Source: Firmicutes bacterium HGW-Firmicutes-11 (GTDB lineage Bacteria; Bacillota; Clostridia; Peptostreptococcales; Anaerovoracaceae). From it: a stretch of DNA of 56,524 nt. Positions 1-56,524 of this stretch are shown here, piece by piece (position 1 is the stretch's first letter; every line of letters begins with the position of its first letter). The position numbers and the translations under genes are program-made. The DNA lies in assembly GCA_002840285.1 (NCBI GenBank), contig PHAE01000012.1, positions 1-56,524 of the forward strand, read 5' to 3'. The notes beneath the pieces are model-generated. The model saw only the letters and a list, made by a program, of their open reading frames with translations, searched no databases and was not told the DNA's origin.

Positions 1-365
1 TAACTCTTGAAAAACTTTCGGATTGCTAAGTCGTTCTTTTTCAGCCAGGGCAAGCTACGCTTTAGAACCGCCTTTCGCATCAATCCTTCTGCCAAACCAT
101 CGTCACTGTTCGTAATATACTTTTGAGAAAAACCCGTACTTGACTCAATGTTTGCTAATGAATGATACAGGTATGCCCTCTCATTGATCATTTTCTTACA
201 CAGCGAACCCTCTGGCAACGACATCAATTCCGCTTCATAGTTGCGAATCAAATGCTTACTAAACTCATGTTCATGCCATAGCATTTCCATCAACATTGAT
301 GTGTGCTGAACAACTTCATTATTATCTAAATTGATTGAGGTTCCTTTGTTCTGTAGCTGCTTCAT
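1..365 (-). CDS. Partial hypothetical protein, cut by window edge
   Basis: The first 121 codons of a leftward gene are visible; the C-terminus lies beyond base 1. The ATG at 365 follows a strong AGGAAAGGGG ribosome binding site and a good promoter lies upstream (425-453). The visible part is charged and mostly helical-looking, with an H/E-rich patch near residues 29-36 and no signal peptide or membrane segment. I recognise no family. Real because promoter, binding site and open frame agree; function unknown. Confidence 0.6.
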   Translation of the reverse strand, partial: MKQLQNKGTSINLDNNEVVQHTSMLMEMLWHEHEFSKHLIRNYEAELMSLPEGSLCKKMINERAYLYHSLANIESSTGFSQKYITNSDDGLAEGLMRKAVLKRSLPWLKKNDLAIRKFFKS

Positions 366-424
366 CTTGCCCCTTTCCTCGCAACGCCGCGACACGAATT
401 TCCATTTATTTCTATACATGTTAT

Positions 425-453
425 ATTATATATTTCCGCGCCGCTCTATGCAA
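425..453 (-). promoter_or_regulatory. Sigma-A promoter for the truncated gene
   Basis: On the minus strand, -35 TTGCAT (453-448) and -10 TATAAT (430-425) are separated by 17 bases. It lies 60 bases upstream of the ATG at 365. Confidence 0.6.
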
Positions 454-844
454 TCCTCAAATCGGAAATCCTAATCTTCAAGTTGCTCTCCTTGGCAATA
501 ACCAAATGTGAATTTTTTGAACTATTTTTTGATAAATCAATCTGAAACACTTTGCATTTCATGTCTGTTTTATAAAAAATAGCGTCATAAATAAAGAAAT
601 TGGTTAGAAAACCAATAGTCTTCTAACCAATTAATTGCGAGCTTATGATTTTTGTATAAGCGAACACCTTAAATGATATAATTTCAACGTTACAAATGCT
701 CTTCCGCAAGTCTCTTATACAATACGAAAAATAAACCCGGGAATTGTATAAGATTCGCTCTAATTTGTCGAAACGGCAGCCGCTACTTAATGAAATGTAG
801 CTGTGAATGAACCTGGCCACCTCATGGGTGGCGGCTCCAGCGCT
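454..844. other. Gene-poor intergenic stretch with one strong hairpin
   Basis: No convincing gene is seen in this 391-base stretch. It holds a perfect 12-bp inverted repeat (AATTGGTTAGAA and its complement, about 599-633) around an 11-base loop. On the minus strand the stem is followed by TTTCTTTATTTA, so it could terminate the DUF1801 gene that ends at 845, although about 210 bases downstream. A minus-strand 38-codon frame at 446-562 and a 65-codon GTG frame at 623-820 lack good start signals. Confidence 0.4.
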
Positions 845-1216
845 CTATTTCCGCCAAAATGTGGTTGCTTCTGCTTTATCTTCCACGTTGAACCGGATCA
901 TTTTTTCGAGCAAAACATAATCAACCGGTTGATCCCAGCGGATGCGCAGCAGCATTTTGCTGTGTTCGTACCCGGCCTTCACGATTTCTTCCGAAAAATG
1001 ATCGAGGCAAACTTGCTCAGGGGCGACCGCCAGATGGTGCTTCGCTACGCTGAACGCAATGATAAATGTGCCGTGATCCGTGAACATCGGTTGATTCCAT
1101 GCCATCCTTGGGACGAAGTCCGGGAACTGTTTTGAAACCCACGACAGAATTTCTTCTACTCGAGCTTGGTGTTGCGGGTTTTCGATTCCCGCGAGGTATT
1201 CTGTAAAAACGTCCAT
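845..1216 (-). CDS. DUF1801 / YdhG-type iron-chaperone-like protein
   Basis: A 123-residue protein whose sequence pattern (MDVFTEYLAGI start, MAWNQPMF, TFIIAFSVAKHHLAVAP) matches the small DUF1801 family that includes Bacillus subtilis YdhG, reported to act like frataxin in iron delivery. The length is normal for the family. The ATG at 1216 follows AAGGAGG at close spacing. It has no signal peptide, so it is cytoplasmic. It stands alone between an intergenic stretch and the M23 peptidase gene. Family assignment is good; an iron role here is inferred from the family only. Confidence 0.75.
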   Translation of the reverse strand: MDVFTEYLAGIENPQHQARVEEILSWVSKQFPDFVPRMAWNQPMFTDHGTFIIAFSVAKHHLAVAPEQVCLDHFSEEIVKAGYEHSKMLLRIRWDQPVDYVLLEKMIRFNVEDKAEATTFWRK

Positions 1217-1262
1217 ATCACTTCCTCCTTACGTTGTTCCTTCCAATTCAGTCAAACCCTGT

Positions 1263-2591
1263 TTAGTCATATGTGATCGGCTCGCCGACAAGAAAATAGC
1301 CGGGTTCCAGGCTCGTCGTGTAATAGGATATCATAAAGTGTAAGTGCGGGCCGGTAGAAAAGCCGGTCGATCCAACCGTTCCGATCAGCTGTCCCCGCTC
1401 CACGATATCACCGAGATCCACGGAAAGGCTCTGCATGTGATGATAAACGCTGAACAAGCCTTCTCCATGATCGATCATTATCGTATTTCCTGTTAGGATC
1501 AGCGATCTGGCCAGAACCACTTTTCCGCGATTCGTAGCCTTGATTTCGGTTCCGGTTGGTGCGGCAAGGTCCAGACCCTGATGTCGGTATGTAGTCGGCA
1601 AATCGTTGACATAACGCGTCTCACCGAATTCCGTGGTCAGTTTTCCATCCACAGGCCAAAGGAAGCTATCCGTGTAGTATCTGGTTGGCTCCGATTGATT
1701 TCTGACCGGCGTATAGTATTTGTAGTATTCAGCGTAAGCTGCATCATTTCTTGTTTCTTGTTCTGTTTTCGGGTCAACGATCAGATATTGGATCTGGTAA
1801 TCGTGTGAAACGACCTGGATTTTTTGTGTTGCCTCTGTGCCTTCACTTTTGACTCCATACTTGATTTCATAAACGCCTGGATTCACGTTGTAATTCGTAG
1901 GCAAATACCCCCTGAGCGAACCATCCAGTTGATGCCATCGAAACTTGTTGTAAATGGATTGCTCAAAAACAATGTCATTCGCGTCATCTGCATAGTCGAC
2001 CATGATTTCAAGGAGTTGTCCCTGTCTAAGCGTTTCCGCAGAAAAAGTAAATTTTTCAGGCAGATCCGCCGTCATGGGTATCTCGAGGACATATTCTCCC
2101 CGATAAGGATCGGATTCACCGGTCCATTCTAATGTCAATTGGTATAAAAAAGATCCATTTTGCTTTGGCAACGCAATATTTGGTAAAACCACAGTTTCGT
2201 CCAAAAGCGACTGCCCCGAGTCCGTCTTAATGACCGTCAGGCGGACACTGTCGGGTGGTTTGTCTACCGACACCATAAATTTATCTTCATGGGAAGTTGC
2301 AACGGCGACGGGTTTGGGCTCATATTTATTTTGATCCGTGCTTTCAGGATTGCTTGGCGGCGTGTACCATTCTCCGTTATTCTTTTGAATGCTCCACGAC
2401 TCAACAGCCCGGTCAAAAAAAACAGGAGTTTCGTTCAGCAAAACTTCAGGTTCCGCCGGCAGACGTTCCGAATAGATCTGCTCATAAAAGCGATCCACGA
2501 TAAAGTCAGGCTCCGCTTTATACAAATAGAGCCCAACGGATAGTACCACGACGATCATGATCAATGAAATTTTTATTAAAGATTTCTTCAT
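1263..2591 (-). CDS. Membrane-anchored M23 (LytM) metallopeptidase
   Basis: A 442-residue protein with one N-terminal membrane segment (about residues 7-24), a long extracytoplasmic region of beta-rich character, and a C-terminal LytM/M23 domain. Zinc-site residues are visible: H337 and D341 in HQGLD, and HLH at 416-418. M23 enzymes cleave peptidoglycan cross-links or serve as scaffolds that activate amidases; since the ligands are intact, real peptidase activity is plausible. The ribosome binding site is weak (ATTAGAAAATG). It lies 33 bases after the acetyltransferase gene, possibly in the same transcript. The middle region (residues 30-300) resembles no domain I can name. Confidence 0.8.
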   Translation of the reverse strand: MKKSLIKISLIMIVVVLSVGLYLYKAEPDFIVDRFYEQIYSERLPAEPEVLLNETPVFFDRAVESWSIQKNNGEWYTPPSNPESTDQNKYEPKPVAVATSHEDKFMVSVDKPPDSVRLTVIKTDSGQSLLDETVVLPNIALPKQNGSFLYQLTLEWTGESDPYRGEYVLEIPMTADLPEKFTFSAETLRQGQLLEIMVDYADDANDIVFEQSIYNKFRWHQLDGSLRGYLPTNYNVNPGVYEIKYGVKSEGTEATQKIQVVSHDYQIQYLIVDPKTEQETRNDAAYAEYYKYYTPVRNQSEPTRYYTDSFLWPVDGKLTTEFGETRYVNDLPTTYRHQGLDLAAPTGTEIKATNRGKVVLARSLILTGNTIMIDHGEGLFSVYHHMQSLSVDLGDIVERGQLIGTVGSTGFSTGPHLHFMISYYTTSLEPGYFLVGEPITYD

Positions 2592-2624
2592 TTTCTAATG
2601 ATATACTACTTATAGGGAGAAATG

Positions 2625-3176
2625 CTATGCTTCAGAACGATTATTCAAAACATATTCTAATTGAATGTCTCTGGTATCCTTTTCATAAAGGGTTCTATTG
2701 ACTTCTATCGCTTCCGAACATCCTATTGAACGGTAAAATGCAATCGTCTCTTCCGCTGAACCGGCACATATATATATTTTGTCTGCATCCCACTCTTTTG
2801 CCATGTTCGAACATGACATAAACAGGTTCCTACCGATTCCCTTGTTTCTGTGCTCCAATGATATGAAGAGTTGATCTAATAAAACGTGTTTGAACTTTTC
2901 ACCAAAAAACTCGCGGTTGAGTGTTCCAAAACCAATTAGTTTATCATTACTATCAAATGCTCCGACTGCGAACCCACCATCCGAAATCGTTTTTTTCAAT
3001 CCGATCAGATGATTTTCATAACCATTGGGCCAAGTGGATTCTTGGTAGTCAATGTCGATCAACTGACGGCATCCGTCAATTTCTCTCCATGCTTTACCAA
3101 TAAACTGTGATGGATTTATTTCACTTAACCGGTCGCATTCTGCTAATTCCAGTTTTCTGATTACAATATTCTCCAT
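2625..3176 (-). CDS. GNAT-family N-acetyltransferase
   Basis: A 183-residue protein with the GNAT fold signature: a beta strand leading into LFISLEHRNKGIGRNL (acetyl-CoA loop, about residues 104-119) and a C-terminal FYRSIGC segment typical of the last helix-strand of the fold. It would transfer an acetyl group from acetyl-CoA to an amine; the acceptor cannot be predicted. The ATG at 3176 comes 4 bases after the stop of the upstream acetyltransferase gene, with GGAG inside that gene's end, so the two are co-transcribed and probably translationally coupled. Confidence 0.8.
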   Translation of the reverse strand: MENIVIRKLELAECDRLSEINPSQFIGKAWREIDGCRQLIDIDYQESTWPNGYENHLIGLKKTISDGGFAVGAFDSNDKLIGFGTLNREFFGEKFKHVLLDQLFISLEHRNKGIGRNLFMSCSNMAKEWDADKIYICAGSAEETIAFYRSIGCSEAIEVNRTLYEKDTRDIQLEYVLNNRSEA

Positions 3177-3180
3177 TCAC

Positions 3181-4032
3181 TTACTCCAGTGTATTTGTAT
3201 TTTCCAACGTGAAATAGTCCATTACCGAGGTTTCGACGAACCCACAGGATTTATAAAGGTTGTGAGCGATCCAATTTTTGGTGTCGACCTGCAGTAGTAT
3301 ATCCTGTGCTTCCGCCTCGCGCAGGATATCAATGGCTTTTCTGAGAATCGGTCGTCCGTACCCCTTGCCTCGGTTTTCTGGCGAAACGCTCAATCCATAG
3401 ATGCTCCCCACCCCATCCTTCAAATGAAGGTGAACTCCTCCGACGATCATTCCATCCTTTTCTGGGATCCAGATTTCCATTCCCAACTTTGCTTCTTCTT
3501 CCACATTCGAAGTTCTTCTAAGAGATATGTCTTTCTGGTGCTCGATCGGATCTTCAAGGGCTCCTCCTTGATAATGCATTTCGTATTCCGAATAGCTGTA
3601 GACTGCTCCGACCCGTTCTAAAAATGCACGCCCGGAGCTGGAGTTTCGGTCACACAGCAGAAGGACGGTTTTGAAGTTTCTTCGCTTGCATTCCTCCATC
3701 ACCAACCTGTGCAAATGCGAAAAAATCTTCTTTCGCCTATGATCTGGATGAACCATTCCGGTGAGTTCGGGTGGATCGATCAGGCCATCAAAGCTGCAGA
3801 TACCGATATAACCGATCAGGTGCCCCTCATCGTAACACAAGAACTCGTCGACATCTGACCCCCGGTCTTCAGGGACTTTCAGTTCGACATCAGTCAACTT
3901 AAAATCAATCTCCAACTTTAATGTGATTTGATCTCCGCTACAGCAAAGCAACTCAAGTTCACGAATGCTGTCATGATCCACACGGGTAAGATCCTTTTTC
4001 TGCTCGAAAGTTAGCATTTGCATTTGAGCCAT
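3181..4032 (-). CDS. Tandem GNAT-family acetyltransferase
   Basis: A 283-residue protein made of two GNAT units. The first half has GMVHPDHRRKKIFSHL (about residue 90) and the second GLSVSPENRGKGYGRP (about residue 215), each an acetyl-CoA pyrophosphate loop. Duplicated GNATs of this size occur in Firmicutes; often only one half is catalytic, and the second half here has the better Q/RxxGxG/A-like loop (RGKGYG). The start follows GGAGGATAAA. It is the first gene of a two-acetyltransferase operon with the gene at 2625. Substrate unknown. Confidence 0.8.
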   Translation of the reverse strand: MAQMQMLTFEQKKDLTRVDHDSIRELELLCCSGDQITLKLEIDFKLTDVELKVPEDRGSDVDEFLCYDEGHLIGYIGICSFDGLIDPPELTGMVHPDHRRKKIFSHLHRLVMEECKRRNFKTVLLLCDRNSSSGRAFLERVGAVYSYSEYEMHYQGGALEDPIEHQKDISLRRTSNVEEEAKLGMEIWIPEKDGMIVGGVHLHLKDGVGSIYGLSVSPENRGKGYGRPILRKAIDILREAEAQDILLQVDTKNWIAHNLYKSCGFVETSVMDYFTLENTNTLE

Positions 4033-4134
4033 TTTATCCTCCGATTATCCCAAAGATACATCCAGCGCCATCCTAACAGCCATCTCGCTGAATGTGTTTA
4101 TACCATCGTATGCTGTGTAGCTGCTGTTGTAAAG

Positions 4135-4170
4135 AGAAAAACCCCCAGCAATTCCTGTAGGGGGGTTCCA
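4135..4170 (-). terminator. Rho-independent terminator after the GlsB/CsbD pair
   Basis: On the minus strand a stem of AACCCCCC pairs with GGGGGTT across a loop of about 13 bases and is followed by TTTCTCTTT. It sits about 50 bases downstream of the stop at 4222 and would separate the stress pair from the acetyltransferase genes. Confidence 0.65.
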
Positions 4171-4221
4171 AAAGAGGTATTTATCATCAAGTACGAAAGA
4201 CGCGTCGATTAATTGTGTACG

Positions 4222-4482
4222 CTACCTTCTGCCTTTACCAGTTACCAGATTAAGTAGGAAGAGCAACACTACTGCACCCCCGACCGCAACCAGAAAAGTC
4301 TGGAAGCTGAACGTGAGCGGGTCTGTTCCACCAAGTTGACCAAGAATCCACGATCCGGCTAATGCACCGATAATACCGACGATGACGTTTTTGACTATAC
4401 CCATTTGACCATTGTTTTTTGTTATTATGCTGGCGACCCAACCGGCCAGCCCGCCTAAAATGATCCATGCTATCCAACCCAT
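4222..4482 (-). CDS. GlsB/YeaQ/YmgE-family stress membrane protein
   Basis: An 86-residue, glycine-rich, very hydrophobic protein with three predicted membrane helices (about 1-18, 27-48, 58-80) and the IVGIIGALAGSWI core typical of the transglycosylase-associated/GlsB family. The biochemical role of the family is unresolved; it is linked to general and envelope stress. GAGGAGG precedes the ATG. It is directly downstream of csbD-like gene 4488-4730, another stress-response family, so both probably share the promoter at 4787-4815. Confidence 0.85.
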   Translation of the reverse strand: MGWIAWIILGGLAGWVASIITKNNGQMGIVKNVIVGIIGALAGSWILGQLGGTDPLTFSFQTFLVAVGGAVVLLFLLNLVTGKGRR

Positions 4483-4487
4483 TTGTA

Positions 4488-4730
4488 TTACCTCCTCGAA
4501 TACTTTTTGTTGTTCTTATCGATTGCATTGTTTGCGCTTTCTGCAATGCTTTCTTTAACATCCTCGATCTTGTCAGAAACGTTCATGTTTTTCTTAAGGT
4601 CCGCTTTGGCTGATTGCATTTTACCCTTCAATTCCAACTGTTCGTTGCCAGTGATTTTGCCCGCCGCCTCTTTCATTTCACCGCTGACTTTGTTTTTGGC
4701 GTGATCGAGGTCTCTGTCAAGTTTGCTCAT
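4488..4730 (-). CDS. CsbD-family stress protein
   Basis: An 80-residue, highly charged, helical protein. KVSGEMKEAAGKITGNEQLELKG-like sequence near residues 12-35 is the hallmark of CsbD, a small general-stress protein under sigma-B control in Bacillus; its molecular job is unknown. It is the first gene of a pair with the GlsB-type membrane protein 5 bases downstream. GGAG lies 7 bases before the ATG. No sigma-B-like promoter was identified; the visible promoter is of sigma-A type. Confidence 0.85.
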   Translation of the reverse strand: MSKLDRDLDHAKNKVSGEMKEAAGKITGNEQLELKGKMQSAKADLKKNMNVSDKIEDVKESIAESANNAIDKNNKKYSRR

Positions 4731-4786
4731 AGTATAACTCCATTTCTTTTCACTCTATAAAGAGATAAGTTCGGTAGATACGCTAA

Positions 4787-4815
4787 AGTTTATACTAATT
4801 CGCATTATATGTCAA
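4787..4815 (-). promoter_or_regulatory. Sigma-A promoter for csbD-like/glsB-like pair
   Basis: Minus-strand -35 TTGACA (4815-4810) and -10 TAAACT (4792-4787) with a 17-base spacer, within a very AT-rich stretch, giving a leader of about 50 bases before the ATG at 4730. Confidence 0.6.
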
Positions 4816-5176
4816 TATATTAGTATATTTATATATAATATTAAATTAATATAAATATATATACCTCACAGCCTTCGCCAGTGTTTTATGGAATGGATGC
4901 CATAAACATTACAGAATGAATTACTCTATTCCGTTTTTTCAACTATCACAGCATCTACCGAATTTTTCTTTATGGACTCAATACCGTTCTGGCATGCTGC
5001 TTTTGATTTATATCTTTGTTCGGTACCTACAATCGTCTGGTCTTCTTACTTGTCTAATTGTCCATACATTTTATCTCTATATTTGTTTACTTACTGGTTT
5101 AGCAAAAACTATTTTCCTAAAAGTACCACGTCGTATATTTCGAATTTATACCATGAAAAGCACCAGCCTCCAGGCT
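4816..5176. other. AT-rich intergenic region, no gene seen
   Basis: The first part (4820-4865) is almost pure A/T and may be an UP element or flexible DNA behind the csbD-like promoter. The remainder carries no ribosome binding site with a sensible frame on either strand. A plus-strand open frame runs through here into the ASCH gene (4916-5509), but its translation is low in complexity and half of it is antisense to a real gene. A weak 7-bp hairpin sits near 4885-4906. Confidence 0.4.
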
Positions 5177-5635
5177 TTATTGATGGATAACTTTAAAGGT
5201 CATAAAAACTACCAAATCATTTCCCCGAAACTCAAAATCGTAGGCTTTTGCTTCTTCTTTGAAAAATTTCAAGTGTCCTTCTCTCCAATATGCGAGAGAA
5301 CCATCTCCTTCTCCTTCCACTTTTGCGTTTTCTTCGGTGATTTCATTAAATGGAATCATTTCGACTTTTGTCACCTCAATGATACAAGCTGCCGTTCCGT
5401 CGAAATACGTGATAATATGCAGATCCTTTTCTTTAGGAAGAGATTCCCTTTCTACCTCATAGGATTTCTTCAAACCTGCTGTGGCTCTTTTGATGCCTCG
5501 TTTCGTTAAATCAGCTAAATTGTTTGCGTCTATTTCATTGTTGCAAAAGTACCAGGCCTCGTATGTTTTATCCGTTGTTATAACCGACTCGCCAATGCTC
5601 TTTAGATAGTTTCTCCACATCGTTTCTACAGTCAT
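5177..5635 (-). CDS. ASCH domain-containing protein
   Basis: A 152-residue soluble protein matching the ASCH (PUA-like) superfamily: TKRGIKRATAGL near residues 42-53, a central sheet, and EGDGSLAYWREGHLKFF near residues 108-124, where the conserved W-REGH pattern is typical. ASCH proteins are thought to bind RNA or modified nucleosides; Escherichia coli YqfB is an amidohydrolase acting on acetylcytidine, but this protein is longer and of the other subgroup. GGGAGG lies 12 bases before the ATG, a slightly long spacing. Single gene between intergenic regions. Confidence 0.8.
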   Translation of the reverse strand: MTVETMWRNYLKSIGESVITTDKTYEAWYFCNNEIDANNLADLTKRGIKRATAGLKKSYEVERESLPKEKDLHIITYFDGTAACIIEVTKVEMIPFNEITEENAKVEGEGDGSLAYWREGHLKFFKEEAKAYDFEFRGNDLVVFMTFKVIHQ

Positions 5636-5744
5636 AATCTGATCAAACCTCCCATATGTTGATTTTATTTCTCACACTCACTTTTCATATTGATTGCAAA
5701 TCTGCTTTCTTTTCATCCTATCATGCACGCCCCTCCTTATCAAT

Positions 5745-7322
5745 CTATACACCGCTTCCTCCATAGTTTGACAGCACGCGGGCGGAAGGGTCGGCGACCC
5801 TGCAACCTTCCCAAGACTGGTTTGGCATCCAGAAATCCTTGATCATCTCAGCCTGGTTTGGATAGTGTTTTTCAAAGATTTCCCGGTAAAGAAGACTTTC
5901 CTTCGTAAACGGTGTCGCGTGTCCGAACTTCATTCGCGCCACGTCAAAGCCTGCATCTGTGTACCGCGACTCCGCAGCCTCCTTCAGATAATCGACCATT
6001 GAGTGGCCGACTGCGTCACTAAATGCCGCCTTTTCCCGATATAAAATGGGAAGTGGTAGCCAGTCGCCTTCAAAAGCACGGCGGAGCAGATATTTTCCCT
6101 TCCCGTAGCGGTTGAGCTTCTTTTCCGGGTGGATCGACATGACATATTTGACGAAATTCAAATCACCAAATGGGACTCGTGCTTCCATGGAGTTTACCGA
6201 GATGCAACGATCCGCCCGCAGCACGTCATAAAGGTGAAGTTCCTCCATCCGTTTTTTTGACTCTATCTGAAACTCTGTGGCATCTGGTGCGAAATCAGTA
6301 TATTTGTAGCCGAAAAGTTCGTCAGAGATCTCTCCGGTTAGGAGCACCCGCACATCGGTATTTCCGCTGATCGCTTTGCATATGAGATACATGCCGATGC
6401 TGGCCCGGATCGTCGTGATGTCATAGGTTCCCAGAATGCTGATCACGGTTTCCAGGGCGGTCAGCACATCTTTCTTTGTGATGATGATCTCGGTATGGTC
6501 GCTTTGAATGTAGTCGGCGACCTGCTTTGCATAGCGTAGGTCGATGGCGTCGCTGTCCATACCGATGGCAAACGTCCGAAGCGGCCGATTCAATAGCTTA
6601 GCTGCGATTGCACAGACCAGGCTGCTGTCCAACCCTCCGCTCAGTAAAAAACCAAGAGGGGCATCCGCGTCCAGCCGCTTTTCCACTCCTGAAATCAGCC
6701 GGGTTCGGATCCCTTCACAAATCGTGTCGATGTCGTCTGTGCAGTACTTCTCTACATGAGTAATGTCGCAGTACTGGACGAACTGTCCGTCTGCATAATA
6801 ATGGCCGGGAGGAAATGGTGTGATTTTATCGCAAAGATCCAAAAGGTTTTTGGCCTCGCTGGCAAAAATGATGGTACCATCTGGCAGATATCCGAAGAAC
6901 AACGGCCTGATTCCAATAGGGTCTCTGGCTGCGACCATAGAGTTGCGCCTACTATCATAGATCACCAAGGCAAACTCTGCATCCAGCATTTGGAACATCT
7001 CCAGCCCGTGCTCACGATAAAGCGGCAAGAGCACCTCGCAGTCAGAGTTGCTGAAAAATTGATATTTTTTTGAGAGTTTCTGCTTTTCTGCACGAAAGTT
7101 GTAGATCTCACCGTTGCAGACCACATAATCGTCACCCAGCCGGAATGGTTGCATGCCATTGACTTCAAGATCCATAATAGCAAGTCTGTGAAAACAGAGG
7201 ACTGCAGAGCCTGTCTCCACAATGTGAGACATGTCGGGTCCCCTAGAAATAGTTCGGTCAAAGCACTCCTTCGCCTTCTCGCTATCAATACTTTTTTTGT
7301 AAAACCCCATGATGGAACACAT
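5745..7322 (-). CDS. asnB: Asparagine synthase (glutamine-hydrolysing)
   Basis: A 525-residue two-domain enzyme that makes asparagine from aspartate, ATP and glutamine. The N-terminal class II glutaminase domain has the nucleophile Cys2 (exposed after Met removal), NGE at 70-72 and RDPIGIRP at 133-140. The synthetase domain carries the ATP pyrophosphatase loop SGGLDSS at 228-234 and LTGEISDELFGY about 100 residues later. GGAGG precedes the ATG. Expression is controlled by the Asn-specific T-box leader directly upstream, which fits this function very well. Single-gene transcription unit. Confidence 0.95.
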   Translation of the reverse strand: MCSIMGFYKKSIDSEKAKECFDRTISRGPDMSHIVETGSAVLCFHRLAIMDLEVNGMQPFRLGDDYVVCNGEIYNFRAEKQKLSKKYQFFSNSDCEVLLPLYREHGLEMFQMLDAEFALVIYDSRRNSMVAARDPIGIRPLFFGYLPDGTIIFASEAKNLLDLCDKITPFPPGHYYADGQFVQYCDITHVEKYCTDDIDTICEGIRTRLISGVEKRLDADAPLGFLLSGGLDSSLVCAIAAKLLNRPLRTFAIGMDSDAIDLRYAKQVADYIQSDHTEIIITKKDVLTALETVISILGTYDITTIRASIGMYLICKAISGNTDVRVLLTGEISDELFGYKYTDFAPDATEFQIESKKRMEELHLYDVLRADRCISVNSMEARVPFGDLNFVKYVMSIHPEKKLNRYGKGKYLLRRAFEGDWLPLPILYREKAAFSDAVGHSMVDYLKEAAESRYTDAGFDVARMKFGHATPFTKESLLYREIFEKHYPNQAEMIKDFWMPNQSWEGCRVADPSARVLSNYGGSGV

Positions 7323-7339
7323 AAGAACACCTCCAATTC

Positions 7340-7626
7340 AAATTAAAAAGCAGCCAATCATCCTAGAGAATAGGACGAATAGCTGCGAATCCGCGGTGCC
7401 ACCTATGTTACTGCCATGAGCAGTCACTTTAAGGCTCTAACAAGCCCGAGCGGGTTAACGCACCGCCTTACGTCTCACCTACTTGCTGCAGTGCAGCTTT
7501 CAGATTGATGCTCCGGAGTGTTATTCACGCAAACTCTTGTACGGGGTTTCCACTATCTCCCGATCACTGTAACAGAACTTTTGCGGTACTTGTCTCCATC
7601 AACGCATTTGAATATTTATTTACGTT
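7340..7626 (-). promoter_or_regulatory. T-box leader (Asn-specific) upstream of asnB
   Basis: The minus-strand leader contains the T-box core AGGTGGCACCGCG (7391-7403 region), then a terminator whose arms GCAGCTATTCGTCCTA and TAGGATGATTGGCTGC (7352-7387) precede TTTTT. Stem I begins near GATGGAGACAAGTA (about 7602-7589) and closes at CATC (about 7510). The likely specifier triplet is AAC at 7522-7520 (in GAATAACACTCC), an Asn codon. The antiterminator bulge is UGGC, which pairs with an acceptor end GCCA, that is, a tRNA with discriminator G as in tRNA-Asn. Uncharged tRNA-Asn should therefore stabilise the antiterminator and turn asnB on. Confidence 0.93.
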
Positions 7627-7655
7627 ACTTTAGCACTTCGATTTCCAGATGTCAA
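7627..7655 (-). promoter_or_regulatory. Sigma-A promoter of the asnB T-box transcript
   Basis: Minus-strand -35 TTGACA (7655-7650), 17-base spacer, -10 TAAAGT (7632-7627). Transcription would start near 7620, just before stem I of the T-box. Confidence 0.75.
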
Positions 7656-7697
7656 CAACTAATTTCTGAAACTTGTTACACCAAAGTTTTTCACGTT

Positions 7698-8084
7698 CTA
7701 CTTGGCGTCATCGATTGCTGCTTTTAAATTGTTTTCAACACCAATTGCAATCGTTGACAATTCGTTATCGCCCATCAGGCCAATAAATGCAGTGGGATTG
7801 GTCATCCCTATAATGACGGAATCTTTGTCCTCATAAACCACCATCTTGCAGGGCAAAAAATATCCGACTTCAATGTTCTTGTTTAAGACTTCTTGCGCTT
7901 GTTTTGGATTGCATACCTCTAGTATTTTAAAGTTTCTATCAAAAGCCAGTCCTTTTTCTTGCAGTTTATCTTTGAAATTCAGCTCCCATAATACTCCAAA
8001 ACCGTATTTGCTCAAACTTTCCTTTAAGCTTTCGATCGCTTCTTCAAAGTTCTTTTCTGTTACAACCTTATAGTTTATATCCAT
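7698..8084 (-). CDS. DUF302 domain-containing protein
   Basis: A 128-residue soluble protein of the DUF302 family, which has a TATA-box-binding-protein-like fold and unknown function. Visible family features: KEKLQEKGLAFDRNFKILEVCNPKQA (middle), then YFLPCKMVVYEDKDSV. I use the second Met (8084), which is 9 bases after GGAG; the upstream in-frame ATG at 8093 abuts the binding site. It is 14 bases behind the lipoprotein gene and probably co-transcribed. Role unknown. Confidence 0.75.
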   Translation of the reverse strand: MDINYKVVTEKNFEEAIESLKESLSKYGFGVLWELNFKDKLQEKGLAFDRNFKILEVCNPKQAQEVLNKNIEVGYFLPCKMVVYEDKDSVIIGMTNPTAFIGLMGDNELSTIAIGVENNLKAAIDDAK

Positions 8085-8098
8085 TGATCTCATCTCCT

Positions 8099-8587
8099 TT
8101 ACTTTATGCCATCGACCACTTTTACTATGGAAGCCTCGTTGACTACCTCTGTGGGAGCATAATGTATTTTATAGCCATCAATTTCGATTGTTAATCCTTC
8201 CTGATCATATCCCTCCAATAATTTTATAGCTTCCTCTCTATTGCTAAATGCGAACCATATGTATCTATCATCATAGACTAATTTAGGTAGCCGATCCGAG
8301 TTCGCTTCATCAACTTCAAAAGTAGTTGCATTTCCCAGAAATTCATGCCCTTCATATTGGACGAATTTGCCTTTTAAAATTGCTCTGCCTTCAAACCATG
8401 CAACAACGCTGTAGTTTGGACCGTCGTTACCGACTTCCAGTTCTGTGATTCTGAATCCTCCAACTTCGTCTCCCACCTGCACTTCAGTTGGGTCAAATTT
8501 GTTCTCCGGATCGGTTACACTGACCTCTTGGCAACCCATCATTAAGGTCGCAATGATCACAAGTGCCAGCAGCAATGCTTTTTTCAT
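8099..8587 (-). CDS. Putative lipoprotein of unknown function
   Basis: A 162-residue protein with a lipoprotein signal (positively charged start, hydrophobic core, lipobox LMMGC with Cys19), so it should be exported and lipid-anchored on the outer face of the membrane. The mature part is rich in beta-like segments and acidic residues. I recognise no domain. AGGAGT lies upstream of the ATG. Followed at 11 bp by the DUF302 gene, suggesting an operon. Confidence 0.65.
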   Translation of the reverse strand: MKKALLLALVIIATLMMGCQEVSVTDPENKFDPTEVQVGDEVGGFRITELEVGNDGPNYSVVAWFEGRAILKGKFVQYEGHEFLGNATTFEVDEANSDRLPKLVYDDRYIWFAFSNREEAIKLLEGYDQEGLTIEIDGYKIHYAPTEVVNEASIVKVVDGIK

Positions 8588-8760
8588 TGTCGTTCACTCC
8601 TTTGCCGAACCAAATATTTAATAATTAGTAGTTATAGTATATCACGAAAATTTGCACTTTCCTCGATATTGCAATGAATGCCGACGCTGCCTTGTCTTGA
8701 CTTCTATGTATTGCTGTGCAAAAATAAACGTACATGTAATCAACAAGAAACGGAGACGCC

Positions 8761-10038
8761 ATGCAAAAGAAAGATGAAACATATGAAGCCTATCTTCGAC
8801 TCCTCAAGGAGGAACTGGTGCCAGCGACTGGTTGCACCGAGCCTGTTGCCATTGCTTATGCAGCAGCTAAAGTCAGAGAGATCCTTGGTACGCTTCCGGA
8901 AACGAGCCGACTGGAAGTCAGCGGCAATATAATCAAAAATGCAAAAAGCGTTATCGTGCCCAATACTGGAGGACTTAAGGGGATCCCTACTGCAATCGCT
9001 GCAGGATTTGTGGCAGGAGACCCCGATCGAGGCTTGGAGGTTCTTTCAAGAATTCCCGAAGAAGACAAACATAAGATCTTGGAATATCGGGAAACGCATG
9101 AAATTCAGGTCATTCCATACGACGGCGAGTTGGTGTTTTATATCTCTGTTACTGGTTATGCGGAGGCCTCCTCAGCACGGGTCGTGATCGAAAGTTTTCA
9201 CACTAATATTGTCTGCATTGAAAAGGACGGAAAGGTTCTATTTCAAGCGACTCCCAAAATTTTAGACAAGAGTAAACCAGATGAATTGCTTATGAATCTG
9301 AAAGAAATAGTTGAGTTTGTTGATATCGTCGAGATTACGGACATCGAAGATATCATTGGGCAACAGATCGAATTCAACACGGCTATTGCACAAGAAGGGC
9401 TACGAAACGATTGGGGCGCAAATATCGGGAAGGTCTTGTTGAAGACTTACGGTAATGACGTAAAAAATCGATCGAAAGCCATAGCTGCAGCTGCGTCGGA
9501 TGCCAGAATGGGGGGATGCGATCTGCCAGTTGTTATTCTGGCTGGTAGCGGAAACCAAAGCCTGGCTGCATCTCTGCCAGTGATTGAATACGCAAGGGAA
9601 TTACACTCAACCAAAGAAACGCTTCTTCGTGCCGTCGCATTATCTGACTTAATTACAATACACCAGAAATCCAGCATCGGTAGACTCTCTGCTTTTTGTG
9701 GCGCCGTCAGTGCGGGGTGTTCCGCTGGAGCTGGAATCGCATACTTGCAAGGTGCAGATTATAATATCATCGCCCATACTGTTGTCAATGCTCTGGCGAT
9801 TGCTTCCGGCATAGTATGCGATGGAGCAAAAGCTTCATGCGCAGCTAAAATTGCAACAGCAGTCGATGCAGGACTTGTGGGTTATCACATGTATCTGGAA
9901 GGCGAAGAGTTTTTAGGCGGAGATGGAATCATCGCCAAAGGGGTAGACAACACCATTGCAAATGTTGGCAGAATGGCCAGCAAAGGTATGCGGGAAACCG
10001 ATAACGAAATTATCCGGATCATGGTTGAGAAGAAGTAG
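8761..10038 (+). CDS. cyuA: Iron-sulfur L-cysteine desulfidase / L-serine deaminase (CyuA/YhaM, UPF0597 family)
   Basis: A 425-residue cytoplasmic enzyme of the UPF0597 family. Family members such as E. coli CyuA break L-cysteine into pyruvate, ammonia and sulfide using an oxygen-labile Fe-S cluster; relatives deaminate serine. Conserved cysteines are visible: C25 in ATGCTEP, C253 in GGCDLP, C313 and C320 in CGAVSAGC, C353 and C360 in VCDGAKASC. Length is typical. Start chosen at the ATG after ACGGAGACGCC. Monocistronic, with a convergent lipoprotein gene downstream. No partner cysteine transporter (CyuP) is in the window. Substrate preference between Cys and Ser cannot be told from sequence. 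Confidence 0.85.
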   Translation: MQKKDETYEAYLRLLKEELVPATGCTEPVAIAYAAAKVREILGTLPETSRLEVSGNIIKNAKSVIVPNTGGLKGIPTAIAAGFVAGDPDRGLEVLSRIPEEDKHKILEYRETHEIQVIPYDGELVFYISVTGYAEASSARVVIESFHTNIVCIEKDGKVLFQATPKILDKSKPDELLMNLKEIVEFVDIVEITDIEDIIGQQIEFNTAIAQEGLRNDWGANIGKVLLKTYGNDVKNRSKAIAAAASDARMGGCDLPVVILAGSGNQSLAASLPVIEYARELHSTKETLLRAVALSDLITIHQKSSIGRLSAFCGAVSAGCSAGAGIAYLQGADYNIIAHTVVNALAIASGIVCDGAKASCAAKIATAVDAGLVGYHMYLEGEEFLGGDGIIAKGVDNTIANVGRMASKGMRETDNEIIRIMVEKK

Positions 10039-10070
10039 AACCGTCTCTTTGTCAACCCATGTTCTGTTTG

Positions 10071-10667
10071 TTATCTTTTTACGCCTGTGATTTTGCAGTA
10101 GACTATCCCTATGTTTCCATCTGCTTGATCTGCGTCTTTTTTATCTACTCCGAGGGTGAAGCTCAGGTATTCCTCCGGATCTCCTCCAAAACTTGAGAAT
10201 GAAGTGCTTCTGCCTTTCACGGTGTGCTGCCCTACTTCATTGGAGTAGATCCCATCTCGCACCAAAGTAGCATAGCCGTAAGTATCTGTGTCGATTTCAA
10301 AAAGGTCGCTGGAGTCATCCCGTACATATTTCATATCTACGGTTCCTTTTAGTGGATAACTTTCTCCGCTTTCATGCTTGATCTGAAAATCAAAACTAAA
10401 GCTGTTGCTGGTTCCTTTCTCAAAGATCATGGGTTCCATATCAAGTAGGGCGTCCTCATGATAGGATTTCTTAATCATAATTGGCTGAATCGCGATCGCT
10501 TTCGGAGGATCATCAAGAATTGAGAATCCCAGTTGGCCATCCCCCCGGTTCACTCCATAAGCTTCATAAGGGTCTTCCATGCTGCCTCCGTCCATACTTC
10601 CTCCACCGCACGCAGGCAGAAGGAGAGCAGTCAGCAGTATCAGGATCAAAATACCTACTTTTTTCAT
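10071..10667 (-). CDS. Putative lipoprotein
   Basis: A 198-residue protein with a type II signal peptide (KKVGILILILLTALLLPACGGG, lipobox LPAC, Cys20) and a glycine/serine/methionine-rich tether after the Cys. The remainder looks like a beta-sandwich, ending in FTLGVDKKDADQADGNIGI. No domain recognised. GGGAGGG precedes the ATG. Convergent with cyuA and downstream of the pfl-like operon, from which it is separated by 120 bases. Confidence 0.65.
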   Translation of the reverse strand: MKKVGILILILLTALLLPACGGGSMDGGSMEDPYEAYGVNRGDGQLGFSILDDPPKAIAIQPIMIKKSYHEDALLDMEPMIFEKGTSNSFSFDFQIKHESGESYPLKGTVDMKYVRDDSSDLFEIDTDTYGYATLVRDGIYSNEVGQHTVKGRSTSFSSFGGDPEEYLSFTLGVDKKDADQADGNIGIVYCKITGVKR

Positions 10668-10786
10668 ATCGTTCCCTCCCTTTTGAATATATTTTCACAG
10701 TATCACGTAATCGATGCTATGTAAATCAAGAAAAAACATTCACTCAATGATCGATGATCACCTTGTTCCTTCCAACGGATACTTCT

Positions 10787-11524
10787 TCAATTTACTTCGA
10801 TCCCCTTGTTCCTATAGATGTTTTTTGCATTTTCGATTCGCTCCTCTGAGGGTGGGATGGTTTCTTTCAGGGCATACTCCAATCCCAGGGTTTCGTATTT
10901 GATCGACCCCATTTTATGGAACGGTAATATCTCAACTTTCGTAACATTGGTAAGTCCAGACACAAACTGTGCGTGCCTTTCGATCAGGTCGTCGCTATCC
11001 GTAAAGCCAGGTACTAAAACGTACCTGATCCAAGTCGGTATTCTTTGTTCAGACAAGTAGTTTGCGAAATCCAATGTGGGTTGCAAGGGTTTCCTGGTCA
11101 GTGCCAAATGGATCGTCGGGTCAATGCATTTCACATCCAACAATACGAGATCGGTATGGTTCAAAGCTTCCTTCACATCGTCGCCGAGGTAACAGCCGGC
11201 GGTGTCGATCGCTGTGTGGATCCCTTCTGCTTTGCAAATTCGAAAAAGCTCTTTGACGAACTGCGGTTGGAGCAGTGGTTCTCCTCCGGATACTGTGATG
11301 CCGCCGTGCTTATAGTACGGCATGAATTTCTGCATTTTTTGAAGCACTTCTAGAGGCGTTAATTCATATGCTGCATGATTCAGATCAAAGGTGTCCGGGT
11401 TATGACAATACAAACACCGGAATGCGCATCCTTGCATAAATACAACAAATCTCACTCCTGGACCGTCAACGGTACCGAAGCTCTCAAACGAATGTATTTT
11501 CCCAGTGATCGGTTCTTTTTTCAA
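10787..11524 (-). CDS. pflA: Pyruvate formate-lyase-type activating enzyme (radical SAM)
   Basis: A 245-residue radical SAM enzyme that would use S-adenosylmethionine to put a glycyl radical on the neighbouring PFL-like protein. The cluster motif is C33-C37-C40 (CAFRCLYC), followed by GGITVSGGEPLLQPQF, the usual SAM-binding GGEP. The length is that of PflA proper, with no ferredoxin insert such as dehydratase-type activases carry. The start codon is TTG at 11524, seven bases after the upstream gene's stop, preceded by GGTGAG. It is the last gene of the corrinoid/cupin/GRE operon. Confidence 0.9.
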   Translation of the reverse strand: MKKEPITGKIHSFESFGTVDGPGVRFVVFMQGCAFRCLYCHNPDTFDLNHAAYELTPLEVLQKMQKFMPYYKHGGITVSGGEPLLQPQFVKELFRICKAEGIHTAIDTAGCYLGDDVKEALNHTDLVLLDVKCIDPTIHLALTRKPLQPTLDFANYLSEQRIPTWIRYVLVPGFTDSDDLIERHAQFVSGLTNVTKVEILPFHKMGSIKYETLGLEYALKETIPPSEERIENAKNIYRNKGIEVN

Positions 11525-11531
11525 TGCTCAC

Positions 11532-13760
11532 CTATATCGATTCATTTACTGTGCGAGATATTACATCCAGCTGCTGTTCTCGAGTCAATTTCGTGAAGTT
11601 TACCGCATATCCGGATACGCGAATCGTAAGATGAGGATACATCTCCGGATGTTCCATGGCATCCTCCAGCAAAGACTTGTCGAATACGTTCACATTCAGG
11701 TGTTGACCGCCGGTGGGCGTGAAATAGCCATCCAGCAAACTTACAAGATTCGTTTGCCTCTTGTCCGTTTCTCTTCCAAGTGCCGCAGGGGCTATGGCAA
11801 ATGTATACGAAATCCCATCGCAGGCGCAGCCGTACGGTATTTCACTCACTGAAGTGAGCGATGCAACGGAGCCATTGATGTCTCTTCCATTCATGGGGTT
11901 TGCACCAGGTGAGAAAGGAGCGTCTGACGGTCTTCCACAAGGAGTGGCTCCCGTCATTTTTCCATATACGATGTTGGAGGTTATCGTCAGTATCGACATC
12001 GTTGGCTTTGCATTTCGATGCATTTTGTGTTTACTGATGAACTGATAGAAGGTTCTTGTGAGATCTGCAGCTGTGCGATCTGTTGCTTCGTTGCTGTTGC
12101 CAAAAGGAATATAGCTTCCGCTTATTTCAAAATCCACCGCTATCCCAGCAGAATTTCGAATCACCTTGACCTTTGCGTTCTTGATTGCCATCAGTGAGTC
12201 AACAGCGATAGAAAGTCCGGCGATGCCAAAGGTTTCATAGCGTTTGATGTTTAAATCGTGCAATGACATTTGAAACGACTCATAAGCATACTTGTCATGC
12301 ATATAGTGAATGATATTTACTGCCTGGACATATACTCCGGCAAGCCACTTTTGGATTTCTAAAAAACGCTCCATCACTTCATCAAAATCAAGATACTCCG
12401 AGGTGATCGGTTCGAATCTCGGTGTTACCTGGATGCCGGTCTTTTCATCTCTTCCGCCATTGATCGCATACAGCAATGCCTTAGGCAAATTGATACGTGC
12501 TCCGAAGTACTGGGTTGCCTTCCCGAGTTCCAGTGCTCCCACACAACCGGAGATGGCATAATCATCGCCAAATTCGGGACGCATCAAGTCATCGTTTTCA
12601 AATTGGATCGAAGAGGTATCGATTGCAACTTTGGTGCAATACTCCTTCCATGCTTTTGGAAGACGCTCAGACCATAATATCGTGAGGTTGGGTTCCGGCC
12701 CGATCCCAAGATTGTACAAGGTGTGCAAATATCGAAATGATGTTTTGGTCACCAATGTTCTTCCATCAACACCCATTCCCCCCAGCGACTCGGTGATCCA
12801 AGTAGGATCGCCTGAAAATAGTTCGTTGTATTCCGGCGATCTGAGAAAGCGGAACAGGCGAAGTTTCATTAGAAAATGATCGATCAACTCTTGTGCTTCC
12901 GTTTCTGTTATTACATTGTTTTTTAAGTCTCTTTCAATATAGATATCTAAAAAAGTGGATGTGCGACCGAGAGATGTGGTTACGCCATCCTGCTGTTTTG
13001 CCGCTGCCAATATGCCAAAATATACGAACTGCACTGCCTCCTGTGCGTTCTTCGCCGGTTTGGACACATCGATCCCATAAGAAGCACACATGCATCGAAA
13101 TTCTTTCAATGCCTTGATTTGGTCTGCCAATTCTTCTCTTTGCTGGATGATCTCCGGGGTCATCTCTCCCGGCTCCAGAAGACTGAATTCTGTTTCCTTT
13201 TGAGAAACTAAATAATCTACACCGTACAGAGCGATCCTTCTGTAATCACCAATGTGCCGCCCTCTGCCATAGTTTTCAGGCAACCCTGTGATCAATCCGG
13301 ATTCGCAGGCCCTTCGGATTTCCGGTGTATAAACTGCGTTGACACCATCATTGTGGGTTTTGATGTACTTAGAATAGATTTCTTTTATATCCGCATCAAG
13401 GGAATACCCATTGTGTTCAAGCGCATCCTCCAGGGACGGGAGGCTGCACTTGGGAAACAATGCCCGTTTCAAAGGCGCATCTGTCTGCAGCCCAACGATC
13501 TTTTCCAGATCGGCGTTGATGTAACCTGGTTTGTGACTTGTGATGGTCGAGATGGTTTTTCTATCTATATCGTAGACACCGTTTCTTTCTCTTTCAAGCT
13601 CCAACAGACTCGAAACCTGACTCGACAAAGTGGTTGTGGCGCTGGTGGGCCCTGCAAGAAACGATGCCCCTTCTACATAGGGCGAGTAATTTTCTTGTAT
13701 GAAATCCCGGACATTGATCTCGGACTTCCATAAGTCACCTTTGAATCCATTCCAGTACAT
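11532..13760 (-). CDS. PFL-like glycyl radical enzyme lacking the first catalytic Cys
   Basis: A 742-residue protein that aligns by eye with E. coli PflB throughout. The C-terminus has the radical-bearing loop RVSGYAV (Gly717) and [12 protein letters not shown]. The carboxylate-binding arginines of PFL appear kept ([20 protein letters not shown]). However, where PFL has the pair C418-C419 (IACCVSP), this protein reads ISGCVGA, so the first cysteine, the one acylated in PFL, is Gly405 and only Cys406 remains. It is close to PFL, not to the GCVE dehydratase/lyase group. Pyruvate cleavage is therefore uncertain. The start is the second of two ATGs, six bases after AAGGAGG. Eight bases downstream of it lies the activase gene; upstream is the cupin gene. 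Confidence 0.85.
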
Positions 13761-13771
13761 CATAAACCTCC

Positions 13772-14119
13772 TTAAACATTCGCGTCTGTTGCGAAGGCCT
13801 CGGAACCCATGGGTGAAATCGTTACATAAAGGCGCAATACATCATCACCGGTGTTGATGACCTGCAAGCTCTCCTGCCCATCAACCTCCATCAACTCGCC
13901 TACCTGCAGCGAGGTTTCATTGCCATCTGTGACAACTTTAGCATTGCCCTCCATGACCTGCAGAAAAAGGGTTGATTCCAGATGCGTATGTCCCGGTAGT
14001 ATTTCCCCTTTTGCAATGTTTAGAACAAAAGCAATCACATTATCGCTCTTGAACAGCATCCGCTTGGCGATTTTTCCCTCTGGCTCAATAAAATAATCAT
14101 TGAAACTATACTTGTTCAT
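13772..14119 (-). CDS. Small single-domain cupin protein
   Basis: A 115-residue cupin. Motif 1 is seen as [18 protein letters not shown] (H59/H61-like metal ligands and a Glu) and motif 2 region as [20 protein letters not shown], in which the usual second-motif His is not obvious. Cupins of this size bind metal and act as enzymes, sensors or stabilisers. I use the ATG at 14119, eight bases after AAAGGAGG, instead of an upstream in-frame ATG inside the preceding gene. It sits between the methyltransferase and PFL-like genes with gaps of 31 and 11 bases, so it is part of that operon. Function unknown. Confidence 0.75.
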
Positions 14120-14150
14120 AGATATTTCCTCCTTTGATTTAAGTTTGAAC

Positions 14151-15137
14151 TTAGTTATACCCAAACATCTCCTGGCTTAATTTATCGATTGCTTTCCCAA
14201 CCTCTTCATACACCCCCGGAAAGGAACTTAAATTCATCCCTTGAATCAAGCACGGAATAAAATACAGTTTACCGCAATTTCGGCAAGCTCTCTCGACTTC
14301 TCTGGCTATAATCTCCTGTGTCCAGTCTGGAACATCGACAGTACCACTGTCGATATCTCCCATAAAGGTGATCTGTTCGCCATATTTCTTGATCAGTTCC
14401 GGGGTGTTGTTGGTCGTCATGACACCCTGCCAGATATCGATCCCCATTTCGATCATATAGGGGACCAGATTGGCACTGTAGGAATCATTGTGATGTACGA
14501 TCAGTTCTACACCGTTGGCTTTATAAAAATCATATATTTTCTTATATCCCGGCACATAGAACTTTTCAAACATTGCTGGGGATATAAATGAAGACTTTTG
14601 ACTGCCCCAATCATCATGATGAAAAAGGCAGTCCGGGTGGATCTTTTCTACCATAACCTTTGCATAAGCCAGTTCATATTCTGTTAAGCAATCAATGAGT
14701 TCATGCATGGCTTCAGGTTCCTCATAGAAAGCCATCATAGCATCTTCCATGCCCATCAGGTGATGGGTCATTTCAAACAGACCCGGCGCCATTTTCCCTG
14801 TGACGTATTGGTCATTCCGGTCGACATTACCGGCATGGGCAACAGCATCCGCCCAAGCTTCATCAGAGGTTTCGATTTTAGGTGCAACGACGTATTTGCG
14901 CCACTCGGTTATATCCTTTACTACCTTGTGCTCTGCATCGTGCAGAGGAAACCTGCCGAGCTGACCCTCCGGCCAACTGAACGTAATGCCCCAGCCATCT
15001 TTTACCGTTTGACCGGGTTTGGGACGGGGGCCATCTGGTGCTTCCTTGATGATTTCCATAAATTCATATTGATTGACAAACCGGTCCGGGTTCCCGCCCT
15101 TTATCGTTTCAATTAGATTCTGCCTTTTTGTTAACAT
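14151..15137 (-). CDS. URO-D-family corrinoid methyltransferase
   Basis: A 328-residue protein of the uroporphyrinogen decarboxylase superfamily, methyltransferase branch. Visible features: FHHDDWGSQKSSFISPAMFEKFYVPGYKKI (typical of substrate-side methyltransferases), VELIVHHND, and TFMGDIDSGTVD. These enzymes move a methyl group from a methylated substrate onto a Co(I) corrinoid protein; here the corrinoid protein is the adjacent upstream gene. The HxC...C zinc motif of MtaA/MtbA types is not visible (HHND instead), so it is not simply a coenzyme M-type enzyme, and the methyl donor cannot be named. AGGAGGATAGATACCG precedes the ATG. True uroporphyrinogen decarboxylase activity is unlikely without haem genes nearby. 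Confidence 0.8.
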   Translation of the reverse strand: MLTKRQNLIETIKGGNPDRFVNQYEFMEIIKEAPDGPRPKPGQTVKDGWGITFSWPEGQLGRFPLHDAEHKVVKDITEWRKYVVAPKIETSDEAWADAVAHAGNVDRNDQYVTGKMAPGLFEMTHHLMGMEDAMMAFYEEPEAMHELIDCLTEYELAYAKVMVEKIHPDCLFHHDDWGSQKSSFISPAMFEKFYVPGYKKIYDFYKANGVELIVHHNDSYSANLVPYMIEMGIDIWQGVMTTNNTPELIKKYGEQITFMGDIDSGTVDVPDWTQEIIAREVERACRNCGKLYFIPCLIQGMNLSSFPGVYEEVGKAIDKLSQEMFGYN

Positions 15138-15175
15138 CGGTATCTATCCTCCTGCTGAGTAAATAATAATTTATA

Positions 15176-15817
15176 TCATTGCATTGATGACACTAATTCG
15201 ACAGCTTTGACAGCTGCACTCCCCGCATCTTCAGAATACCCGTCAGCGCCAATATCATCTGCGAGTTTCTGATTTACCGATGCTCCGCCGATGATGACTT
15301 TAAAACCGGATAGTCCACTGTCTTTCATTGCCCGGACCGTCTCTTTCATTCCCGGAAACGTAGTTGTCAGAAGTGCGGAGCATGCGACCAAGGTGACATT
15401 TTGATGTTCTTTGATGGCTTCGATCCATCTGGTTGTGGGCACGTCTACACCGAGGTCTACTATATCAAAGCCCACACTTTCGAGCATTACTGAAACAAGA
15501 TTTTTGCCGATGTCATGCAGATCTCCTTCTACGGTTCCAATGACACAAGTTCCTAAGGAAGTGGTGCTGTCACTGGCGGCTAAGAGCGGTTTGAGAACGT
15601 CCAGGCCATTGGTCATTGCTTTCGCAGCCATAAGCATTTCCGGTATATAAATATCACCGGTTGAGAATTTGTCTCCGATGACACGCATGGAGTCTATCAT
15701 TATCTGCAGAATGTCTTCCGCTGCGATACCTTCGTCGAGCGCTTCCTGCACATTAGTTGCAATTTTCTTTGTTTCTCCTTCCTCTACCAGATATTTGATT
15801 TCTTCAAGTTTAGCCAT
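15176..15817 (-). CDS. Corrinoid (cobalamin-binding) protein of a methyltransferase system
   Basis: A 213-residue two-domain protein of the MtaC/MtvC/MtbC type. Residues 1-85 are the helical cap domain; residues 90-213 form the B12-binding Rossmann domain with D99-x-H101-xx-G104 (DLHDIG), whose His is the lower axial cobalt ligand, then CSALLTTTF and IIGGASV. It carries the methyl group from the URO-D-type enzyme to an unseen acceptor methyltransferase. I start at the ATG at 15817 after GTGGAGG; an upstream frame extension has no binding site. First gene of the five-gene operon. No reductive activator (RamA type) or tetrahydrofolate methyltransferase is in the window. Confidence 0.9.
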   Translation of the reverse strand: MAKLEEIKYLVEEGETKKIATNVQEALDEGIAAEDILQIMIDSMRVIGDKFSTGDIYIPEMLMAAKAMTNGLDVLKPLLAASDSTTSLGTCVIGTVEGDLHDIGKNLVSVMLESVGFDIVDLGVDVPTTRWIEAIKEHQNVTLVACSALLTTTFPGMKETVRAMKDSGLSGFKVIIGGASVNQKLADDIGADGYSEDAGSAAVKAVELVSSMQ

Positions 15818-15885
15818 CTTAAATCCTCCACATTTCGTTGTGATCAAGAGAAACAATACCACTGTTGCCAATCTAAACTAGTAAC

Positions 15886-15891
15886 ATTATA
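15886..15891 (-). promoter_or_regulatory. Candidate -10 element of the corrinoid/GRE operon
   Basis: A perfect TATAAT lies on the minus strand about 70 bases before the corrinoid gene. A -35 is weak (TGACTG-like at 18 bases). It is the only promoter-like signal I can find for the five genes 15817-10787. Confidence 0.35.
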
Positions 15892-15960
15892 TCATATTTG
15901 TTGATTCATCAGTCACCCAAGGCCGTCATCAATACGGAAATTTTGGCTTATGTCAAAACC

Positions 15961-16404
15961 TTAGAAATCCTTTTTTAAATAGATCATATCAACCAGTTGA
16001 ATATCATTTTCATAAATTATGTGGTCGTAATTGTCAATGAAGAAGTTGTTTACTCTATGAGATAATATAAACCCACGATGCTCATAAAAGCTGACTATGA
16101 ACGGACTATCTCCGGTACCAACAAACATTGCTTTGCATTTGTCCTTATAGTGCTCAAATATATGATTTATTAGTTTGCTTCCATAGCCCTGTCCTTGATA
16201 CTTTTCATATGTTGCTAAACTTTTTAGTTCAAATATACCCTCACCTTCTTGAGAAACTACACAGATGCTTTTTAAATCGCCGTCATAAAGAGCGAACATT
16301 TCCCCTCGTTCTAAATATTTATCGATCATACTTTCTTGTTCGTCTGCTAAAAGCAGCAAATCCAAGAACCTTTTTTTATTCTCTTTTATTATTTTAATTT
16401 CCAT
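15961..16404 (-). CDS. GNAT-family N-acetyltransferase
   Basis: A 147-residue GNAT protein. The acetyl-CoA loop reads [16 protein letters not shown] (Q-x-x-G-x-G) in the middle and SFYEHRGF near residue 110 is the usual C-terminal motif. The substrate is not predictable. I start at the ATG at 16404, six bases after TAGGAG, rather than the ATG 21 bases upstream. It lies 33 bases downstream of the membrane-anchored exported protein gene, which is transcribed in the same direction... the order on the transcript is 17310 to 16438 and then this gene. Confidence 0.8.
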
Positions 16405-16437
16405 GATGTCTCCTAAGAAAATCAAACTCTGATATGT

Positions 16438-17310
16438 TCAACTCTTTTTCTTTTTACGCAAGCGCCAAACAATGAAGATAACTACCGCCAAAACGATTAA
16501 AATAAATGGCGAAAACATCATAAGTGTCATGAGTAAATACGGGCTTCTTAAAGTGCTGAAAATATTTTGCCACCAGTTTTCATCAATGATGATCTCCAAA
16601 TTTTCTTCAGGAAGTGTATCTGAACTATATTGATAGGTACGTGTACCCACTTTTTCAAAATCAAGGTTACTGCTTGCGACAACCGGCATATCCTTGTCAA
16701 GATGTAGGTTTATGGTTAGGTTTATAAAATCCTTCCACATAGCCGCAGGTGCAAGGTAGTATTCGATTTCCCCTCTCTTGGCATTGAAGTCATAATCGGG
16801 ATACCCTCCCAAACGGTAGCGATAAGAAACTATTACTTCATATTCCTCATTTGGTGCAAAATCCATTTCAAAGGTTATCGTGTCAACTGTCTGCTCCTCG
16901 TCATGACTTGCGATCTCAGCATCTGTAAGTACAACATACTGCCAATCAGTTGTTTTTATTTCTGTGTCGTAATTTAAAGCATAAGTATCCACTGAAAAGG
17001 ATGTGTCTTTGTCATTGACTACTACCTTCACACCACTATTTTTAATATTTGGAGAAAGAAACATAGATTGTGTGGAAACGCTTTCATCAGTAGCATTTTT
17101 CATTTTGTAAATCGCAACAATATCTGCTTCTGAACCGTCAACTTTTATTTCTAACACCTCTGACAATACTGAAACTACATCATTTTTCTCAAATGTTATT
17201 GACGAACCAATATCTGCTTCCTTCGGGGCTGCCATGTTTGCATATGCAACCTGGGGAATAGACAATGCGAAAACTAAAACTAATGCAAAGATCAAGCTAA
17301 TCTTTTTCAT
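16438..17310 (-). CDS. Exported protein with C-terminal membrane anchor
   Basis: A 290-residue protein with a signal peptide (MKKISLIFALVLVFALSI, cleavage near VAYA-NM), an extracellular beta-rich domain of about 220 residues, one membrane helix (about 258-282) and a KKKKS tail on the inside. It resembles DUF4424-like surface proteins only in layout; I cannot assign a family. The start at 17310 has GAGGAGGT four bases upstream; an earlier in-frame start has none. Possibly co-transcribed with the acetyltransferase 33 bases downstream. Function unknown. Confidence 0.7.
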   Translation of the reverse strand: MKKISLIFALVLVFALSIPQVAYANMAAPKEADIGSSITFEKNDVVSVLSEVLEIKVDGSEADIVAIYKMKNATDESVSTQSMFLSPNIKNSGVKVVVNDKDTSFSVDTYALNYDTEIKTTDWQYVVLTDAEIASHDEEQTVDTITFEMDFAPNEEYEVIVSYRYRLGGYPDYDFNAKRGEIEYYLAPAAMWKDFINLTINLHLDKDMPVVASSNLDFEKVGTRTYQYSSDTLPEENLEIIIDENWWQNIFSTLRSPYLLMTLMMFSPFILIVLAVVIFIVWRLRKKKKS

Positions 17311-17410
17311 GCATACCTCCTCAATATTCCACGATGCAAGACACGAGTCAATTATCAAACGATTAGCTCTAAATGTCAAATTTAAACCACCTCTTCAAAA
17401 GATGATTCAC

Positions 17411-17455
17411 CAAAAAATAAGGCTAGCTACCCGTATTGAGTAGCTAGTCTAATTT
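17411..17455. terminator. Bidirectional hairpin terminator beside the tmRNA 3'-end copy
   Basis: Stem 17421-17430 pairs with 17440-17449 (core CTAGCTAC/GTAGCTAG). It is flanked by A-rich and T-rich tracts on both sides, so it can terminate in either direction. On the minus strand it follows the partial tmRNA 3'-end copy just as a tRNA-like gene would be followed by its own terminator. Confidence 0.65.
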
Positions 17456-17659
17456 TTTGGTGAAGGTGGCGAGAGTCGAACTGGCGTCCAATTTGCTACG
17501 CAAATTCCATAAGGGGCTCTGCCCCCTCTTGGCGGGTCTCGTTCCTCGTCCCTGTCACCCCCGAAGTTGTGGTCCGCCGATTCAGCCCCAATGAATCGGC
17601 TCTTTTCAGGGGAGATACTCTCCCCTGATACCCCTCTGGACGCGAGTTCGACTCTCGCC
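17453..17659. repeat. Hairpin-rich element bounded by copies of the tmRNA 3' end
   Basis: A 37-base stretch at 17453-17489 repeats the tmRNA 3' end (17711-17747) in direct orientation with one mismatch. A third, inverted copy of the 22-base T-arm segment lies at 17638-17659. Between the two outer copies are four perfect hairpins: 17490-17506 (AATTTGC stem), 17513-17525 (GGGGC), 17576-17600 (GCCGATTCA) and 17606-17628 (TCAGGGGAGA). No reliable gene is present; open frames crossing it are by-products of the repeats. It looks like a small mobile or remnant element integrated at ssrA, or a structured RNA. No integrase is nearby. Confidence 0.7.
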
Positions 17660-17661
17660 CA

Positions 17662-17715
17662 AATAACAAAAAATAAATGACTACTACCAAGATCGGCAGT
17701 AGTCATTTATTTTTT
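17662..17715 (-). terminator. tmRNA terminator
   Basis: A 14-bp perfect stem (17672-17685 with 17698-17711, core AATAAATGACTACT) directly after the CCA end of ssrA, followed on the minus strand by TTTTTTG. Confidence 0.85.
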
Positions 17716-18075
17716 TGGTGAAGGTGGCGAGAGTCGAACTCGCGTCCGAAAGCACTTCCACAAGAGTTTCTCCGAGCGGAGCTGATGATTTGTTGTTTCG
17801 CTTCCTCCGGCGCCCGTCAGCAGGCTTCGGTATCGGCTATCCTATTGTTCCCCTATGCTACTAGGAGCTCACATAGAGTTTTCCTGTATATTTGACGCCA
17901 GATCTACCAACCTACAGGTGAATCGGAGCTGACGCGCGGGGCCGAACTAAGCGGCTAGTGCGAAGTTTGTGTTATTTTTAGCGTTTGTATTTAACGTGCC
18001 ATTTTTAACGTAGACTTGGCAAACTACGGCTCGCTTCTCTTGATTCTGCACCCCCGTCGAAACCATTACACCCCC
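17716..18075 (-). ncRNA. ssrA: Transfer-messenger RNA (tmRNA)
   Basis: A 360-nt one-piece tmRNA that rescues stalled ribosomes with SmpB. The 5' end GGGGGUGUAAUGGUUUCGACGG pairs its first seven bases with CACCUUC before ACCA at the 3' end, and the T-arm CGAGUUCGACUCUCG is present. The reading frame at 17982-17947 (GCT to TAG) encodes the degradation tag AKNNTNFALAA, ending in the usual ALAA. CCA is encoded. Its partner smpB lies 1.6 kb away on the same strand. The 3' end is partly duplicated downstream. Confidence 0.97.
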
Positions 18076-18107
18076 ATAAGGGGTCACGGCGTGTGAATCT
18101 GTTTGTT

Positions 18108-18135
18108 ATTATACCACAATTTCGAGATTTTGTAA
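18108..18135 (-). promoter_or_regulatory. Promoter of ssrA
   Basis: Minus-strand -35 TTACAA (18135-18130), 16-base spacer, -10 TATAAT (18113-18108), giving a start around 18100 and a short 5' leader to be removed by RNase P. Confidence 0.65.
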
Positions 18136-18145
18136 CGCTCTATTT

Positions 18146-18808
18146 TCAATCCATCAATTCGAATTCGTTTCTTTGAAAACGGATCAACCCTTCGTCCCGC
18201 AGTTTGCCAAGCTCCCGGGAGAGGGCGCTTCGGTCTACGCTCAGATAATCAGCAAGCTCATTACGTTGGAAGGGAATTCGAAACCGCGCCGTCCCGGCGT
18301 AATCCCGATAATCTTTCAGGTAGGTCAGTATCTTCTTTCTCGTTGTTTTGCAAGAAAAAAGACGCATCCGTTCATTCATGGCAATGTTCTTCTCTGCGAT
18401 GACTCGCATCAGGTTTTCGATCAGCCCCTGGTGAAATTGACAAGCTCCGGAACATTGGTTCACCACTTTTTCAAAGGGCACCCAGACGACACGACAGTTG
18501 GTGACGGCAACTACGGTGATGGGAATGTCCCCATGATTGGCGGCGACGTAGGCCTCTGCGAAAAGGTCCGATTTTAACAGCTCCGAAAGGATCGCTCGTT
18601 CTCCATCTGCATCTTCTCTCGTGATCTGGGCCTGTCCTTCTACAAGGATACCGATTTCTGTAGGTCTCGTTCCCGCTAAAAGAAGGAAATCTCCTTTACG
18701 GTAAGAACGCTCTCTGGCACCGAGACACTGAAGCAATTGACCAAGGTTTTCCTCTGTCACTCCGTGAAACAGAGCAGATTTTGATAATGTTTTTATATTA
18801 TTTTGCAT
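18146..18808 (-). CDS. Crp/Fnr-family transcriptional regulator
   Basis: A 220-residue regulator: cyclic-nucleotide-type effector domain (about 10-125, with GILVEGQAQI) and a C-terminal winged helix (NELADYLSVDRSALSRELGKL, about 180-200). Cys residues occur in ECLGAR-like position 28 and in CSGAC of the long helix, but not the four-Cys FNR pattern. I start at 18808 after AAAAGGTGAC. A GTTGCA-CA-TGCAAC palindrome lies 15-28 bases upstream, downstream of the gene's own promoter, which suggests autoregulation. It is divergent from the ferredoxin gene, its likely target. Effector unknown; HcpR-like nitrosative stress control is one possibility. Confidence 0.85.
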   Translation of the reverse strand: MQNNIKTLSKSALFHGVTEENLGQLLQCLGARERSYRKGDFLLLAGTRPTEIGILVEGQAQITREDADGERAILSELLKSDLFAEAYVAANHGDIPITVVAVTNCRVVWVPFEKVVNQCSGACQFHQGLIENLMRVIAEKNIAMNERMRLFSCKTTRKKILTYLKDYRDYAGTARFRIPFQRNELADYLSVDRSALSRELGKLRDEGLIRFQRNEFELMD

Positions 18809-18822
18809 TTTGTCACCTTTTC

Positions 18823-18836
18823 GTTGCACATGCAAC
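18823..18836. promoter_or_regulatory. Palindromic operator candidate for the Crp/Fnr regulator
   Basis: GTTGCACATGCAAC is a perfect 6-bp inverted repeat around two bases. It lies just after the expected start of the regulator's transcript and before its ribosome binding site, a position suited to self-repression. Confidence 0.5.
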
Positions 18837-18854
18837 AATATTTCACTGGTGATT

Positions 18855-18883
18855 ATACTATACTGCAATCAGAAAGACAATAC
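18855..18883 (-). promoter_or_regulatory. Promoter of the Crp/Fnr regulator
   Basis: Minus-strand -35 TTGTCT, 17-base spacer and -10 TATAAT inside AGTATAATCACC, about 45 bases before the start codon at 18808. The palindrome at 18823-18836 sits immediately downstream. Confidence 0.6.
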
Positions 18884-18930
18884 CGTTATCAAAAACGCCA
18901 TACCGGCGATAGTATGTGGAGGATTATATA

Positions 18931-19713
18931 ATGATCAGAAAAATCATCGAGATCGATCAGGAAAAATGCAACGGTTGTCGCCTCTGTGTCGACGCTTGCC
19001 ATGAAGGCGCGATCGGCATGGTGGATGGCAAAGCGAAGTTGATGCGTGACGATTACTGCGACGGTCTCGGCGACTGCCTTCCTGTTTGCCCCACCGGCGC
19101 CATTACATTTGTGGAGCGCGAAGCGGATGCTTACGACGAAGAAGCTGTTCAGGAAAATATGCGCAAAGCTCATAAGAACGGTGGCCACGATCACCACGAC
19201 GGCCATCACGGTCACAAGGAGGCGAAAGCCGACCTTCCCTGCGGTTGTCCCGGATCCATGTCCAAATCGATCCATAGAAACGCAGTAGAATCCACCGCAT
19301 CCCACGCGCCGATAGCTACAGCAGCAACCGCAGCCGCAACGACCATGGAATCCCAGCTTCGACAATGGCCGGTCCAGATCAAGCTGGTCCCTGTGAACGC
19401 CCCATACTTCAACGGAGCAAACCTTCTGGTGGCAGCCGATTGCAGTGCCTTCGCCTACGGCAACTTCCACAACGATTTCATGAAAAACAAAGTGACGATC
19501 ATTGGTTGTCCCAAACTGGATGATGGTGATTATTCCGAGAAGTTGACCGCCATACTCGCAAACAATGACATTAAAAGTGTCACCGTTGTGCGCATGGAAG
19601 TCCCTTGCTGCGGTGGTATTCAACATGCAGTCGTGAAAGCGTTGCAGAACAGCGGCAAAATGATTCCCTGGCAGATCATAACGATCTCCGCCGATGGAGA
19701 AATCATCGAATAG
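18931..19713 (+). CDS. Two-cluster 4Fe-4S ferredoxin with His-rich insert and C-terminal domain
   Basis: A 260-residue electron-transfer protein. Residues 1-62 form a ferredoxin domain with ligands C13, C16, C19, C23 and a second set C43, C49, C53. Residues 81-96 contain seven histidines (HDHHDGHHGH), a probable metal-binding stretch. The C-terminal 150 residues have further cysteines (GCPKLD, VPCCGG) and a sheet-like pattern found in ferredoxins encoded near hydroxylamine reductase (hcp) genes. I start at 18931, eight bases after GGAGG. The divergent Crp/Fnr gene suggests redox- or nitrosative-stress control. It ends 3 bases before the convergent smpB stop. Confidence 0.8.
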   Translation: MIRKIIEIDQEKCNGCRLCVDACHEGAIGMVDGKAKLMRDDYCDGLGDCLPVCPTGAITFVEREADAYDEEAVQENMRKAHKNGGHDHHDGHHGHKEAKADLPCGCPGSMSKSIHRNAVESTASHAPIATAATAAATTMESQLRQWPVQIKLVPVNAPYFNGANLLVAADCSAFAYGNFHNDFMKNKVTIIGCPKLDDGDYSEKLTAILANNDIKSVTVVRMEVPCCGGIQHAVVKALQNSGKMIPWQIITISADGEIIE

Positions 19714-19716
19714 AAG

Positions 19717-20184
19717 TTACTCGTATTTTCTGGCGCGGCCCACTTCTTGCTCGATCCGGCGATTGGCATCCTTTTTCGCGATATCTTCCCGTTTATCGTA
19801 AAGTTTTTTGCCCTTCGCAACGGCGAGTTCAAGTTTGGCCATACCCTTTTCATTGATGTAAAGATTCAAAGGAACCAAGGTCAGCCCCTTTAGAGTGGTG
19901 TAACCGATCAGTTTGCGGATCTCCTGCCGATGCAACAACAGCTTGCGGGGGCGGACCGGATCCACATTGAATCGGTTTCCCTGCTCGTAGGGGCTGATGT
20001 GCATTTGATAGACAACGATCTCTCCATTTTCCACTTTTGCGAAACTCTCCTTGAGATTGACCCTTCCCAAACGGATGGACTTTATCTCCGTTCCGGTGAG
20101 AACGATCCCCGCCTCGTAGACTTCCTCAATGAAATAGTCGTGTCTTGCCTTTTTATTATTTGCTATGATTTTCTTCTGTTTCAT
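19717..20184 (-). CDS. smpB: SsrA-binding protein SmpB
   Basis: A 155-residue RNA-binding protein that delivers tmRNA to stalled ribosomes. Recognised by [20 protein letters not shown] at the start of the OB-fold, [10 protein letters not shown], and the basic C-terminal tail ([20 protein letters not shown]) that enters the decoding site. Length is standard. AGGA precedes the ATG. It is downstream of lepB by 10 bases, in a rluA-lepB-smpB unit, and 1.6 kb from ssrA. Confidence 0.96.
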
Positions 20185-20194
20185 GGTCGCCGTC

Positions 20195-20707
20195 CTAACG
20201 GATCAAGCCGAGGTCATTGAAGGGATACAGGCGAAATACCGCTTTGCCGAGAACCTGGTCGACAGCGATGTATCCCAAAGCGTCTTCCCGACTGTCTATG
20301 CTGTTTTGCCGATTGTCTCCCATGACAAAAAGACGGTCCTCAGGTACCGTGATCTCATCCATCTGTGACGCGGTATATCCTTCCAGCGTGTAGGTCTCGT
20401 CCAACGCATCTCCATTGCGGATCACGTTGCCGTCTTTGATCTCTATCGTATCTCCGGGCAATCCGATCACTCTCTTGATGAGAAGTTTCTCATCGCCATT
20501 GGCTTGAACGAGATTCGTGTGAAATACGATGATATCTCCATGGGAGGGTTCGCCAAACCGATACGCCTGCTTGCTGAGAAAGATATAATCGTTTTCTTCC
20601 AGCGTAGGTTCCATGGAATGCTCTTTTACTATGGTCGGCTTCACAAACTGCAGGATGAGCACCCCGATGATAAGCGCGACAGCGATGTCTTTGATCCAGC
20701 CTTTCAT
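20195..20707 (-). CDS. lepB: Signal peptidase I
   Basis: A 170-residue inner-membrane serine protease that removes signal peptides. One N-terminal membrane helix (about 5-22), catalytic Ser31 in HSMEPTL, catalytic Lys78 in [10 protein letters not shown], and the [12 protein letters not shown] box near residue 130. Single-helix form, as usual in Firmicutes. Its ATG overlaps the stop of rluA (TAATG), with GAGG upstream, so the two are translationally coupled. Confidence 0.95.
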
Positions 20708-21708
20708 TATCTACCTCTTTGTTTTCTAGTGTTGTAAAAAATGGAGGAACGTATCTGCTCCATGTCATCCGTCAGCGGCGCAGTGATCTCTTTGCCTGCC
20801 AGCGCCTCCATCGGAGGCAACGCCCGATCGATCACGAGGCGTCCCGCGTGGAGAAACTGAGTGGACAATCCATATTTATCAAGAATGGTTCTGTTGGTCG
20901 CGCCATCACCGTATTTTGAATCGCCGATGATGGGATACCCGGCGTTAGCCAGATGAGCTCGTATCTGATGGCTTCTGCCTGTCACAAGCTCCACTTCCAC
21001 TAATGTGTACTCGTTCGAATGGGCCAGCGGGCGGGCAATGGTTTCCATCACCTTTCCTTCTTCGTCATCGGAAGCCCCCTTTGACAGAACCGCGATCTTG
21101 TTGGCATCCCGGTCCTTGATCATTCGGTCAGCTAGTTTCAGTTCGGATTCCAGACTGCCCTTGACGATGGTCGTGTAGAACTTCCTCACATAGCCCCGAT
21201 CCCGGAGCATCTGGTTCCATGCCTTCAATGCGGTATAATCCTTGCCGAAGATCACCAGGCCCGTCGTGTTGCGGTCGAGACGGTTGACGGGAGACGGAAC
21301 GAAGGTCTTGGTCCGTCCCGGCTGATAGGATCCGGTTTCGATCAGATATCCGATGACTTGGTTCGCCAGCGTATTTTTCTTTTCCTCGATCGTTCCATGG
21401 GTCAGCAAGCCAAATGGCTTTTCTACGATCAGCGTATGTTCGTCCTCAAATGCGATCCGAAACTGGCGCAGCGCTGTCTTTTCCTTTGCGGAGGAATAAT
21501 ACTTCTCTGCCTCCTCCGGCGAGATATAGATCAGGATCTCATCGCCTGTTGCCAGCTTTGTATCCTCGCTTGCACGCTTGCCGTTCACCTTGATCCCTTT
21601 GCGGATCAATTTATAGAGATAACTCAGCGGCGCGTTCCGAAAGTACTTCTTCAAGAACCGGTCGAGGCGCTGGTCCTGCTCGTTTTCTGTTATCGTTATT
21701 TTAATCAT
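20707..21708 (-). CDS. RluA-family RNA pseudouridine synthase
   Basis: A 333-residue enzyme that isomerises uridine to pseudouridine in RNA. It has an N-terminal S4 RNA-binding domain (about 7-65, RLDRFLKKYF) and the catalytic domain with NRLDRNTTGLVIF (catalytic Asp in RLDR) and GRSHQIRAHLA. Target site (rRNA or tRNA) not predictable. The start is the ATG at 21708; the frame also opens at a GTG five codons earlier, but that overlaps the -10 box. No Shine-Dalgarno sequence is visible and the promoter places the transcript start at or next to the ATG, so the mRNA appears leaderless. Confidence 0.88.
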   Translation of the reverse strand: MIKITITENEQDQRLDRFLKKYFRNAPLSYLYKLIRKGIKVNGKRASEDTKLATGDEILIYISPEEAEKYYSSAKEKTALRQFRIAFEDEHTLIVEKPFGLLTHGTIEEKKNTLANQVIGYLIETGSYQPGRTKTFVPSPVNRLDRNTTGLVIFGKDYTALKAWNQMLRDRGYVRKFYTTIVKGSLESELKLADRMIKDRDANKIAVLSKGASDDEEGKVMETIARPLAHSNEYTLVEVELVTGRSHQIRAHLANAGYPIIGDSKYGDGATNRTILDKYGLSTQFLHAGRLVIDRALPPMEALAGKEITAPLTDDMEQIRSSIFYNTRKQRGR

Positions 21709-21714
21709 CGTTAC

Positions 21715-21743
21715 ATTATACACTATCTTTTTTCAGATAGCAA
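21715..21743 (-). promoter_or_regulatory. Promoter of the rluA-lepB-smpB unit, positioned for a leaderless start
   Basis: Minus-strand -35 TTGCTA (21743-21738), 17-base spacer, -10 TATAAT (21720-21715). Six bases then separate the -10 box from ATG at 21708. The spacer contains a CTATCT/AGATAG inverted repeat. Confidence 0.6.
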
Positions 21744-21850
21744 AAGCTTCGGCAAACAGTAACCAAAATGTAATTTGTGATTCATCGCCGCTTGTGATAG
21801 GCTATTATTAAGAATGAAAGCAATGTGCTAGACAGAAACCGGGGAATACA

Positions 21851-22375
21851 ATGAATCGACTGAAGGATCTTATATATAATAAAAATGACGTGTTGATCGC
21901 TCTTGTGATCGTCCTGGTGGCTGGATTTGTCATCTTCGACCGGATCGGAGTGATCATGGATTATCCATCGATGCTGACCGCGCAAGCCGCCGAGCAAAAC
22001 GGAGAGGTGGTCCCGGAAACACCCGGCAACGACGGTGTCGATCTGGATCCAGAGACTCCGGTATCTGATGATCCCGGATCCGAAGACCCGGTGACCGATG
22101 GTGAAGAGCCAGCCGTTGATCCGCCAGCTCCTGATCCCGATCCAGAACAGACGACCGGAGAGCCTGCCGTCCAGCAGGTCTCTGTCTACATCGAATACGG
22201 AGTAAACGGAAGTCAAATCGCCCAATTGCTGGTGGATGCAGGACTTCTGGAAAATACGGATGCCTTCTACACTGCGCTTTCCGCAGCCGGCGCTGACACC
22301 AAGTTGCAAGCGGGTAGTTTCAAGATACCCTCCAACGCCACACCTGCGGAGATCATACAAATCATAACCAATTGA
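21851..22375 (+). CDS. Membrane-anchored protein with MltG (YceG) LysM-like domain
   Basis: A 174-residue protein with one membrane helix (about 14-37), an acidic proline-rich spacer (about 45-105, many P, D, E) and a C-terminal domain of about 65 residues: GVNGSQIAQLLVDAGLLENTDAFY-like sequence and LQAGSFKIP, which is the small LysM-like subdomain of MltG endolytic transglycosylases. The catalytic transglycosylase part (with the Glu) is absent. It may bind glycan or modulate cell-wall synthesis. GGGGAATACA precedes the ATG. It stands alone, divergent from rluA. Confidence 0.75.
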   Translation: MNRLKDLIYNKNDVLIALVIVLVAGFVIFDRIGVIMDYPSMLTAQAAEQNGEVVPETPGNDGVDLDPETPVSDDPGSEDPVTDGEEPAVDPPAPDPDPEQTTGEPAVQQVSVYIEYGVNGSQIAQLLVDAGLLENTDAFYTALSAAGADTKLQAGSFKIPSNATPAEIIQIITN

Positions 22376-22416
22376 TCCGGATAAGTAGAAAAAGTGATGC
22401 AGGCCTCTCTGTTCTA

Positions 22417-22444
22417 TTGTATACTGTGATGTAACGAGTATTAT
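22417..22444 (+). promoter_or_regulatory. Promoter of the aldolase gene
   Basis: -35 TTGTAT (22417-22422), 16-base spacer, -10 TATTAT (22439-22444), about 28 bases before the aldolase ATG. Confidence 0.5.
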
Positions 22445-22471
22445 TACAATAGAAACAGGGAGGTGTTTTTA

Positions 22472-23401
22472 ATGGCTTTGGTCACATCAAAAGAGATGTT
22501 TGCAAAAGCACTGAAAAGCGATCACGCGGTCGGCGCGTTCAATGTGAACAATATGGAAATCATCCAGGGTATCGTGGATGCTGCAAAAATCGAGGATGCT
22601 CCTCTGATTCTTCAGGTATCCGCCGGCGCCAGAAAGTATGCAAAGCCGACATATCTGCTCAAATTAGTGGAGGCAGCCGTAGAGGATTCTGGATTGGATA
22701 TCGTTTTACATCTGGATCACGGCGAAGATTTTGAGATCTGCAAGAAATGCGTGGACGACGGTTTCACCTCTGTCATGATCGATGGTTCCAAGCATTCTTT
22801 CGAGGACAACATCGCTTTGACGAAACAGGTCGTCGAATATGCCCACTCCAAAGGTGTCGTCGTGGAAGCCGAGCTGGGCAGACTGGCCGGAATCGAAGAC
22901 AACATCAACGTTGACGCTCGTTCTGCATCGTTCACCGATCCTGCAGAAGCCGCGGAATTTGTGGCACGGACCGGTGTCGATTCCCTCGCCATCGCCATCG
23001 GCACCAGCCATGGCGCCTACAAATTCAAAGGCGATCCTTATCTGGATTTCGGGCGACTGGAAGAAATCAGCAAGCTGCTTCCTGACACACCGCTGGTGCT
23101 CCACGGCGCGTCAACTGTCCTCCCCGAATTCGTTGCCCGTTGCAACCAGTACGGCGGCAACATCCCTGGAGCTCAGGGCGTACCGGAAGAAATGATTCGC
23201 ACGGCAGCAAAGTTCCACGTCTGCAAAGTCAACATCGACACCGATTTACGGCTTGCCATGACGGCAGAAATCAGAAGGATCTTCATGGAGCAGCCGGCAG
23301 AATTCGACCCCAGAAAATATCTGGGGCCTGCAAGAGACGCAATTCAAGCTATGGTGCAACATAAGATCAAGAACGTTTTAGGGGCCAGCGGCAAGAGATA
23401 A
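22472..23401 (+). CDS. fba: Class II fructose-1,6-bisphosphate aldolase
   Basis: A 309-residue zinc-dependent aldolase that interconverts fructose 1,6-bisphosphate with DHAP and glyceraldehyde 3-phosphate. Visible: GAFNVNNMEI at 21-30, LHLDHGEDF with catalytic D82 and zinc ligand H83, IDGSKHSFEDN, TSHGAYKF and LHGAS zinc and phosphate sites. Start at 22472 after GGGAGGTG. Codon use is biased toward C-ending codons as in highly expressed genes. Tagatose-bisphosphate or related aldolase activity cannot be excluded. Its stop is two bases from the convergent nucleotidase stop, with no separate terminator. Confidence 0.92.
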   Translation: MALVTSKEMFAKALKSDHAVGAFNVNNMEIIQGIVDAAKIEDAPLILQVSAGARKYAKPTYLLKLVEAAVEDSGLDIVLHLDHGEDFEICKKCVDDGFTSVMIDGSKHSFEDNIALTKQVVEYAHSKGVVVEAELGRLAGIEDNINVDARSASFTDPAEAAEFVARTGVDSLAIAIGTSHGAYKFKGDPYLDFGRLEEISKLLPDTPLVLHGASTVLPEFVARCNQYGGNIPGAQGVPEEMIRTAAKFHVCKVNIDTDLRLAMTAEIRRIFMEQPAEFDPRKYLGPARDAIQAMVQHKIKNVLGASGKR

Positions 23402-23403
23402 GC

Positions 23404-25338
23404 TCAGCGCTGTTCTGCCTCGCTTCGTTTCTCCCTGCGACGCTTCACAAGATAGAGTGCCAAGACGAACAGCAGCAGGATCGCGGACACGGCGCCAACC
23501 AACAAATAGTACACATGGTTCGGTTGGCTGATCAAGTCGCCAAATGCCGTGCTGTCTTCAACGGTTTTCCGACCCTGTGGCATCTGATAGAGCGCAGGGA
23601 TCACCGGGACCCCATCCCCACCTTTTGGAAATGAACCAAGATAGGATACCAGGGCGAGCCATTCTTTGGCCTCCTGGTTTTCTTTCATTATGATATGGTC
23701 TTCGAATTCGGTGATCAGCTCGCCGTTCTTGTCCTTCGGCTCCAAAGAGATCATGCCGAAGGTCTTGCCCTTTACAGCGCCAAGCATCTGTCCGGAATAG
23801 AGACCGCACACGACCCGATATAATTTATCATCTTCGGGAACGACACGTGTTCCATCTTCTTCTACCAATCGAAGATATGTCACTTTATTAAAAATTAAGC
23901 GATTGGGATTGAAGACATACTCCAGCCCGGATGTGTACAACTGCGCGCTTTCCATGATCGGTGTCACCGATGCATCCACCTCGGCGATCGCGGAGAGTTC
24001 TTTGCCGGTCAAATACACGGAGATCAAGGGATATCCAGGTGTTCCATCCCGTCCCATACCCAGAGAACTGACATTGAAGAGATCTGAGACTGTGATTTCT
24101 CCCTCAGCGATGCTGCCACGGATGACTCCTGCAGGAACCACCGCCACTGCGATCGGTTCATAACGGTCTCCCTCGGCCTCCTTCACTGCATGGATATATG
24201 CATCAGCGATCAGGCTTCCCAAGGGGTCTTCCTCCTGAACCTTCGCAAAGTTTTTAAATTCGGTAAAGGCATATGGGCTACGAACGACGACCTGGTCATA
24301 AGAAAGACCAAAGCCATCCAGATATTCGGTTTCGATCATCTCGAGAAACGCCGCAACTTTGACTGCGGTTTCTCTGTTTTCTCTAATTGTGGCATCTACA
24401 GGCAACAAGGCAAATCCTTCCACGATCCAGTTGCCCTCGGAGGTTTCCAGCAGATCCAGCCGCCCTAAAAATCCCGCATTTTCTCCGGCAGATGCGATGA
24501 TCGTATCTCCCTGGATGAGTGGCGTCGGCGTTACGGAATGGGTGTGACCGCTGATGATCACATCGATGTCAGGCACTTCTTTCGCCAGAAGCTGGTCTTC
24601 GGAATCCTTGGGATCCTCCCAGGTTCCGCTGTGGGACAAACATATGATCAAGTCGGGGTCCTCGATGTCTTTGATCTCCTTCACCACCGCTTTTGCGCGT
24701 TCGACCGGATCCAGAAATCCGATCTCGCTCATCGGCGCCGACTCGATGGCATCATAGCCAGTTAGTCCAAAGACAGCGATCGATACTCCATTTCGTTCAA
24801 GGAGCATATAGTCTTTTGCGCCATAGCGATCCAGTGCAGTTTGCAATGCCTTGACGGAACCCTCCGTCTCCTGGGTTCGGTCCAGATTTGCGGTAACGAT
24901 GGCGGGAAGCGTCTCCCCGCTGTCCAACGCTCTCTCGAGCATGTCTGCCAGGCCCTGGCTCCGGTAATCGAACTCATGATTGCCCAGTGTCACTGCGTCA
25001 TAGCCCATCGATCCCATCAAGCGCAGTTCGGGAGCCTCGGTTGAAAAAATCGTTTGAAACAGTGTTCCCATAGAAAAATCCCCCGCATCCAGCACCAAAG
25101 CGTTCGGGGCTTTTGTTTTTTCCCGGTCGATGACGGTTTTCAATCGGGCAAACCCGCCGAATTCTGTGACCGTGCCCTCTGCCCTGTGGGTCCCTGGCAG
25201 CAGGTAGGAATGCATGTCGTGGGTAAACAGGATCGTTGCCGCTTTTTCTCCATCTCCAAACACGTGAGTCCATGGACCGGTAGACGAGAGAAATAGAAAA
25301 AGTACCAAGAGCAGCAAGGAGCGTCTTCGCTTGTTCAT
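23404..25338 (-). CDS. 5'-nucleotidase / UDP-sugar hydrolase family, membrane-anchored
   Basis: A 644-residue cell-surface enzyme. Signal peptide (about 1-27), calcineurin-like metallophosphatase domain with ILFTHDMHS, DAGDFSMG, TLGNHEFDYR and IISGHTHS motifs, a C-terminal 5'-nucleotidase substrate domain (about 350-560) and a final membrane helix (about 610-632) with a basic tail. It would release phosphate from extracellular nucleotides, feeding the nucleoside transporter encoded elsewhere in the window. Start at 25338 after GGAGGTAAA. The rubredoxin terminator abuts this binding site, so expression may depend on read-through. Confidence 0.88.
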   Translation of the reverse strand: MNKRRRSLLLLVLFLFLSSTGPWTHVFGDGEKAATILFTHDMHSYLLPGTHRAEGTVTEFGGFARLKTVIDREKTKAPNALVLDAGDFSMGTLFQTIFSTEAPELRLMGSMGYDAVTLGNHEFDYRSQGLADMLERALDSGETLPAIVTANLDRTQETEGSVKALQTALDRYGAKDYMLLERNGVSIAVFGLTGYDAIESAPMSEIGFLDPVERAKAVVKEIKDIEDPDLIICLSHSGTWEDPKDSEDQLLAKEVPDIDVIISGHTHSVTPTPLIQGDTIIASAGENAGFLGRLDLLETSEGNWIVEGFALLPVDATIRENRETAVKVAAFLEMIETEYLDGFGLSYDQVVVRSPYAFTEFKNFAKVQEEDPLGSLIADAYIHAVKEAEGDRYEPIAVAVVPAGVIRGSIAEGEITVSDLFNVSSLGMGRDGTPGYPLISVYLTGKELSAIAEVDASVTPIMESAQLYTSGLEYVFNPNRLIFNKVTYLRLVEEDGTRVVPEDDKLYRVVCGLYSGQMLGAVKGKTFGMISLEPKDKNGELITEFEDHIIMKENQEAKEWLALVSYLGSFPKGGDGVPVIPALYQMPQGRKTVEDSTAFGDLISQPNHVYYLLVGAVSAILLLFVLALYLVKRRREKRSEAEQR

Positions 25339-25349
25339 TTTACCTCCAA

Positions 25350-25386
25350 GAAAAAAGGCTGTCTCAATCTTCATTTTGAGACAGCC
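25350..25386 (-). terminator. Terminator after rubredoxin, abutting the nucleotidase ribosome binding site
   Basis: An 11-bp perfect stem (GGCTGTCTCAA at 25357-25367 with TTGAGACAGCC at 25376-25386) followed on the minus strand by TTTTTTC. The U-tract ends three bases before the GGAGG of the next gene. The stem sequence is nearly the same as the terminator at 40217-40258. Confidence 0.75.
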
Positions 25387-25402
25387 CCCTGCAATGCAGA
25401 TG

Positions 25403-25561
25403 TTATTCCGCTTCAAACATATCCTTGCCAGCGCCACAGACCGGGCAAGCCCAATCATCCGGCAGGTCCGCAAACGCGGTGCCAGGCTCTACGCCGTTGT
25501 CCGGATCGCCGAGAGCGGGATCATACACATAACCACAAGGTCCGCATACAAACTTTTCCAT
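25403..25561 (-). CDS. Rubredoxin
   Basis: A 52-residue iron protein with Cys ligands at 6, 9, 39 and 42 in the standard [10 protein letters not shown] and [10 protein letters not shown] knuckles. It passes electrons, here most likely to the desulfoferrodoxin encoded 37 bases upstream, so that superoxide can be reduced. GAGG lies eight bases before the ATG. It ends just before a strong terminator. The gene is short and would be missed by long-frame searches. Confidence 0.96.
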
Positions 25562-25598
25562 TCCAGTACCTCATCTTTCTCTTTTTAGCAAATGCGTT

Positions 25599-26003
25599 CT
25601 AAATGAAAATGGGCTGCTGCACTTCTGCCATCCAAAGACCATGGAGATTGCAATATTCATATGCGGCTAAAACCTTCTCTTCTTTGCAAAGGGAGAAGCA
25701 GGCAGAGGGTTCGCCCTTGACGTCCAGACATTTCATCTGGTTGCCCTGGCTGGTCTCGATCACGATCCAAGCGATATGATGCTCTTCTGTCATCGGATGT
25801 GGTACGCTGCCGACGGTCACGTATACTTTTCCATCCTCCACTTTCACGACCGGGACGTGCTTTTCCTGAGCGGCATCGGTGGTGTTAGGTGTGATGGCTG
25901 TCATAGGTTCGCCGCAGCAAATAACTTGAACGCCGGAATCCTTGACCTTCGTAATGATGTTTCCACAATGTCTACAAATAAAAAAGTTGGGTTTTTTACA
26001 CAT
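25599..26003 (-). CDS. Desulfoferrodoxin (superoxide reductase)
   Basis: A 134-residue two-centre superoxide reductase that reduces superoxide to hydrogen peroxide in anaerobes. Centre I ligands are C10, C13, C29 and C30 (FeCys4, desulforedoxin-like). Centre II ligands are H49, H69, H75, C118 and H121 (in EKHVP, VPHPM, EEHHIAW and YCNLHGLW). All ligands are kept. AAAGGAGC precedes the ATG. Operon with rubredoxin, its likely electron donor. An inverted repeat overlaps the promoter, suggesting repression control. Confidence 0.95.
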   Translation of the reverse strand: MCKKPNFFICRHCGNIITKVKDSGVQVICCGEPMTAITPNTTDAAQEKHVPVVKVEDGKVYVTVGSVPHPMTEEHHIAWIVIETSQGNQMKCLDVKGEPSACFSLCKEEKVLAAYEYCNLHGLWMAEVQQPIFI

Positions 26004-26068
26004 GTCGAAGCTCCTTTCTGTCGTTGAGACTTTCGATAGTCGTGTCGTTTTCCCGCTGGATTGCGAGA

Positions 26069-26111
26069 TGTTATCACTCTATTTATAACATGCTAGGACC
26101 CTGTTAGACAA
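26069..26111 (-). promoter_or_regulatory. Promoter and inverted-repeat operator of the desulfoferrodoxin operon
   Basis: Minus-strand -35 TTGTCT (26111-26106), 18-base spacer, -10 TATAAA (26087-26082). A TGTTAT/ATAACA inverted repeat (26069-26090, 10-base gap) overlaps the -10 box and start site. It does not fit the 7-1-7 PerR box. Confidence 0.45.
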
Positions 26112-26120
26112 CTGGTTTCA

Positions 26121-26163
26121 ATAAAAAACCCTCCTTCGTATTCGTCTGTTTTCTCGGGAGGGT
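26121..26163 (-). terminator. Terminator of infC-rpmI-rplT
   Basis: Stem ACCCTCC/GGAGGGT with a loop of about 22 bases, followed on the minus strand by TTTTTTAT. It lies just after the rplT stop. Confidence 0.7.
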
Positions 26164-26171
26164 CGTTTTTC

Positions 26172-26531
26172 TTATTTTGCCACTGCCTTCTTGGCGGTTT
26201 CCGCCAGCTGTGTGAATCCGGCGGGATCGTAGATCGCCATCTCGGACAGCATCTTGCGGTTGATTTCGATTCCAGACACTTTGAGTCCGTTCATCAGCTT
26301 GCTGTAGGAAAGTCCGTTCATCCTGGCGCCTGCATTGATACGGGCGATCCAAAGACGACGATACTCTCTCTTTTTGTTCTTCCGACCGACGTAGGCCGAA
26401 CGCAAAGCACGCATGACTGCCGGGTTGGCTGCGCGGAACACCTTGCTCTTCAGGCCGTAAAAGCCCTTTGCCTGCTTCAGGATTTTTCTATGTCTCTTTC
26501 TTGCGTTTAAGCTCTTTTTAACTCTTGCCAT
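26172..26531 (-). CDS. rplT: 50S ribosomal protein L20
   Basis: A 119-residue very basic 23S rRNA-binding protein needed early in large-subunit assembly. Recognised by [31 protein letters not shown] and [10 protein letters not shown]. In Firmicutes L20 represses its own operon by binding the infC leader, and a candidate leader is present here. Last gene of infC-rpmI-rplT. Confidence 0.98.
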
Positions 26532-26552
26532 CGTTTCTTACCTCCAAATAAG

Positions 26553-26747
26553 TTATATGCACAATGCGCGCTTGATTCTCTTGATGTCCGCACTGGAAAG
26601 CAGCGTGGCCTTCCGCAGGCCTCTTTTCCGCTTCGCGCTCTTCTTGGTAAGAATATGGCTCTTGTACGCCTTGTTGCGCTTGACTTTTCCGGTTCCGGTG
26701 AGCTTGAATCGCTTGCTTGCTCCTCTGTGGGATTTCATTTTTGGCAT
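26553..26747 (-). CDS. rpmI: 50S ribosomal protein L35
   Basis: A 64-residue basic ribosomal protein with the standard [20 protein letters not shown] start and [13 protein letters not shown] core. Middle gene of infC-rpmI-rplT; GGAGG lies upstream of the ATG. Confidence 0.98.
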
Positions 26748-26779
26748 GTTTATTTCCTCCTGGTGTGAAGTGTCTTGCT

Positions 26780-27295
26780 CTATTTGTCGACTTTTGGTGT
26801 GATGATCATTATCAGGCTCCTGCCTTCCAGGGCAGGACGTTTTTCCATGACGCCGAATTCAGATATGGCATCGGCGAAACTTTCCATGACTTTCTGGCCT
26901 ACGCTGACGTGATCCCGCTCCCGGCCTTTGAAACGCAAACTGACCTTGACCTTGTCGCCTTCTTTGAGAAATTTGATCCCGTTGTTGGCCTTGACCAGCA
27001 GATCGTGTTCCTCGATGAAGGTGGAAAGCCGTATCTCCTTGAGCTGTACGGTCTTCTGTTTTTTGCGCGCTTCCTTTTCCTTCTTCTGCAGCTCGTAACG
27101 ATACTTGCCGTAGTCAAGGAATTTGCATACCGGCGGGTTCGCCATCGGGGCGATATTGACCAGGTCCAGTTTCTTTTCGATCGACATTTGCAACGCGTCT
27201 TCGGTCCGCATGATCCCCAGCTGTGTTCCGTCGCTGTCGATCACTCTGACTTCTTTGTCGCGGATCTCTTCGTTGATCTGATTCTCCCTGCTAAT
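26780..27295 (-). CDS. infC: Translation initiation factor IF-3 (AUU start)
   Basis: A 171-residue factor that binds the 30S subunit and checks the start codon. Visible: [16 protein letters not shown] at the N-terminus, [11 protein letters not shown] linker region and [13 protein letters not shown] opening the C-domain. The AGGAGG at 27309-27304 is eight bases before an ATT at 27295; the in-frame GTG at 27304 overlaps that binding site and cannot be the start. An AUU start is the conserved means by which IF-3 limits its own translation in E. coli. First gene of infC-rpmI-rplT. Confidence 0.95.
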
Positions 27296-27304
27296 GTTTC
27301 GCAC

Positions 27305-27448
27305 CTCCTAATAATAGAAAAAGCGGGTACAGTAGGTATCCGCTTTCATACATGATCAAATGGCAGTAAATGCATTCAATTTGTCTATTAACCGTTACAG
27401 CGCGGGCCGCAAGGTGAGAAGCGGATGACTTCTGCTTTCTATTTACCC
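27305..27448 (-). promoter_or_regulatory. L20-type leader (transcription attenuator) of infC operon
   Basis: A leader of about 140 bases precedes infC. It ends in a terminator-like hairpin (AAAGCGG/CCCGCTTT, 27317-27348) followed by TTCTATTATT and then the infC binding site. The upstream part (CTCACCTTGCGGCCCGCGC, about 27398-27416) could form the L20-binding fold that mimics 23S rRNA. Assignment to the Firmicute L20 leader rests on position and general form. Confidence 0.6.
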
Positions 27449-27452
27449 AATG

Positions 27453-27481
27453 ACAATACCATAGCAGCCGAGGCTTGTCAA
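27453..27481 (-). promoter_or_regulatory. Promoter of the infC operon
   Basis: Minus-strand -35 TTGACA (27481-27476), 17-base spacer, -10 TATTGT (27458-27453). The -35 box overlaps the stop codon of the sigma-54 activator gene. Confidence 0.65.
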
Positions 27482-28908
27482 ACGGTTTTTTGGCCACCGC
27501 TTTCACTTTTGCCTTGATCGATCTGATGCTTGGCCAGTTTGCGCACGACAGTCGGCTGGCTGATCCCCAGGACTTTCGCCATTTCCCTTGTTGTGTGGTA
27601 TTTTTTCAGTGTTCCGATCAGAATTTGCTTCTCTGCTTCGTCCAAAGCTTCCTTCAGGTTTACCACTGTGCCGATGTTGAATTCTCCCGGTTGTCTGGTA
27701 CTCTCAAAGATATAACTTGGCAGATTCTCCGGCCGGATCATCCGATCCTTCGTCGTTATGACCAAGCGTTCGATGATGTTTTCCAACTCCCTGACATTTC
27801 CCGGCCAGTTATACTTCAACAGGGTCGACATCGCAGCTGCGTTCATGGTTTTTGACTCTTTGAATTTTTGGTTGTTCTTTTGCAGAAAGGAACGGATCAT
27901 GGGAACGATATCCTCCGGCCGTTCTCTCAGTGGCGGCACGGAGATCGGAACCACATTGAGCCGATAAAACAGATCTTCACGGAATCGTCCTTGACGCACC
28001 ATGGCGTCCAGATCCCGATTGGTGGCGGAAATGATGCGAACATCGATGGGAATGCTGTCGATCCCCCCTACCCGCTGTATTTGCTTCTCCTGTATGACTT
28101 GCAGTATTTTGACCTGAAGATTCAATGGGAGTTCCGATATTTCATCCAGAAACACGGTCCCCCGATTTGCCACTTCGAACAGCCCGATCTTTCCGTCCTT
28201 CCGTGATCCGGTAAACGCGCCGCTCTCATAGCCGAACAGTTCGGATTCCAGGAGATTGTCTGGGATCGCTCCACAATTGATTTGTATAAATGGAAACGCA
28301 CTGCGGTTACCTGCATCGTGAAGGAGCCTGGCAATGACTCCTTTTCCCGATCCGGATTCTCCCGTGATCAAAATCGTGGTGTCTACAGGAGCAAGCCGAC
28401 GCGCCAGTTGCACGACGCTGTACATTCCCGGGCTGTTTGCGATGATGTCCTCTTCCCCGTCTTCCTGTAAATAGCTGTCGCTTCCTTTCAAACCATGAAA
28501 CGCCGCTTGCATGCTCTCCAGTTTGGTTTGCAGTTCCAGCAGTTCGGTGATGTCATGGGAGGTCGTTATGATTTTAGAAAGTTTGCCTCCCTCAGTGAAC
28601 AAAGGGATCCCGGTGGTCAGCAATCGCTTGCCATCACGGTTCTGATGAAGAATGCTGACTTCCTTCTTCTGCTCCATGACCTGTTTCGCTACAGAAGGGC
28701 TGAAAATTCCGATCTGTTCCAGATAGGTGCAATGCTTTCCTATGGTTTCCTCCCGTTTTATCCGGTAAAGATCCTCGCAAGCTTTGTTGATCCAAAGCGC
28801 ATAGCCGTCGGCATCGTCGATGAAAACACCGTCGCCGATACTGTCAAGAATCGGCGCAAGATCCCAAATCGACAGTCCTTGAATCTCTGTTGTGCTTTGC
28901 GTCGTCAT
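27478..28908 (-). CDS. Sigma-54-dependent activator, PAS-AAA-HTH
   Basis: A 476-residue enhancer-binding protein. A PAS domain (about 15-125) senses the signal, the AAA+ domain has Walker A GESGSGKG (183-190), the sigma-54-contacting GAFTGS loop (230-235) and Walker B TVFLDEI (251-257), and a TyrR-type HTH ends the protein (TTREMAKVLGISQPTV, about 438-453). It diverges from the dehydrogenase/aminotransferase operon, which has a textbook sigma-54 promoter. A 19-bp inverted repeat upstream overlaps its own likely promoter, so it probably represses itself while activating the operon. GGAGGAAAA precedes the ATG. Confidence 0.93.
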   Translation of the reverse strand: MTTQSTTEIQGLSIWDLAPILDSIGDGVFIDDADGYALWINKACEDLYRIKREETIGKHCTYLEQIGIFSPSVAKQVMEQKKEVSILHQNRDGKRLLTTGIPLFTEGGKLSKIITTSHDITELLELQTKLESMQAAFHGLKGSDSYLQEDGEEDIIANSPGMYSVVQLARRLAPVDTTILITGESGSGKGVIARLLHDAGNRSAFPFIQINCGAIPDNLLESELFGYESGAFTGSRKDGKIGLFEVANRGTVFLDEISELPLNLQVKILQVIQEKQIQRVGGIDSIPIDVRIISATNRDLDAMVRQGRFREDLFYRLNVVPISVPPLRERPEDIVPMIRSFLQKNNQKFKESKTMNAAAMSTLLKYNWPGNVRELENIIERLVITTKDRMIRPENLPSYIFESTRQPGEFNIGTVVNLKEALDEAEKQILIGTLKKYHTTREMAKVLGISQPTVVRKLAKHQIDQGKSESGGQKTV

Positions 28909-28951
28909 TTTTCCTCCTTTTAGAACATGGGGACGGTTCTCTGTTCTACCC

Positions 28952-28993
28952 TTTGATTCACTATTGTATCAGCCGATACAATAGTGAATCAAA
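28952..28993. promoter_or_regulatory. Upstream activator sites: perfect 19-bp inverted repeat
   Basis: TTTGATTCACTATTGTATC (28952-28970) is followed by AGCC and its exact reverse complement (28975-28993). Each arm contains an imperfect 18-bp palindrome (28954-28971 and 28974-28991), so two dimer sites lie 20 bp apart. A TTGATT-18-TACAAT promoter for the activator gene is embedded in it. Confidence 0.7.
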
Positions 28994-29051
28994 CCAAACT
29001 ATCTAGTTTTACCAACGTTTTTTGACTTTAGTTAATCCTTTGTCAGTGTTA

Positions 29052-29069
29052 TGATTCATTATTGTATCA
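29052..29069. promoter_or_regulatory. Third activator site
   Basis: TGATTCATTATTGTATCA differs by one base from the site at 28954-28971 and lies about 170 bases upstream of the sigma-54 promoter, a normal enhancer distance. Confidence 0.65.
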
Positions 29070-29216
29070 TTTTTTACCAAATTTCGCAATCATGATTTTT
29101 ATGCATTGATGTATGGGATAAAAACCGTTCCGTTCGGGTAGGCTCAAGTGTTCCAGTGCAAGGCTTTCGAGGACTGCATTTGACTTTTTTTCCCGAGCAT
29201 CCCATTTTGTCGAGAC

Positions 29217-29234
29217 TTGGCACGGCAATTGCTT
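29217..29234 (+). promoter_or_regulatory. Sigma-54 (-24/-12) promoter
   Basis: TTGGCACGGCAATTGCTT matches the sigma-54 consensus TGGCACG-N4-TTGC without error (-24 GG at 29219-29220, -12 GC at 29231-29232). Transcription should start near 29243, about 90 bases before the dehydrogenase ATG. Confidence 0.92.
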
Positions 29235-29333
29235 TAATATATACTGTTGTTGAACTGTTGAGATTTGCCTGATCTCATCAGGTACAAGACCATTCCCATC
29301 AAATTATACCAAATGTCCAAAGGAGGAGCAAAC

Positions 29334-30743
29334 ATGGCAATTGATTATGCAAAGTACATCAGTGAATTAGTGGCAAGAGCAAAAGCAGCTCAGGAGATCG
29401 CCAACGGATTCACGCAAGAAAAGGTTGACGAGCTTACAGCGGCTGTCGCCTATGTAACTACACGTCCGGAATTCGCACAGCAAGCTGCTGAAATGCTTGT
29501 AGAAGAATCCGGTATGGGAGTCCCTGCAAACAAAGTCGCAAAAATCTATGCAAAAGTCAAGGGTGGCTACCGCGATATGAAGGGCAAGAAGTCGGTCGGA
29601 CTCATCGAAACCAATGACGTTACCGGAGTCAGCGTTTACGCCAAGCCCATGGGCGTCATCGGAGCGATCATCCCCGTAACCAATGGCGAAGCAACTCCGA
29701 TCTTCAAAGCGGTTGCCGCTATCAAGGGCAGAAATGCCATCATTCTTGCACCTCACCCCAAAGCAGCAAAAACCAACATGTTCGTCACGAACAAAATCAG
29801 AGAGACTCTGAAGAAGTACGGCGCACCGGAAGATCTCGTCATCGCGATCGAGCCTGAATACGTCAGCATCGAAAGCTCCGGCGAACTCATGAAGCAGGTC
29901 GACTTCGTTCTGGCCACCGGCGGAACACCGATGGTCAAATCTGCATACAGCTCCGGAACACCGACCATCGGCGTCGGAACCGGAAACGTCGTTACGATCG
30001 TTGACGGAACCACTGATCTCGACAAAACTGCGGACCTGATCCTGGCTTCCAAGACCTTTGACAATGCAACCAGCTGCTCTACAGAAAACAACATCATCGT
30101 TTTCGAAGACTGCTATGACAAGTTTGTCGAAGTAATGGCCAGCAAAGGCGCTTACACGATCAAGGACAATACAGAAGACAAGCAGAAACTCGTCAAAACA
30201 CTTTGGCCCAACACACCGGTCGATCATGTTTTGAATCGCCACATCGTTGCACAACCTGCGGCAAAGATCGCCGAACTGGCAGGAATCACCGTTCCCGAAG
30301 GCACAAGAATGATCATGGTAGAAGAGAATGGCGGATATGGCAATGAATTCCCGCTGACCGGCGAAAAACTCTCCCCGGTAGCAGAAATCAGAAAAGCAAA
30401 GGATTTCGAAGATGCCGTTCAGCAGCTGGAAGCGATCCTGAACTATCAGGGACTCGGACACAGCTGCGGTATCCACACCACCATTATGGAAAGAGCATAC
30501 GCCATGGGCGAGCGTCTCAAGGTGACTAAGGTCGTCGTTAATATGGCCCAGTCTCTCGTCAACAGCGGCGCATGGACCTGCGGTTATCCGATGTCCATGA
30601 CTCTGGGCTGCGGTACCTGGGGCAACAACAGTATTTCCCATAACGCCACCTGGAAGGACTTGCTGAACTTCACCTATCTGGCGACTCCGATTCCGTCCAC
30701 TCAACCGACTGACGAAGAACTCTTCGACGGAAAAGAGTACTAA
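29334..30743 (+). CDS. CoA-acylating aldehyde dehydrogenase, sulfoacetaldehyde dehydrogenase (SauS)-like
   Basis: A 469-residue NAD(P)-dependent enzyme that would turn an aldehyde plus CoA into an acyl-CoA. Catalytic Cys248 lies in KTFDNATSCSTEN; APHPKAAKT and GVGTGN are cofactor motifs; the C-terminal GHSCGIHT and LGCGTWGNNSIS are typical of the SucD/SauS group. The DNATSCS context and the PTDEELF ending point to acylating sulfoacetaldehyde dehydrogenases more than to succinate semialdehyde enzymes, from memory of the families. AAAGGAGGAGC precedes the ATG at 29334. First gene of a sigma-54 operon with an aminotransferase that could supply sulfoacetaldehyde from taurine. Strong codon bias suggests high expression. 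Confidence 0.75.
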   Translation: MAIDYAKYISELVARAKAAQEIANGFTQEKVDELTAAVAYVTTRPEFAQQAAEMLVEESGMGVPANKVAKIYAKVKGGYRDMKGKKSVGLIETNDVTGVSVYAKPMGVIGAIIPVTNGEATPIFKAVAAIKGRNAIILAPHPKAAKTNMFVTNKIRETLKKYGAPEDLVIAIEPEYVSIESSGELMKQVDFVLATGGTPMVKSAYSSGTPTIGVGTGNVVTIVDGTTDLDKTADLILASKTFDNATSCSTENNIIVFEDCYDKFVEVMASKGAYTIKDNTEDKQKLVKTLWPNTPVDHVLNRHIVAQPAAKIAELAGITVPEGTRMIMVEENGGYGNEFPLTGEKLSPVAEIRKAKDFEDAVQQLEAILNYQGLGHSCGIHTTIMERAYAMGERLKVTKVVVNMAQSLVNSGAWTCGYPMSMTLGCGTWGNNSISHNATWKDLLNFTYLATPIPSTQPTDEELFDGKEY

Positions 30744-30788
30744 ATCCAGGACATCGAATCGTCATTCAAGTTACAAGGAGGAAACACA

Positions 30789-32114
30789 ATGTCGAAAGTA
30801 GTAGAAATGGGCAAAAAGTACAATTTGTACTCTTGGTCAGCACAGAGCAAAATCAATCCGATCAACGTAGTGAAAACCGAAGGCATCTATTTCTGGGATG
30901 AGGACGGAAAAAAATATTACGACATGTCAGCCCAGCTGGTCAATATGAACCTCGGCCACGGCAACAAAAAGGTCATCCAGGCGATCAAGGACCAGGCAGA
31001 AAAAATGGCTTTCCTGGCACCTTCTTATTCCTGCGATGTCCGGAGCGAAGCTGCGATGAAGATCGTTGAAAAATCCGGCATGGAAGGCGCGAAAGTCTTC
31101 TTCACCAACGCCGGCGCAGAAGCCAACGAAAACGCCATCAAGATGGCAAAGGCTTACACCGGAAAGTGGAAAGTCTTCTCCGCATACCGTTCCTACCACG
31201 GCGCCACCTATGGCTCGGGCAATCTCACCGGCGAAGGCCGTCGTTTCATCAACGAACCAGGCATCCCGGGCTTCATCAAGTTTGACGGCCCCTACCCCTA
31301 CAGAGCTCCGAAGGCATGCAAATTCGAGAGTGAAGAAGATGTGACCGCGTTCTACCTTGAGCTGCTGGAAAATCAGATCCTGTATGAGGGTCCCCAGTTC
31401 ATCGCTGCGATCTTTATGGAAACCGTCGTCGGATCCAACGGCGTTCTGGTTCCCCCCAAAGGTTACATGGAAGGCGTCCGCGCCCTCTGCGACAAATACG
31501 GCATCTGCATGGTCTGTGACGAAGTCATGGCAGCATGGGGACGCACCGGCAAATGGTTTGCCTATCAGAATTGGGATGTCAAACCCGATCTGGTCTCCTT
31601 TGCAAAAGGCGTTACCTGCGGTTACGTTCCTCTGGGCGGCGTCATCGCCTCTAAGAAGATCGCTGACTTCTTCGACGACAACAAGATGTTCTGCGGCCTG
31701 ACCTATAGCGCACATCCCATTGGATGCGCCGCTGCTATAGCGACCATCGATGCATACGAAGAAGACAAAGTCTTTGAGAATGTAGAAAAAGTCGGAAAAG
31801 TTCTCGCAGAAGGACTGGAAGCATTGAAAGCCAAGCACGCCTGTGTTGGCGACGTTCGCTACATCGGTCTTTTCTCCATCGTGGAATTTGTCAAAGACAA
31901 AGCGACGAGAGAGCCCCTCGTGCCCTTTAGCAAGGATCCGGAAGGCATCATGCCCAAGATCATTGGTATGCTGAAAGCGGAAGGCTTCTCCACCTATTCC
32001 CACGAGAACATGATCCATGTATCTCCCCCGCTGATCATCACGGAAAAGGAACTGAAGGAAGCGCTTCAGATGCTGGACAAAGTCCTGGATTCCGTCGACA
32101 ACATGATCAAATAG
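30789..32114 (+). CDS. Class III (omega) aminotransferase, taurine aminotransferase-like
   Basis: A 441-residue PLP enzyme. The cofactor Lys is K273 in SFAKGVTCGYVPLGG; FFTNAGAEANENAIK and MVCDEVMAAWGRTGK are PLP-pocket motifs. The fold type I class III family moves terminal amino groups to pyruvate or 2-oxoglutarate. The pairing with an acylating sulfoacetaldehyde dehydrogenase-like gene 45 bases upstream suggests taurine as donor; beta-alanine, GABA or 5-aminovalerate are alternatives. AAGGAGG precedes the ATG. Codon use is biased as in its partner. A strong terminator follows. Confidence 0.85.
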   Translation: MSKVVEMGKKYNLYSWSAQSKINPINVVKTEGIYFWDEDGKKYYDMSAQLVNMNLGHGNKKVIQAIKDQAEKMAFLAPSYSCDVRSEAAMKIVEKSGMEGAKVFFTNAGAEANENAIKMAKAYTGKWKVFSAYRSYHGATYGSGNLTGEGRRFINEPGIPGFIKFDGPYPYRAPKACKFESEEDVTAFYLELLENQILYEGPQFIAAIFMETVVGSNGVLVPPKGYMEGVRALCDKYGICMVCDEVMAAWGRTGKWFAYQNWDVKPDLVSFAKGVTCGYVPLGGVIASKKIADFFDDNKMFCGLTYSAHPIGCAAAIATIDAYEEDKVFENVEKVGKVLAEGLEALKAKHACVGDVRYIGLFSIVEFVKDKATREPLVPFSKDPEGIMPKIIGMLKAEGFSTYSHENMIHVSPPLIITEKELKEALQMLDKVLDSVDNMIK

Positions 32115-32142
32115 CCAAAACAAACAAAATAGTATGTTTGGA

Positions 32143-32188
32143 GGAGGGAGCAAATCGGAGCCGCAAATCGATTTGCTCCCTCCTTTAT
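32143..32188 (+). terminator. Terminator of the dehydrogenase/aminotransferase operon
   Basis: A perfect 15-bp stem (GGAGGGAGCAAATCG at 32143-32157 with its complement at 32169-32183) followed by TTTAT. Confidence 0.85.
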
Positions 32189-32562
32189 GATCTGCGCCGC
32201 AAATTATCTTCGCGACACATTTTATGTTCTCAGGGATATCTTTTTTCCGCAAGCAAGCTTTTTTCGCTCGAAAAAATATGACCGATCCACAGAAACTATC
32301 TTTCTAGCACGAGTAATCCACACTAGGATATGCGAAAGCTGAAGTTCTACTGTGCAGCGTATCCCAGCCAACTCAAAATGTGCAGCAAGGATAGTTTGCA
32401 GTGAAGTAGGCAGATAAAGATCGGGAATCTAGCCTATTAAACGGGTAGATTCCATTTTTTTATCTTCGGATGAAGATTTCGTGTTAGAAAGATAGTTCTG
32501 TCACGACGACAGAGCTGGCAGCGCTGGTGACAGAGCCGCCGGCGAGGGAGGAACGTATGACA
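32189..32562. repeat. Intergenic inverted-repeat region (MITE-like or structured RNA)
   Basis: No gene is seen. A 24-base imperfect inverted repeat (about 32288-32312, ACTATCTTTCTAGCACGA core, and 32479-32502) encloses about 165 bases. Inside are a GGATATGC/GCGTATCC stem (about 32324-32361) and a terminator-like hairpin GGAATCTA/TAGATTCC followed by ATTTTTTT (about 32429-32462, plus strand). It may be a small non-autonomous transposon or a non-coding RNA. No target-site duplication is obvious. Confidence 0.45.
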
Positions 32563-32574
32563 GAACAGGTGTTT
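32563..32574. promoter_or_regulatory. Candidate LexA box overlapping the lexA -35
   Basis: GAACAGGTGTTT has one mismatch to GAAC-N4-GTTC and overlaps the -35 box TTTACA. Confidence 0.45.
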
Positions 32575-32600
32575 ACATCTTGTTCGTCCTGTGCTATAAT
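32572..32600 (+). promoter_or_regulatory. lexA promoter
   Basis: -35 TTTACA (32572-32577), 17-base spacer, -10 TATAAT (32595-32600), 45 bases before the lexA ATG. Confidence 0.7.
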
Positions 32601-32605
32601 GATCG

Positions 32606-32619
32606 CGAACAAGCGTGCG
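32606..32619. promoter_or_regulatory. LexA (SOS) box at the lexA start site
   Basis: CGAACAAGCGTGCG has one mismatch to the Firmicute box CGAAC-N4-GTTCG and covers the expected transcript start, as in autoregulated lexA genes. Confidence 0.6.
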
Positions 32620-32644
32620 CACCTGAGCAAATGGGAGAGAAGCG

Positions 32645-33301
32645 ATGGAAAAACTCACCGATCGGGAAAAAAAGATTTTACACTACATGAGAACCGAGAT
32701 CCAAAAGAAGGGATACCCGCCAACCGTGCGGGAGATGTGCAGTTCCCTGAACATCAAATCCACCTCCACCGCCCACAAAGATCTGGCAAACCTGGAATCG
32801 AAGGGTTTGATCCGCAAGGATCCTTCCAAACCCCGTGCAATCGAGATTCTTGATTCAGAAGCTGCGGATCGCACAATGAAGACACGCGTTTCCGACCCTG
32901 CACCAGAACGGACCGATGTGATCGAGATCCCGGTGGTCGGCCGGATCGCCGCAGGCACTCCTATTTTAGCCGATCAAAACATCGAAGACGCATTCCCTGT
33001 TCCCAGCCGGTTTGTAGGCAAAGGCACCCACTTCATGCTGACCGTAAAGGGTGACAGCATGATCGAGGCGGGAATTTTTGACGGAGATTATATTTTAGTT
33101 CGACAGGAAAGCACGGCAAAAAACGGAGACATCGTCGTCGCAATGATCGACGGATTTGAAAGCGAAGCAACAGTAAAGACGTTTTATCGGGAGGCAGGAC
33201 ACGTTCGCCTGCAACCGGAAAATACAACGATGAGCCCGATCATCGTCAATGACGTGAAGATCCTCGGCTTGGTCAAAGGAGTGTTCCGTTATCTTTCCTG
33301 A
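32645..33301 (+). CDS. lexA: SOS repressor LexA
   Basis: A 218-residue repressor of DNA-damage genes. N-terminal winged helix ([18 protein letters not shown] at about 28-45), self-cleavage site A103-G104 in GRIAAGTP, catalytic Ser138 (KGDSMI) and Lys178 (ATVKTF). It cuts itself when activated RecA is present. GGGAGAGAAGCG precedes the ATG. Two LexA boxes flank its promoter, so it is self-controlled. Its last 13 bases overlap the end of the convergent VWA gene. Confidence 0.97.
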
Positions 33302-34497
33302 TCCGACAGGAGTTTTTTGATACCCTGCGTCAGTCCTTCCACCGTGAGTTCATACATCGGAAAGAGTTCCGAAAGCGCTCCTAGGGTTTGATGACCGAAG
33401 ACGTGATCCCAATGACTTTTAGGGATGGGATTGAGCCAGATGTGATGCGGATACCGTGTTTTGATGCTCTTCAGCCACTGTATCCCGGGTATCTCATTGA
33501 ACAGTCCCACCATGCAATTCCCGCCGGGAGCAAAGAGCTCCGTCGGCGCCATGGTTCCATCCCCCACCAGGATGACCCGGTATTCGCTACTGAGATTTCC
33601 CATCACCCATTCCGTATCGACCCATTCTCCCCGCAGACAACGGGGAGTTTTGTATAAGTGCTCATAAATGCAATTGTGGAAGTAATACACCTGAAGATCG
33701 CTGAAATGAGTGGAGCGATCGACCGCTTGAAACAAAGCGCTGCACAGACGGCTGTGGATCAGCATGGATCCCGCAGAGTCAAAAAGAAGCAGTAGTTTGA
33801 TCGTATTCTTTCTCGGCTTTTCAAATGCAAGCTTTAGAAAGCCGCCGTTAGCAGAGGTGGCGTCGATGGTGCCGTCGATATCCAGCTCCATTTTTTCTGT
33901 AGGAACGGTGGAGGAATACTGGCGAAGCCGCCGCAGCGCTACTTGAAACTGTCTGGGGTCCAATATCTCGTCTTCACGGAAGTCGCGAAACTGCCTGTCT
34001 TCTGCGATCTGCAGAGCTGATCGATAACGACCCTCTCCTCCGATCCGTATCCCCTGTTCTGCAAATCCGCCATGGCCGAAGGCGGATGTCCCGCCGGTTC
34101 CCACCCAGTAGTTGCCTCCGCAGTGGCGTTCCTTCTGCTCCTCCAGGCGTTGCGCCAGAAGCTCCCGAAGTTCCTCAAGACCATAACGAGGCGTCAGAGG
34201 ATCCCATTTCTCCATAAGTTCTTCTTTCGTGCGTTGCAGCCCGTCGGAAAGCCAGGCAAAAACCTCCTCAGGTATCTCGGTAGCATCTTTCAGATCACGA
34301 AAATACAGGGCAAATGCCCTGTCGAATCGATCGTATTCAGCTTCACTTTTTACCAGGATGGACCGGCAAAGATAATAGAAATCCACCAGACTGGGGCCGC
34401 AGAGACCTTGCTCCAACGCGTCCATCAGATCCAGCCATTCGGTCAGCGAGACATTGCATTTCTGCTCTTTCAGGTGATAGAAAAATTCAATGAACAC
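33289..34497 (-). CDS. VWA-domain protein (CoxE-like)
   Basis: A 402-residue cytoplasmic protein with an N-terminal helical region ([22 protein letters not shown]) and a C-terminal von Willebrand A-like domain where [10 protein letters not shown] takes the place of the MIDAS DxSxS motif (D-SAG-S). It forms a pair with the MoxR ATPase upstream, an arrangement used for chaperone-like maturation of cofactors or complexes. I start at GTG 34497, five bases after the moxR stop, giving the usual FIEFFY N-terminus; an earlier in-frame ATG lies inside moxR. Target unknown. Its 3' end overlaps lexA by 13 bases. Confidence 0.8.
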
Positions 34498-34501
34498 CGT
34501 C

Positions 34502-35338
34502 TCAGCCCTTTTTCTGCAGGCCAAGTTTGCGACTGACCGCATCGATGTCCTGATTCTTTTTCAACAGAACGCCGGCAAAAGGCAGGTATTCCGCTATTTT
34601 TTCTGCCGGAACGCCGCTGATCTGAAGCGCCCGGATCCAGTCGATGAGCTCCGACGTGCTTGGTTTTTTTTGGATGTCCCGCACGTCCCGGATCTCGTAA
34701 AATGCTTCCATGGCCCGCTCCAATAAGTTGGCCTCCAGATCATCAAAGTGCACGTCGATGATGGATTTCATCTGCTCTTTGTCGGGAAATGCGATGTAAT
34801 GGAACACGCAACGGCGAAGAAACGGATCCGGAAGCTCTTTTTCCGCATTGGAAGTAATGATCACGATCGGTCTGTTTTTTGCCCGAATCGTTTCCTTTGT
34901 TTCGTGGATATAAAACTCCATGCGGTCCAGTTCCCACAGAAGGTCGTTGGGAAATTCCAAATCTGCCTTGTCGATCTCGTCGATCAACAAAACCGGTTGC
35001 TCTTTTGCGACGAATGCTTCTCCCAGTTTTCCAAGACGAATGTATTTACCGATGTCGGCGACATCCCCTTCGTTGAACTGGCTGTCATAAAGGCGTTGCA
35101 CCGTATCGTAAACGTATAGTCCTTCTCTCGCCTTGGTCGTGGATTTCACGCTCCAGACGAGCAATTCTTTTCCCAGCGAGCTGGCAATAGACTCGGCCAG
35201 CATGGTCTTTCCCGTTCCCGGCTCACCCTTTACCAACAGGGGTTTGCCCAAGGCAATGGATACATTCACAGCATGCATCAATTCAGGCGTTACCACATAG
35301 TCTGCGCTACCTGCAAAGTCTCCGAAGTGGTGTTGCAT
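34502..35338 (-). CDS. MoxR-family AAA+ ATPase
   Basis: A 278-residue AAA+ ATPase. Walker A GEPGTGKT (38-45), Walker B VLLIDEIDKAD (about 118-128), sensor region VIITSNAEKELPDPFLRRC. MoxR proteins act with VWA partners to remodel or assemble proteins, and the VWA gene follows directly. It starts 3 bases after the amidase stop... the amidase gene (36808-35342) is just upstream on the same strand, so the three may share a transcript. Confidence 0.9.
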   Translation of the reverse strand: MQHHFGDFAGSADYVVTPELMHAVNVSIALGKPLLVKGEPGTGKTMLAESIASSLGKELLVWSVKSTTKAREGLYVYDTVQRLYDSQFNEGDVADIGKYIRLGKLGEAFVAKEQPVLLIDEIDKADLEFPNDLLWELDRMEFYIHETKETIRAKNRPIVIITSNAEKELPDPFLRRCVFHYIAFPDKEQMKSIIDVHFDDLEANLLERAMEAFYEIRDVRDIQKKPSTSELIDWIRALQISGVPAEKIAEYLPFAGVLLKKNQDIDAVSRKLGLQKKG

Positions 35339-35341
35339 GTT

Positions 35342-36808
35342 TTATTCTCCCATCACGCTTACATTTAGCGCATTGATCACTCCCCTGGCCACAGCCACCG
35401 CATAGCTTTCGACATAAGCGTCGGTCAGCATTACGGTGAGATCGCCCGGATTGGAGAGGTGCCCGCCCTCGATGATGACCGCTGGCATCAAGCTTTTGTT
35501 CAAAACAGCATACTCGGGTTTGTTCTTGATTCCCCGATCAAAAAATCCGATTTCTGCGATCATCTCTTTTTGGATCGCCGCTGCCAGATCCTTGCTTAAT
35601 ACACCGTAACCCGCTTCCCATTCTTTTGTATAATAGAGGACTTCCGTCCCATTGGGCGTTGTCGTTTCGTTGGCATTGTTGTGAATGCTGATGAGCATGT
35701 CCGCATTCAATGTGTTCGCCGCCTCCGGTCTCGCATAGAGCGTCATCGGCGAATCGGTATCGCGAAGCAAAACGATATTAGCTCCCGCTTCTGTCAGGAT
35801 CTCCCGCAGTCGTAACGCTATGGCGAGGTTCAAATCCTTTTCCCAGATTTGGTGAACGCCGTCCAGCTTCCCTTCTGCTCCAGGATCCTTGCCTCCGTGT
35901 CCTACGTCAACGACGATCAATTTTCCCGTCGCTCTCCAGTCCAGTACCGGGATCCTGGCTTCTCTGACATCGGTATCGCCACGATCCACCGGGTCCGCCG
36001 GGATTCCTGGTTCTGCTGGGATTTCAGGGTTTGACGGAGCGTCAGGTTTGTCGAACTCGAGATAAACCGTCTTTCTGTCAGTAGAAAGACTTACCTTTCC
36101 TGCGGTCTTTCCCTTTAGATCGACCACGATTCGCACAGTATTCTCATTGAACTGGGAATATCGGACACCGGTCATATACTCGTTATCTGCCGCGATCTTG
36201 CCGACGCCCTGATCGAATGTGGCATTCTTTATGTCGATTCCGAACCGTTCCGGACCTTCATAGGCAAAGGTTCCGGTTCCGGTGATGATATTTCCTCCCG
36301 TAGCGACGACTCGATAAGAAGTAGGAGTTTCCTCCAGCGCGATGGAAAGTATTCTTGTCATGCCACTGTCTTTCGCTGTGATCACTGATACGGTACGGGT
36401 CTGCTGATCCCAACCCACCGTGCAATTAAGATTTTCCATCACAAAACGAAGCGGGATCATCGTTCGGTCATTGACGATCCTTGGTGGCACATCCATGTTT
36501 TTCGCAACGCCGTTGACAAATCCGACTGCATTGTCGATGGTGACCTGAACTTGATTGCTTCCAAGCACCGCTGTCGCCATCATCGCCTCCTGGTCCCATA
36601 GAACCTTAGCCCCCATCGCCTCCAGCAGCGCGCGGTAAGGGACCAGTGTGCGGTTCGACTCGATGAGCGGCGGCGCTGACGGGTCAAGAGGCACCGCCGC
36701 ACCGTTCAAATTCAATGATATAGGCGTATCTGCAAACACCATCGCGGTCCCCAAAAGCACGACGGTAAGAATGATCGCCAATACCATGGTGAAGCATCCG
36801 ATTTTCAT
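35342..36808 (-). CDS. N-acetylmuramoyl-L-alanine amidase with copper-amine-oxidase-like and AMIN domains
   Basis: A 488-residue secreted cell-wall hydrolase that cuts the amide bond between MurNAc and L-Ala. Signal peptide (about 1-27), a Cu-amine-oxidase N-like stalk domain (about 30-140; RTLVPYRALLEAMGA and RTMIPLRFVMENL repeats), an AMIN domain for septal targeting (about 155-255), a Pro/Glu-rich linker and an Amidase_3 domain (about 300-482) with VVDVGHGGKDPG, SIHNNAN and IEGGHLSNP zinc and catalytic sites. Start at 36808 after AAAGGGGAATGGA. A TATAAT at 36858-36853 on the minus strand may be its -10 box. Confidence 0.93.
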   Translation of the reverse strand: MKIGCFTMVLAIILTVVLLGTAMVFADTPISLNLNGAAVPLDPSAPPLIESNRTLVPYRALLEAMGAKVLWDQEAMMATAVLGSNQVQVTIDNAVGFVNGVAKNMDVPPRIVNDRTMIPLRFVMENLNCTVGWDQQTRTVSVITAKDSGMTRILSIALEETPTSYRVVATGGNIITGTGTFAYEGPERFGIDIKNATFDQGVGKIAADNEYMTGVRYSQFNENTVRIVVDLKGKTAGKVSLSTDRKTVYLEFDKPDAPSNPEIPAEPGIPADPVDRGDTDVREARIPVLDWRATGKLIVVDVGHGGKDPGAEGKLDGVHQIWEKDLNLAIALRLREILTEAGANIVLLRDTDSPMTLYARPEAANTLNADMLISIHNNANETTTPNGTEVLYYTKEWEAGYGVLSKDLAAAIQKEMIAEIGFFDRGIKNKPEYAVLNKSLMPAVIIEGGHLSNPGDLTVMLTDAYVESYAVAVARGVINALNVSVMGE

Positions 36809-36920
36809 TCCATTCCCCTTTTTAAAAGTCCCCTGAGTTTTGTCTGTCACTCATTATAATACAAAAAACGTTGGAAATGATAGGACTTTCGCGTAATGTA
36901 ATGGAAATGTAAAAACGCGG

Positions 36921-36949
36921 TTGATTTTTGGAAGACCATCCGTTATAAT
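36921..36949 (+). promoter_or_regulatory. Promoter of tRNA-Val
   Basis: -35 TTGATT (36921-36926), 17-base spacer, -10 TATAAT (36944-36949), 17 bases before the tRNA. Confidence 0.7.
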
Positions 36950-36965
36950 GATTCTCAGTGGTTTG

Positions 36966-37042
36966 GGGCGGTTAGCTCAGTTGGTTAGAGCACCTGCTCG
37001 ACAAGCAGGGGGTCGTTGGTTCGAGTCCAATACTGCCCACCA
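36966..37042 (+). tRNA. tRNA-Val (anticodon GAC)
   Basis: A 77-nt tRNA with CCA encoded. Acceptor GGGCGGT pairs with ACTGCCC; anticodon stem CCTGC/GCAGG with loop TCGACAA gives anticodon GAC, reading GUC; T-loop GGTTCGAGTCC is standard. Confidence 0.97.
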
Positions 37043-37101
37043 GACAAACAGAATGTCCTTTTCGGGGCAGGCAAATAGAGATTTATACTCTCTGAAAGAT
37101 T

Positions 37102-37136
37102 CGGCATAGTCGTTTATAGCGACTATGCCGTTTTTT
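37102..37136 (+). terminator. Terminator after tRNA-Val
   Basis: A perfect 11-bp stem CGGCATAGTCG/CGACTATGCCG followed by TTTTTT. Confidence 0.85.
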
Positions 37137-37138
37137 CG

Positions 37139-38314
37139 TCAGTACGGTCTTGTCAGTGGCAGTTCGTTGTTTGTTCCTTTGGACATCAGGATCTGATGGA
37201 GGTCGATGCCGCCGCAATTGAAGTTGGCGGCGCAGGCAACAAGATACAATTCCCACATGCGGATAAACCGGTCGTCAAACATGGTTTTGATCGTATCCAT
37301 CTCGTTTAGGAAGTTTGCGTGCCAGCAGAGTAACGTTTTTGTATAATGACGCCGCAAGCTTTCCACGTCAAGTGTGAAAAAACGGTGCTCTCCGCAGAGA
37401 TGGACGATCTCCCGCAAGCTGGGTATGGTTCCGCCCGGAAAGATGTATTTTCTGATCCAGGGATCGCCGTCGCTTTCCTTCAAAGCGCTGATATAATGAA
37501 GCAGGAACAACCCGCCTGGTTTCAATACTTTGTCGACATTCTTAAGAAACAGATCGTAATTGCTCCGTCCGACATGTTCGATCATCCCAACGCTGACGAT
37601 TCTGTCAAACATCCAGTCGGACTTCATCAAATCCCGGTAATCCATGACCTTGATGTCGACGAGATCCGAAAGGTTTGCGGCCGCGACGCGTTGTCTGCTT
37701 TCTCTGGCCTGTTCTTCACTGAGGGTGATCCCAACGCTTTTCACACCGTATTCCTTTGCCGCCTTGATCAGTAGATGTCCCCAGCCGCATCCTATATCAA
37801 GAAGGTGCATGTCTTTCGCCAAATGTAGTTTCTTCAGCAGATGGTCGGTCTTGTTTTCCTGGGCTTGATCCAGTGTGTCATCATCAGTTTTAAAATAAGC
37901 GCAGGAATAATTCAAGGTGTTTCCCAGCCAAAGCTTGTAGAAATCATTGCCGATGTCGTAATGGTAAGTGACTTCTTTCTTTTGGTTTTCCGCTTTGGTC
38001 GAGGTATGAAGGAGTTTTCGCATTGATTTCTTATCGACGGAAAATTTATTTGAATGGCTCATCACAAGGGTCAGCGCAGTGAATAGATCCCCCTCCACAA
38101 GGATCCCCCCGTCCATGTAGGCTTCGCCCAACGCCAGTGAGGTGCTGTCGCGAAGTTCCGCCATGGTGATCGGTTTTGTGATCTTTACTTTGAATACCGG
38201 TGACCCGGTTCCGATCGTAAATCGGTCCTCGTTCAATAATTCCACTTCAAATGGGATCTCGTCAAATTGCGACAGAAATTTTTTTGCGATTTCTTTCTTG
38301 ATATCAAGTAGCAT
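37139..38314 (-). CDS. cfa: Cyclopropane-fatty-acyl-phospholipid synthase family
   Basis: A 391-residue SAM-dependent enzyme that adds a methylene bridge across double bonds of membrane lipid acyl chains. SAM site LLDIGCGWGHLLIKAA, VGMIEHVGRSNYD, GLFLLHYISA and the conserved GGTIPSLREI are visible. Start at 38314 after AAAGGAG; a longer in-frame version has no binding site. Its stop is 2 bases from the tRNA terminator. A single gene; the related methyl-branched fatty acid enzymes cannot be excluded. Confidence 0.92.
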   Translation of the reverse strand: MLLDIKKEIAKKFLSQFDEIPFEVELLNEDRFTIGTGSPVFKVKITKPITMAELRDSTSLALGEAYMDGGILVEGDLFTALTLVMSHSNKFSVDKKSMRKLLHTSTKAENQKKEVTYHYDIGNDFYKLWLGNTLNYSCAYFKTDDDTLDQAQENKTDHLLKKLHLAKDMHLLDIGCGWGHLLIKAAKEYGVKSVGITLSEEQARESRQRVAAANLSDLVDIKVMDYRDLMKSDWMFDRIVSVGMIEHVGRSNYDLFLKNVDKVLKPGGLFLLHYISALKESDGDPWIRKYIFPGGTIPSLREIVHLCGEHRFFTLDVESLRRHYTKTLLCWHANFLNEMDTIKTMFDDRFIRMWELYLVACAANFNCGGIDLHQILMSKGTNNELPLTRPY

Positions 38315-38381
38315 GCCCGCTCTCCTTTCCCGATGATACCAATATTGTATCAAAGATGGGAACAAAACGGAACTCCACTTG

Positions 38382-39980
38382 TTACGAAGATGGGGCCATT
38401 TCTAAAAATTTGGCTTCTTTGTTTTTCTCCTCGATCCGACGCAGGATCCATAAATTCGTCAGTAACACGACCGGACGAAGAAGCCGGTCTTCCACAAGAA
38501 GCGTCGTATCCGTGAAACCCAGCATTTCCTTCGTGACATTTTCCGACAAAATCCAGCGCGCCGCCTTGTACGGCAAGCGTTCCATAACGATCTCGACGCC
38601 GTATTCATGCTTCATCCTGTATTCCAGCACTTCGAACTGCATCACGCCGACGACGCCGATCGTCAATGTTTCCACCCCCATGTTGGGTCGTTTGAACACT
38701 TGGATCGCGCCTTCCTCAGCGATTTGTGCAATGCCTTTGAGGAATTGTTTGCGCTTCAATGCGTTTTTCGTCATCACCGTGGCAAAATGCTCCGGAGAAA
38801 ACATGGGAATTCCTTCAAACCGAAATTCTTTTTTTCCGGCATACAGCGTATCGCCGATGTTGAACATGCCCGGGTCAAAGATGCCGATGATGTCTCCCGC
38901 GTACGCTTCCTCTACCATCGTTCGTTCCTGGGCAAAGAACTGCTGAGGTTGGGTCAATCGGATCGCTTTTCCGGTTCGCTGGTGATTGACCTGGATCCCT
39001 TTTTCAAATGTGCCGGAACAAATCTTTATGAAAGCGATGCGGTCGCGGTGAGCCGCATCCATGTTGGCCTGGATTTTGAAGACAAAGCCGGAAAATTCGT
39101 CGCCATCCGGCGCGATGGGCCCTTTGTCGCTTGCGCTTGGTCCCGGAGAGGGCGCAAGGGCAATGAATTCGTCCAAAAATCCCTGCACGCCAAAGTTTGT
39201 CATCGCACTTCCAAAGAACATCGGCGTCAATTCACCGGCCAACACTCGGGCAATATCGAAGTCGTCTCCTGCAATGTCCAGCAGTTCGATGTCTTCCTTC
39301 AGCTTTTCCGCATGATACGAACCCAGAAGCGCGGGAAATTCCGATTGTTCTGCACTATGAACGGTGGAGTTCACTGTATGTTTGTTTTGCCCGCTACCGG
39401 CGAACAATTCGATTCGTTTCAGCTTCCTGTTGTAAACGCCTTTAAATTCGTCCCCGGCGCCGATCGGCCAATTGACCGGATAGGAACAGATGCCCAGCGC
39501 CGTTTCGATTTCCTGCATCAGTTCAAAGGGATCTTTGCAAAAACGATCCAGTTTGTTGACAAATGTAAAAATCGGGATCCCCCGCATCCGGCATACATGG
39601 AACAGTTTTCTGGTCTGTTCCTCCACGCCCTTTGCTCCATCGATGAGCATCACTGCGCTGTCCGCCGCGGTCAGCGTGCGGTAGGTGTCTTCGCTGAAAT
39701 CCTGATGGCCTGGCGTATCTAAGATATTGACCCGCCAGCCCTTGTAATCGAAGTTCAAAACGCTTGATGTGACGGTGATCCCACGTTCTTTTTCGATCTC
39801 CATCCAGTCGGCCACCGCATGCTTGCTTGCTTTTCTCCCTTTCACCGCACCGGCGAGGCGTATGGCCCCTCCAAACAAAAGAAGTTTTTCTGTCAAGGTT
39901 GTTTTCCCCGCATCGGGGTGGGATATGATGGCGAAGGTCTTTCTTCGTTTTACTTCATTGGTTCTTGTATTTTTAGTCAT
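38382..39980 (-). CDS. prfC: Peptide chain release factor 3
   Basis: A 532-residue translational GTPase that removes RF1/RF2 from the ribosome after termination. G1 SHPDAGKTT (20-28), switch G2 region ERGITVTSS, G3 DTPGHQDFSEDTYR, G4 NKLDR; the SEDTYRTLTAADSA stretch is typical of RF3 instead of EF-G. ATG at 39980 is 11 bases after AAAGGA; a GTG nine codons upstream is possible. Single gene between cfa and tRNA-Arg. Confidence 0.95.
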   Translation of the reverse strand: MTKNTRTNEVKRRKTFAIISHPDAGKTTLTEKLLLFGGAIRLAGAVKGRKASKHAVADWMEIEKERGITVTSSVLNFDYKGWRVNILDTPGHQDFSEDTYRTLTAADSAVMLIDGAKGVEEQTRKLFHVCRMRGIPIFTFVNKLDRFCKDPFELMQEIETALGICSYPVNWPIGAGDEFKGVYNRKLKRIELFAGSGQNKHTVNSTVHSAEQSEFPALLGSYHAEKLKEDIELLDIAGDDFDIARVLAGELTPMFFGSAMTNFGVQGFLDEFIALAPSPGPSASDKGPIAPDGDEFSGFVFKIQANMDAAHRDRIAFIKICSGTFEKGIQVNHQRTGKAIRLTQPQQFFAQERTMVEEAYAGDIIGIFDPGMFNIGDTLYAGKKEFRFEGIPMFSPEHFATVMTKNALKRKQFLKGIAQIAEEGAIQVFKRPNMGVETLTIGVVGVMQFEVLEYRMKHEYGVEIVMERLPYKAARWILSENVTKEMLGFTDTTLLVEDRLLRPVVLLTNLWILRRIEEKNKEAKFLEMAPSS

Positions 39981-40076
39981 TATGTGTGTATTCCTTTTCT
40001 GCGACACGATTTGTTTATTGTATCAAATATCCAGGTACTTGGATACTCTTTTCTCGTTGTGCGGCAACGGTTTCGA

Positions 40077-40105
40077 TTGACATCGGCTATTGTTTGCTGT
40101 ATTAT
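40077..40105 (+). promoter_or_regulatory. Promoter of tRNA-Arg
   Basis: -35 TTGACA (40077-40082), 17-base spacer, -10 TATTAT (40100-40105). Confidence 0.7.
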
Positions 40106-40139
40106 CTATTGAGTCGGATGGTAGGAAACAGAACGTCAT

Positions 40140-40216
40140 GCACCCGTAGCTCAGATGGATAGAGCGTTAGACTCCGACTCTAAAGGCCGCAGGTTCGACT
40201 CCTGTCGGGTGTACCA
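40140..40216 (+). tRNA. tRNA-Arg (anticodon CCG)
   Basis: A 77-nt tRNA with CCA encoded. Acceptor GCACCCG pairs with CGGGTGT (G1-U72); anticodon stem TTAGA/TCTAA with loop CTCCGAC gives anticodon CCG, reading CGG. Confidence 0.96.
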
Positions 40217-40258
40217 AGAGAAAAGAGGCTGTCTCAAATGAAATTGAGACAGCCTCTG
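40217..40258 (-). terminator. Terminator of the PadR/HAAS pair (shared stem sequence)
   Basis: A perfect 13-bp stem (GAGGCTGTCTCAA at 40225-40237 with its complement at 40244-40256), followed on the minus strand by TTTTCTCTT. On the plus strand it may also end the tRNA-Arg transcript, but no T-run follows. Its stem is shared with the hairpin at 25350-25386. Confidence 0.75.
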
Positions 40259-40269
40259 CCAGTGTTCTA

Positions 40270-41256
40270 CTATTTTGCAAGGGCCCGGTACCAGGCAGTC
40301 CCTGTGTCCGCTAAAAAGACCACAACAAGCACTCCTGCAAAGAACTGTTTCAGCATATCGAGAAAGGGCACGATCGCCAGGATCTCGTTCTGGCCAAGTT
40401 CCGGATTCCAGATGGCCGGATGGGAGAAGACGTAGAGCAGGAGGCCGATACCTACCACATTGCAGATCGTTGTAGCGATCGCCAATCGTATTGTGTACCT
40501 GCGCTCCAGCAAGTGAAATGCTTCTTTGAGCAGGGCGGCGCTCAGGCTGAGATTGATCAACAGCAGACGTTCCTTCACTACAGTGGTATCGAACACGGGA
40601 ATGCTGATATACTGTCCCCCGTCGGAATAGAACACGGCAATCAATTGTGGCGCTGTATTGAACAAAAGGATCACGAGCACCAGGAACACGATGCCTACTA
40701 AGGGTTCCCATGCCTTGATGATGGTTTTATTTCCCGGTATCGGTGGCAACTCAGACAGTTTCCATGACTCCTCTGTCCCCTTTTCCTTTTTCCCGTCACA
40801 GCGTTCCACGATAGCGAAGATCACAGTGACCCAGGCGACCGCCTGCAAGAGAGCTTGCAACACGGTTGCAATCAGATTTATACCAAAACCAACCGGATCC
40901 GCCTCTGCAGATACGATATAGGCAATGCTCAATGCGGCTGTGAGCCCGATCGCGACTGATGCGACCACGATTTTTAACACGAGCAAATATAACTCATAGA
41001 ACGCGGGGCCGATCAGATACCTGCGGTTTTCCCGATACTTGTCCGCCAAGTCGGCAGGTTTTCCCAACTCATGTAGCACGGCATCCAGTGCTGCTTCGGG
41101 CTCCATGCCTTCAAATTGCGACGTCATATCTTCGATCAGACTCCGCAGTTCCATGTCGATATCACTTTTTTGTGTTGCCGGCAACCGCTTCGTTACCTCA
41201 AAAACATAGCGATCGGTCATTTCCTTCACATAGTTCTTGTCTTTGCTATTCAACAT
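40270..41256 (-). CDS. HAAS-domain (DUF1700-like) membrane protein
   Basis: A 328-residue protein. Residues 1-85 form the helical HAAS/DUF1700-type signalling domain (YVFEVTKRLPATQKSDIDMEL and LGKPADLADKYRENR), followed by about seven membrane helices. Such proteins are regularly encoded after PadR regulators and are thought to relay a membrane signal. Start at 41256 after GGAGGTGGCGAAG, overlapping the padR end by 11 bases, so translation is coupled. Function unknown. Confidence 0.8.
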   Translation of the reverse strand: MLNSKDKNYVKEMTDRYVFEVTKRLPATQKSDIDMELRSLIEDMTSQFEGMEPEAALDAVLHELGKPADLADKYRENRRYLIGPAFYELYLLVLKIVVASVAIGLTAALSIAYIVSAEADPVGFGINLIATVLQALLQAVAWVTVIFAIVERCDGKKEKGTEESWKLSELPPIPGNKTIIKAWEPLVGIVFLVLVILLFNTAPQLIAVFYSDGGQYISIPVFDTTVVKERLLLINLSLSAALLKEAFHLLERRYTIRLAIATTICNVVGIGLLLYVFSHPAIWNPELGQNEILAIVPFLDMLKQFFAGVLVVVFLADTGTAWYRALAK

Positions 41257-41602
41257 CTTCGCCACCTCCATCGGCGATCAACTGATTCGTGCGTTCCACC
41301 ATATCGCTCCACTCCTTGCAGAGTTGCTGGAACACTTCGGAACCAGTTACACTTAACACATAGTATTTTCTGGGTTTTGCTCCTGTTGTCTCCCATTCGC
41401 TGTGCAGTAATCCTTGCTTTTCCAGCCTTCGTAACAATGGATAAAGCGTACCTGCATCTACCGCGACTTGCTTTTCTTCCAGATTCTGGACCAGTGCATA
41501 GCCATACTTCGGTTCCTTCAACTGGCTGAGCACGCTCAGGACGATCGTGCCTCGACGAAGCTCCAGCATCAGGTTTTCTACGATTTTCTGTGTATCGTCC
41601 AT
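41246..41602 (-). CDS. PadR-family transcriptional regulator
   Basis: A 118-residue winged-helix repressor: LRRGTIVLSVLSQLKEPKYGYALV, then VDAGTLYPLLRRLEKQGLL (recognition helix and wing) and PRKYYVLSVTG. A C-terminal helix forms the dimer. PadR regulators usually control the membrane protein gene next to them and themselves. ATG at 41602 after AAAAGGACGGTGA; the upstream in-frame ATG overlaps the -10 box. Ligand unknown. Confidence 0.92.
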   Translation of the reverse strand: MDDTQKIVENLMLELRRGTIVLSVLSQLKEPKYGYALVQNLEEKQVAVDAGTLYPLLRRLEKQGLLHSEWETTGAKPRKYYVLSVTGSEVFQQLCKEWSDMVERTNQLIADGGGEDVE

Positions 41603-41624
41603 TTTGTTCACCGTCCTTTTCTGC

Positions 41625-41654
41625 ATTATACTGTATGTCGCACACTATTGTCAA
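41625..41654 (-). promoter_or_regulatory. Promoter of the PadR/HAAS pair
   Basis: Minus-strand consensus -35 TTGACA (41654-41649), 18-base spacer, -10 TATAAT (41630-41625), leaving a leader of about 15-20 bases. Confidence 0.75.
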
Positions 41655-41669
41655 TATAATATTATTTAT

Positions 41670-41700
41670 CCAAGGCGCCAGGCACCTTTCCTTGCCTTGG
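41670..41700. repeat. REP-like hairpin (GCCAGGCACC motif)
   Basis: CCAAGGC and GCCTTGG form a 7-bp stem around GCCAGGCACCTTTCCTT; a GGCACC copy follows near 41716. From memory, such motifs belong to palindromes mobilised by REP-associated (Y1) transposases. No such transposase is in the window. Confidence 0.35.
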
Positions 41701-41820
41701 ATATTTATCGTGTTTGGCACCCTTACTTAAAATTCTCATCCCGGCCAAAAACTTCCTGCTGATTTGGTTCCTAACAGCTATGTTTTCTGATACAATATGG
41801 AAGAAAAGTGCAAACAAATC

Positions 41821-41837
41821 GCGTCGGGGTCCGACGC
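41821..41837 (+). promoter_or_regulatory. Leader hairpin of the Na/Pi cotransporter gene
   Basis: GCGTCGG-GGT-CCGACGC is a perfect 7-bp stem 9 bases before the GGAGG of the cotransporter gene; a TACAAT box with TTCCTA 17 bases upstream (about 41774-41802) is the likely promoter. The hairpin could stabilise the message or be an operator. Confidence 0.35.
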
Positions 41838-41856
41838 TCTATTTTGGAGGATATTT

Positions 41857-43476
41857 ATGACTGGAGCAATGGTAGTAACTCTTCTTGGCGGACTGGGAAT
41901 GTTCCTGTACGGCATGAAGATGATGTCCGACGGACTCGAGGCTGTAGCCGGAGATCGAATGAGACGTACCTTGGAAATTTTAACGACGAATCGATTGGCG
42001 GCAGTCGGAGTTGGGGCAGGGATCACTGCTGTTGTGCAGAGTTCGTCAGCAACTACCGTCATGGTCGTCGGTTTCGTCAATGCCGGATTGATGAGTTTGG
42101 CGCAGGCGACCGGTGTGATCATGGGAGCCAATATCGGTACCACCGTAACAGCACAGCTCATCGCTTTCAAGTTGACGGATATCGCTCCGGCGATCGTATT
42201 CATCGGAATGATTTTAGTCGTATTTTTAAGGAAGAAAAAGCTCAATCGTATTGGCTATGTCGTACTGGGTTTTGGTTTATTGTTCGTTGGACTCGCAACC
42301 ATGTCCCACGCCATGGAGCCGCTGCGTGATGTGCCGGAGTTTCGGGAGTTTCTGATCAACTTCAATAATCCGCTTGTTGGTATCCTTGTTGGTACTGTTT
42401 TCACTGTTATCGTGCAGAGTTCCTCCGCTTCCGTTGGTATCCTCCAGTCCTTTGCGATGCTGGGTCTCATCGATCTGGATTCTGCGATTTTCGTCATCCT
42501 TGGTCAAAACATAGGAACCTGTTTCACTGCGGTATTTGCAGCGATCGGCACCGGTCCCAATTCCAAGCGGACCGCCGGCATCCATCTGCTGTTCAATATC
42601 ATCGGGAGCATCGTCTTTTTGGTCATTGTTCTCCTCGCTCCCGGCATCAGCGATCTGGTAGAGAGTTTTTCGCCAAATGATGTGACGAGGCAGATCGCCA
42701 ATTTCCACACGATTTTCAATATCACCGTAACGATCCTTCTGTTTCCCTTTGCAAACTACCTGGTTCGGTTAGTCACTCGACTCATCCCTGACGTTCCCAC
42801 CATCGAGGATGCCGAGCTGAAGCTTGTTTATCTGGACGAGCGGATTGCGCAAACCCCAGCGATTGCGTTAAATATGGCCCTCAAGGAAGTCAACCGCATG
42901 GGAGTGATCGCCTGCAACAATATGCAGCGGGCACTGGATTCCTTCTTCGGCCAGGATGCAAAAAAAGCCGCAGAAGTCGTCGACGTAGAAAAAACCATCG
43001 ACTTTCTCTGCGATTCCATCACCGATTACCTGGTCCAGTTCCGCGGGCTTGACCTCTCTGATGAGGACCTTCGGGTGCTCGGAACATTACACCATGTCGT
43101 GATCGACCTGGAGAGGATCGGCGATCTGGCGGAAAACATCATGGAGTACGGAGAGTCCATAGAAGATAAGCGGACCAAATTTTCACCAGAGGCCTATGAG
43201 GAGATGCGAATCATGGGCGACAAGACCATGGAAACGTTATTGACCGGCTTGGATGTCTTTGAAAAAAGAGACAAGAGCCGTGTATATCAAGTAGCTGCTT
43301 TGGAACAAGAAGTCGATGATTTGAAACAAGCTTACATTCAAAACCATATCGACCGACTCATGGTGAAGGCCTGCGATCCTCAAGCCGGCGTGATATTTAC
43401 GAACTTGATCACAACTCTGGAACGGATCACCGACCATACCAACAACATCACCCAGACGCTGACGGAGATCGATTGA
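41857..43476 (+). CDS. Na+/phosphate cotransporter with C-terminal PhoU-like domain
   Basis: A 539-residue membrane protein. The transport part (about 1-330) has two inverted repeats, each with a QSSS signature (VVQSSSATT and IVQSSSASV) and about eight to nine helices; residues 345-539 form a PhoU-like helical bundle. It imports phosphate driven by sodium, or senses phosphate. Start at 41857 after GGAGG. It heads a unit with maf and a Nudix gene: TGATG junction to maf. Confidence 0.9.
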   Translation: MTGAMVVTLLGGLGMFLYGMKMMSDGLEAVAGDRMRRTLEILTTNRLAAVGVGAGITAVVQSSSATTVMVVGFVNAGLMSLAQATGVIMGANIGTTVTAQLIAFKLTDIAPAIVFIGMILVVFLRKKKLNRIGYVVLGFGLLFVGLATMSHAMEPLRDVPEFREFLINFNNPLVGILVGTVFTVIVQSSSASVGILQSFAMLGLIDLDSAIFVILGQNIGTCFTAVFAAIGTGPNSKRTAGIHLLFNIIGSIVFLVIVLLAPGISDLVESFSPNDVTRQIANFHTIFNITVTILLFPFANYLVRLVTRLIPDVPTIEDAELKLVYLDERIAQTPAIALNMALKEVNRMGVIACNNMQRALDSFFGQDAKKAAEVVDVEKTIDFLCDSITDYLVQFRGLDLSDEDLRVLGTLHHVVIDLERIGDLAENIMEYGESIEDKRTKFSPEAYEEMRIMGDKTMETLLTGLDVFEKRDKSRVYQVAALEQEVDDLKQAYIQNHIDRLMVKACDPQAGVIFTNLITTLERITDHTNNITQTLTEID

Positions 43477-44159
43477 TGGACTTCATCACAAAAGAGATAC
43501 ACAGAGCCACGCGTCCGAAGGCGGAACTCATACTTGCCAGCGCATCACCAAGGCGACAGGAACTTTTGAAGCTTTGCGGCATTCCTTTTACCGTCGTCAC
43601 GGCAGATATTGACGAAGTGGCCCTGGAACTGGAAGTGCGAATGCGACACCACGAGTCGACACACATCCGTATGGCCAAACACATCGTTCGCGGGCTGGCG
43701 AAAAAAAAAGCTGAAACAGTTTTTGCATCACATCCGGAGGCGGTCATCCTGAGCGCCGACACCGTTGTACTCTGTGGAAACGAAATTATGGGAAAGCCCA
43801 CATCAGAGGAAGATGCTTACCGTATGCTGCGCAAGCTCTCCGGCAGGACTCATCAGGTTTTGACCGGGGTCTGCATCATGAACGATACCGATAAAACCAT
43901 TTTTCACACCGCGACTAAGGTCACCTTCCATGGATGGAAGGACGGTGGAGAAGAACTTGCGAGGCAATACATAGCGACCGGTTCTCCCATGGACAAGGCT
44001 GGGGCTTACGGAATACAAGATCTCGGCGCGTTGTTCGTCAAAGAGATCAAAGGCGATTATTACACGGTCATGGGTTTCCCCATCGCCGAAGTGCACCGTC
44101 GGCTGATGAACTTCTTCCCCATGTCTGAGAGAGGAGGCGCACCCAATGAACCTGCATGA
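43476..44159 (+). CDS. maf: Maf-family nucleotide pyrophosphatase
   Basis: A 227-residue house-cleaning enzyme that hydrolyses non-canonical or modified nucleotides (dTTP/UTP-type in many Maf proteins) to monophosphates. Signature LILASASPRRQELLKLCG (about 18-35), catalytic-region SADTVVLCG and GAYGIQDLG. Slightly longer than usual because of an N-terminal extension. Its ATG overlaps the cotransporter stop (TGATG), and it overlaps the Nudix gene by 14 bases, so the three are coupled. Confidence 0.92.
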   Translation: MDFITKEIHRATRPKAELILASASPRRQELLKLCGIPFTVVTADIDEVALELEVRMRHHESTHIRMAKHIVRGLAKKKAETVFASHPEAVILSADTVVLCGNEIMGKPTSEEDAYRMLRKLSGRTHQVLTGVCIMNDTDKTIFHTATKVTFHGWKDGGEELARQYIATGSPMDKAGAYGIQDLGALFVKEIKGDYYTVMGFPIAEVHRRLMNFFPMSERGGAPNEPA

Positions 44160-44766
44160 TTTTGAACGAGTCTTTCGCGATCGAACGCCGAGACCCCAGG
44201 GTCGTCACCGCTATTATTCGGTCATGGTTCCTCTTGTCCAAAAGGGTGATGATCTATTTCTCCTGTTTGAAGTTCGCGCTGAGGATATGGAGATCCAGCC
44301 GGGAGAAGTTTGTTTCCCTGGCGGTCGTCAGGAAGACGGCGAATCAGCGGAAGACTGTGCGGTGCGGGAAACCTGCGAGGAGCTTGGGATCAGTCGCGAC
44401 GACATACGCATCATCGCTCCACTGGACTACATTCTCATGTATAGTCATTTTACCCTTCACCCCTTTCTCGCCGTGATCGATGAGGCGGCGGTCGTTGCAG
44501 CGCAACCCAATCCCTCCGAGGTCAAGGAGATTTTTCTGGTTCCTCTCTCCTTTTTTCAGGAGACCGAACCCACCACCTTCGATCTAGAAGTGGCGCCACT
44601 GGTCCCAGAGGATTTTCCCTATGAGATGATCAACGCCAAAGGCGGATACAACTGGCGCAAAGGGAGAAATTCGGTTCCGATCTACCAATATGAAGGCCAT
44701 GCGATCTGGGGCCTGACTGCCCGCATCGCCTGCCATCTGGTCCACGTCATGAAGCAGGAAACATAA
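44146..44766 (+). CDS. Nudix hydrolase, CoA diphosphatase-like
   Basis: A 206-residue Nudix protein. The Nudix box spans 60-82 (G60, E66, R74-E75, E78-E79, G81). The preceding VCFPGGRQEDG and the overall length fit the NudL/CoA-diphosphatase group, which splits CoA into phosphopantetheine and ADP. AGGAGG lies nine bases before the ATG inside the maf end. Second house-cleaning gene in this unit. Substrate inferred, not proven. Confidence 0.85.
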   Translation: MNLHDFERVFRDRTPRPQGRHRYYSVMVPLVQKGDDLFLLFEVRAEDMEIQPGEVCFPGGRQEDGESAEDCAVRETCEELGISRDDIRIIAPLDYILMYSHFTLHPFLAVIDEAAVVAAQPNPSEVKEIFLVPLSFFQETEPTTFDLEVAPLVPEDFPYEMINAKGGYNWRKGRNSVPIYQYEGHAIWGLTARIACHLVHVMKQET

Positions 44767-44775
44767 ACAGTATAA

Positions 44776-44807
44776 AAAAAAAGACCCTCCGATTGGAGGG
44801 TCTTTCG
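44776..44807. terminator. Bidirectional terminator between the Nudix and cold-shock genes
   Basis: AAAGACCCTCC-GATT-GGAGGGTCTTT is a perfect stem with A-run before and T-rich tract after, serving both convergent genes. Confidence 0.85.
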
Positions 44808-44816
44808 CTCGTTTCT

Positions 44817-45029
44817 TTAGACAGCCTTCACATTGACAGCTCTGAGCTTGTTGCTGTTTCTTGTGTCTCTTTCTGTGTCAAAAGTGACTCTCTGACCTTC
44901 GGCCAGGGACTTGTAACCATCAGAGATGATTGCGGAGAAATGAACGAACACGTCCTCGCTGCCATCATCGTTGGAGATAAATCCAAAACCCTTATCTGCA
45001 TTAAACCATTTCACTGTACCTGTATTCAT
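44817..45029 (-). CDS. Cold-shock protein (CspA family)
   Basis: A 70-residue single OB-fold nucleic-acid chaperone. RNP1 KGFGFIS (about 13-19) and RNP2 VFVHFSAI (about 27-34) are intact. GGAGGTACC precedes the ATG. A region of about 150 bases upstream without a gene could be the structured 5' leader common in cold-shock mRNAs; I could not place the promoter. Confidence 0.95.
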
Positions 45030-45189
45030 AATCGGTACCTCCTTAATTTTCTATATTCCAGCACGTACAAAATAAAACCGCATCGATTGTAAACCATCTA
45101 ACGAACAATGACCTACAAAACATGCGGGCTCGATCGGTACAATCAGAATACTGTTTAAATGTAACACGGGTCAGGTGAAGTGTCAAGGT

Positions 45190-46125
45190 TTATTTTTTCT
45201 TTTTATTTTTATCATCATCTTTGTCTGCAAGCACTTCAAATCCGGCGCCGGTGCCCCACACCGATTCCACTCGAATGACTGTCACGAAAGCAGTCCGGTC
45301 GACCTTTGCTACATACTGCTTGATCAACATGCTTTCCCGGGGAGAACAGAGAGTTACGATCTTGTCCCGCGCCTGCTGCGTATATTCACCTATGATCTCC
45401 ACATTGGAAACCCCTCTTCCGATCTCGTGAATGATAAAATGAACGATCTCATCATGATGGTCGGTGATGATCTCAAGCTGTACCACCTTAGTCTGGAATC
45501 CGTACATGACGTATTCCACCACTTTCGAGAAAATGATTTGAGTGACCAGGGCATAGAGCGCGATGTTTCTGCCGAAGACCACACCAGATGCGATGATGAC
45601 GATCGCGTCCAGTACCAGCAATATCTGTGACAAGCCGACGTGCGGGAGAAATTTCTTCTTGATGATCTTCGATATAGTGTCGGTTCCTCCAAAGGAAAAC
45701 CCGCGGGTAAAAAACAAGCCACTGTTGATTCCCGTAAACAGTCCGCAATACACAACCGCCAGGATGATGTCATTTTCCTCCAGCAAACGCAAGTCCAGTC
45801 GTTCGAAGAGCATCAGCATCGGTGGATAGATGATCGTGATCAGGATGATCTTTCGCGCCTCGCCCAATCCAAGCACGATGGCGCAGATCACCAGGATCGT
45901 GATAGAAAAGCAGTAGTACAGAATCGAAAAGTTTAAGCCAAAGGTTTCCTGCAAAATGCGGCAAAGACCTGTGATCCCGCCGCTGGAAAGACCATTGGGG
46001 ATCAAAATGCCGATGATGGCAAACGCCCCAATGGCGCAACCGACAAGGACAAATATCATATCGACACCGAATTTTTTGACTCTCTCTTTTGTAACAAGCT
46101 CTTTCAGTTCTTTCAGCTTTTTCAT
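45190..46125 (-). CDS. YitT-family membrane protein with DUF2179 domain
   Basis: A 311-residue membrane protein. Five or so helices (about 18-215) with the family stretch GLSSGGITGLCRIL and FFTRGFSFGGTDTISKII, then a C-terminal cytoplasmic DUF2179 domain (about 225-300) and a lysine-rich tail. Function of the family is unknown. AAGGATAGATGA precedes the ATG, four bases after the stop of the DNA methyltransferase gene, so it ends the long ABC-ygiQ-methyltransferase unit. Confidence 0.88.
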   Translation of the reverse strand: MKKLKELKELVTKERVKKFGVDMIFVLVGCAIGAFAIIGILIPNGLSSGGITGLCRILQETFGLNFSILYYCFSITILVICAIVLGLGEARKIILITIIYPPMLMLFERLDLRLLEENDIILAVVYCGLFTGINSGLFFTRGFSFGGTDTISKIIKKKFLPHVGLSQILLVLDAIVIIASGVVFGRNIALYALVTQIIFSKVVEYVMYGFQTKVVQLEIITDHHDEIVHFIIHEIGRGVSNVEIIGEYTQQARDKIVTLCSPRESMLIKQYVAKVDRTAFVTVIRVESVWGTGAGFEVLADKDDDKNKKKK

Positions 46126-46129
46126 TCAT

Positions 46130-47500
46130 CTATCCTTCCTGAATGGTCTCCGGCTCCAGAATCGCGACACCGCTGTTTCCGAATATGTCCACCGCTTTGA
46201 CGGCGACGGTTTCAAATTGGTTCCCCAACGCCTCGTATTTGGTTTCGAGACCATCGTTCTGTTTACAAAAGTATGCCTTGGGGCGAAATACTCTTCCGTC
46301 ATAGTCGGTGTCGACGCTCCAATAGTCCACCAGCTGAATCGAATCCTGTTTCATGATCTTTTTCAATGTTGGGATAAAAGCCGGTTCCACCGGTGCGGTC
46401 AACACGGAAGGATTGTTGTAACCCACAAGCTCGACCCGAAGGAGCAATTTGTCTGAGATCGGAGATGGGGTGACGGTCGCATCGAGATCGAGAATCCCGT
46501 TGCCGCCTTCTGCGTCCTGCCCGGCGATATCTTCCCAGTACTCATAGCTGGCACCGTTGTCCATGAACCGCTTATGGCTGTTCAGCGTCGCCAGCCGTCC
46601 GACGTCGCAGCTGATCCAGCGTCTGCCCATCTTGTCTGCCGCAGCTGCCATCGTTCCGGATCCGCCAAAAAAGTCAGCGCATAGACTGCCCTCAACGGTG
46701 CAGCTTTCCAGGATCCGTTCGATCAGGGCTTCCGGTTTTTGCGTCACATAACCGGTCCTTTCTGTCGAGGTCCGTCCGACCATGTCCATCTTCCACACAT
46801 CCTTGCGGTTGACCATGGTGTACCAGCCGACCTCATCTTTGTATTCCTTCACACCCTTGAACCGATAGGGACGGAAGTCCCGGTTGTAAGACTTCTCCTT
46901 CCATGGTTCAAAGTAGTAATTCTTCGTCTTGGCATAAAAAAGAAGGGTATCGTGCTTCCTGGCAAAATGGCGTTTACTTACGCCGCCGGATTTGTACTGC
47001 CAGATGATCTCGTTGACGAAGTTTTTTTCTCCGAAGATCTCATCCATTATGAGCTTGACATAGTGGGTTGCATGCCAGTCCAGATGGACAAAGATGGAGC
47101 CCTCGTCGGACAGCAGGTCCCGCATCAGAAACAGCCGGGTGGTCAACATGCGCAGATAGTCTTCCATGCTGTTGTCCCAAACGTCGTGGTAGGCCTTCTG
47201 CCGTATGGCAGGGATCTTGTCTATGGTGTCAGAGCGCAGCTTGATTTCCGTACGGTAGTTGCTCTTTGAGAAAAAAGGCGGATCGATGTAGATGAGATCG
47301 ACCTTGCCAGCCATGTCCCGTTGTTTCAGCAGATATTCCATGAAGTCCAGATTGTCACTGCGAACGAGACGATTCACCGACTCTTTTCCAATGATCTCTG
47401 AAAGAACAAAGCGCTCGGCATCCTGCTCCCTCCCGGTCACAACGAGATACTCCTGTCGGCCTTCCTCAACGATGTCTGCGAGTCTTGTGATCAACCCCAT
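46130..47500 (-). CDS. Orphan DNA methyltransferase (beta class, Mod-like)
   Basis: A 456-residue SAM-dependent DNA methyltransferase. The catalytic motif DPPF is at 73-76 (DLIYIDPPFFSKSNY) and the SAM motif ADFFGGSGT at 275-283, an order typical of beta-class type III Mod and related N6-adenine or N4-cytosine enzymes; QKPEALIERI lies just before the SAM motif as expected. The last 110 residues resemble no restriction domain. No restriction gene is nearby. Start at 47500 after AAAGGAG. It overlaps ygiQ by 35 bases and is followed by yitT at 4 bases, so it is expressed with them. Target sequence unknown. Confidence 0.85.
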   Translation of the reverse strand: MGLITRLADIVEEGRQEYLVVTGREQDAERFVLSEIIGKESVNRLVRSDNLDFMEYLLKQRDMAGKVDLIYIDPPFFSKSNYRTEIKLRSDTIDKIPAIRQKAYHDVWDNSMEDYLRMLTTRLFLMRDLLSDEGSIFVHLDWHATHYVKLIMDEIFGEKNFVNEIIWQYKSGGVSKRHFARKHDTLLFYAKTKNYYFEPWKEKSYNRDFRPYRFKGVKEYKDEVGWYTMVNRKDVWKMDMVGRTSTERTGYVTQKPEALIERILESCTVEGSLCADFFGGSGTMAAAADKMGRRWISCDVGRLATLNSHKRFMDNGASYEYWEDIAGQDAEGGNGILDLDATVTPSPISDKLLLRVELVGYNNPSVLTAPVEPAFIPTLKKIMKQDSIQLVDYWSVDTDYDGRVFRPKAYFCKQNDGLETKYEALGNQFETVAVKAVDIFGNSGVAILEPETIQEG

Positions 47501-49259
47501 GGTTTGACTCCTTTCCACTCGGGCGAAGGACCGGGATCAGATCTTCCCGGCCAAGCGATACAAGTGCTTCTCTTACCAGCGTTTGGTTTTCCCGCTTGTT
47601 GAACTGCAGCAGCGCTCTCTGCATTCGCTTTTCCTTTTGGTCTCTGGGAATGTAGATCTCTTTGCCGGTCAAAGGATCCATGCCGGTGTAATACATACAG
47701 GTCGACAGCGTGCCCGGCGTCGGATAGAAATCCTGGACCTGATCAGGTACGAATCCCGTTTTTTTGAGATACAGCGCCAGTTCCACCGCATCCTCCAGTG
47801 TGGACCCGGGATGGGAGGAAATCAGATAGGGGATCAAGTACTGCTGCTTGCCCAATTTCTGATTGATGTCCTTGTACTTGCGGCTGAAAGCTTCAAAAAC
47901 TTCCACCTTTGGCTTGCGCATCGCTGACAGGACCCGTGGAGAAATATGCTCCGGCGCCACCTTTAGCGTGCCACTGATGTGATGTTCCGCAATTTCTTCC
48001 AAAAAACCGCTATCCGGATCAGCCATGACATAATCGTAGCGAATACCGGAGCGGATAAATACTTTTTTTACACCAGTCAGCGTTCGGAGTGTACGCAGGA
48101 GGTCCAGATACTCCTTGTGGTCGACGATCAGCTTGCTACAGGGGCTTGGGTAGAGACAATCCTTATCCTTGCAGACGCCACGTTTTAGCTGCTGGTGACA
48201 GGCCGGGGCGCGGAAGTTGGCTGTCGGTCCGCCTACATCGTGAATATATCCTTTGAAATCCGGCCGCTTCGTGATGGCTTCCGCTTCCCGCACGATGGAC
48301 TCTTTGCTGCGGCCACGGACTTCCCTTCCCTGGTGGTACGCCAAGGCACAAAAGGCACACCCGCCGTAACAGCCGCGGTTCGCCGTCAAGCTGAACCGGA
48401 CCTCTTCCAGTGCCGGTACACCCCCTGCGGCATCGTATGCCGGATCCCAGGTTCCGGCAAAAGGCAAGCTGTAAATATCGTCCAATTCTTCCGTCGACAA
48501 GGGTGCCGCCGGCGGATTGACTACCACTGCTATATGATCTGCATACGCTTCCACCAGAGGCGCCCCATTGATGGCGTCGTTGTTTCGGTATTGGATGCGG
48601 AAACTCTTTGCGTAGGCCTCTTTGGATGCGATCAGTTCTTCGTATGACGGGAGAAATCTCGCCTCCGGTGTGGATGAAAAAAGTTCTTTGACATCAGCGA
48701 GAGGCGCCTTGAAACAGGTCCCGCGGATCCAGGTGATATCGGAAACAGCAAGTCCGCTTTCCAGGGCTTCTGCAACATCGACGATGGCTCGTTCTCCCAT
48801 TCCATAGATCAGAAGATCGGCTTTTGCGTCCAGCAGAATGGATCGACGGAGTTTGTCGTCCCAGTAGTCGTAATGGGTCAGCCGCCGCAGACTGGCTTCG
48901 ATTCCCCCTAGGATCACAGGAACGTCCGAATAGGCCTCTCTGGCACGGTTGCTGTATACGATGGTGGCCCGATCCGGACGAAGGCCGGCCTTACCGCCGG
49001 GAGAATAGCTGTCGGTCTTTCTTCTATTTTTAAATACAGAATAATGGTTGACCATCGAGTCGACATTACCGGAAGTGATTAGAAATCCCAAACGGGGTTT
49101 TCCGAACCGCCGAAACGCATCCGCCGATTTCCAGTCCGGCTGGGCCAAAATGGCAACGCTATAACCTCTCTGCCCCAGAACTCTTGCGATCACCGCGTGA
49201 CCAAAGGACGGATGGTCCACATAGGCATCCCCGGTGACCAGCACAAAATCGTATTTCAT
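47466..49259 (-). CDS. YgiQ-family radical SAM protein
   Basis: A 597-residue radical SAM protein. Cluster ligands are C297, C301 and C304 (NRGCYGGCAFC), after a long N-terminal domain with GGIEASLRRLTHYDYWDD, the family hallmark. The YgiQ reaction is not known. The ATG overlaps the stop of the second permease gene by four bases (ATGA), and the gene itself overlaps the methyltransferase by 35 bases, so it sits in the middle of a coupled unit. Confidence 0.92.
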   Translation of the reverse strand: MKYDFVLVTGDAYVDHPSFGHAVIARVLGQRGYSVAILAQPDWKSADAFRRFGKPRLGFLITSGNVDSMVNHYSVFKNRRKTDSYSPGGKAGLRPDRATIVYSNRAREAYSDVPVILGGIEASLRRLTHYDYWDDKLRRSILLDAKADLLIYGMGERAIVDVAEALESGLAVSDITWIRGTCFKAPLADVKELFSSTPEARFLPSYEELIASKEAYAKSFRIQYRNNDAINGAPLVEAYADHIAVVVNPPAAPLSTEELDDIYSLPFAGTWDPAYDAAGGVPALEEVRFSLTANRGCYGGCAFCALAYHQGREVRGRSKESIVREAEAITKRPDFKGYIHDVGGPTANFRAPACHQQLKRGVCKDKDCLYPSPCSKLIVDHKEYLDLLRTLRTLTGVKKVFIRSGIRYDYVMADPDSGFLEEIAEHHISGTLKVAPEHISPRVLSAMRKPKVEVFEAFSRKYKDINQKLGKQQYLIPYLISSHPGSTLEDAVELALYLKKTGFVPDQVQDFYPTPGTLSTCMYYTGMDPLTGKEIYIPRDQKEKRMQRALLQFNKRENQTLVREALVSLGREDLIPVLRPSGKESNHGVDHKTRRHR

Positions 49260-50215
49260 CGGCTCCCCTTGTCGTAGGGAATCGCGACCGCCCTCGGCGC
49301 CTGAGATGTCTTGGAGCTGAATGCCAACACGATGAGCGTAGCGATAAAGGGCACCATCTTAAACACATCGCTGGATATGCCTAGTGTATTCAAGACGGGG
49401 ATGACCGAATAAGCCGACGCCACGGTCTTCATCAGGCCGAAGAAGAAAGCGGCGAAGAGCACCCGCATCGGCTTCCACTGACCGAAGATCATGACCGCCA
49501 AGGCAAGGAATCCGTAACCGGATACGGTGGCATTGAACTGGGTCGATGTGGGAACAACGAACACCAGTCCGCCAAGCCCCGCAAGCCCGCCGGAAATCAC
49601 AACACCGGCATACCGCATCTTATACACGTTGATACCCACCGAGTCCGCCGCGTGGGGATGTTCGCCGCAGGCACGGAGCCGAAGGCCGAATCGGGTCCGG
49701 TAAAGAACGATAACCGACACCACAAGGATTGCGAGTCCGATGTAGGTCGTGATGTAGGCGTTGCGGAAGAAAAAGCCGCCGATCAACGGAATGTCCCCCA
49801 AAAGAGGCACCTTGGGAATCCGGAAGGTGTTGACGAAGGTGATCTGTTGAACACCGTTTGCCTGGATCATTCTTGCTACATAGATGGCGAATGCCGGGGC
49901 AAACATGTTGAGTGCAGTACCGCTGATGATCTGGTCCGCCTTCATATTAATCGAAGCGTAAGCATGAAGCAGGGAAAAGACCATACCGGTCACAACCGCA
50001 ATCAAGATGGCGATGAGCAACAGCGACTGACCGCTCATGGATCCGTGCATTTTATTGATGAAGAGGATGCTGGTGAATGCACCCATGATCATCATACCGT
50101 CCAAAGCGATGTTCGTGACGCCGCCTCGCTCCGTAAACACGCCACCCAAAGCGACAATCAACAGCGGGATGGAAAAGAACATCGTCTGCTGCACTACCAG
50201 AAACAGGATATCCAT
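49256..50215 (-). CDS. ABC transporter permease (nucleoside uptake type, NupQ-like)
   Basis: A 319-residue membrane protein with eight or more helices, matching the second permease of BmpA/NupNOPQ-type (BPD_transp_2 family) transporters: GGVFTERGGVTNIALDGMM near residue 25 and CGEHPHAADSVGIN in the middle. It pairs with the 381-residue permease to form the channel. It overlaps the upstream permease gene by one base (TAATG) and ygiQ by four. Confidence 0.9.
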   Translation of the reverse strand: MDILFLVVQQTMFFSIPLLIVALGGVFTERGGVTNIALDGMMIMGAFTSILFINKMHGSMSGQSLLLIAILIAVVTGMVFSLLHAYASINMKADQIISGTALNMFAPAFAIYVARMIQANGVQQITFVNTFRIPKVPLLGDIPLIGGFFFRNAYITTYIGLAILVVSVIVLYRTRFGLRLRACGEHPHAADSVGINVYKMRYAGVVISGGLAGLGGLVFVVPTSTQFNATVSGYGFLALAVMIFGQWKPMRVLFAAFFFGLMKTVASAYSVIPVLNTLGISSDVFKMVPFIATLIVLAFSSKTSQAPRAVAIPYDKGSR

Positions 50216-51360
50216 TACGCTTCCCCCCCTTCCGATTTTTTGCGCTTGAGCAGTTTGGTGATGATGTTGCGGATGATCAGAGCAAAGGCGCTGAAGTATA
50301 TGATGCAGGCAACGATGATGTCGATGACCTCGGGAACGAAATCCATCGACTGCAAATAGTTGCCGCCTTGTGTGATGTAGGAGATGAAAATTGCCGAAAA
50401 GATGATGCCGATGGGATTGGAAAGCCCTAAAAGCGCTACGGGTATGCCGTTGAATCCCTCCATGGCAAGCACATCGATTACTTTGAGTTGACGACCGTTC
50501 GCGCCGGACAGGTAGAGCAGCCCACCGCCGAGTCCGGCCAGCGCGCCGGCGATGACCATGGAAAGTACCATGCTGCGCTTTTCGTTGATGCCTGCATATT
50601 TGCTGGCATTCTGATTGAAGCCGCAGGCCTTCAATTCGTACCCGAAGGTTGTCTTGTTCAAAATCACATACATGATGATGGCGACAACGATGGCGATGTA
50701 GATGCCGCTGTTGACCGTGGAGTAGTCCAGGGTTCCAGAACTTCGGACATTATGGAACACAGCATCCAGCCCTCCTTTGGGAAGGACAGAGGATTCCGCC
50801 GTGATCATCGATAGATTTTTCCTGGAGTCGTACACCGTCGCTTTGACCAGCATATTGGCCATGTACATCCCGATGTAATTCATCATGATTGTGGAGATGA
50901 CCTCGTGGACATTCAGGTACGCCTTCAGCAACCCGGGGATCAGCGCCCACAAGCCACCGATCAGCGCAGCTCCCAGTAAAGCGACGATCCAATGCCAGGG
51001 GGCGGGAAGAAAGGTCCACTTCACACCGATATAAATGGCGGCAAAGGCGCCCATGACGAATTGCCCGGCAGCGCCGATGTTGAACAGCCCGGTCTTAAAT
51101 GCGAATCCAACCGATAGCCCGGTGAGGATCAGCGGGGTGGCGAAATAGAACACCTGTCCCATACCCTTGGCTCCGGTAGAAAACCCGCCCTTCATAATGA
51201 TCAGAAAGCCGTCAAAGGCCTGTGAGGGATTGCTGATCAGTAGAATCACCAGGCCGAAAAGCAAGCCGGAAAGGATGGCCGTCACCGACGCGGAAGCCCG
51301 GTTGAAGCCTTGGGACCGTAAAAAGAGCATGCCCCGTTCTTTGAAACGTTCTGTGTTCAT
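50215..51360 (-). CDS. ABC transporter permease (nucleoside uptake type, NupP-like)
   Basis: A 381-residue BPD_transp_2-family permease with about nine to ten helices: GLSVGFAFKTGLFNIGAAGQF and CGFNQNASKYAGINEKR are the family landmarks. First permease of the BmpA-type system. Start at 51360 overlaps the ATPase stop by four bases, with AAGGGGGGAAGCG upstream. Likely substrate of the system is nucleosides. Confidence 0.9.
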   Translation of the reverse strand: MNTERFKERGMLFLRSQGFNRASASVTAILSGLLFGLVILLISNPSQAFDGFLIIMKGGFSTGAKGMGQVFYFATPLILTGLSVGFAFKTGLFNIGAAGQFVMGAFAAIYIGVKWTFLPAPWHWIVALLGAALIGGLWALIPGLLKAYLNVHEVISTIMMNYIGMYMANMLVKATVYDSRKNLSMITAESSVLPKGGLDAVFHNVRSSGTLDYSTVNSGIYIAIVVAIIMYVILNKTTFGYELKACGFNQNASKYAGINEKRSMVLSMVIAGALAGLGGGLLYLSGANGRQLKVIDVLAMEGFNGIPVALLGLSNPIGIIFSAIFISYITQGGNYLQSMDFVPEVIDIIVACIIYFSAFALIIRNIITKLLKRKKSEGGEA

Positions 51361-52892
51361 ACCGCTTCCCCCCTTTCCTTACGTTTGCTTCCGGACATGT
51401 AGAGGCCCAGCTCCTGGAAGGTCGTGGTCTTGGGGTCAAGATCCCCGACGATCTCCCCTTCGTAGATGACAAGGATCCTGTCGCTGACATTCATGACTTC
51501 TTCCAGCTCCAGTGAAATCAGAAGCACCGCCTTTCCCGCATCGCGCTGTGCCACCAATTTTTTATGGATGTATTCAATGGCGCCGACGTCAAGGCCTCGA
51601 GTCGGCTGCACCGCTATGAGGATGTCCGGATCCTGGTCGATCTCCCGAGCCACAATGGCCTTTTGCTGATTGCCGCCGGACATGCTTCTGGCCGGTGTGG
51701 TGAGACCTTCGCCGCTTCGAATGTCAAAGCGGTCGATCAGACAGTCGGCATATTCGTATATTTTGTCAAATTTCAAAAACCCTCTGTGTTGAAAGTCCGG
51801 GCAGAAATAGTTTTTCAGCACCAGGTTTTCCGCAAGGTTAAAATCCAACACAAGTCCATGTTTGTGTCGGTCCTCCGGGATGTGGCTCATGCCGTCGCGG
51901 TTCCGCTTGCGAACCGTCGCGTGGGTGATGTCCTTTCCATCCAGAAGGATCTGTCCCTTTTCAATGGGCATCAACCCTGTGATCGCATACACCAACTCGG
52001 ATTGGCCATTGCCGTCGATCCCGGCAATGCACACGATCTCGCCTTTTTTCACAGTGAAGGAAACATCTTTGACCTTCTTTTTTGCGTGGTGCTTGTCCCC
52101 GACGGTCAGTTCCCGGACTTCAAAGGCGGGTTCGCCAAGATGAGCTTCTCCCTTTTCCACAGCAAATTCGACCCGTCTGCCGACCATCATTTCCGACATT
52201 TCCTCTTTCGAGGTCGCCTCGACGTCGATGGTTCCGATCAGCTTGCCCTTGCGTAGCACGGTGCAGCGGTCGGCGACCGCTTTGATTTCATTGAGTTTGT
52301 GGGTGATGAAAAGAATGGATTTGCCTTCTTCGCTTAGTTCACGCATGATTTTCATCAACTCTTCGATTTCCTGCGGCGTCAAGACTGCCGTCGGCTCGTC
52401 GAAGATCAGTATCTCATTGTCCCGGTAAAGCATTTTGAGGATCTCGACCCTTTGCTGCATCCCAACGGTGATGTCCTGGATCTCCGCGTCCGGATCGATG
52501 AACAGCCCATAGCGCTCGGAAAGTTCCATAACGCGTTCTCTGGCTTCCTCCATTTTCAGAAATCCGTGCTTTGTGGTCTCCACACCGAGAATGATGTTTT
52601 GCAGGACGGTGAAGTTGTGAACCAGCTTGAAATGCTGATGGACCATCCCGATTCCCAGCGTGTTTGCATCGTTGGGGTTGTTGATCCGGACAGTCTTTCC
52701 TTCCTTTTTGATCGTTCCTTTTTCCGGCTGGTACAGCCCGAAGAGAACGCTCATCAGCGTGGATTTTCCTGCACCGTTTTCTCCCAGGAGGGCATGGATC
52801 TCTCCCCGTTTCAATTGCAGGGTGATGTCGTCATTGGCGATGATCCCGGGGAATTCCTTTGTGATGTTCAACATTTCGATAATGTAGTCCAT
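51357..52892 (-). CDS. ABC transporter ATP-binding protein, double-NBD (NupO-like)
   Basis: A 511-residue ATPase with two nucleotide-binding halves. NBD1 has Walker A GENGAGKS (about 37-44) and a degenerate signature (ITVGMQQ) with LIFDEPTAVLT; NBD2 has a Walker A-like GIDGNGQS and signature MSGGNQQ with Walker B region LIAVQPTRGLD. Such asymmetric double ATPases serve nucleoside and ribose-type importers. GGGAGG precedes the ATG. Separated from the binding-protein gene by 144 bases containing a terminator-like hairpin. Confidence 0.93.
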   Translation of the reverse strand: MDYIIEMLNITKEFPGIIANDDITLQLKRGEIHALLGENGAGKSTLMSVLFGLYQPEKGTIKKEGKTVRINNPNDANTLGIGMVHQHFKLVHNFTVLQNIILGVETTKHGFLKMEEARERVMELSERYGLFIDPDAEIQDITVGMQQRVEILKMLYRDNEILIFDEPTAVLTPQEIEELMKIMRELSEEGKSILFITHKLNEIKAVADRCTVLRKGKLIGTIDVEATSKEEMSEMMVGRRVEFAVEKGEAHLGEPAFEVRELTVGDKHHAKKKVKDVSFTVKKGEIVCIAGIDGNGQSELVYAITGLMPIEKGQILLDGKDITHATVRKRNRDGMSHIPEDRHKHGLVLDFNLAENLVLKNYFCPDFQHRGFLKFDKIYEYADCLIDRFDIRSGEGLTTPARSMSGGNQQKAIVAREIDQDPDILIAVQPTRGLDVGAIEYIHKKLVAQRDAGKAVLLISLELEEVMNVSDRILVIYEGEIVGDLDPKTTTFQELGLYMSGSKRKERGEAV

Positions 52893-52965
52893 ACCGGCCT
52901 CCCTTACCTTAGAAAGACGTGATTTTCTGGCGCAATGCCTATTGATTCATTATACATTAGAGCAG

Positions 52966-53008
52966 TGGAAAAAAAAAGAGAAAACAGGCGGATGGTCCGC
53001 CTGTTTCT
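52966..53008 (-). terminator. Internal terminator between binding protein and ABC genes
   Basis: A perfect 11-bp stem AAACAGGCGGA/TCCGCCTGTTT with a three-base loop, followed on the minus strand by TTCTCTTTTTTTTT. It would let more binding-protein message accumulate than ABC message. Confidence 0.8.
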
Positions 53009-53036
53009 TTGTGTCGTCAAGGTAGGTGACGCCGAT

Positions 53037-54137
53037 CTAGTCGACCAGGGTGATCTTTACGATCGAAAGGCCAAGGTCGGTTGCAGATTCCGCATCCGTA
53101 TCATTCTTCAGTACGATCGATCCGTCTGCGAGAGCCGTAAAGACTTTGTCGTAATCTGCCTGGGAGAAGGTTTTAAACTTGGAAGTAGCCATCGGCAACT
53201 GCACGCCGTCTTTGTCCGCTCCGTAAATCAAGCTTTCGCCACCGGGGAATGAACCGGAATAATAAGCATCCAGTGCAGATTGTACTGAAGCAGCGAGGCC
53301 TTTCATAGCCGAGGTAATAACGGTGTCAGATTCGATGCTTTGATCGATGTCGACGCCGATGACAGCTTTTTCGGCTGCCTCTGCTGCTGACATGACCGAG
53401 TTTCCTACGAGACCGCCGGCGGCAAAGATGACTTCAATGCCTTCCGCATACCAAGAGGCTGCTAAAGTCTGATTTTCTGGAGTTGCATCAAAGTTTCCCG
53501 TGTAGTGGTACTTCAGATCGATGCTTGTGATACCAAGTTCTTCAGCAGCTGCTTCTGCGCCCTGAGCAAATCCATAACCGAAACGAACAACAGCCGGAAC
53601 CGCCATGCCACCCATGAATCCAAGCTTGGTGTAGCCGTCCTTGACTGCCGCATAACCAGCAAGATAACCGGACTGCTCTTCCGCATACAAGATGCCAACG
53701 GTGTTGGGATCGGTACGGAATACACTGTAATCCGCATTATGTGGATTACCGTCGATCAGGATGAAATTGACTTCCGGATACTGTTCCTGGGCGATGAAGA
53801 TGGGCTCTTCAAAGAGGAAGCCTGGTGTGACGATGATTTTTGCTCCACCGTCGACCGCCAGCTGGATCGCTGCCAGGTAAGCATCGGTGCTTTGCTCTGT
53901 CGGTTTATAGTATTTGTGGGTGATGTCATTTTCTTCTGCGTAAGCTACGATGCCTTCCCAGGTGCCTTGGTTGAAGGATTTGTCGTCGATGGATCCGATG
54001 TCAGTGATCATAGCGATCTCATAACCGGCTTCGCCCTCGCCTTCGCCTTCACCTTCTGGTGCGGGCTCTGTGCCGCCGCAAGCTGCCAGGCTGAATACCA
54101 TGGCCAACGCCAACAGGATAACTAGTAATTTTTTCAT
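53037..54137 (-). CDS. BMP-family substrate-binding lipoprotein (nucleoside ABC transporter)
   Basis: A 366-residue lipoprotein: signal with lipobox SLAAC (Cys20), an acidic Gly/Glu tether (EGEGEGEGEAG), then the two-lobed BMP domain with DIGSIDDKSFNQGTWEG, GFLFEEPI, YLAGYAAV and GGMAVPAVVRFGYGFAQGA. BMP proteins bind nucleosides or related compounds outside the cell. Start at 54137 after GAGGAGG. First gene of the transporter unit; promoter and operator just upstream. Confidence 0.92.
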   Translation of the reverse strand: MKKLLVILLALAMVFSLAACGGTEPAPEGEGEGEGEAGYEIAMITDIGSIDDKSFNQGTWEGIVAYAEENDITHKYYKPTEQSTDAYLAAIQLAVDGGAKIIVTPGFLFEEPIFIAQEQYPEVNFILIDGNPHNADYSVFRTDPNTVGILYAEEQSGYLAGYAAVKDGYTKLGFMGGMAVPAVVRFGYGFAQGAEAAAEELGITSIDLKYHYTGNFDATPENQTLAASWYAEGIEVIFAAGGLVGNSVMSAAEAAEKAVIGVDIDQSIESDTVITSAMKGLAASVQSALDAYYSGSFPGGESLIYGADKDGVQLPMATSKFKTFSQADYDKVFTALADGSIVLKNDTDAESATDLGLSIVKITLVD

Positions 54138-54175
54138 ATTTCTCCTCCTCAAATTCAATTCTTCAATCATTAGGA

Positions 54176-54197
54176 TTAAGGAACTGCCTTAATTATA
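54176..54197 (-). promoter_or_regulatory. Promoter -10 and palindromic operator of the BMP-ABC unit
   Basis: Minus-strand -10 TATAAT (54197-54192), with a weak -35 TTCCCA 17 bases upstream. TTAAGG-AACTG-CCTTAA (54176-54192) is a perfect inverted repeat directly after the -10 box, where a repressor could block transcription. Confidence 0.45.
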
Positions 54198-54228
54198 CTC
54201 CCTTTGCATAAAATTGGGAAGTATTTTT

Positions 54229-55104
54229 CTACTTTAACCAGGTCGCGTAGAGTTCCGGTTTTCTGTGAACGAGAAGCGGCAACTGTTTTCGGATCTGATC
54301 CACATAGTCCAGATCCACCTCGCCGATCAGGATCGATTCTCTGTGGTCTGTTTTCGCGGAGAATTCTCCCCATGGTGTTGCGATGCAGGAATGTCCATAT
54401 GCTAGATAGGGACTCTCCGGATCCCTCGCCGGCGATACTGCAGCCAAGTAGAATTGGTTGTCCAGCGCTCGGGTCCGCAGTGTGATGTCCCAGTGAGCGA
54501 TGCCGGTGGCGAATGAAAACGCTGCAGGCAAAATGACCATCTTTGCTCCAGCCAGCGCCAGGCTGCGAAACAGTTCCGGAAACCGTATATCGTAACAGAT
54601 CGCGACCCCAAAGCGTCCGTATTCAGTGTCAAAAACCGTCAGATCTTCTCCCGGTGTAATGGTGTCCGACTCGCGAATGCGGATGCCGTTTTCCACGTCC
54701 ACATCAAAAAGATGTACTTTTCGGTGGCGGGCTATGATACTTCCGCTTCGGTCGAAAACGAAGCAGGTGTTGTAGACCCTAGGTTCTTTCACGGCGTCGC
54801 TCTCTGCACCGGCGTCGCCGTCTTTGCTGGCGTCGCCGTCCTCGATCTCCGGTATCGAGCCGCCGATCAGGTAAATGCCGAGTTCCTTTGCCAGTGAAGA
54901 GAGTATCGACGTTGTCTCCCCGTTTCGATCCTCCGCATACTCCCGAAAATACTTATTCGCATAAGGACAGTTGAAGATCTCCGGCAGAGAAACTACGTTG
55001 GCCCCCCTGGCGGCGGCTTCTCTCACCATGGCTTCCGCTTTTGCGAGATTGCTTTTTTTGTCGATGCCGACCTTCATCTGGCAAAGACCCATGACAAATT
55101 TCAT
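54229..55104 (-). CDS. Carbon-nitrogen hydrolase (nitrilase superfamily, omega-amidase-like)
   Basis: A 291-residue amidase. The catalytic triad is E42 (LPEIF), K129 (HRKVHLF) and C170 (ICYDIRFPE). The HRKVHLFDVDV context and length fit omega-amidase/NIT2-type enzymes that hydrolyse alpha-ketoglutaramate or alpha-ketosuccinamate. Residues 88-106 carry an acidic insert with repeated DGDA, coded by an 18-bp tandem repeat. Start at 55104 after GAAGGGAG; the longer frame upstream includes leader hairpins and is not credible. Substrate inferred. Confidence 0.88.
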   Translation of the reverse strand: MKFVMGLCQMKVGIDKKSNLAKAEAMVREAAARGANVVSLPEIFNCPYANKYFREYAEDRNGETTSILSSLAKELGIYLIGGSIPEIEDGDASKDGDAGAESDAVKEPRVYNTCFVFDRSGSIIARHRKVHLFDVDVENGIRIRESDTITPGEDLTVFDTEYGRFGVAICYDIRFPELFRSLALAGAKMVILPAAFSFATGIAHWDITLRTRALDNQFYLAAVSPARDPESPYLAYGHSCIATPWGEFSAKTDHRESILIGEVDLDYVDQIRKQLPLLVHRKPELYATWLK

Positions 55105-55213
55105 GTGATCGCTCCCTTCGTTGTGATTCTTCGTACAGGAAGGGGCACTCGCCCCGTTCCATCCATATAGGAAGGGGCCTTCTTGGAAGGCCCCCATTAT
55201 GGCATCACGCCGG
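55105..55213 (-). other. Leader of the nitrilase gene with two GC-rich hairpins
   Basis: On the minus strand GGGGCCTTC-CAA-GAAGGCCCC (about 55173-55194) and GGGGC-GAGT-GCCCC (about 55143-55158) are each followed by TTCCT. No T-run makes them clear terminators. They may reduce read-through from the HAD gene or control the nitrilase message. Confidence 0.4.
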
Positions 55214-55906
55214 TTATTCAGTTTTTATGCCTAGTAGGTCCAATACTCGATTCGTGTCGCCAAGATCGGTGAAAAAGTGGTCCGGATCGCAACTCATAAG
55301 GTCTGCCGCGTCTACCCACCCGGTGGCTACTGCAATGCTGCATACGCCCAATTCCTTCGCGCAGATCACATCGTAGCAACTGTCGCCGATGAGTATGATG
55401 TCTGTTGGGGCGAATCGATTCTCGAAACGATTTTCTGCTTCTTCGATGCAGCGTCTCGCCGCATCCCATTTTTCCCCGGGTTGATCGCCGAACCCTCCCA
55501 ACTCAAAAAATCCGTCCAAACCCACCGAACGCAACTTCGTCGTTGCCCCGATTTTCAGGTTGCTGGTCAGTAGGGCATTCACTCGTTTAGGATGATGGTG
55601 GACCGCTTCCAGGATCGGCCGGATCCCGGGCAAGACCCTCTTTTGCGTGTCCGCCGCGAGGATCTCCGCCAGTGCTTCGCTGTAATGGCCGATCACTTCA
55701 TCAAGATCATCATGCTTGATTTGATAGGTGTCCAGGATCGTCCGAAGCACGATGGAATCCATTGCGCCGCCGATCGGCGCCGCATCAAAGGCATCTTCAA
55801 TGCCGTACCGCTCCCGAAAGGTTCTGTTCAGAGCAAGCCGGCCATCGCTTCCGCAATGCATCAGCGTTCCGTCGATGTCCCACAAGATCAGCCGAAAACT
55901 ATCCAT
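55214..55906 (-). CDS. HAD-family hydrolase (phosphatase)
   Basis: A 231-residue haloacid dehalogenase-type phosphatase. Motif I WDIDGT with D10 and D12, motif II LLTSN, motif III Lys in the following helix, motif IV IGDSCYD. A helical cap (about 20-90) makes it similar to phosphoglycolate phosphatase/beta-phosphoglucomutase-like enzymes. Its ATG at 55906 overlaps the stop of the P-loop gene (TAATG), so translation is coupled. Substrate unknown. Confidence 0.88.
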   Translation of the reverse strand: MDSFRLILWDIDGTLMHCGSDGRLALNRTFRERYGIEDAFDAAPIGGAMDSIVLRTILDTYQIKHDDLDEVIGHYSEALAEILAADTQKRVLPGIRPILEAVHHHPKRVNALLTSNLKIGATTKLRSVGLDGFFELGGFGDQPGEKWDAARRCIEEAENRFENRFAPTDIILIGDSCYDVICAKELGVCSIAVATGWVDAADLMSCDPDHFFTDLGDTNRVLDLLGIKTE

Positions 55907-56325
55907 TATGCCAGCAGTTCGCAACCACCGAGACAGTCGCCGACATCGTCCATGCTCGCACTGATGCTGACAACGAAATCCAGATCGTGCTTCTTGGAGA
56001 TGTCAGACAACCGGTTCATGAATTCTTTCAGGTCCGGAATGTGTACGTCTTTATGAGACAGGATGCCGTCAATAAAAATGACCTCGATATCGTGATCCGA
56101 GCTGATGATACCATACAGGAACCCTATATACTCATCAATGTTCGTTATGTGCGGATAATCTTCCATACAAACGACGCGGATCTGATATTTGAGGTCGTAG
56201 ATCAATCTGTGGTTTTTGTTGATGAACACGATGCTGCCAGTACCGGTCTCCACCAGGTCGTTGGCCATGTGGATCATCTTTTTCGTTTTCCCGGACCCTT
56301 TGAGGCCCGACAGGACTTTCACCAA
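55906..56325 (-). CDS. Small P-loop protein of unknown function
   Basis: A 139-residue protein with Walker A GLKGSGKT at 7-14 and a Walker B-like VIFIDGIL near residue 85, suggesting nucleotide binding. Lysine-rich middle, no membrane segments. I do not recognise the family beyond P-loop NTPase. The start is TTG (56325) or the next GTG (56322), both within range of AGGGGAG. It is coupled to the HAD gene downstream. Confidence 0.7.
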   Translation of the reverse strand: MVKVLSGLKGSGKTKKMIHMANDLVETGTGSIVFINKNHRLIYDLKYQIRVVCMEDYPHITNIDEYIGFLYGIISSDHDIEVIFIDGILSHKDVHIPDLKEFMNRLSDISKKHDLDFVVSISASMDDVGDCLGGCELLA

Positions 56326-56355
56326 GAGAATCTCCCCTTTCTATCCTTTTTTTTC

Positions 56356-56384
56356 ATTATACACCACAGGGTATCCAGGGGCAA
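56356..56384 (-). promoter_or_regulatory. Promoter of the P-loop/HAD unit
   Basis: Minus-strand -35 TTGCCC (56384-56379), 17-base spacer, -10 TATAAT (56361-56356). A perfect 16-bp palindrome TGCTCAAATTTGAGCA (56394-56409) lies ten bases upstream of the -35 box. Confidence 0.6.
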
Positions 56385-56524
56385 AGGAAATCTTGCTCAA
56401 ATTTGAGCATTAGGGGTTTGGGGCAAAACTCGAAGCCAAAACGTGGGTAGAGTAGGTCCTATCCATGCCACTTCCGCTGCTCACTCTGCCGGTTATAAAA
56501 ATCTCCTCGCATTTTGTGATTTTG

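Follow-up and report, generated by a model that had tools for sequence, protein, structure and literature searches.

A pyruvate formate-lyase-derived glycyl radical enzyme with glycine at the acyl-accepting cysteine, encoded beside a corrinoid/URO-D pair

The cysteine pair of pyruvate formate-lyase (PFL) is treated as a hallmark of that enzyme. Both cysteines are needed for pyruvate cleavage in the account excerpted from PMC11194802, where Cys418 is essential and binds the pyruvate-derived group, and a CXE motif has been described for the glycyl radical eliminases (excerpt of PMC7077986). The stretch of DNA analysed here, 56,524 nucleotides of contig PHAE01000012.1 from Firmicutes bacterium HGW-Firmicutes-11 and hereafter the window, encodes a glycyl radical enzyme with features of both. 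Like PFL (E. coli PflB, 1h16; TIGR01255), it shows full-length homology, equivalents of R176, R435, W333, Cys419 and Gly734, and a PflA-type activase; unlike PFL, it has glycine for both Cys418 and Ser421, together with A272V and A273T. With the glycyl radical eliminases (glycerol dehydratase, CutC, HypD) it shares a single active-site cysteine set in the sequence G-C-V, but it retains the PFL arginines, reads CVG without the CXE glutamate, and scores 110.5 against a CutC model with a cut-off of 1050.

Upstream, the locus resembles the UroD-superfamily systems (the MtvB/OdmB/VdmB O-demethylases and CdmBCA for chloromethane) in its URO-D and corrinoid proteins, in having relatives with a methyl-THF methyltransferase, and in lacking HxC, which marks the MtaA-type zinc site. 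CdmB of the chloromethane system works without zinc, according to the portion of PMC13222342 consulted. The window pair differs from these systems in having no adjoining methyltransferase II and a radical enzyme downstream, and no solved or characterised member lies within sequence reach. Methylamine use through CutC and pyrrolysine MttB/MtbB is a further parallel: on another contig the window genome carries MttB and MtbB with in-frame TAG, RACo and corrinoid proteins, a tri-/dimethylamine system, but the window enzyme is not CutC; the operon may conceivably be linked to methylamines. The radical-enzyme gene ends in a TAG stop codon. The first-pass annotation had named no described pathway that pairs these genes, and the literature searched likewise yielded no description of one.

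Table 1. Genes and promoter-like signal of the five-gene set (window positions).
Feature	Position	Strand	Evidence
Corrinoid protein, 213 aa	15176..15817	(-)	Pfam B12-binding 81.7 bits and B12-binding_2 63.4 bits; DLHDIG cobalt-binding motif intact
URO-D-type methyltransferase, 328 aa, probable substrate:corrinoid MTI	14151..15137	(-)	Pfam URO-D 63.2 bits, cut-off 23.9
Small single-domain cupin, 115 aa, probable passenger	13772..14119	(-)	Pfam Cupin_2 32.3, cut-off 27.2
PFL-derived glycyl radical enzyme	11532..13763, start 13763 or 13760	(-)	Pfam PFL-like and Gly_radical; TIGR01255
PflA-type radical SAM activase, 245 aa	10787..11524	(-)	Pfam Radical_SAM; TIGR02493; CxxxCxxC from residue 33 (CAFRCLYC intact)
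Extended -10 promoter-like TGATATAAT	15886..15894	(-)	Consensus match only; ends 68 nt before corrinoid ATG

The reported arrangement of five genes on one strand, with successive gaps of 38, 31, 11 and 7 bases from corrinoid protein to activase, is borne out by the ORF coordinates, the gap of 11 being counted from the second ATG at 13760, and Pfam supports each gene type. A strong ribosome binding site had been claimed for every gene; this is true of four of the five starts, which have a Shine-Dalgarno-like purine run, and fails for the activase because its run, ATATAGGTGAGCA, is weaker and its start codon is TTG. The claim that no terminator interrupts the set agrees with a terminator scan in which 8 sites were called, against 6.2 in shuffles, and the operon's intergenic gaps contained none of them. 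A two-hexamer promoter scan returned 6 sites against 12.2 in shuffles, and the extended -10 in Table 1 is not among the reported sites. It is plausible that the five genes form a single transcription unit.

The radical enzyme belongs to a subfamily represented in this analysis by four genomes, including the window genome, in all of which the activase gene adjoins the radical-enzyme gene. Its Gly-for-Cys418 form is rare: one scan of GTDB r220 contigs with the pattern GAYTAYGCNATHNNNGGNTGYGTNGGNGC matched two stretches, counting exact matches only, so that variants with other residues would escape. A separate pattern scan matched 12 genomes, a reversed-pattern control giving no match among the matches listed; eight of the 12 were viewed as longer stretches or as the window (the window genome, G328, G387, G150, G096, G090, G216 and G029) and four (G266, G202, G054 and G045) were judged by matched DNA alone (DYGIIGCV). 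Each of the three other members has an enolase-superfamily enzyme, a BCCT transporter and a VOC-like protein near the radical enzyme, two of them also an aldehyde dehydrogenase. These two dehydrogenases score 556.2 and 478.8 against the SauS model, both under its cut-off of 600, and the label is only a lead. In all three, a sigma-54-like site precedes the PFL-aligned start by 75-102 bases; singly each such site is weak, as 12 (L060) and 16 (L061) of 200 shuffles also contain one. The enolase-superfamily partner occurs in 10 genomes; eight were viewed, three with the radical enzyme and five without, and two at 34-35% identity (G149, G199) were left out of the neighbourhood view. Its close solved relatives are 3mqt and 3mkc, for which a literature search on these names found no function, and plasmid records gave no match to the partner at 1e-60. 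Since the window genome gave no match to the BCCT transporter, and none to the enolase-superfamily partner at 1e-40, its substrate may differ from that of its relatives.

The first-pass annotation had proposed looking for the same five-gene order in other genomes, and had named its uniqueness to one genome as counting against the idea; it was seen in the window genome only: the corrinoid pair and the cupin are absent from the fetched stretches of all three other radical-enzyme genomes, and radical enzyme, activase and cupin are absent from all 18 fetched URO-D relatives. The cupin, which has only two histidines, has copies 87-93% identical in four other genomes at unrelated places, two of them beside frames that by eye we take to be transposase-like. 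It looks like a recently transferred passenger, and the earlier suggestion that it releases or isomerises a pathway intermediate was set aside as unsupported. The five-gene set thus looks like three parts brought together in a single genome, because the other radical-enzyme genomes have no corrinoid genes, the URO-D relatives have no radical enzyme, and the cupin seems to have been transferred.

How these parts are related in function is the principal question. Our preferred reading, in which we place about as much belief as doubt, is that three parts were joined in this lineage and that the modified-PFL radical enzyme and corrinoid demethylation serve one pathway. The strongest competitor, a serious but clearly lesser possibility, is that recent gene gain placed a corrinoid/URO-D module, a roaming cupin and a radical enzyme with its activase behind a common promoter while their pathways remained unrelated. 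The single occurrence of the gene order and the existence of each part without the others would be expected of such an accident, as would the dS of 0.49 and 0.84 between two cupin copies and the window copy, where dS between the window and the compared relatives is saturated for URO-D and radical enzyme; the short gaps and one-strand order argue against it, as does a base composition alike across all five genes (GC 0.453-0.464). The functional link between corrinoid pair and radical enzyme that we prefer is drawn from one operon, since no other examined genome pairs them.

To judge from its relatives, the corrinoid/URO-D pair is a separate module of known type. Of the components of a UroD-type methyltransferase system, a URO-D protein and a corrinoid protein with DxHxxG are both present, and the genome also supplies the reductive activase RACo. 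The best NCBIfam match of the corrinoid protein, MtgC_2 at 184.9 bits, falls under its cut-off of 370. The URO-D protein is 61-78% identical to 11 aligned relatives and lacks the HxC zinc motif. Among 28 URO-D matches of at least 47% identity (the window's own excluded), 18 were fetched, several as short or contig-end-cut stretches (L111, L117, L120, L123); a corrinoid gene adjoins the URO-D gene in 10 of the 18, and a methyltransferase II as well in six. Because relatives add this methyl-THF methyltransferase, a demethylase role is suggested, and most likely the pair, as MTI and corrinoid protein, demethylates a small methylated compound. No methyltransferase II was found within 20 kb around the operon, nor a separate methyl-THF methyltransferase in the window genome, an absence that is provisional because this draft has an estimated completeness of 95.85%. 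Its single Pterin_bind match lies inside an 832-aa frame that, read by eye, is presumably MetH-like; with no match to acetyl-CoA synthase (CdhC) in the same draft, the proposed entry of methyl groups into acetyl-CoA finds no support. A fold search of the URO-D protein was dropped, the single-sequence structure prediction being too poor (pLDDT 47.3).

It is also possible, though distinctly unlikely, that the pair handles or repairs corrinoid instead of demethylating a substrate, in the manner of RdhUVW of Desulfitobacterium hafniense, a corrinoid protein, a UroD-like protein and a MeTr beside a reductive dehalogenase (PMC9888536, in part). The likeness lies in the same three gene types as neighbours, by the description in that part of the source, and no dehalogenase was seen at the window. 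The best match of the URO-D profile among solved structures is a UroD, at a non-significant E of 0.02, which would suit such a role; against it, the genome encodes RACo (PF14574, 264.6 bits, cut-off 27) and other corrinoid methyltransferase parts, and the two to five URO-D matches per genome in eight of the 14 genomes searched suit substrate-specific methyltransferases.

Turning to the radical enzyme, its full-length match to the NCBI PFL model TIGR01255 (1049.8 bits) exceeds the curated cut-off of 994.2, and its activase scores 310 bits against TIGR02493 (cut-off 231.75). In alignment to 1h16, SGCVG at residues 405-409 corresponds to ACCVS of E. coli PFL, so that Cys407 is the retained Cys419 and the acyl-accepting Cys418 has become glycine; Gly-Cys replaces the pair in four of four members. 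The PFL residues listed above, R176 and R435 being both carboxylate arginines, are kept across the subfamily in the residue map, and the glycyl radical loop RVSGYA is intact from residue 715. At 44 positions E. coli PFL agrees with the window genome's own canonical PFL, encoded elsewhere with ACC, and all four members share another residue, I177H and N270D (H170 and D259 of the window enzyme) being among these changes along with A272V, A273T (T262) and S421G. Identity to the window enzyme is 76-78% for the other three members and 54% for the canonical PFL of the same genome. Given Cys418Gly, Ser421Gly, A272V and A273T, the acyl-transfer half-reaction would be unavailable to it. CVE is present in four other glycyl radical enzymes, known here by sequence, that were aligned for comparison; one (from L059) passes NCBIfam PRK09983, 'formate C-acetyltransferase', at 1167.3 against 1109. 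At the position of PFL Ala273 these have serine (three) or cysteine (one), and the window enzyme has threonine, also a hydroxyl residue. A fold search was dropped here too, the three-sequence prediction reaching a pLDDT of only 33.1.

Loss of a cysteine needed for the PFL reaction makes it probable that this is a rare enzyme with a job other than pyruvate cleavage. The pathway first suggested, in which a 2-oxo acid arises by demethylation and is then split by the PFL-like enzyme into formate and an acyl product, draws on the score above the PFL cut-off and on the retained arginines and Cys419; we regard it as very improbable, because the residue essential in the excerpted account of PMC11194802 is glycine in every member and the genome already has a normal PFL. 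That the enzyme is a decayed, inactive PFL is scarcely credible, for although a catalytic residue is lost, the frame, radical loop and Cys419 are intact, it has its own activase, the same glycine recurs in four genomes, and the closest pair of members has a dN/dS of about 0.12.

In proposing a mechanism for the preferred reading, a single pathway of demethylation and radical chemistry, we envisage that the corrinoid/URO-D pair would demethylate some small compound, and that the activase would generate a radical on Gly718 which moves to Cys407. Because the acyl-accepting cysteine is now glycine, the Cys407 thiyl would abstract hydrogen directly from a small carboxylate clamped by the two PFL arginines, and this may drive a radical elimination or lyase reaction instead of pyruvate cleavage; elimination comes with no identified base, because the glutamate used by eliminases is missing. 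In the relatives the substrate would enter via the BCCT transporter, and since this probably imports it, we would guess first at a carboxylate of the betaine or sulfonium type. Of the candidates weighed (carnitine, DMSP, sulfolactate, taurine and beta-alanine betaine), the evidence favours none over the others. In two relatives the product may be an aldehyde that is converted to acyl-CoA. In the window genome the corrinoid pair might act ahead of the radical step, by demethylating the substrate, or follow it, by demethylating the leaving group. More tentatively still, and with greater doubt than expectation, the subfamily may constitute a functionally novel class of glycyl radical enzymes, with a PFL fold and carboxylate clamp, a single thiyl cysteine and neither PFL pair nor CXE, which cleaves methylated (betaine- or sulfonium-like) carboxylates, demethylation and bond cleavage forming one pathway in the window genome.

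To judge from these comparisons, the novel item at the locus is the PFL-derived enzyme and not the corrinoid/URO-D module. A subfamily that scores above the PFL annotation cut-off without the cysteine pair would receive the name 'formate C-acetyltransferase', which would lead to false predictions of formate production by its hosts. The neighbourhood in its relatives, with BCCT transporter, enolase-superfamily enzyme and aldehyde dehydrogenase, narrows the candidate substrates. The subfamily also presents a natural experiment, in which a C-C cleaving radical enzyme may change its activity through the loss of one cysteine.

Five genes, encoding a corrinoid protein, a URO-D protein, a cupin, a PFL-like glycyl radical enzyme and its activase, are present with the positions and the gaps (38, 31, 11 and 7 bases) that the first-pass annotation had given. 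By Pfam their domains are B12-binding, URO-D, Cupin_2, PFL-like with Gly_radical, and Radical_SAM, and three motifs, for cobalt binding (DLHDIG), for radical SAM chemistry (CAFRCLYC) and for the glycyl radical (RVSGYA), are all intact. The strong ribosome binding site proposed for each gene holds for four starts, which have clear Shine-Dalgarno-like runs, but the run of the activase is weaker and its start is TTG. As also proposed, no gap contains a terminator-like site; such sites occur about as often (8) as in shuffled sequence (6.2). An extended -10 lies 68 nt upstream of the first gene and is not among the hits of a two-hexamer promoter scan. Judged by this layout, the five genes are likely to form one transcription unit.

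Coordinates of the features discussed (window positions, unless a contig of the same genome, G000, or a fetched stretch is named)
Feature	Position	Remark
Five-gene set	10787-15817 (-)	
Activase	10787-11524 (-)	
PFL-like enzyme ('window enzyme')	11532-13763 (-)	
Sigma-54 activator	27478-28908	~12 kb from five-gene set; 38% identical to activator in L060, a radical-enzyme locus of another genome
SauS-like aldehyde dehydrogenase	within 27478-32114	51% identical to dehydrogenase beside radical enzyme in L060
Class III aminotransferase	within 27478-32114	
Sigma-54-type (-24/-12-like) site of aldehyde dehydrogenase	29218-29232	2 sites against 0.30 expected; as many in 6 of 100 shuffles
T-box leader	7368-7611	upstream of asparagine synthetase-like gene (5745-7322)
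Second PFL copy	G000:C69:79404-81608	normal cysteine pair
Methylamine cluster (L086)	G000:C67:40000-59000	MttB and MtbB with in-frame TAG, RACo, two corrinoid proteins
MtaA/MtbA-like protein	within G000:C67:40000-59000 (L086)	thioredoxin-like end
Fused URO-D/corrinoid protein	L035:8608-10380	590 aa
Weak-cupin protein	L034:11822-12412	22.8 bits, cut-off 27.2
More distant aldehyde dehydrogenase	L087:3241-4617	40% identical to L060 enzyme

The window enzyme passes the PFL equivalog model (1049.8 bits, cut-off 994.2) and aligns with E. coli PFL over its full length, yet where the latter reads AIACCVSPM the former reads AISGCVGAL, so that Cys419 is kept and Cys418 is replaced by glycine. R176 and R435, which in PFL hold the pyruvate carboxylate, are both kept, as are W333, F327, F432 and Gly734, while residue mapping shows the changes A272V, A273T, S421G, I177H, N270D and A171N. 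E. coli PFL and the second PFL copy of the genome agree at 44 positions where all four members of the subfamily lacking Cys418 share another residue. The available text of PMC11194802 describes two consecutive cysteines in the PFL family, each of them essential, and names Cys418 as the one to which the substrate-derived group becomes bound; given the glycine here, PFL chemistry is improbable, and the suggested cleavage of a 2-oxo acid is correspondingly unlikely. Glycyl radical eliminases carry a CXE motif, according to the part of PMC7077986 consulted, and the window enzyme has CVG where all four other aligned glycyl radical enzymes (grouped by motif, not by function) have CVE. One of these four passes NCBIfam model PRK09983, named formate C-acetyltransferase, and that name is therefore loosely used. 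By these motif tests the window enzyme is neither a PFL nor an eliminase. At the position of PFL Ala273 it has threonine, three of the CVE enzymes have serine and the fourth has cysteine. We propose that its Cys407 thiyl would abstract hydrogen directly from a carboxylate substrate.

The corrinoid and URO-D genes make up a module of their own. Counting this genome, URO-D matches occur in 49 of 297 genomes of the order (E <= 0.001) and 14 of 398 of the phylum (E <= 1e-40). Of 18 fetched URO-D relatives (53-78% identity), 10 have a neighbouring corrinoid gene, six a methyl-THF methyltransferase and four DUF2284; radical enzyme, activase or cupin accompanies none of the 18. DDWG and VHHxD are invariant across 12 aligned URO-D sequences, and the window protein lacks an HxC motif. 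As excerpted, PMC13222342 places O-demethylases, the chloromethane enzyme CdmB and clades of unknown substrate in the UroD superfamily, and reports that CdmB works without zinc. The portion of PMC9888536 available places RdhU-RdhV-RdhW next to a dehalogenase; these are the same three gene types as in corrinoid/URO-D systems, a likeness at the level of description. Most simply, the window pair belongs to such systems, with methyltransferase II missing. In the L035 protein URO-D and corrinoid domains are joined, and its neighbours are DUF2284, RACo and a homocysteine methyltransferase-like gene; the open frames of seven further URO-D hits of its family resemble it in length, at 590-625 aa.

Cupin copies 87-93% identical to that of the window, which has only two histidines, occur in four of 20 other chosen genomes, and four more give weak matches (24-34%). 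The fetched stretches around the four close copies hold no URO-D, corrinoid or radical-enzyme genes. Cupin dS between the window and two close copies is 0.49 and 0.84; for the URO-D protein and the radical enzyme, dS to relatives is saturated. We read the cupin as a putative recent, mobile acquisition. Against this stand its close spacing, like that of the rest of the operon, and the presence of URO-D orthologues in three of the four copy genomes and of the radical enzyme in the fourth, a co-occurrence that follows from the choice of the 21 genomes. L034 contains another protein, longer than the cupin and matching the cupin model weakly, at a distance of about 1.4 kb from a 56% URO-D relative; the stretch fetched around that relative shows no corrinoid gene.

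In the other three genomes of the subfamily, the radical enzyme and activase are accompanied by an enolase-superfamily enzyme, a BCCT transporter and a small protein without Pfam match, which we take to be VOC-like (each three of three), and in two by an aldehyde dehydrogenase whose nearest model is the acylating SauS, scoring below its cut-off. Their fetched stretches contain no corrinoid protein, URO-D protein or cupin. A sigma-54-type site lies 75-102 bases upstream of the PFL-aligned start in all three loci (found against expected: L060, 1 and 0.06; L061, 1 and 0.08; L058, 2, one at this place, and 0.04), and a PAS/sigma-54 activator adjoins in L060 (by Pfam) and L061 (by likeness). The joining of methyl transfer and radical step in one pathway gains no support from comparison, but is possible given the single operon. 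The sigma-54 activator, aldehyde dehydrogenase and aminotransferase of the window are a possible companion unit. No activase was recognised around the canonical second PFL copy (ORFs of at least 100 aa, G000:C69:70500-90400, L040), so the activase of the five-gene set might act on that PFL as well as on the window enzyme.

The draft genome (1,929,503 bases, 75 contigs, 95.85% complete) encodes RACo, MttB carrying a single in-frame TAG, another MttB-family gene that has none, and MtbB (377.1 bits, cut-off 369.1) interrupted by TAG at DGL*IGVGDPLG. With frames in the L086 cluster that by eye resemble pylB, pylD and parts of a split pylS, it probably encodes pyrrolysine. The radical enzyme gene itself ends in TAG, its length fitting an ordinary stop. 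The draft has no CdhC and a single Pterin_bind match, so that synthesis of acetyl-CoA from methyl groups gains no support; from this gene content, trimethylamine and dimethylamine are likely to be used.

Neither BCCT nor, at 1e-40, the enolase-superfamily partner has a match in this draft. The partner matches in 10 of 393 genomes, and in all five further loci opened (L079-L083, five genomes of the order) it and a BCCT transporter stand with an FAD oxidoreductase and no radical enzyme. This alternation suggests that the pair supplies a betaine-like carboxylate and that one or the other of two enzymes would then process it. An exact-pattern scan of GTDB r220 contigs, from which the genome itself was possibly left out, returned two stretches, a Marinisporobacter MAG and UBA5559, which are the members G090 and G387 already counted. 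A looser pattern matched 12 of 393 genomes of the order: four with the PFL-derived form (this genome, G387, G090 and G096), four that proved on opening to be CVE types, and four assessed from the matched DNA alone. Of the 16 genomes in the G096 family two matched, the same two. The window enzyme is 76-78% identical to the other members and 54% to its own genome's PFL, and dN/dS between the two closest members is about 0.12. The open-licence literature searched yielded no description of such a subfamily, which is weak evidence of absence. What deserves attention is this rare glycyl radical enzyme, derived from PFL yet lacking its cysteine pair.
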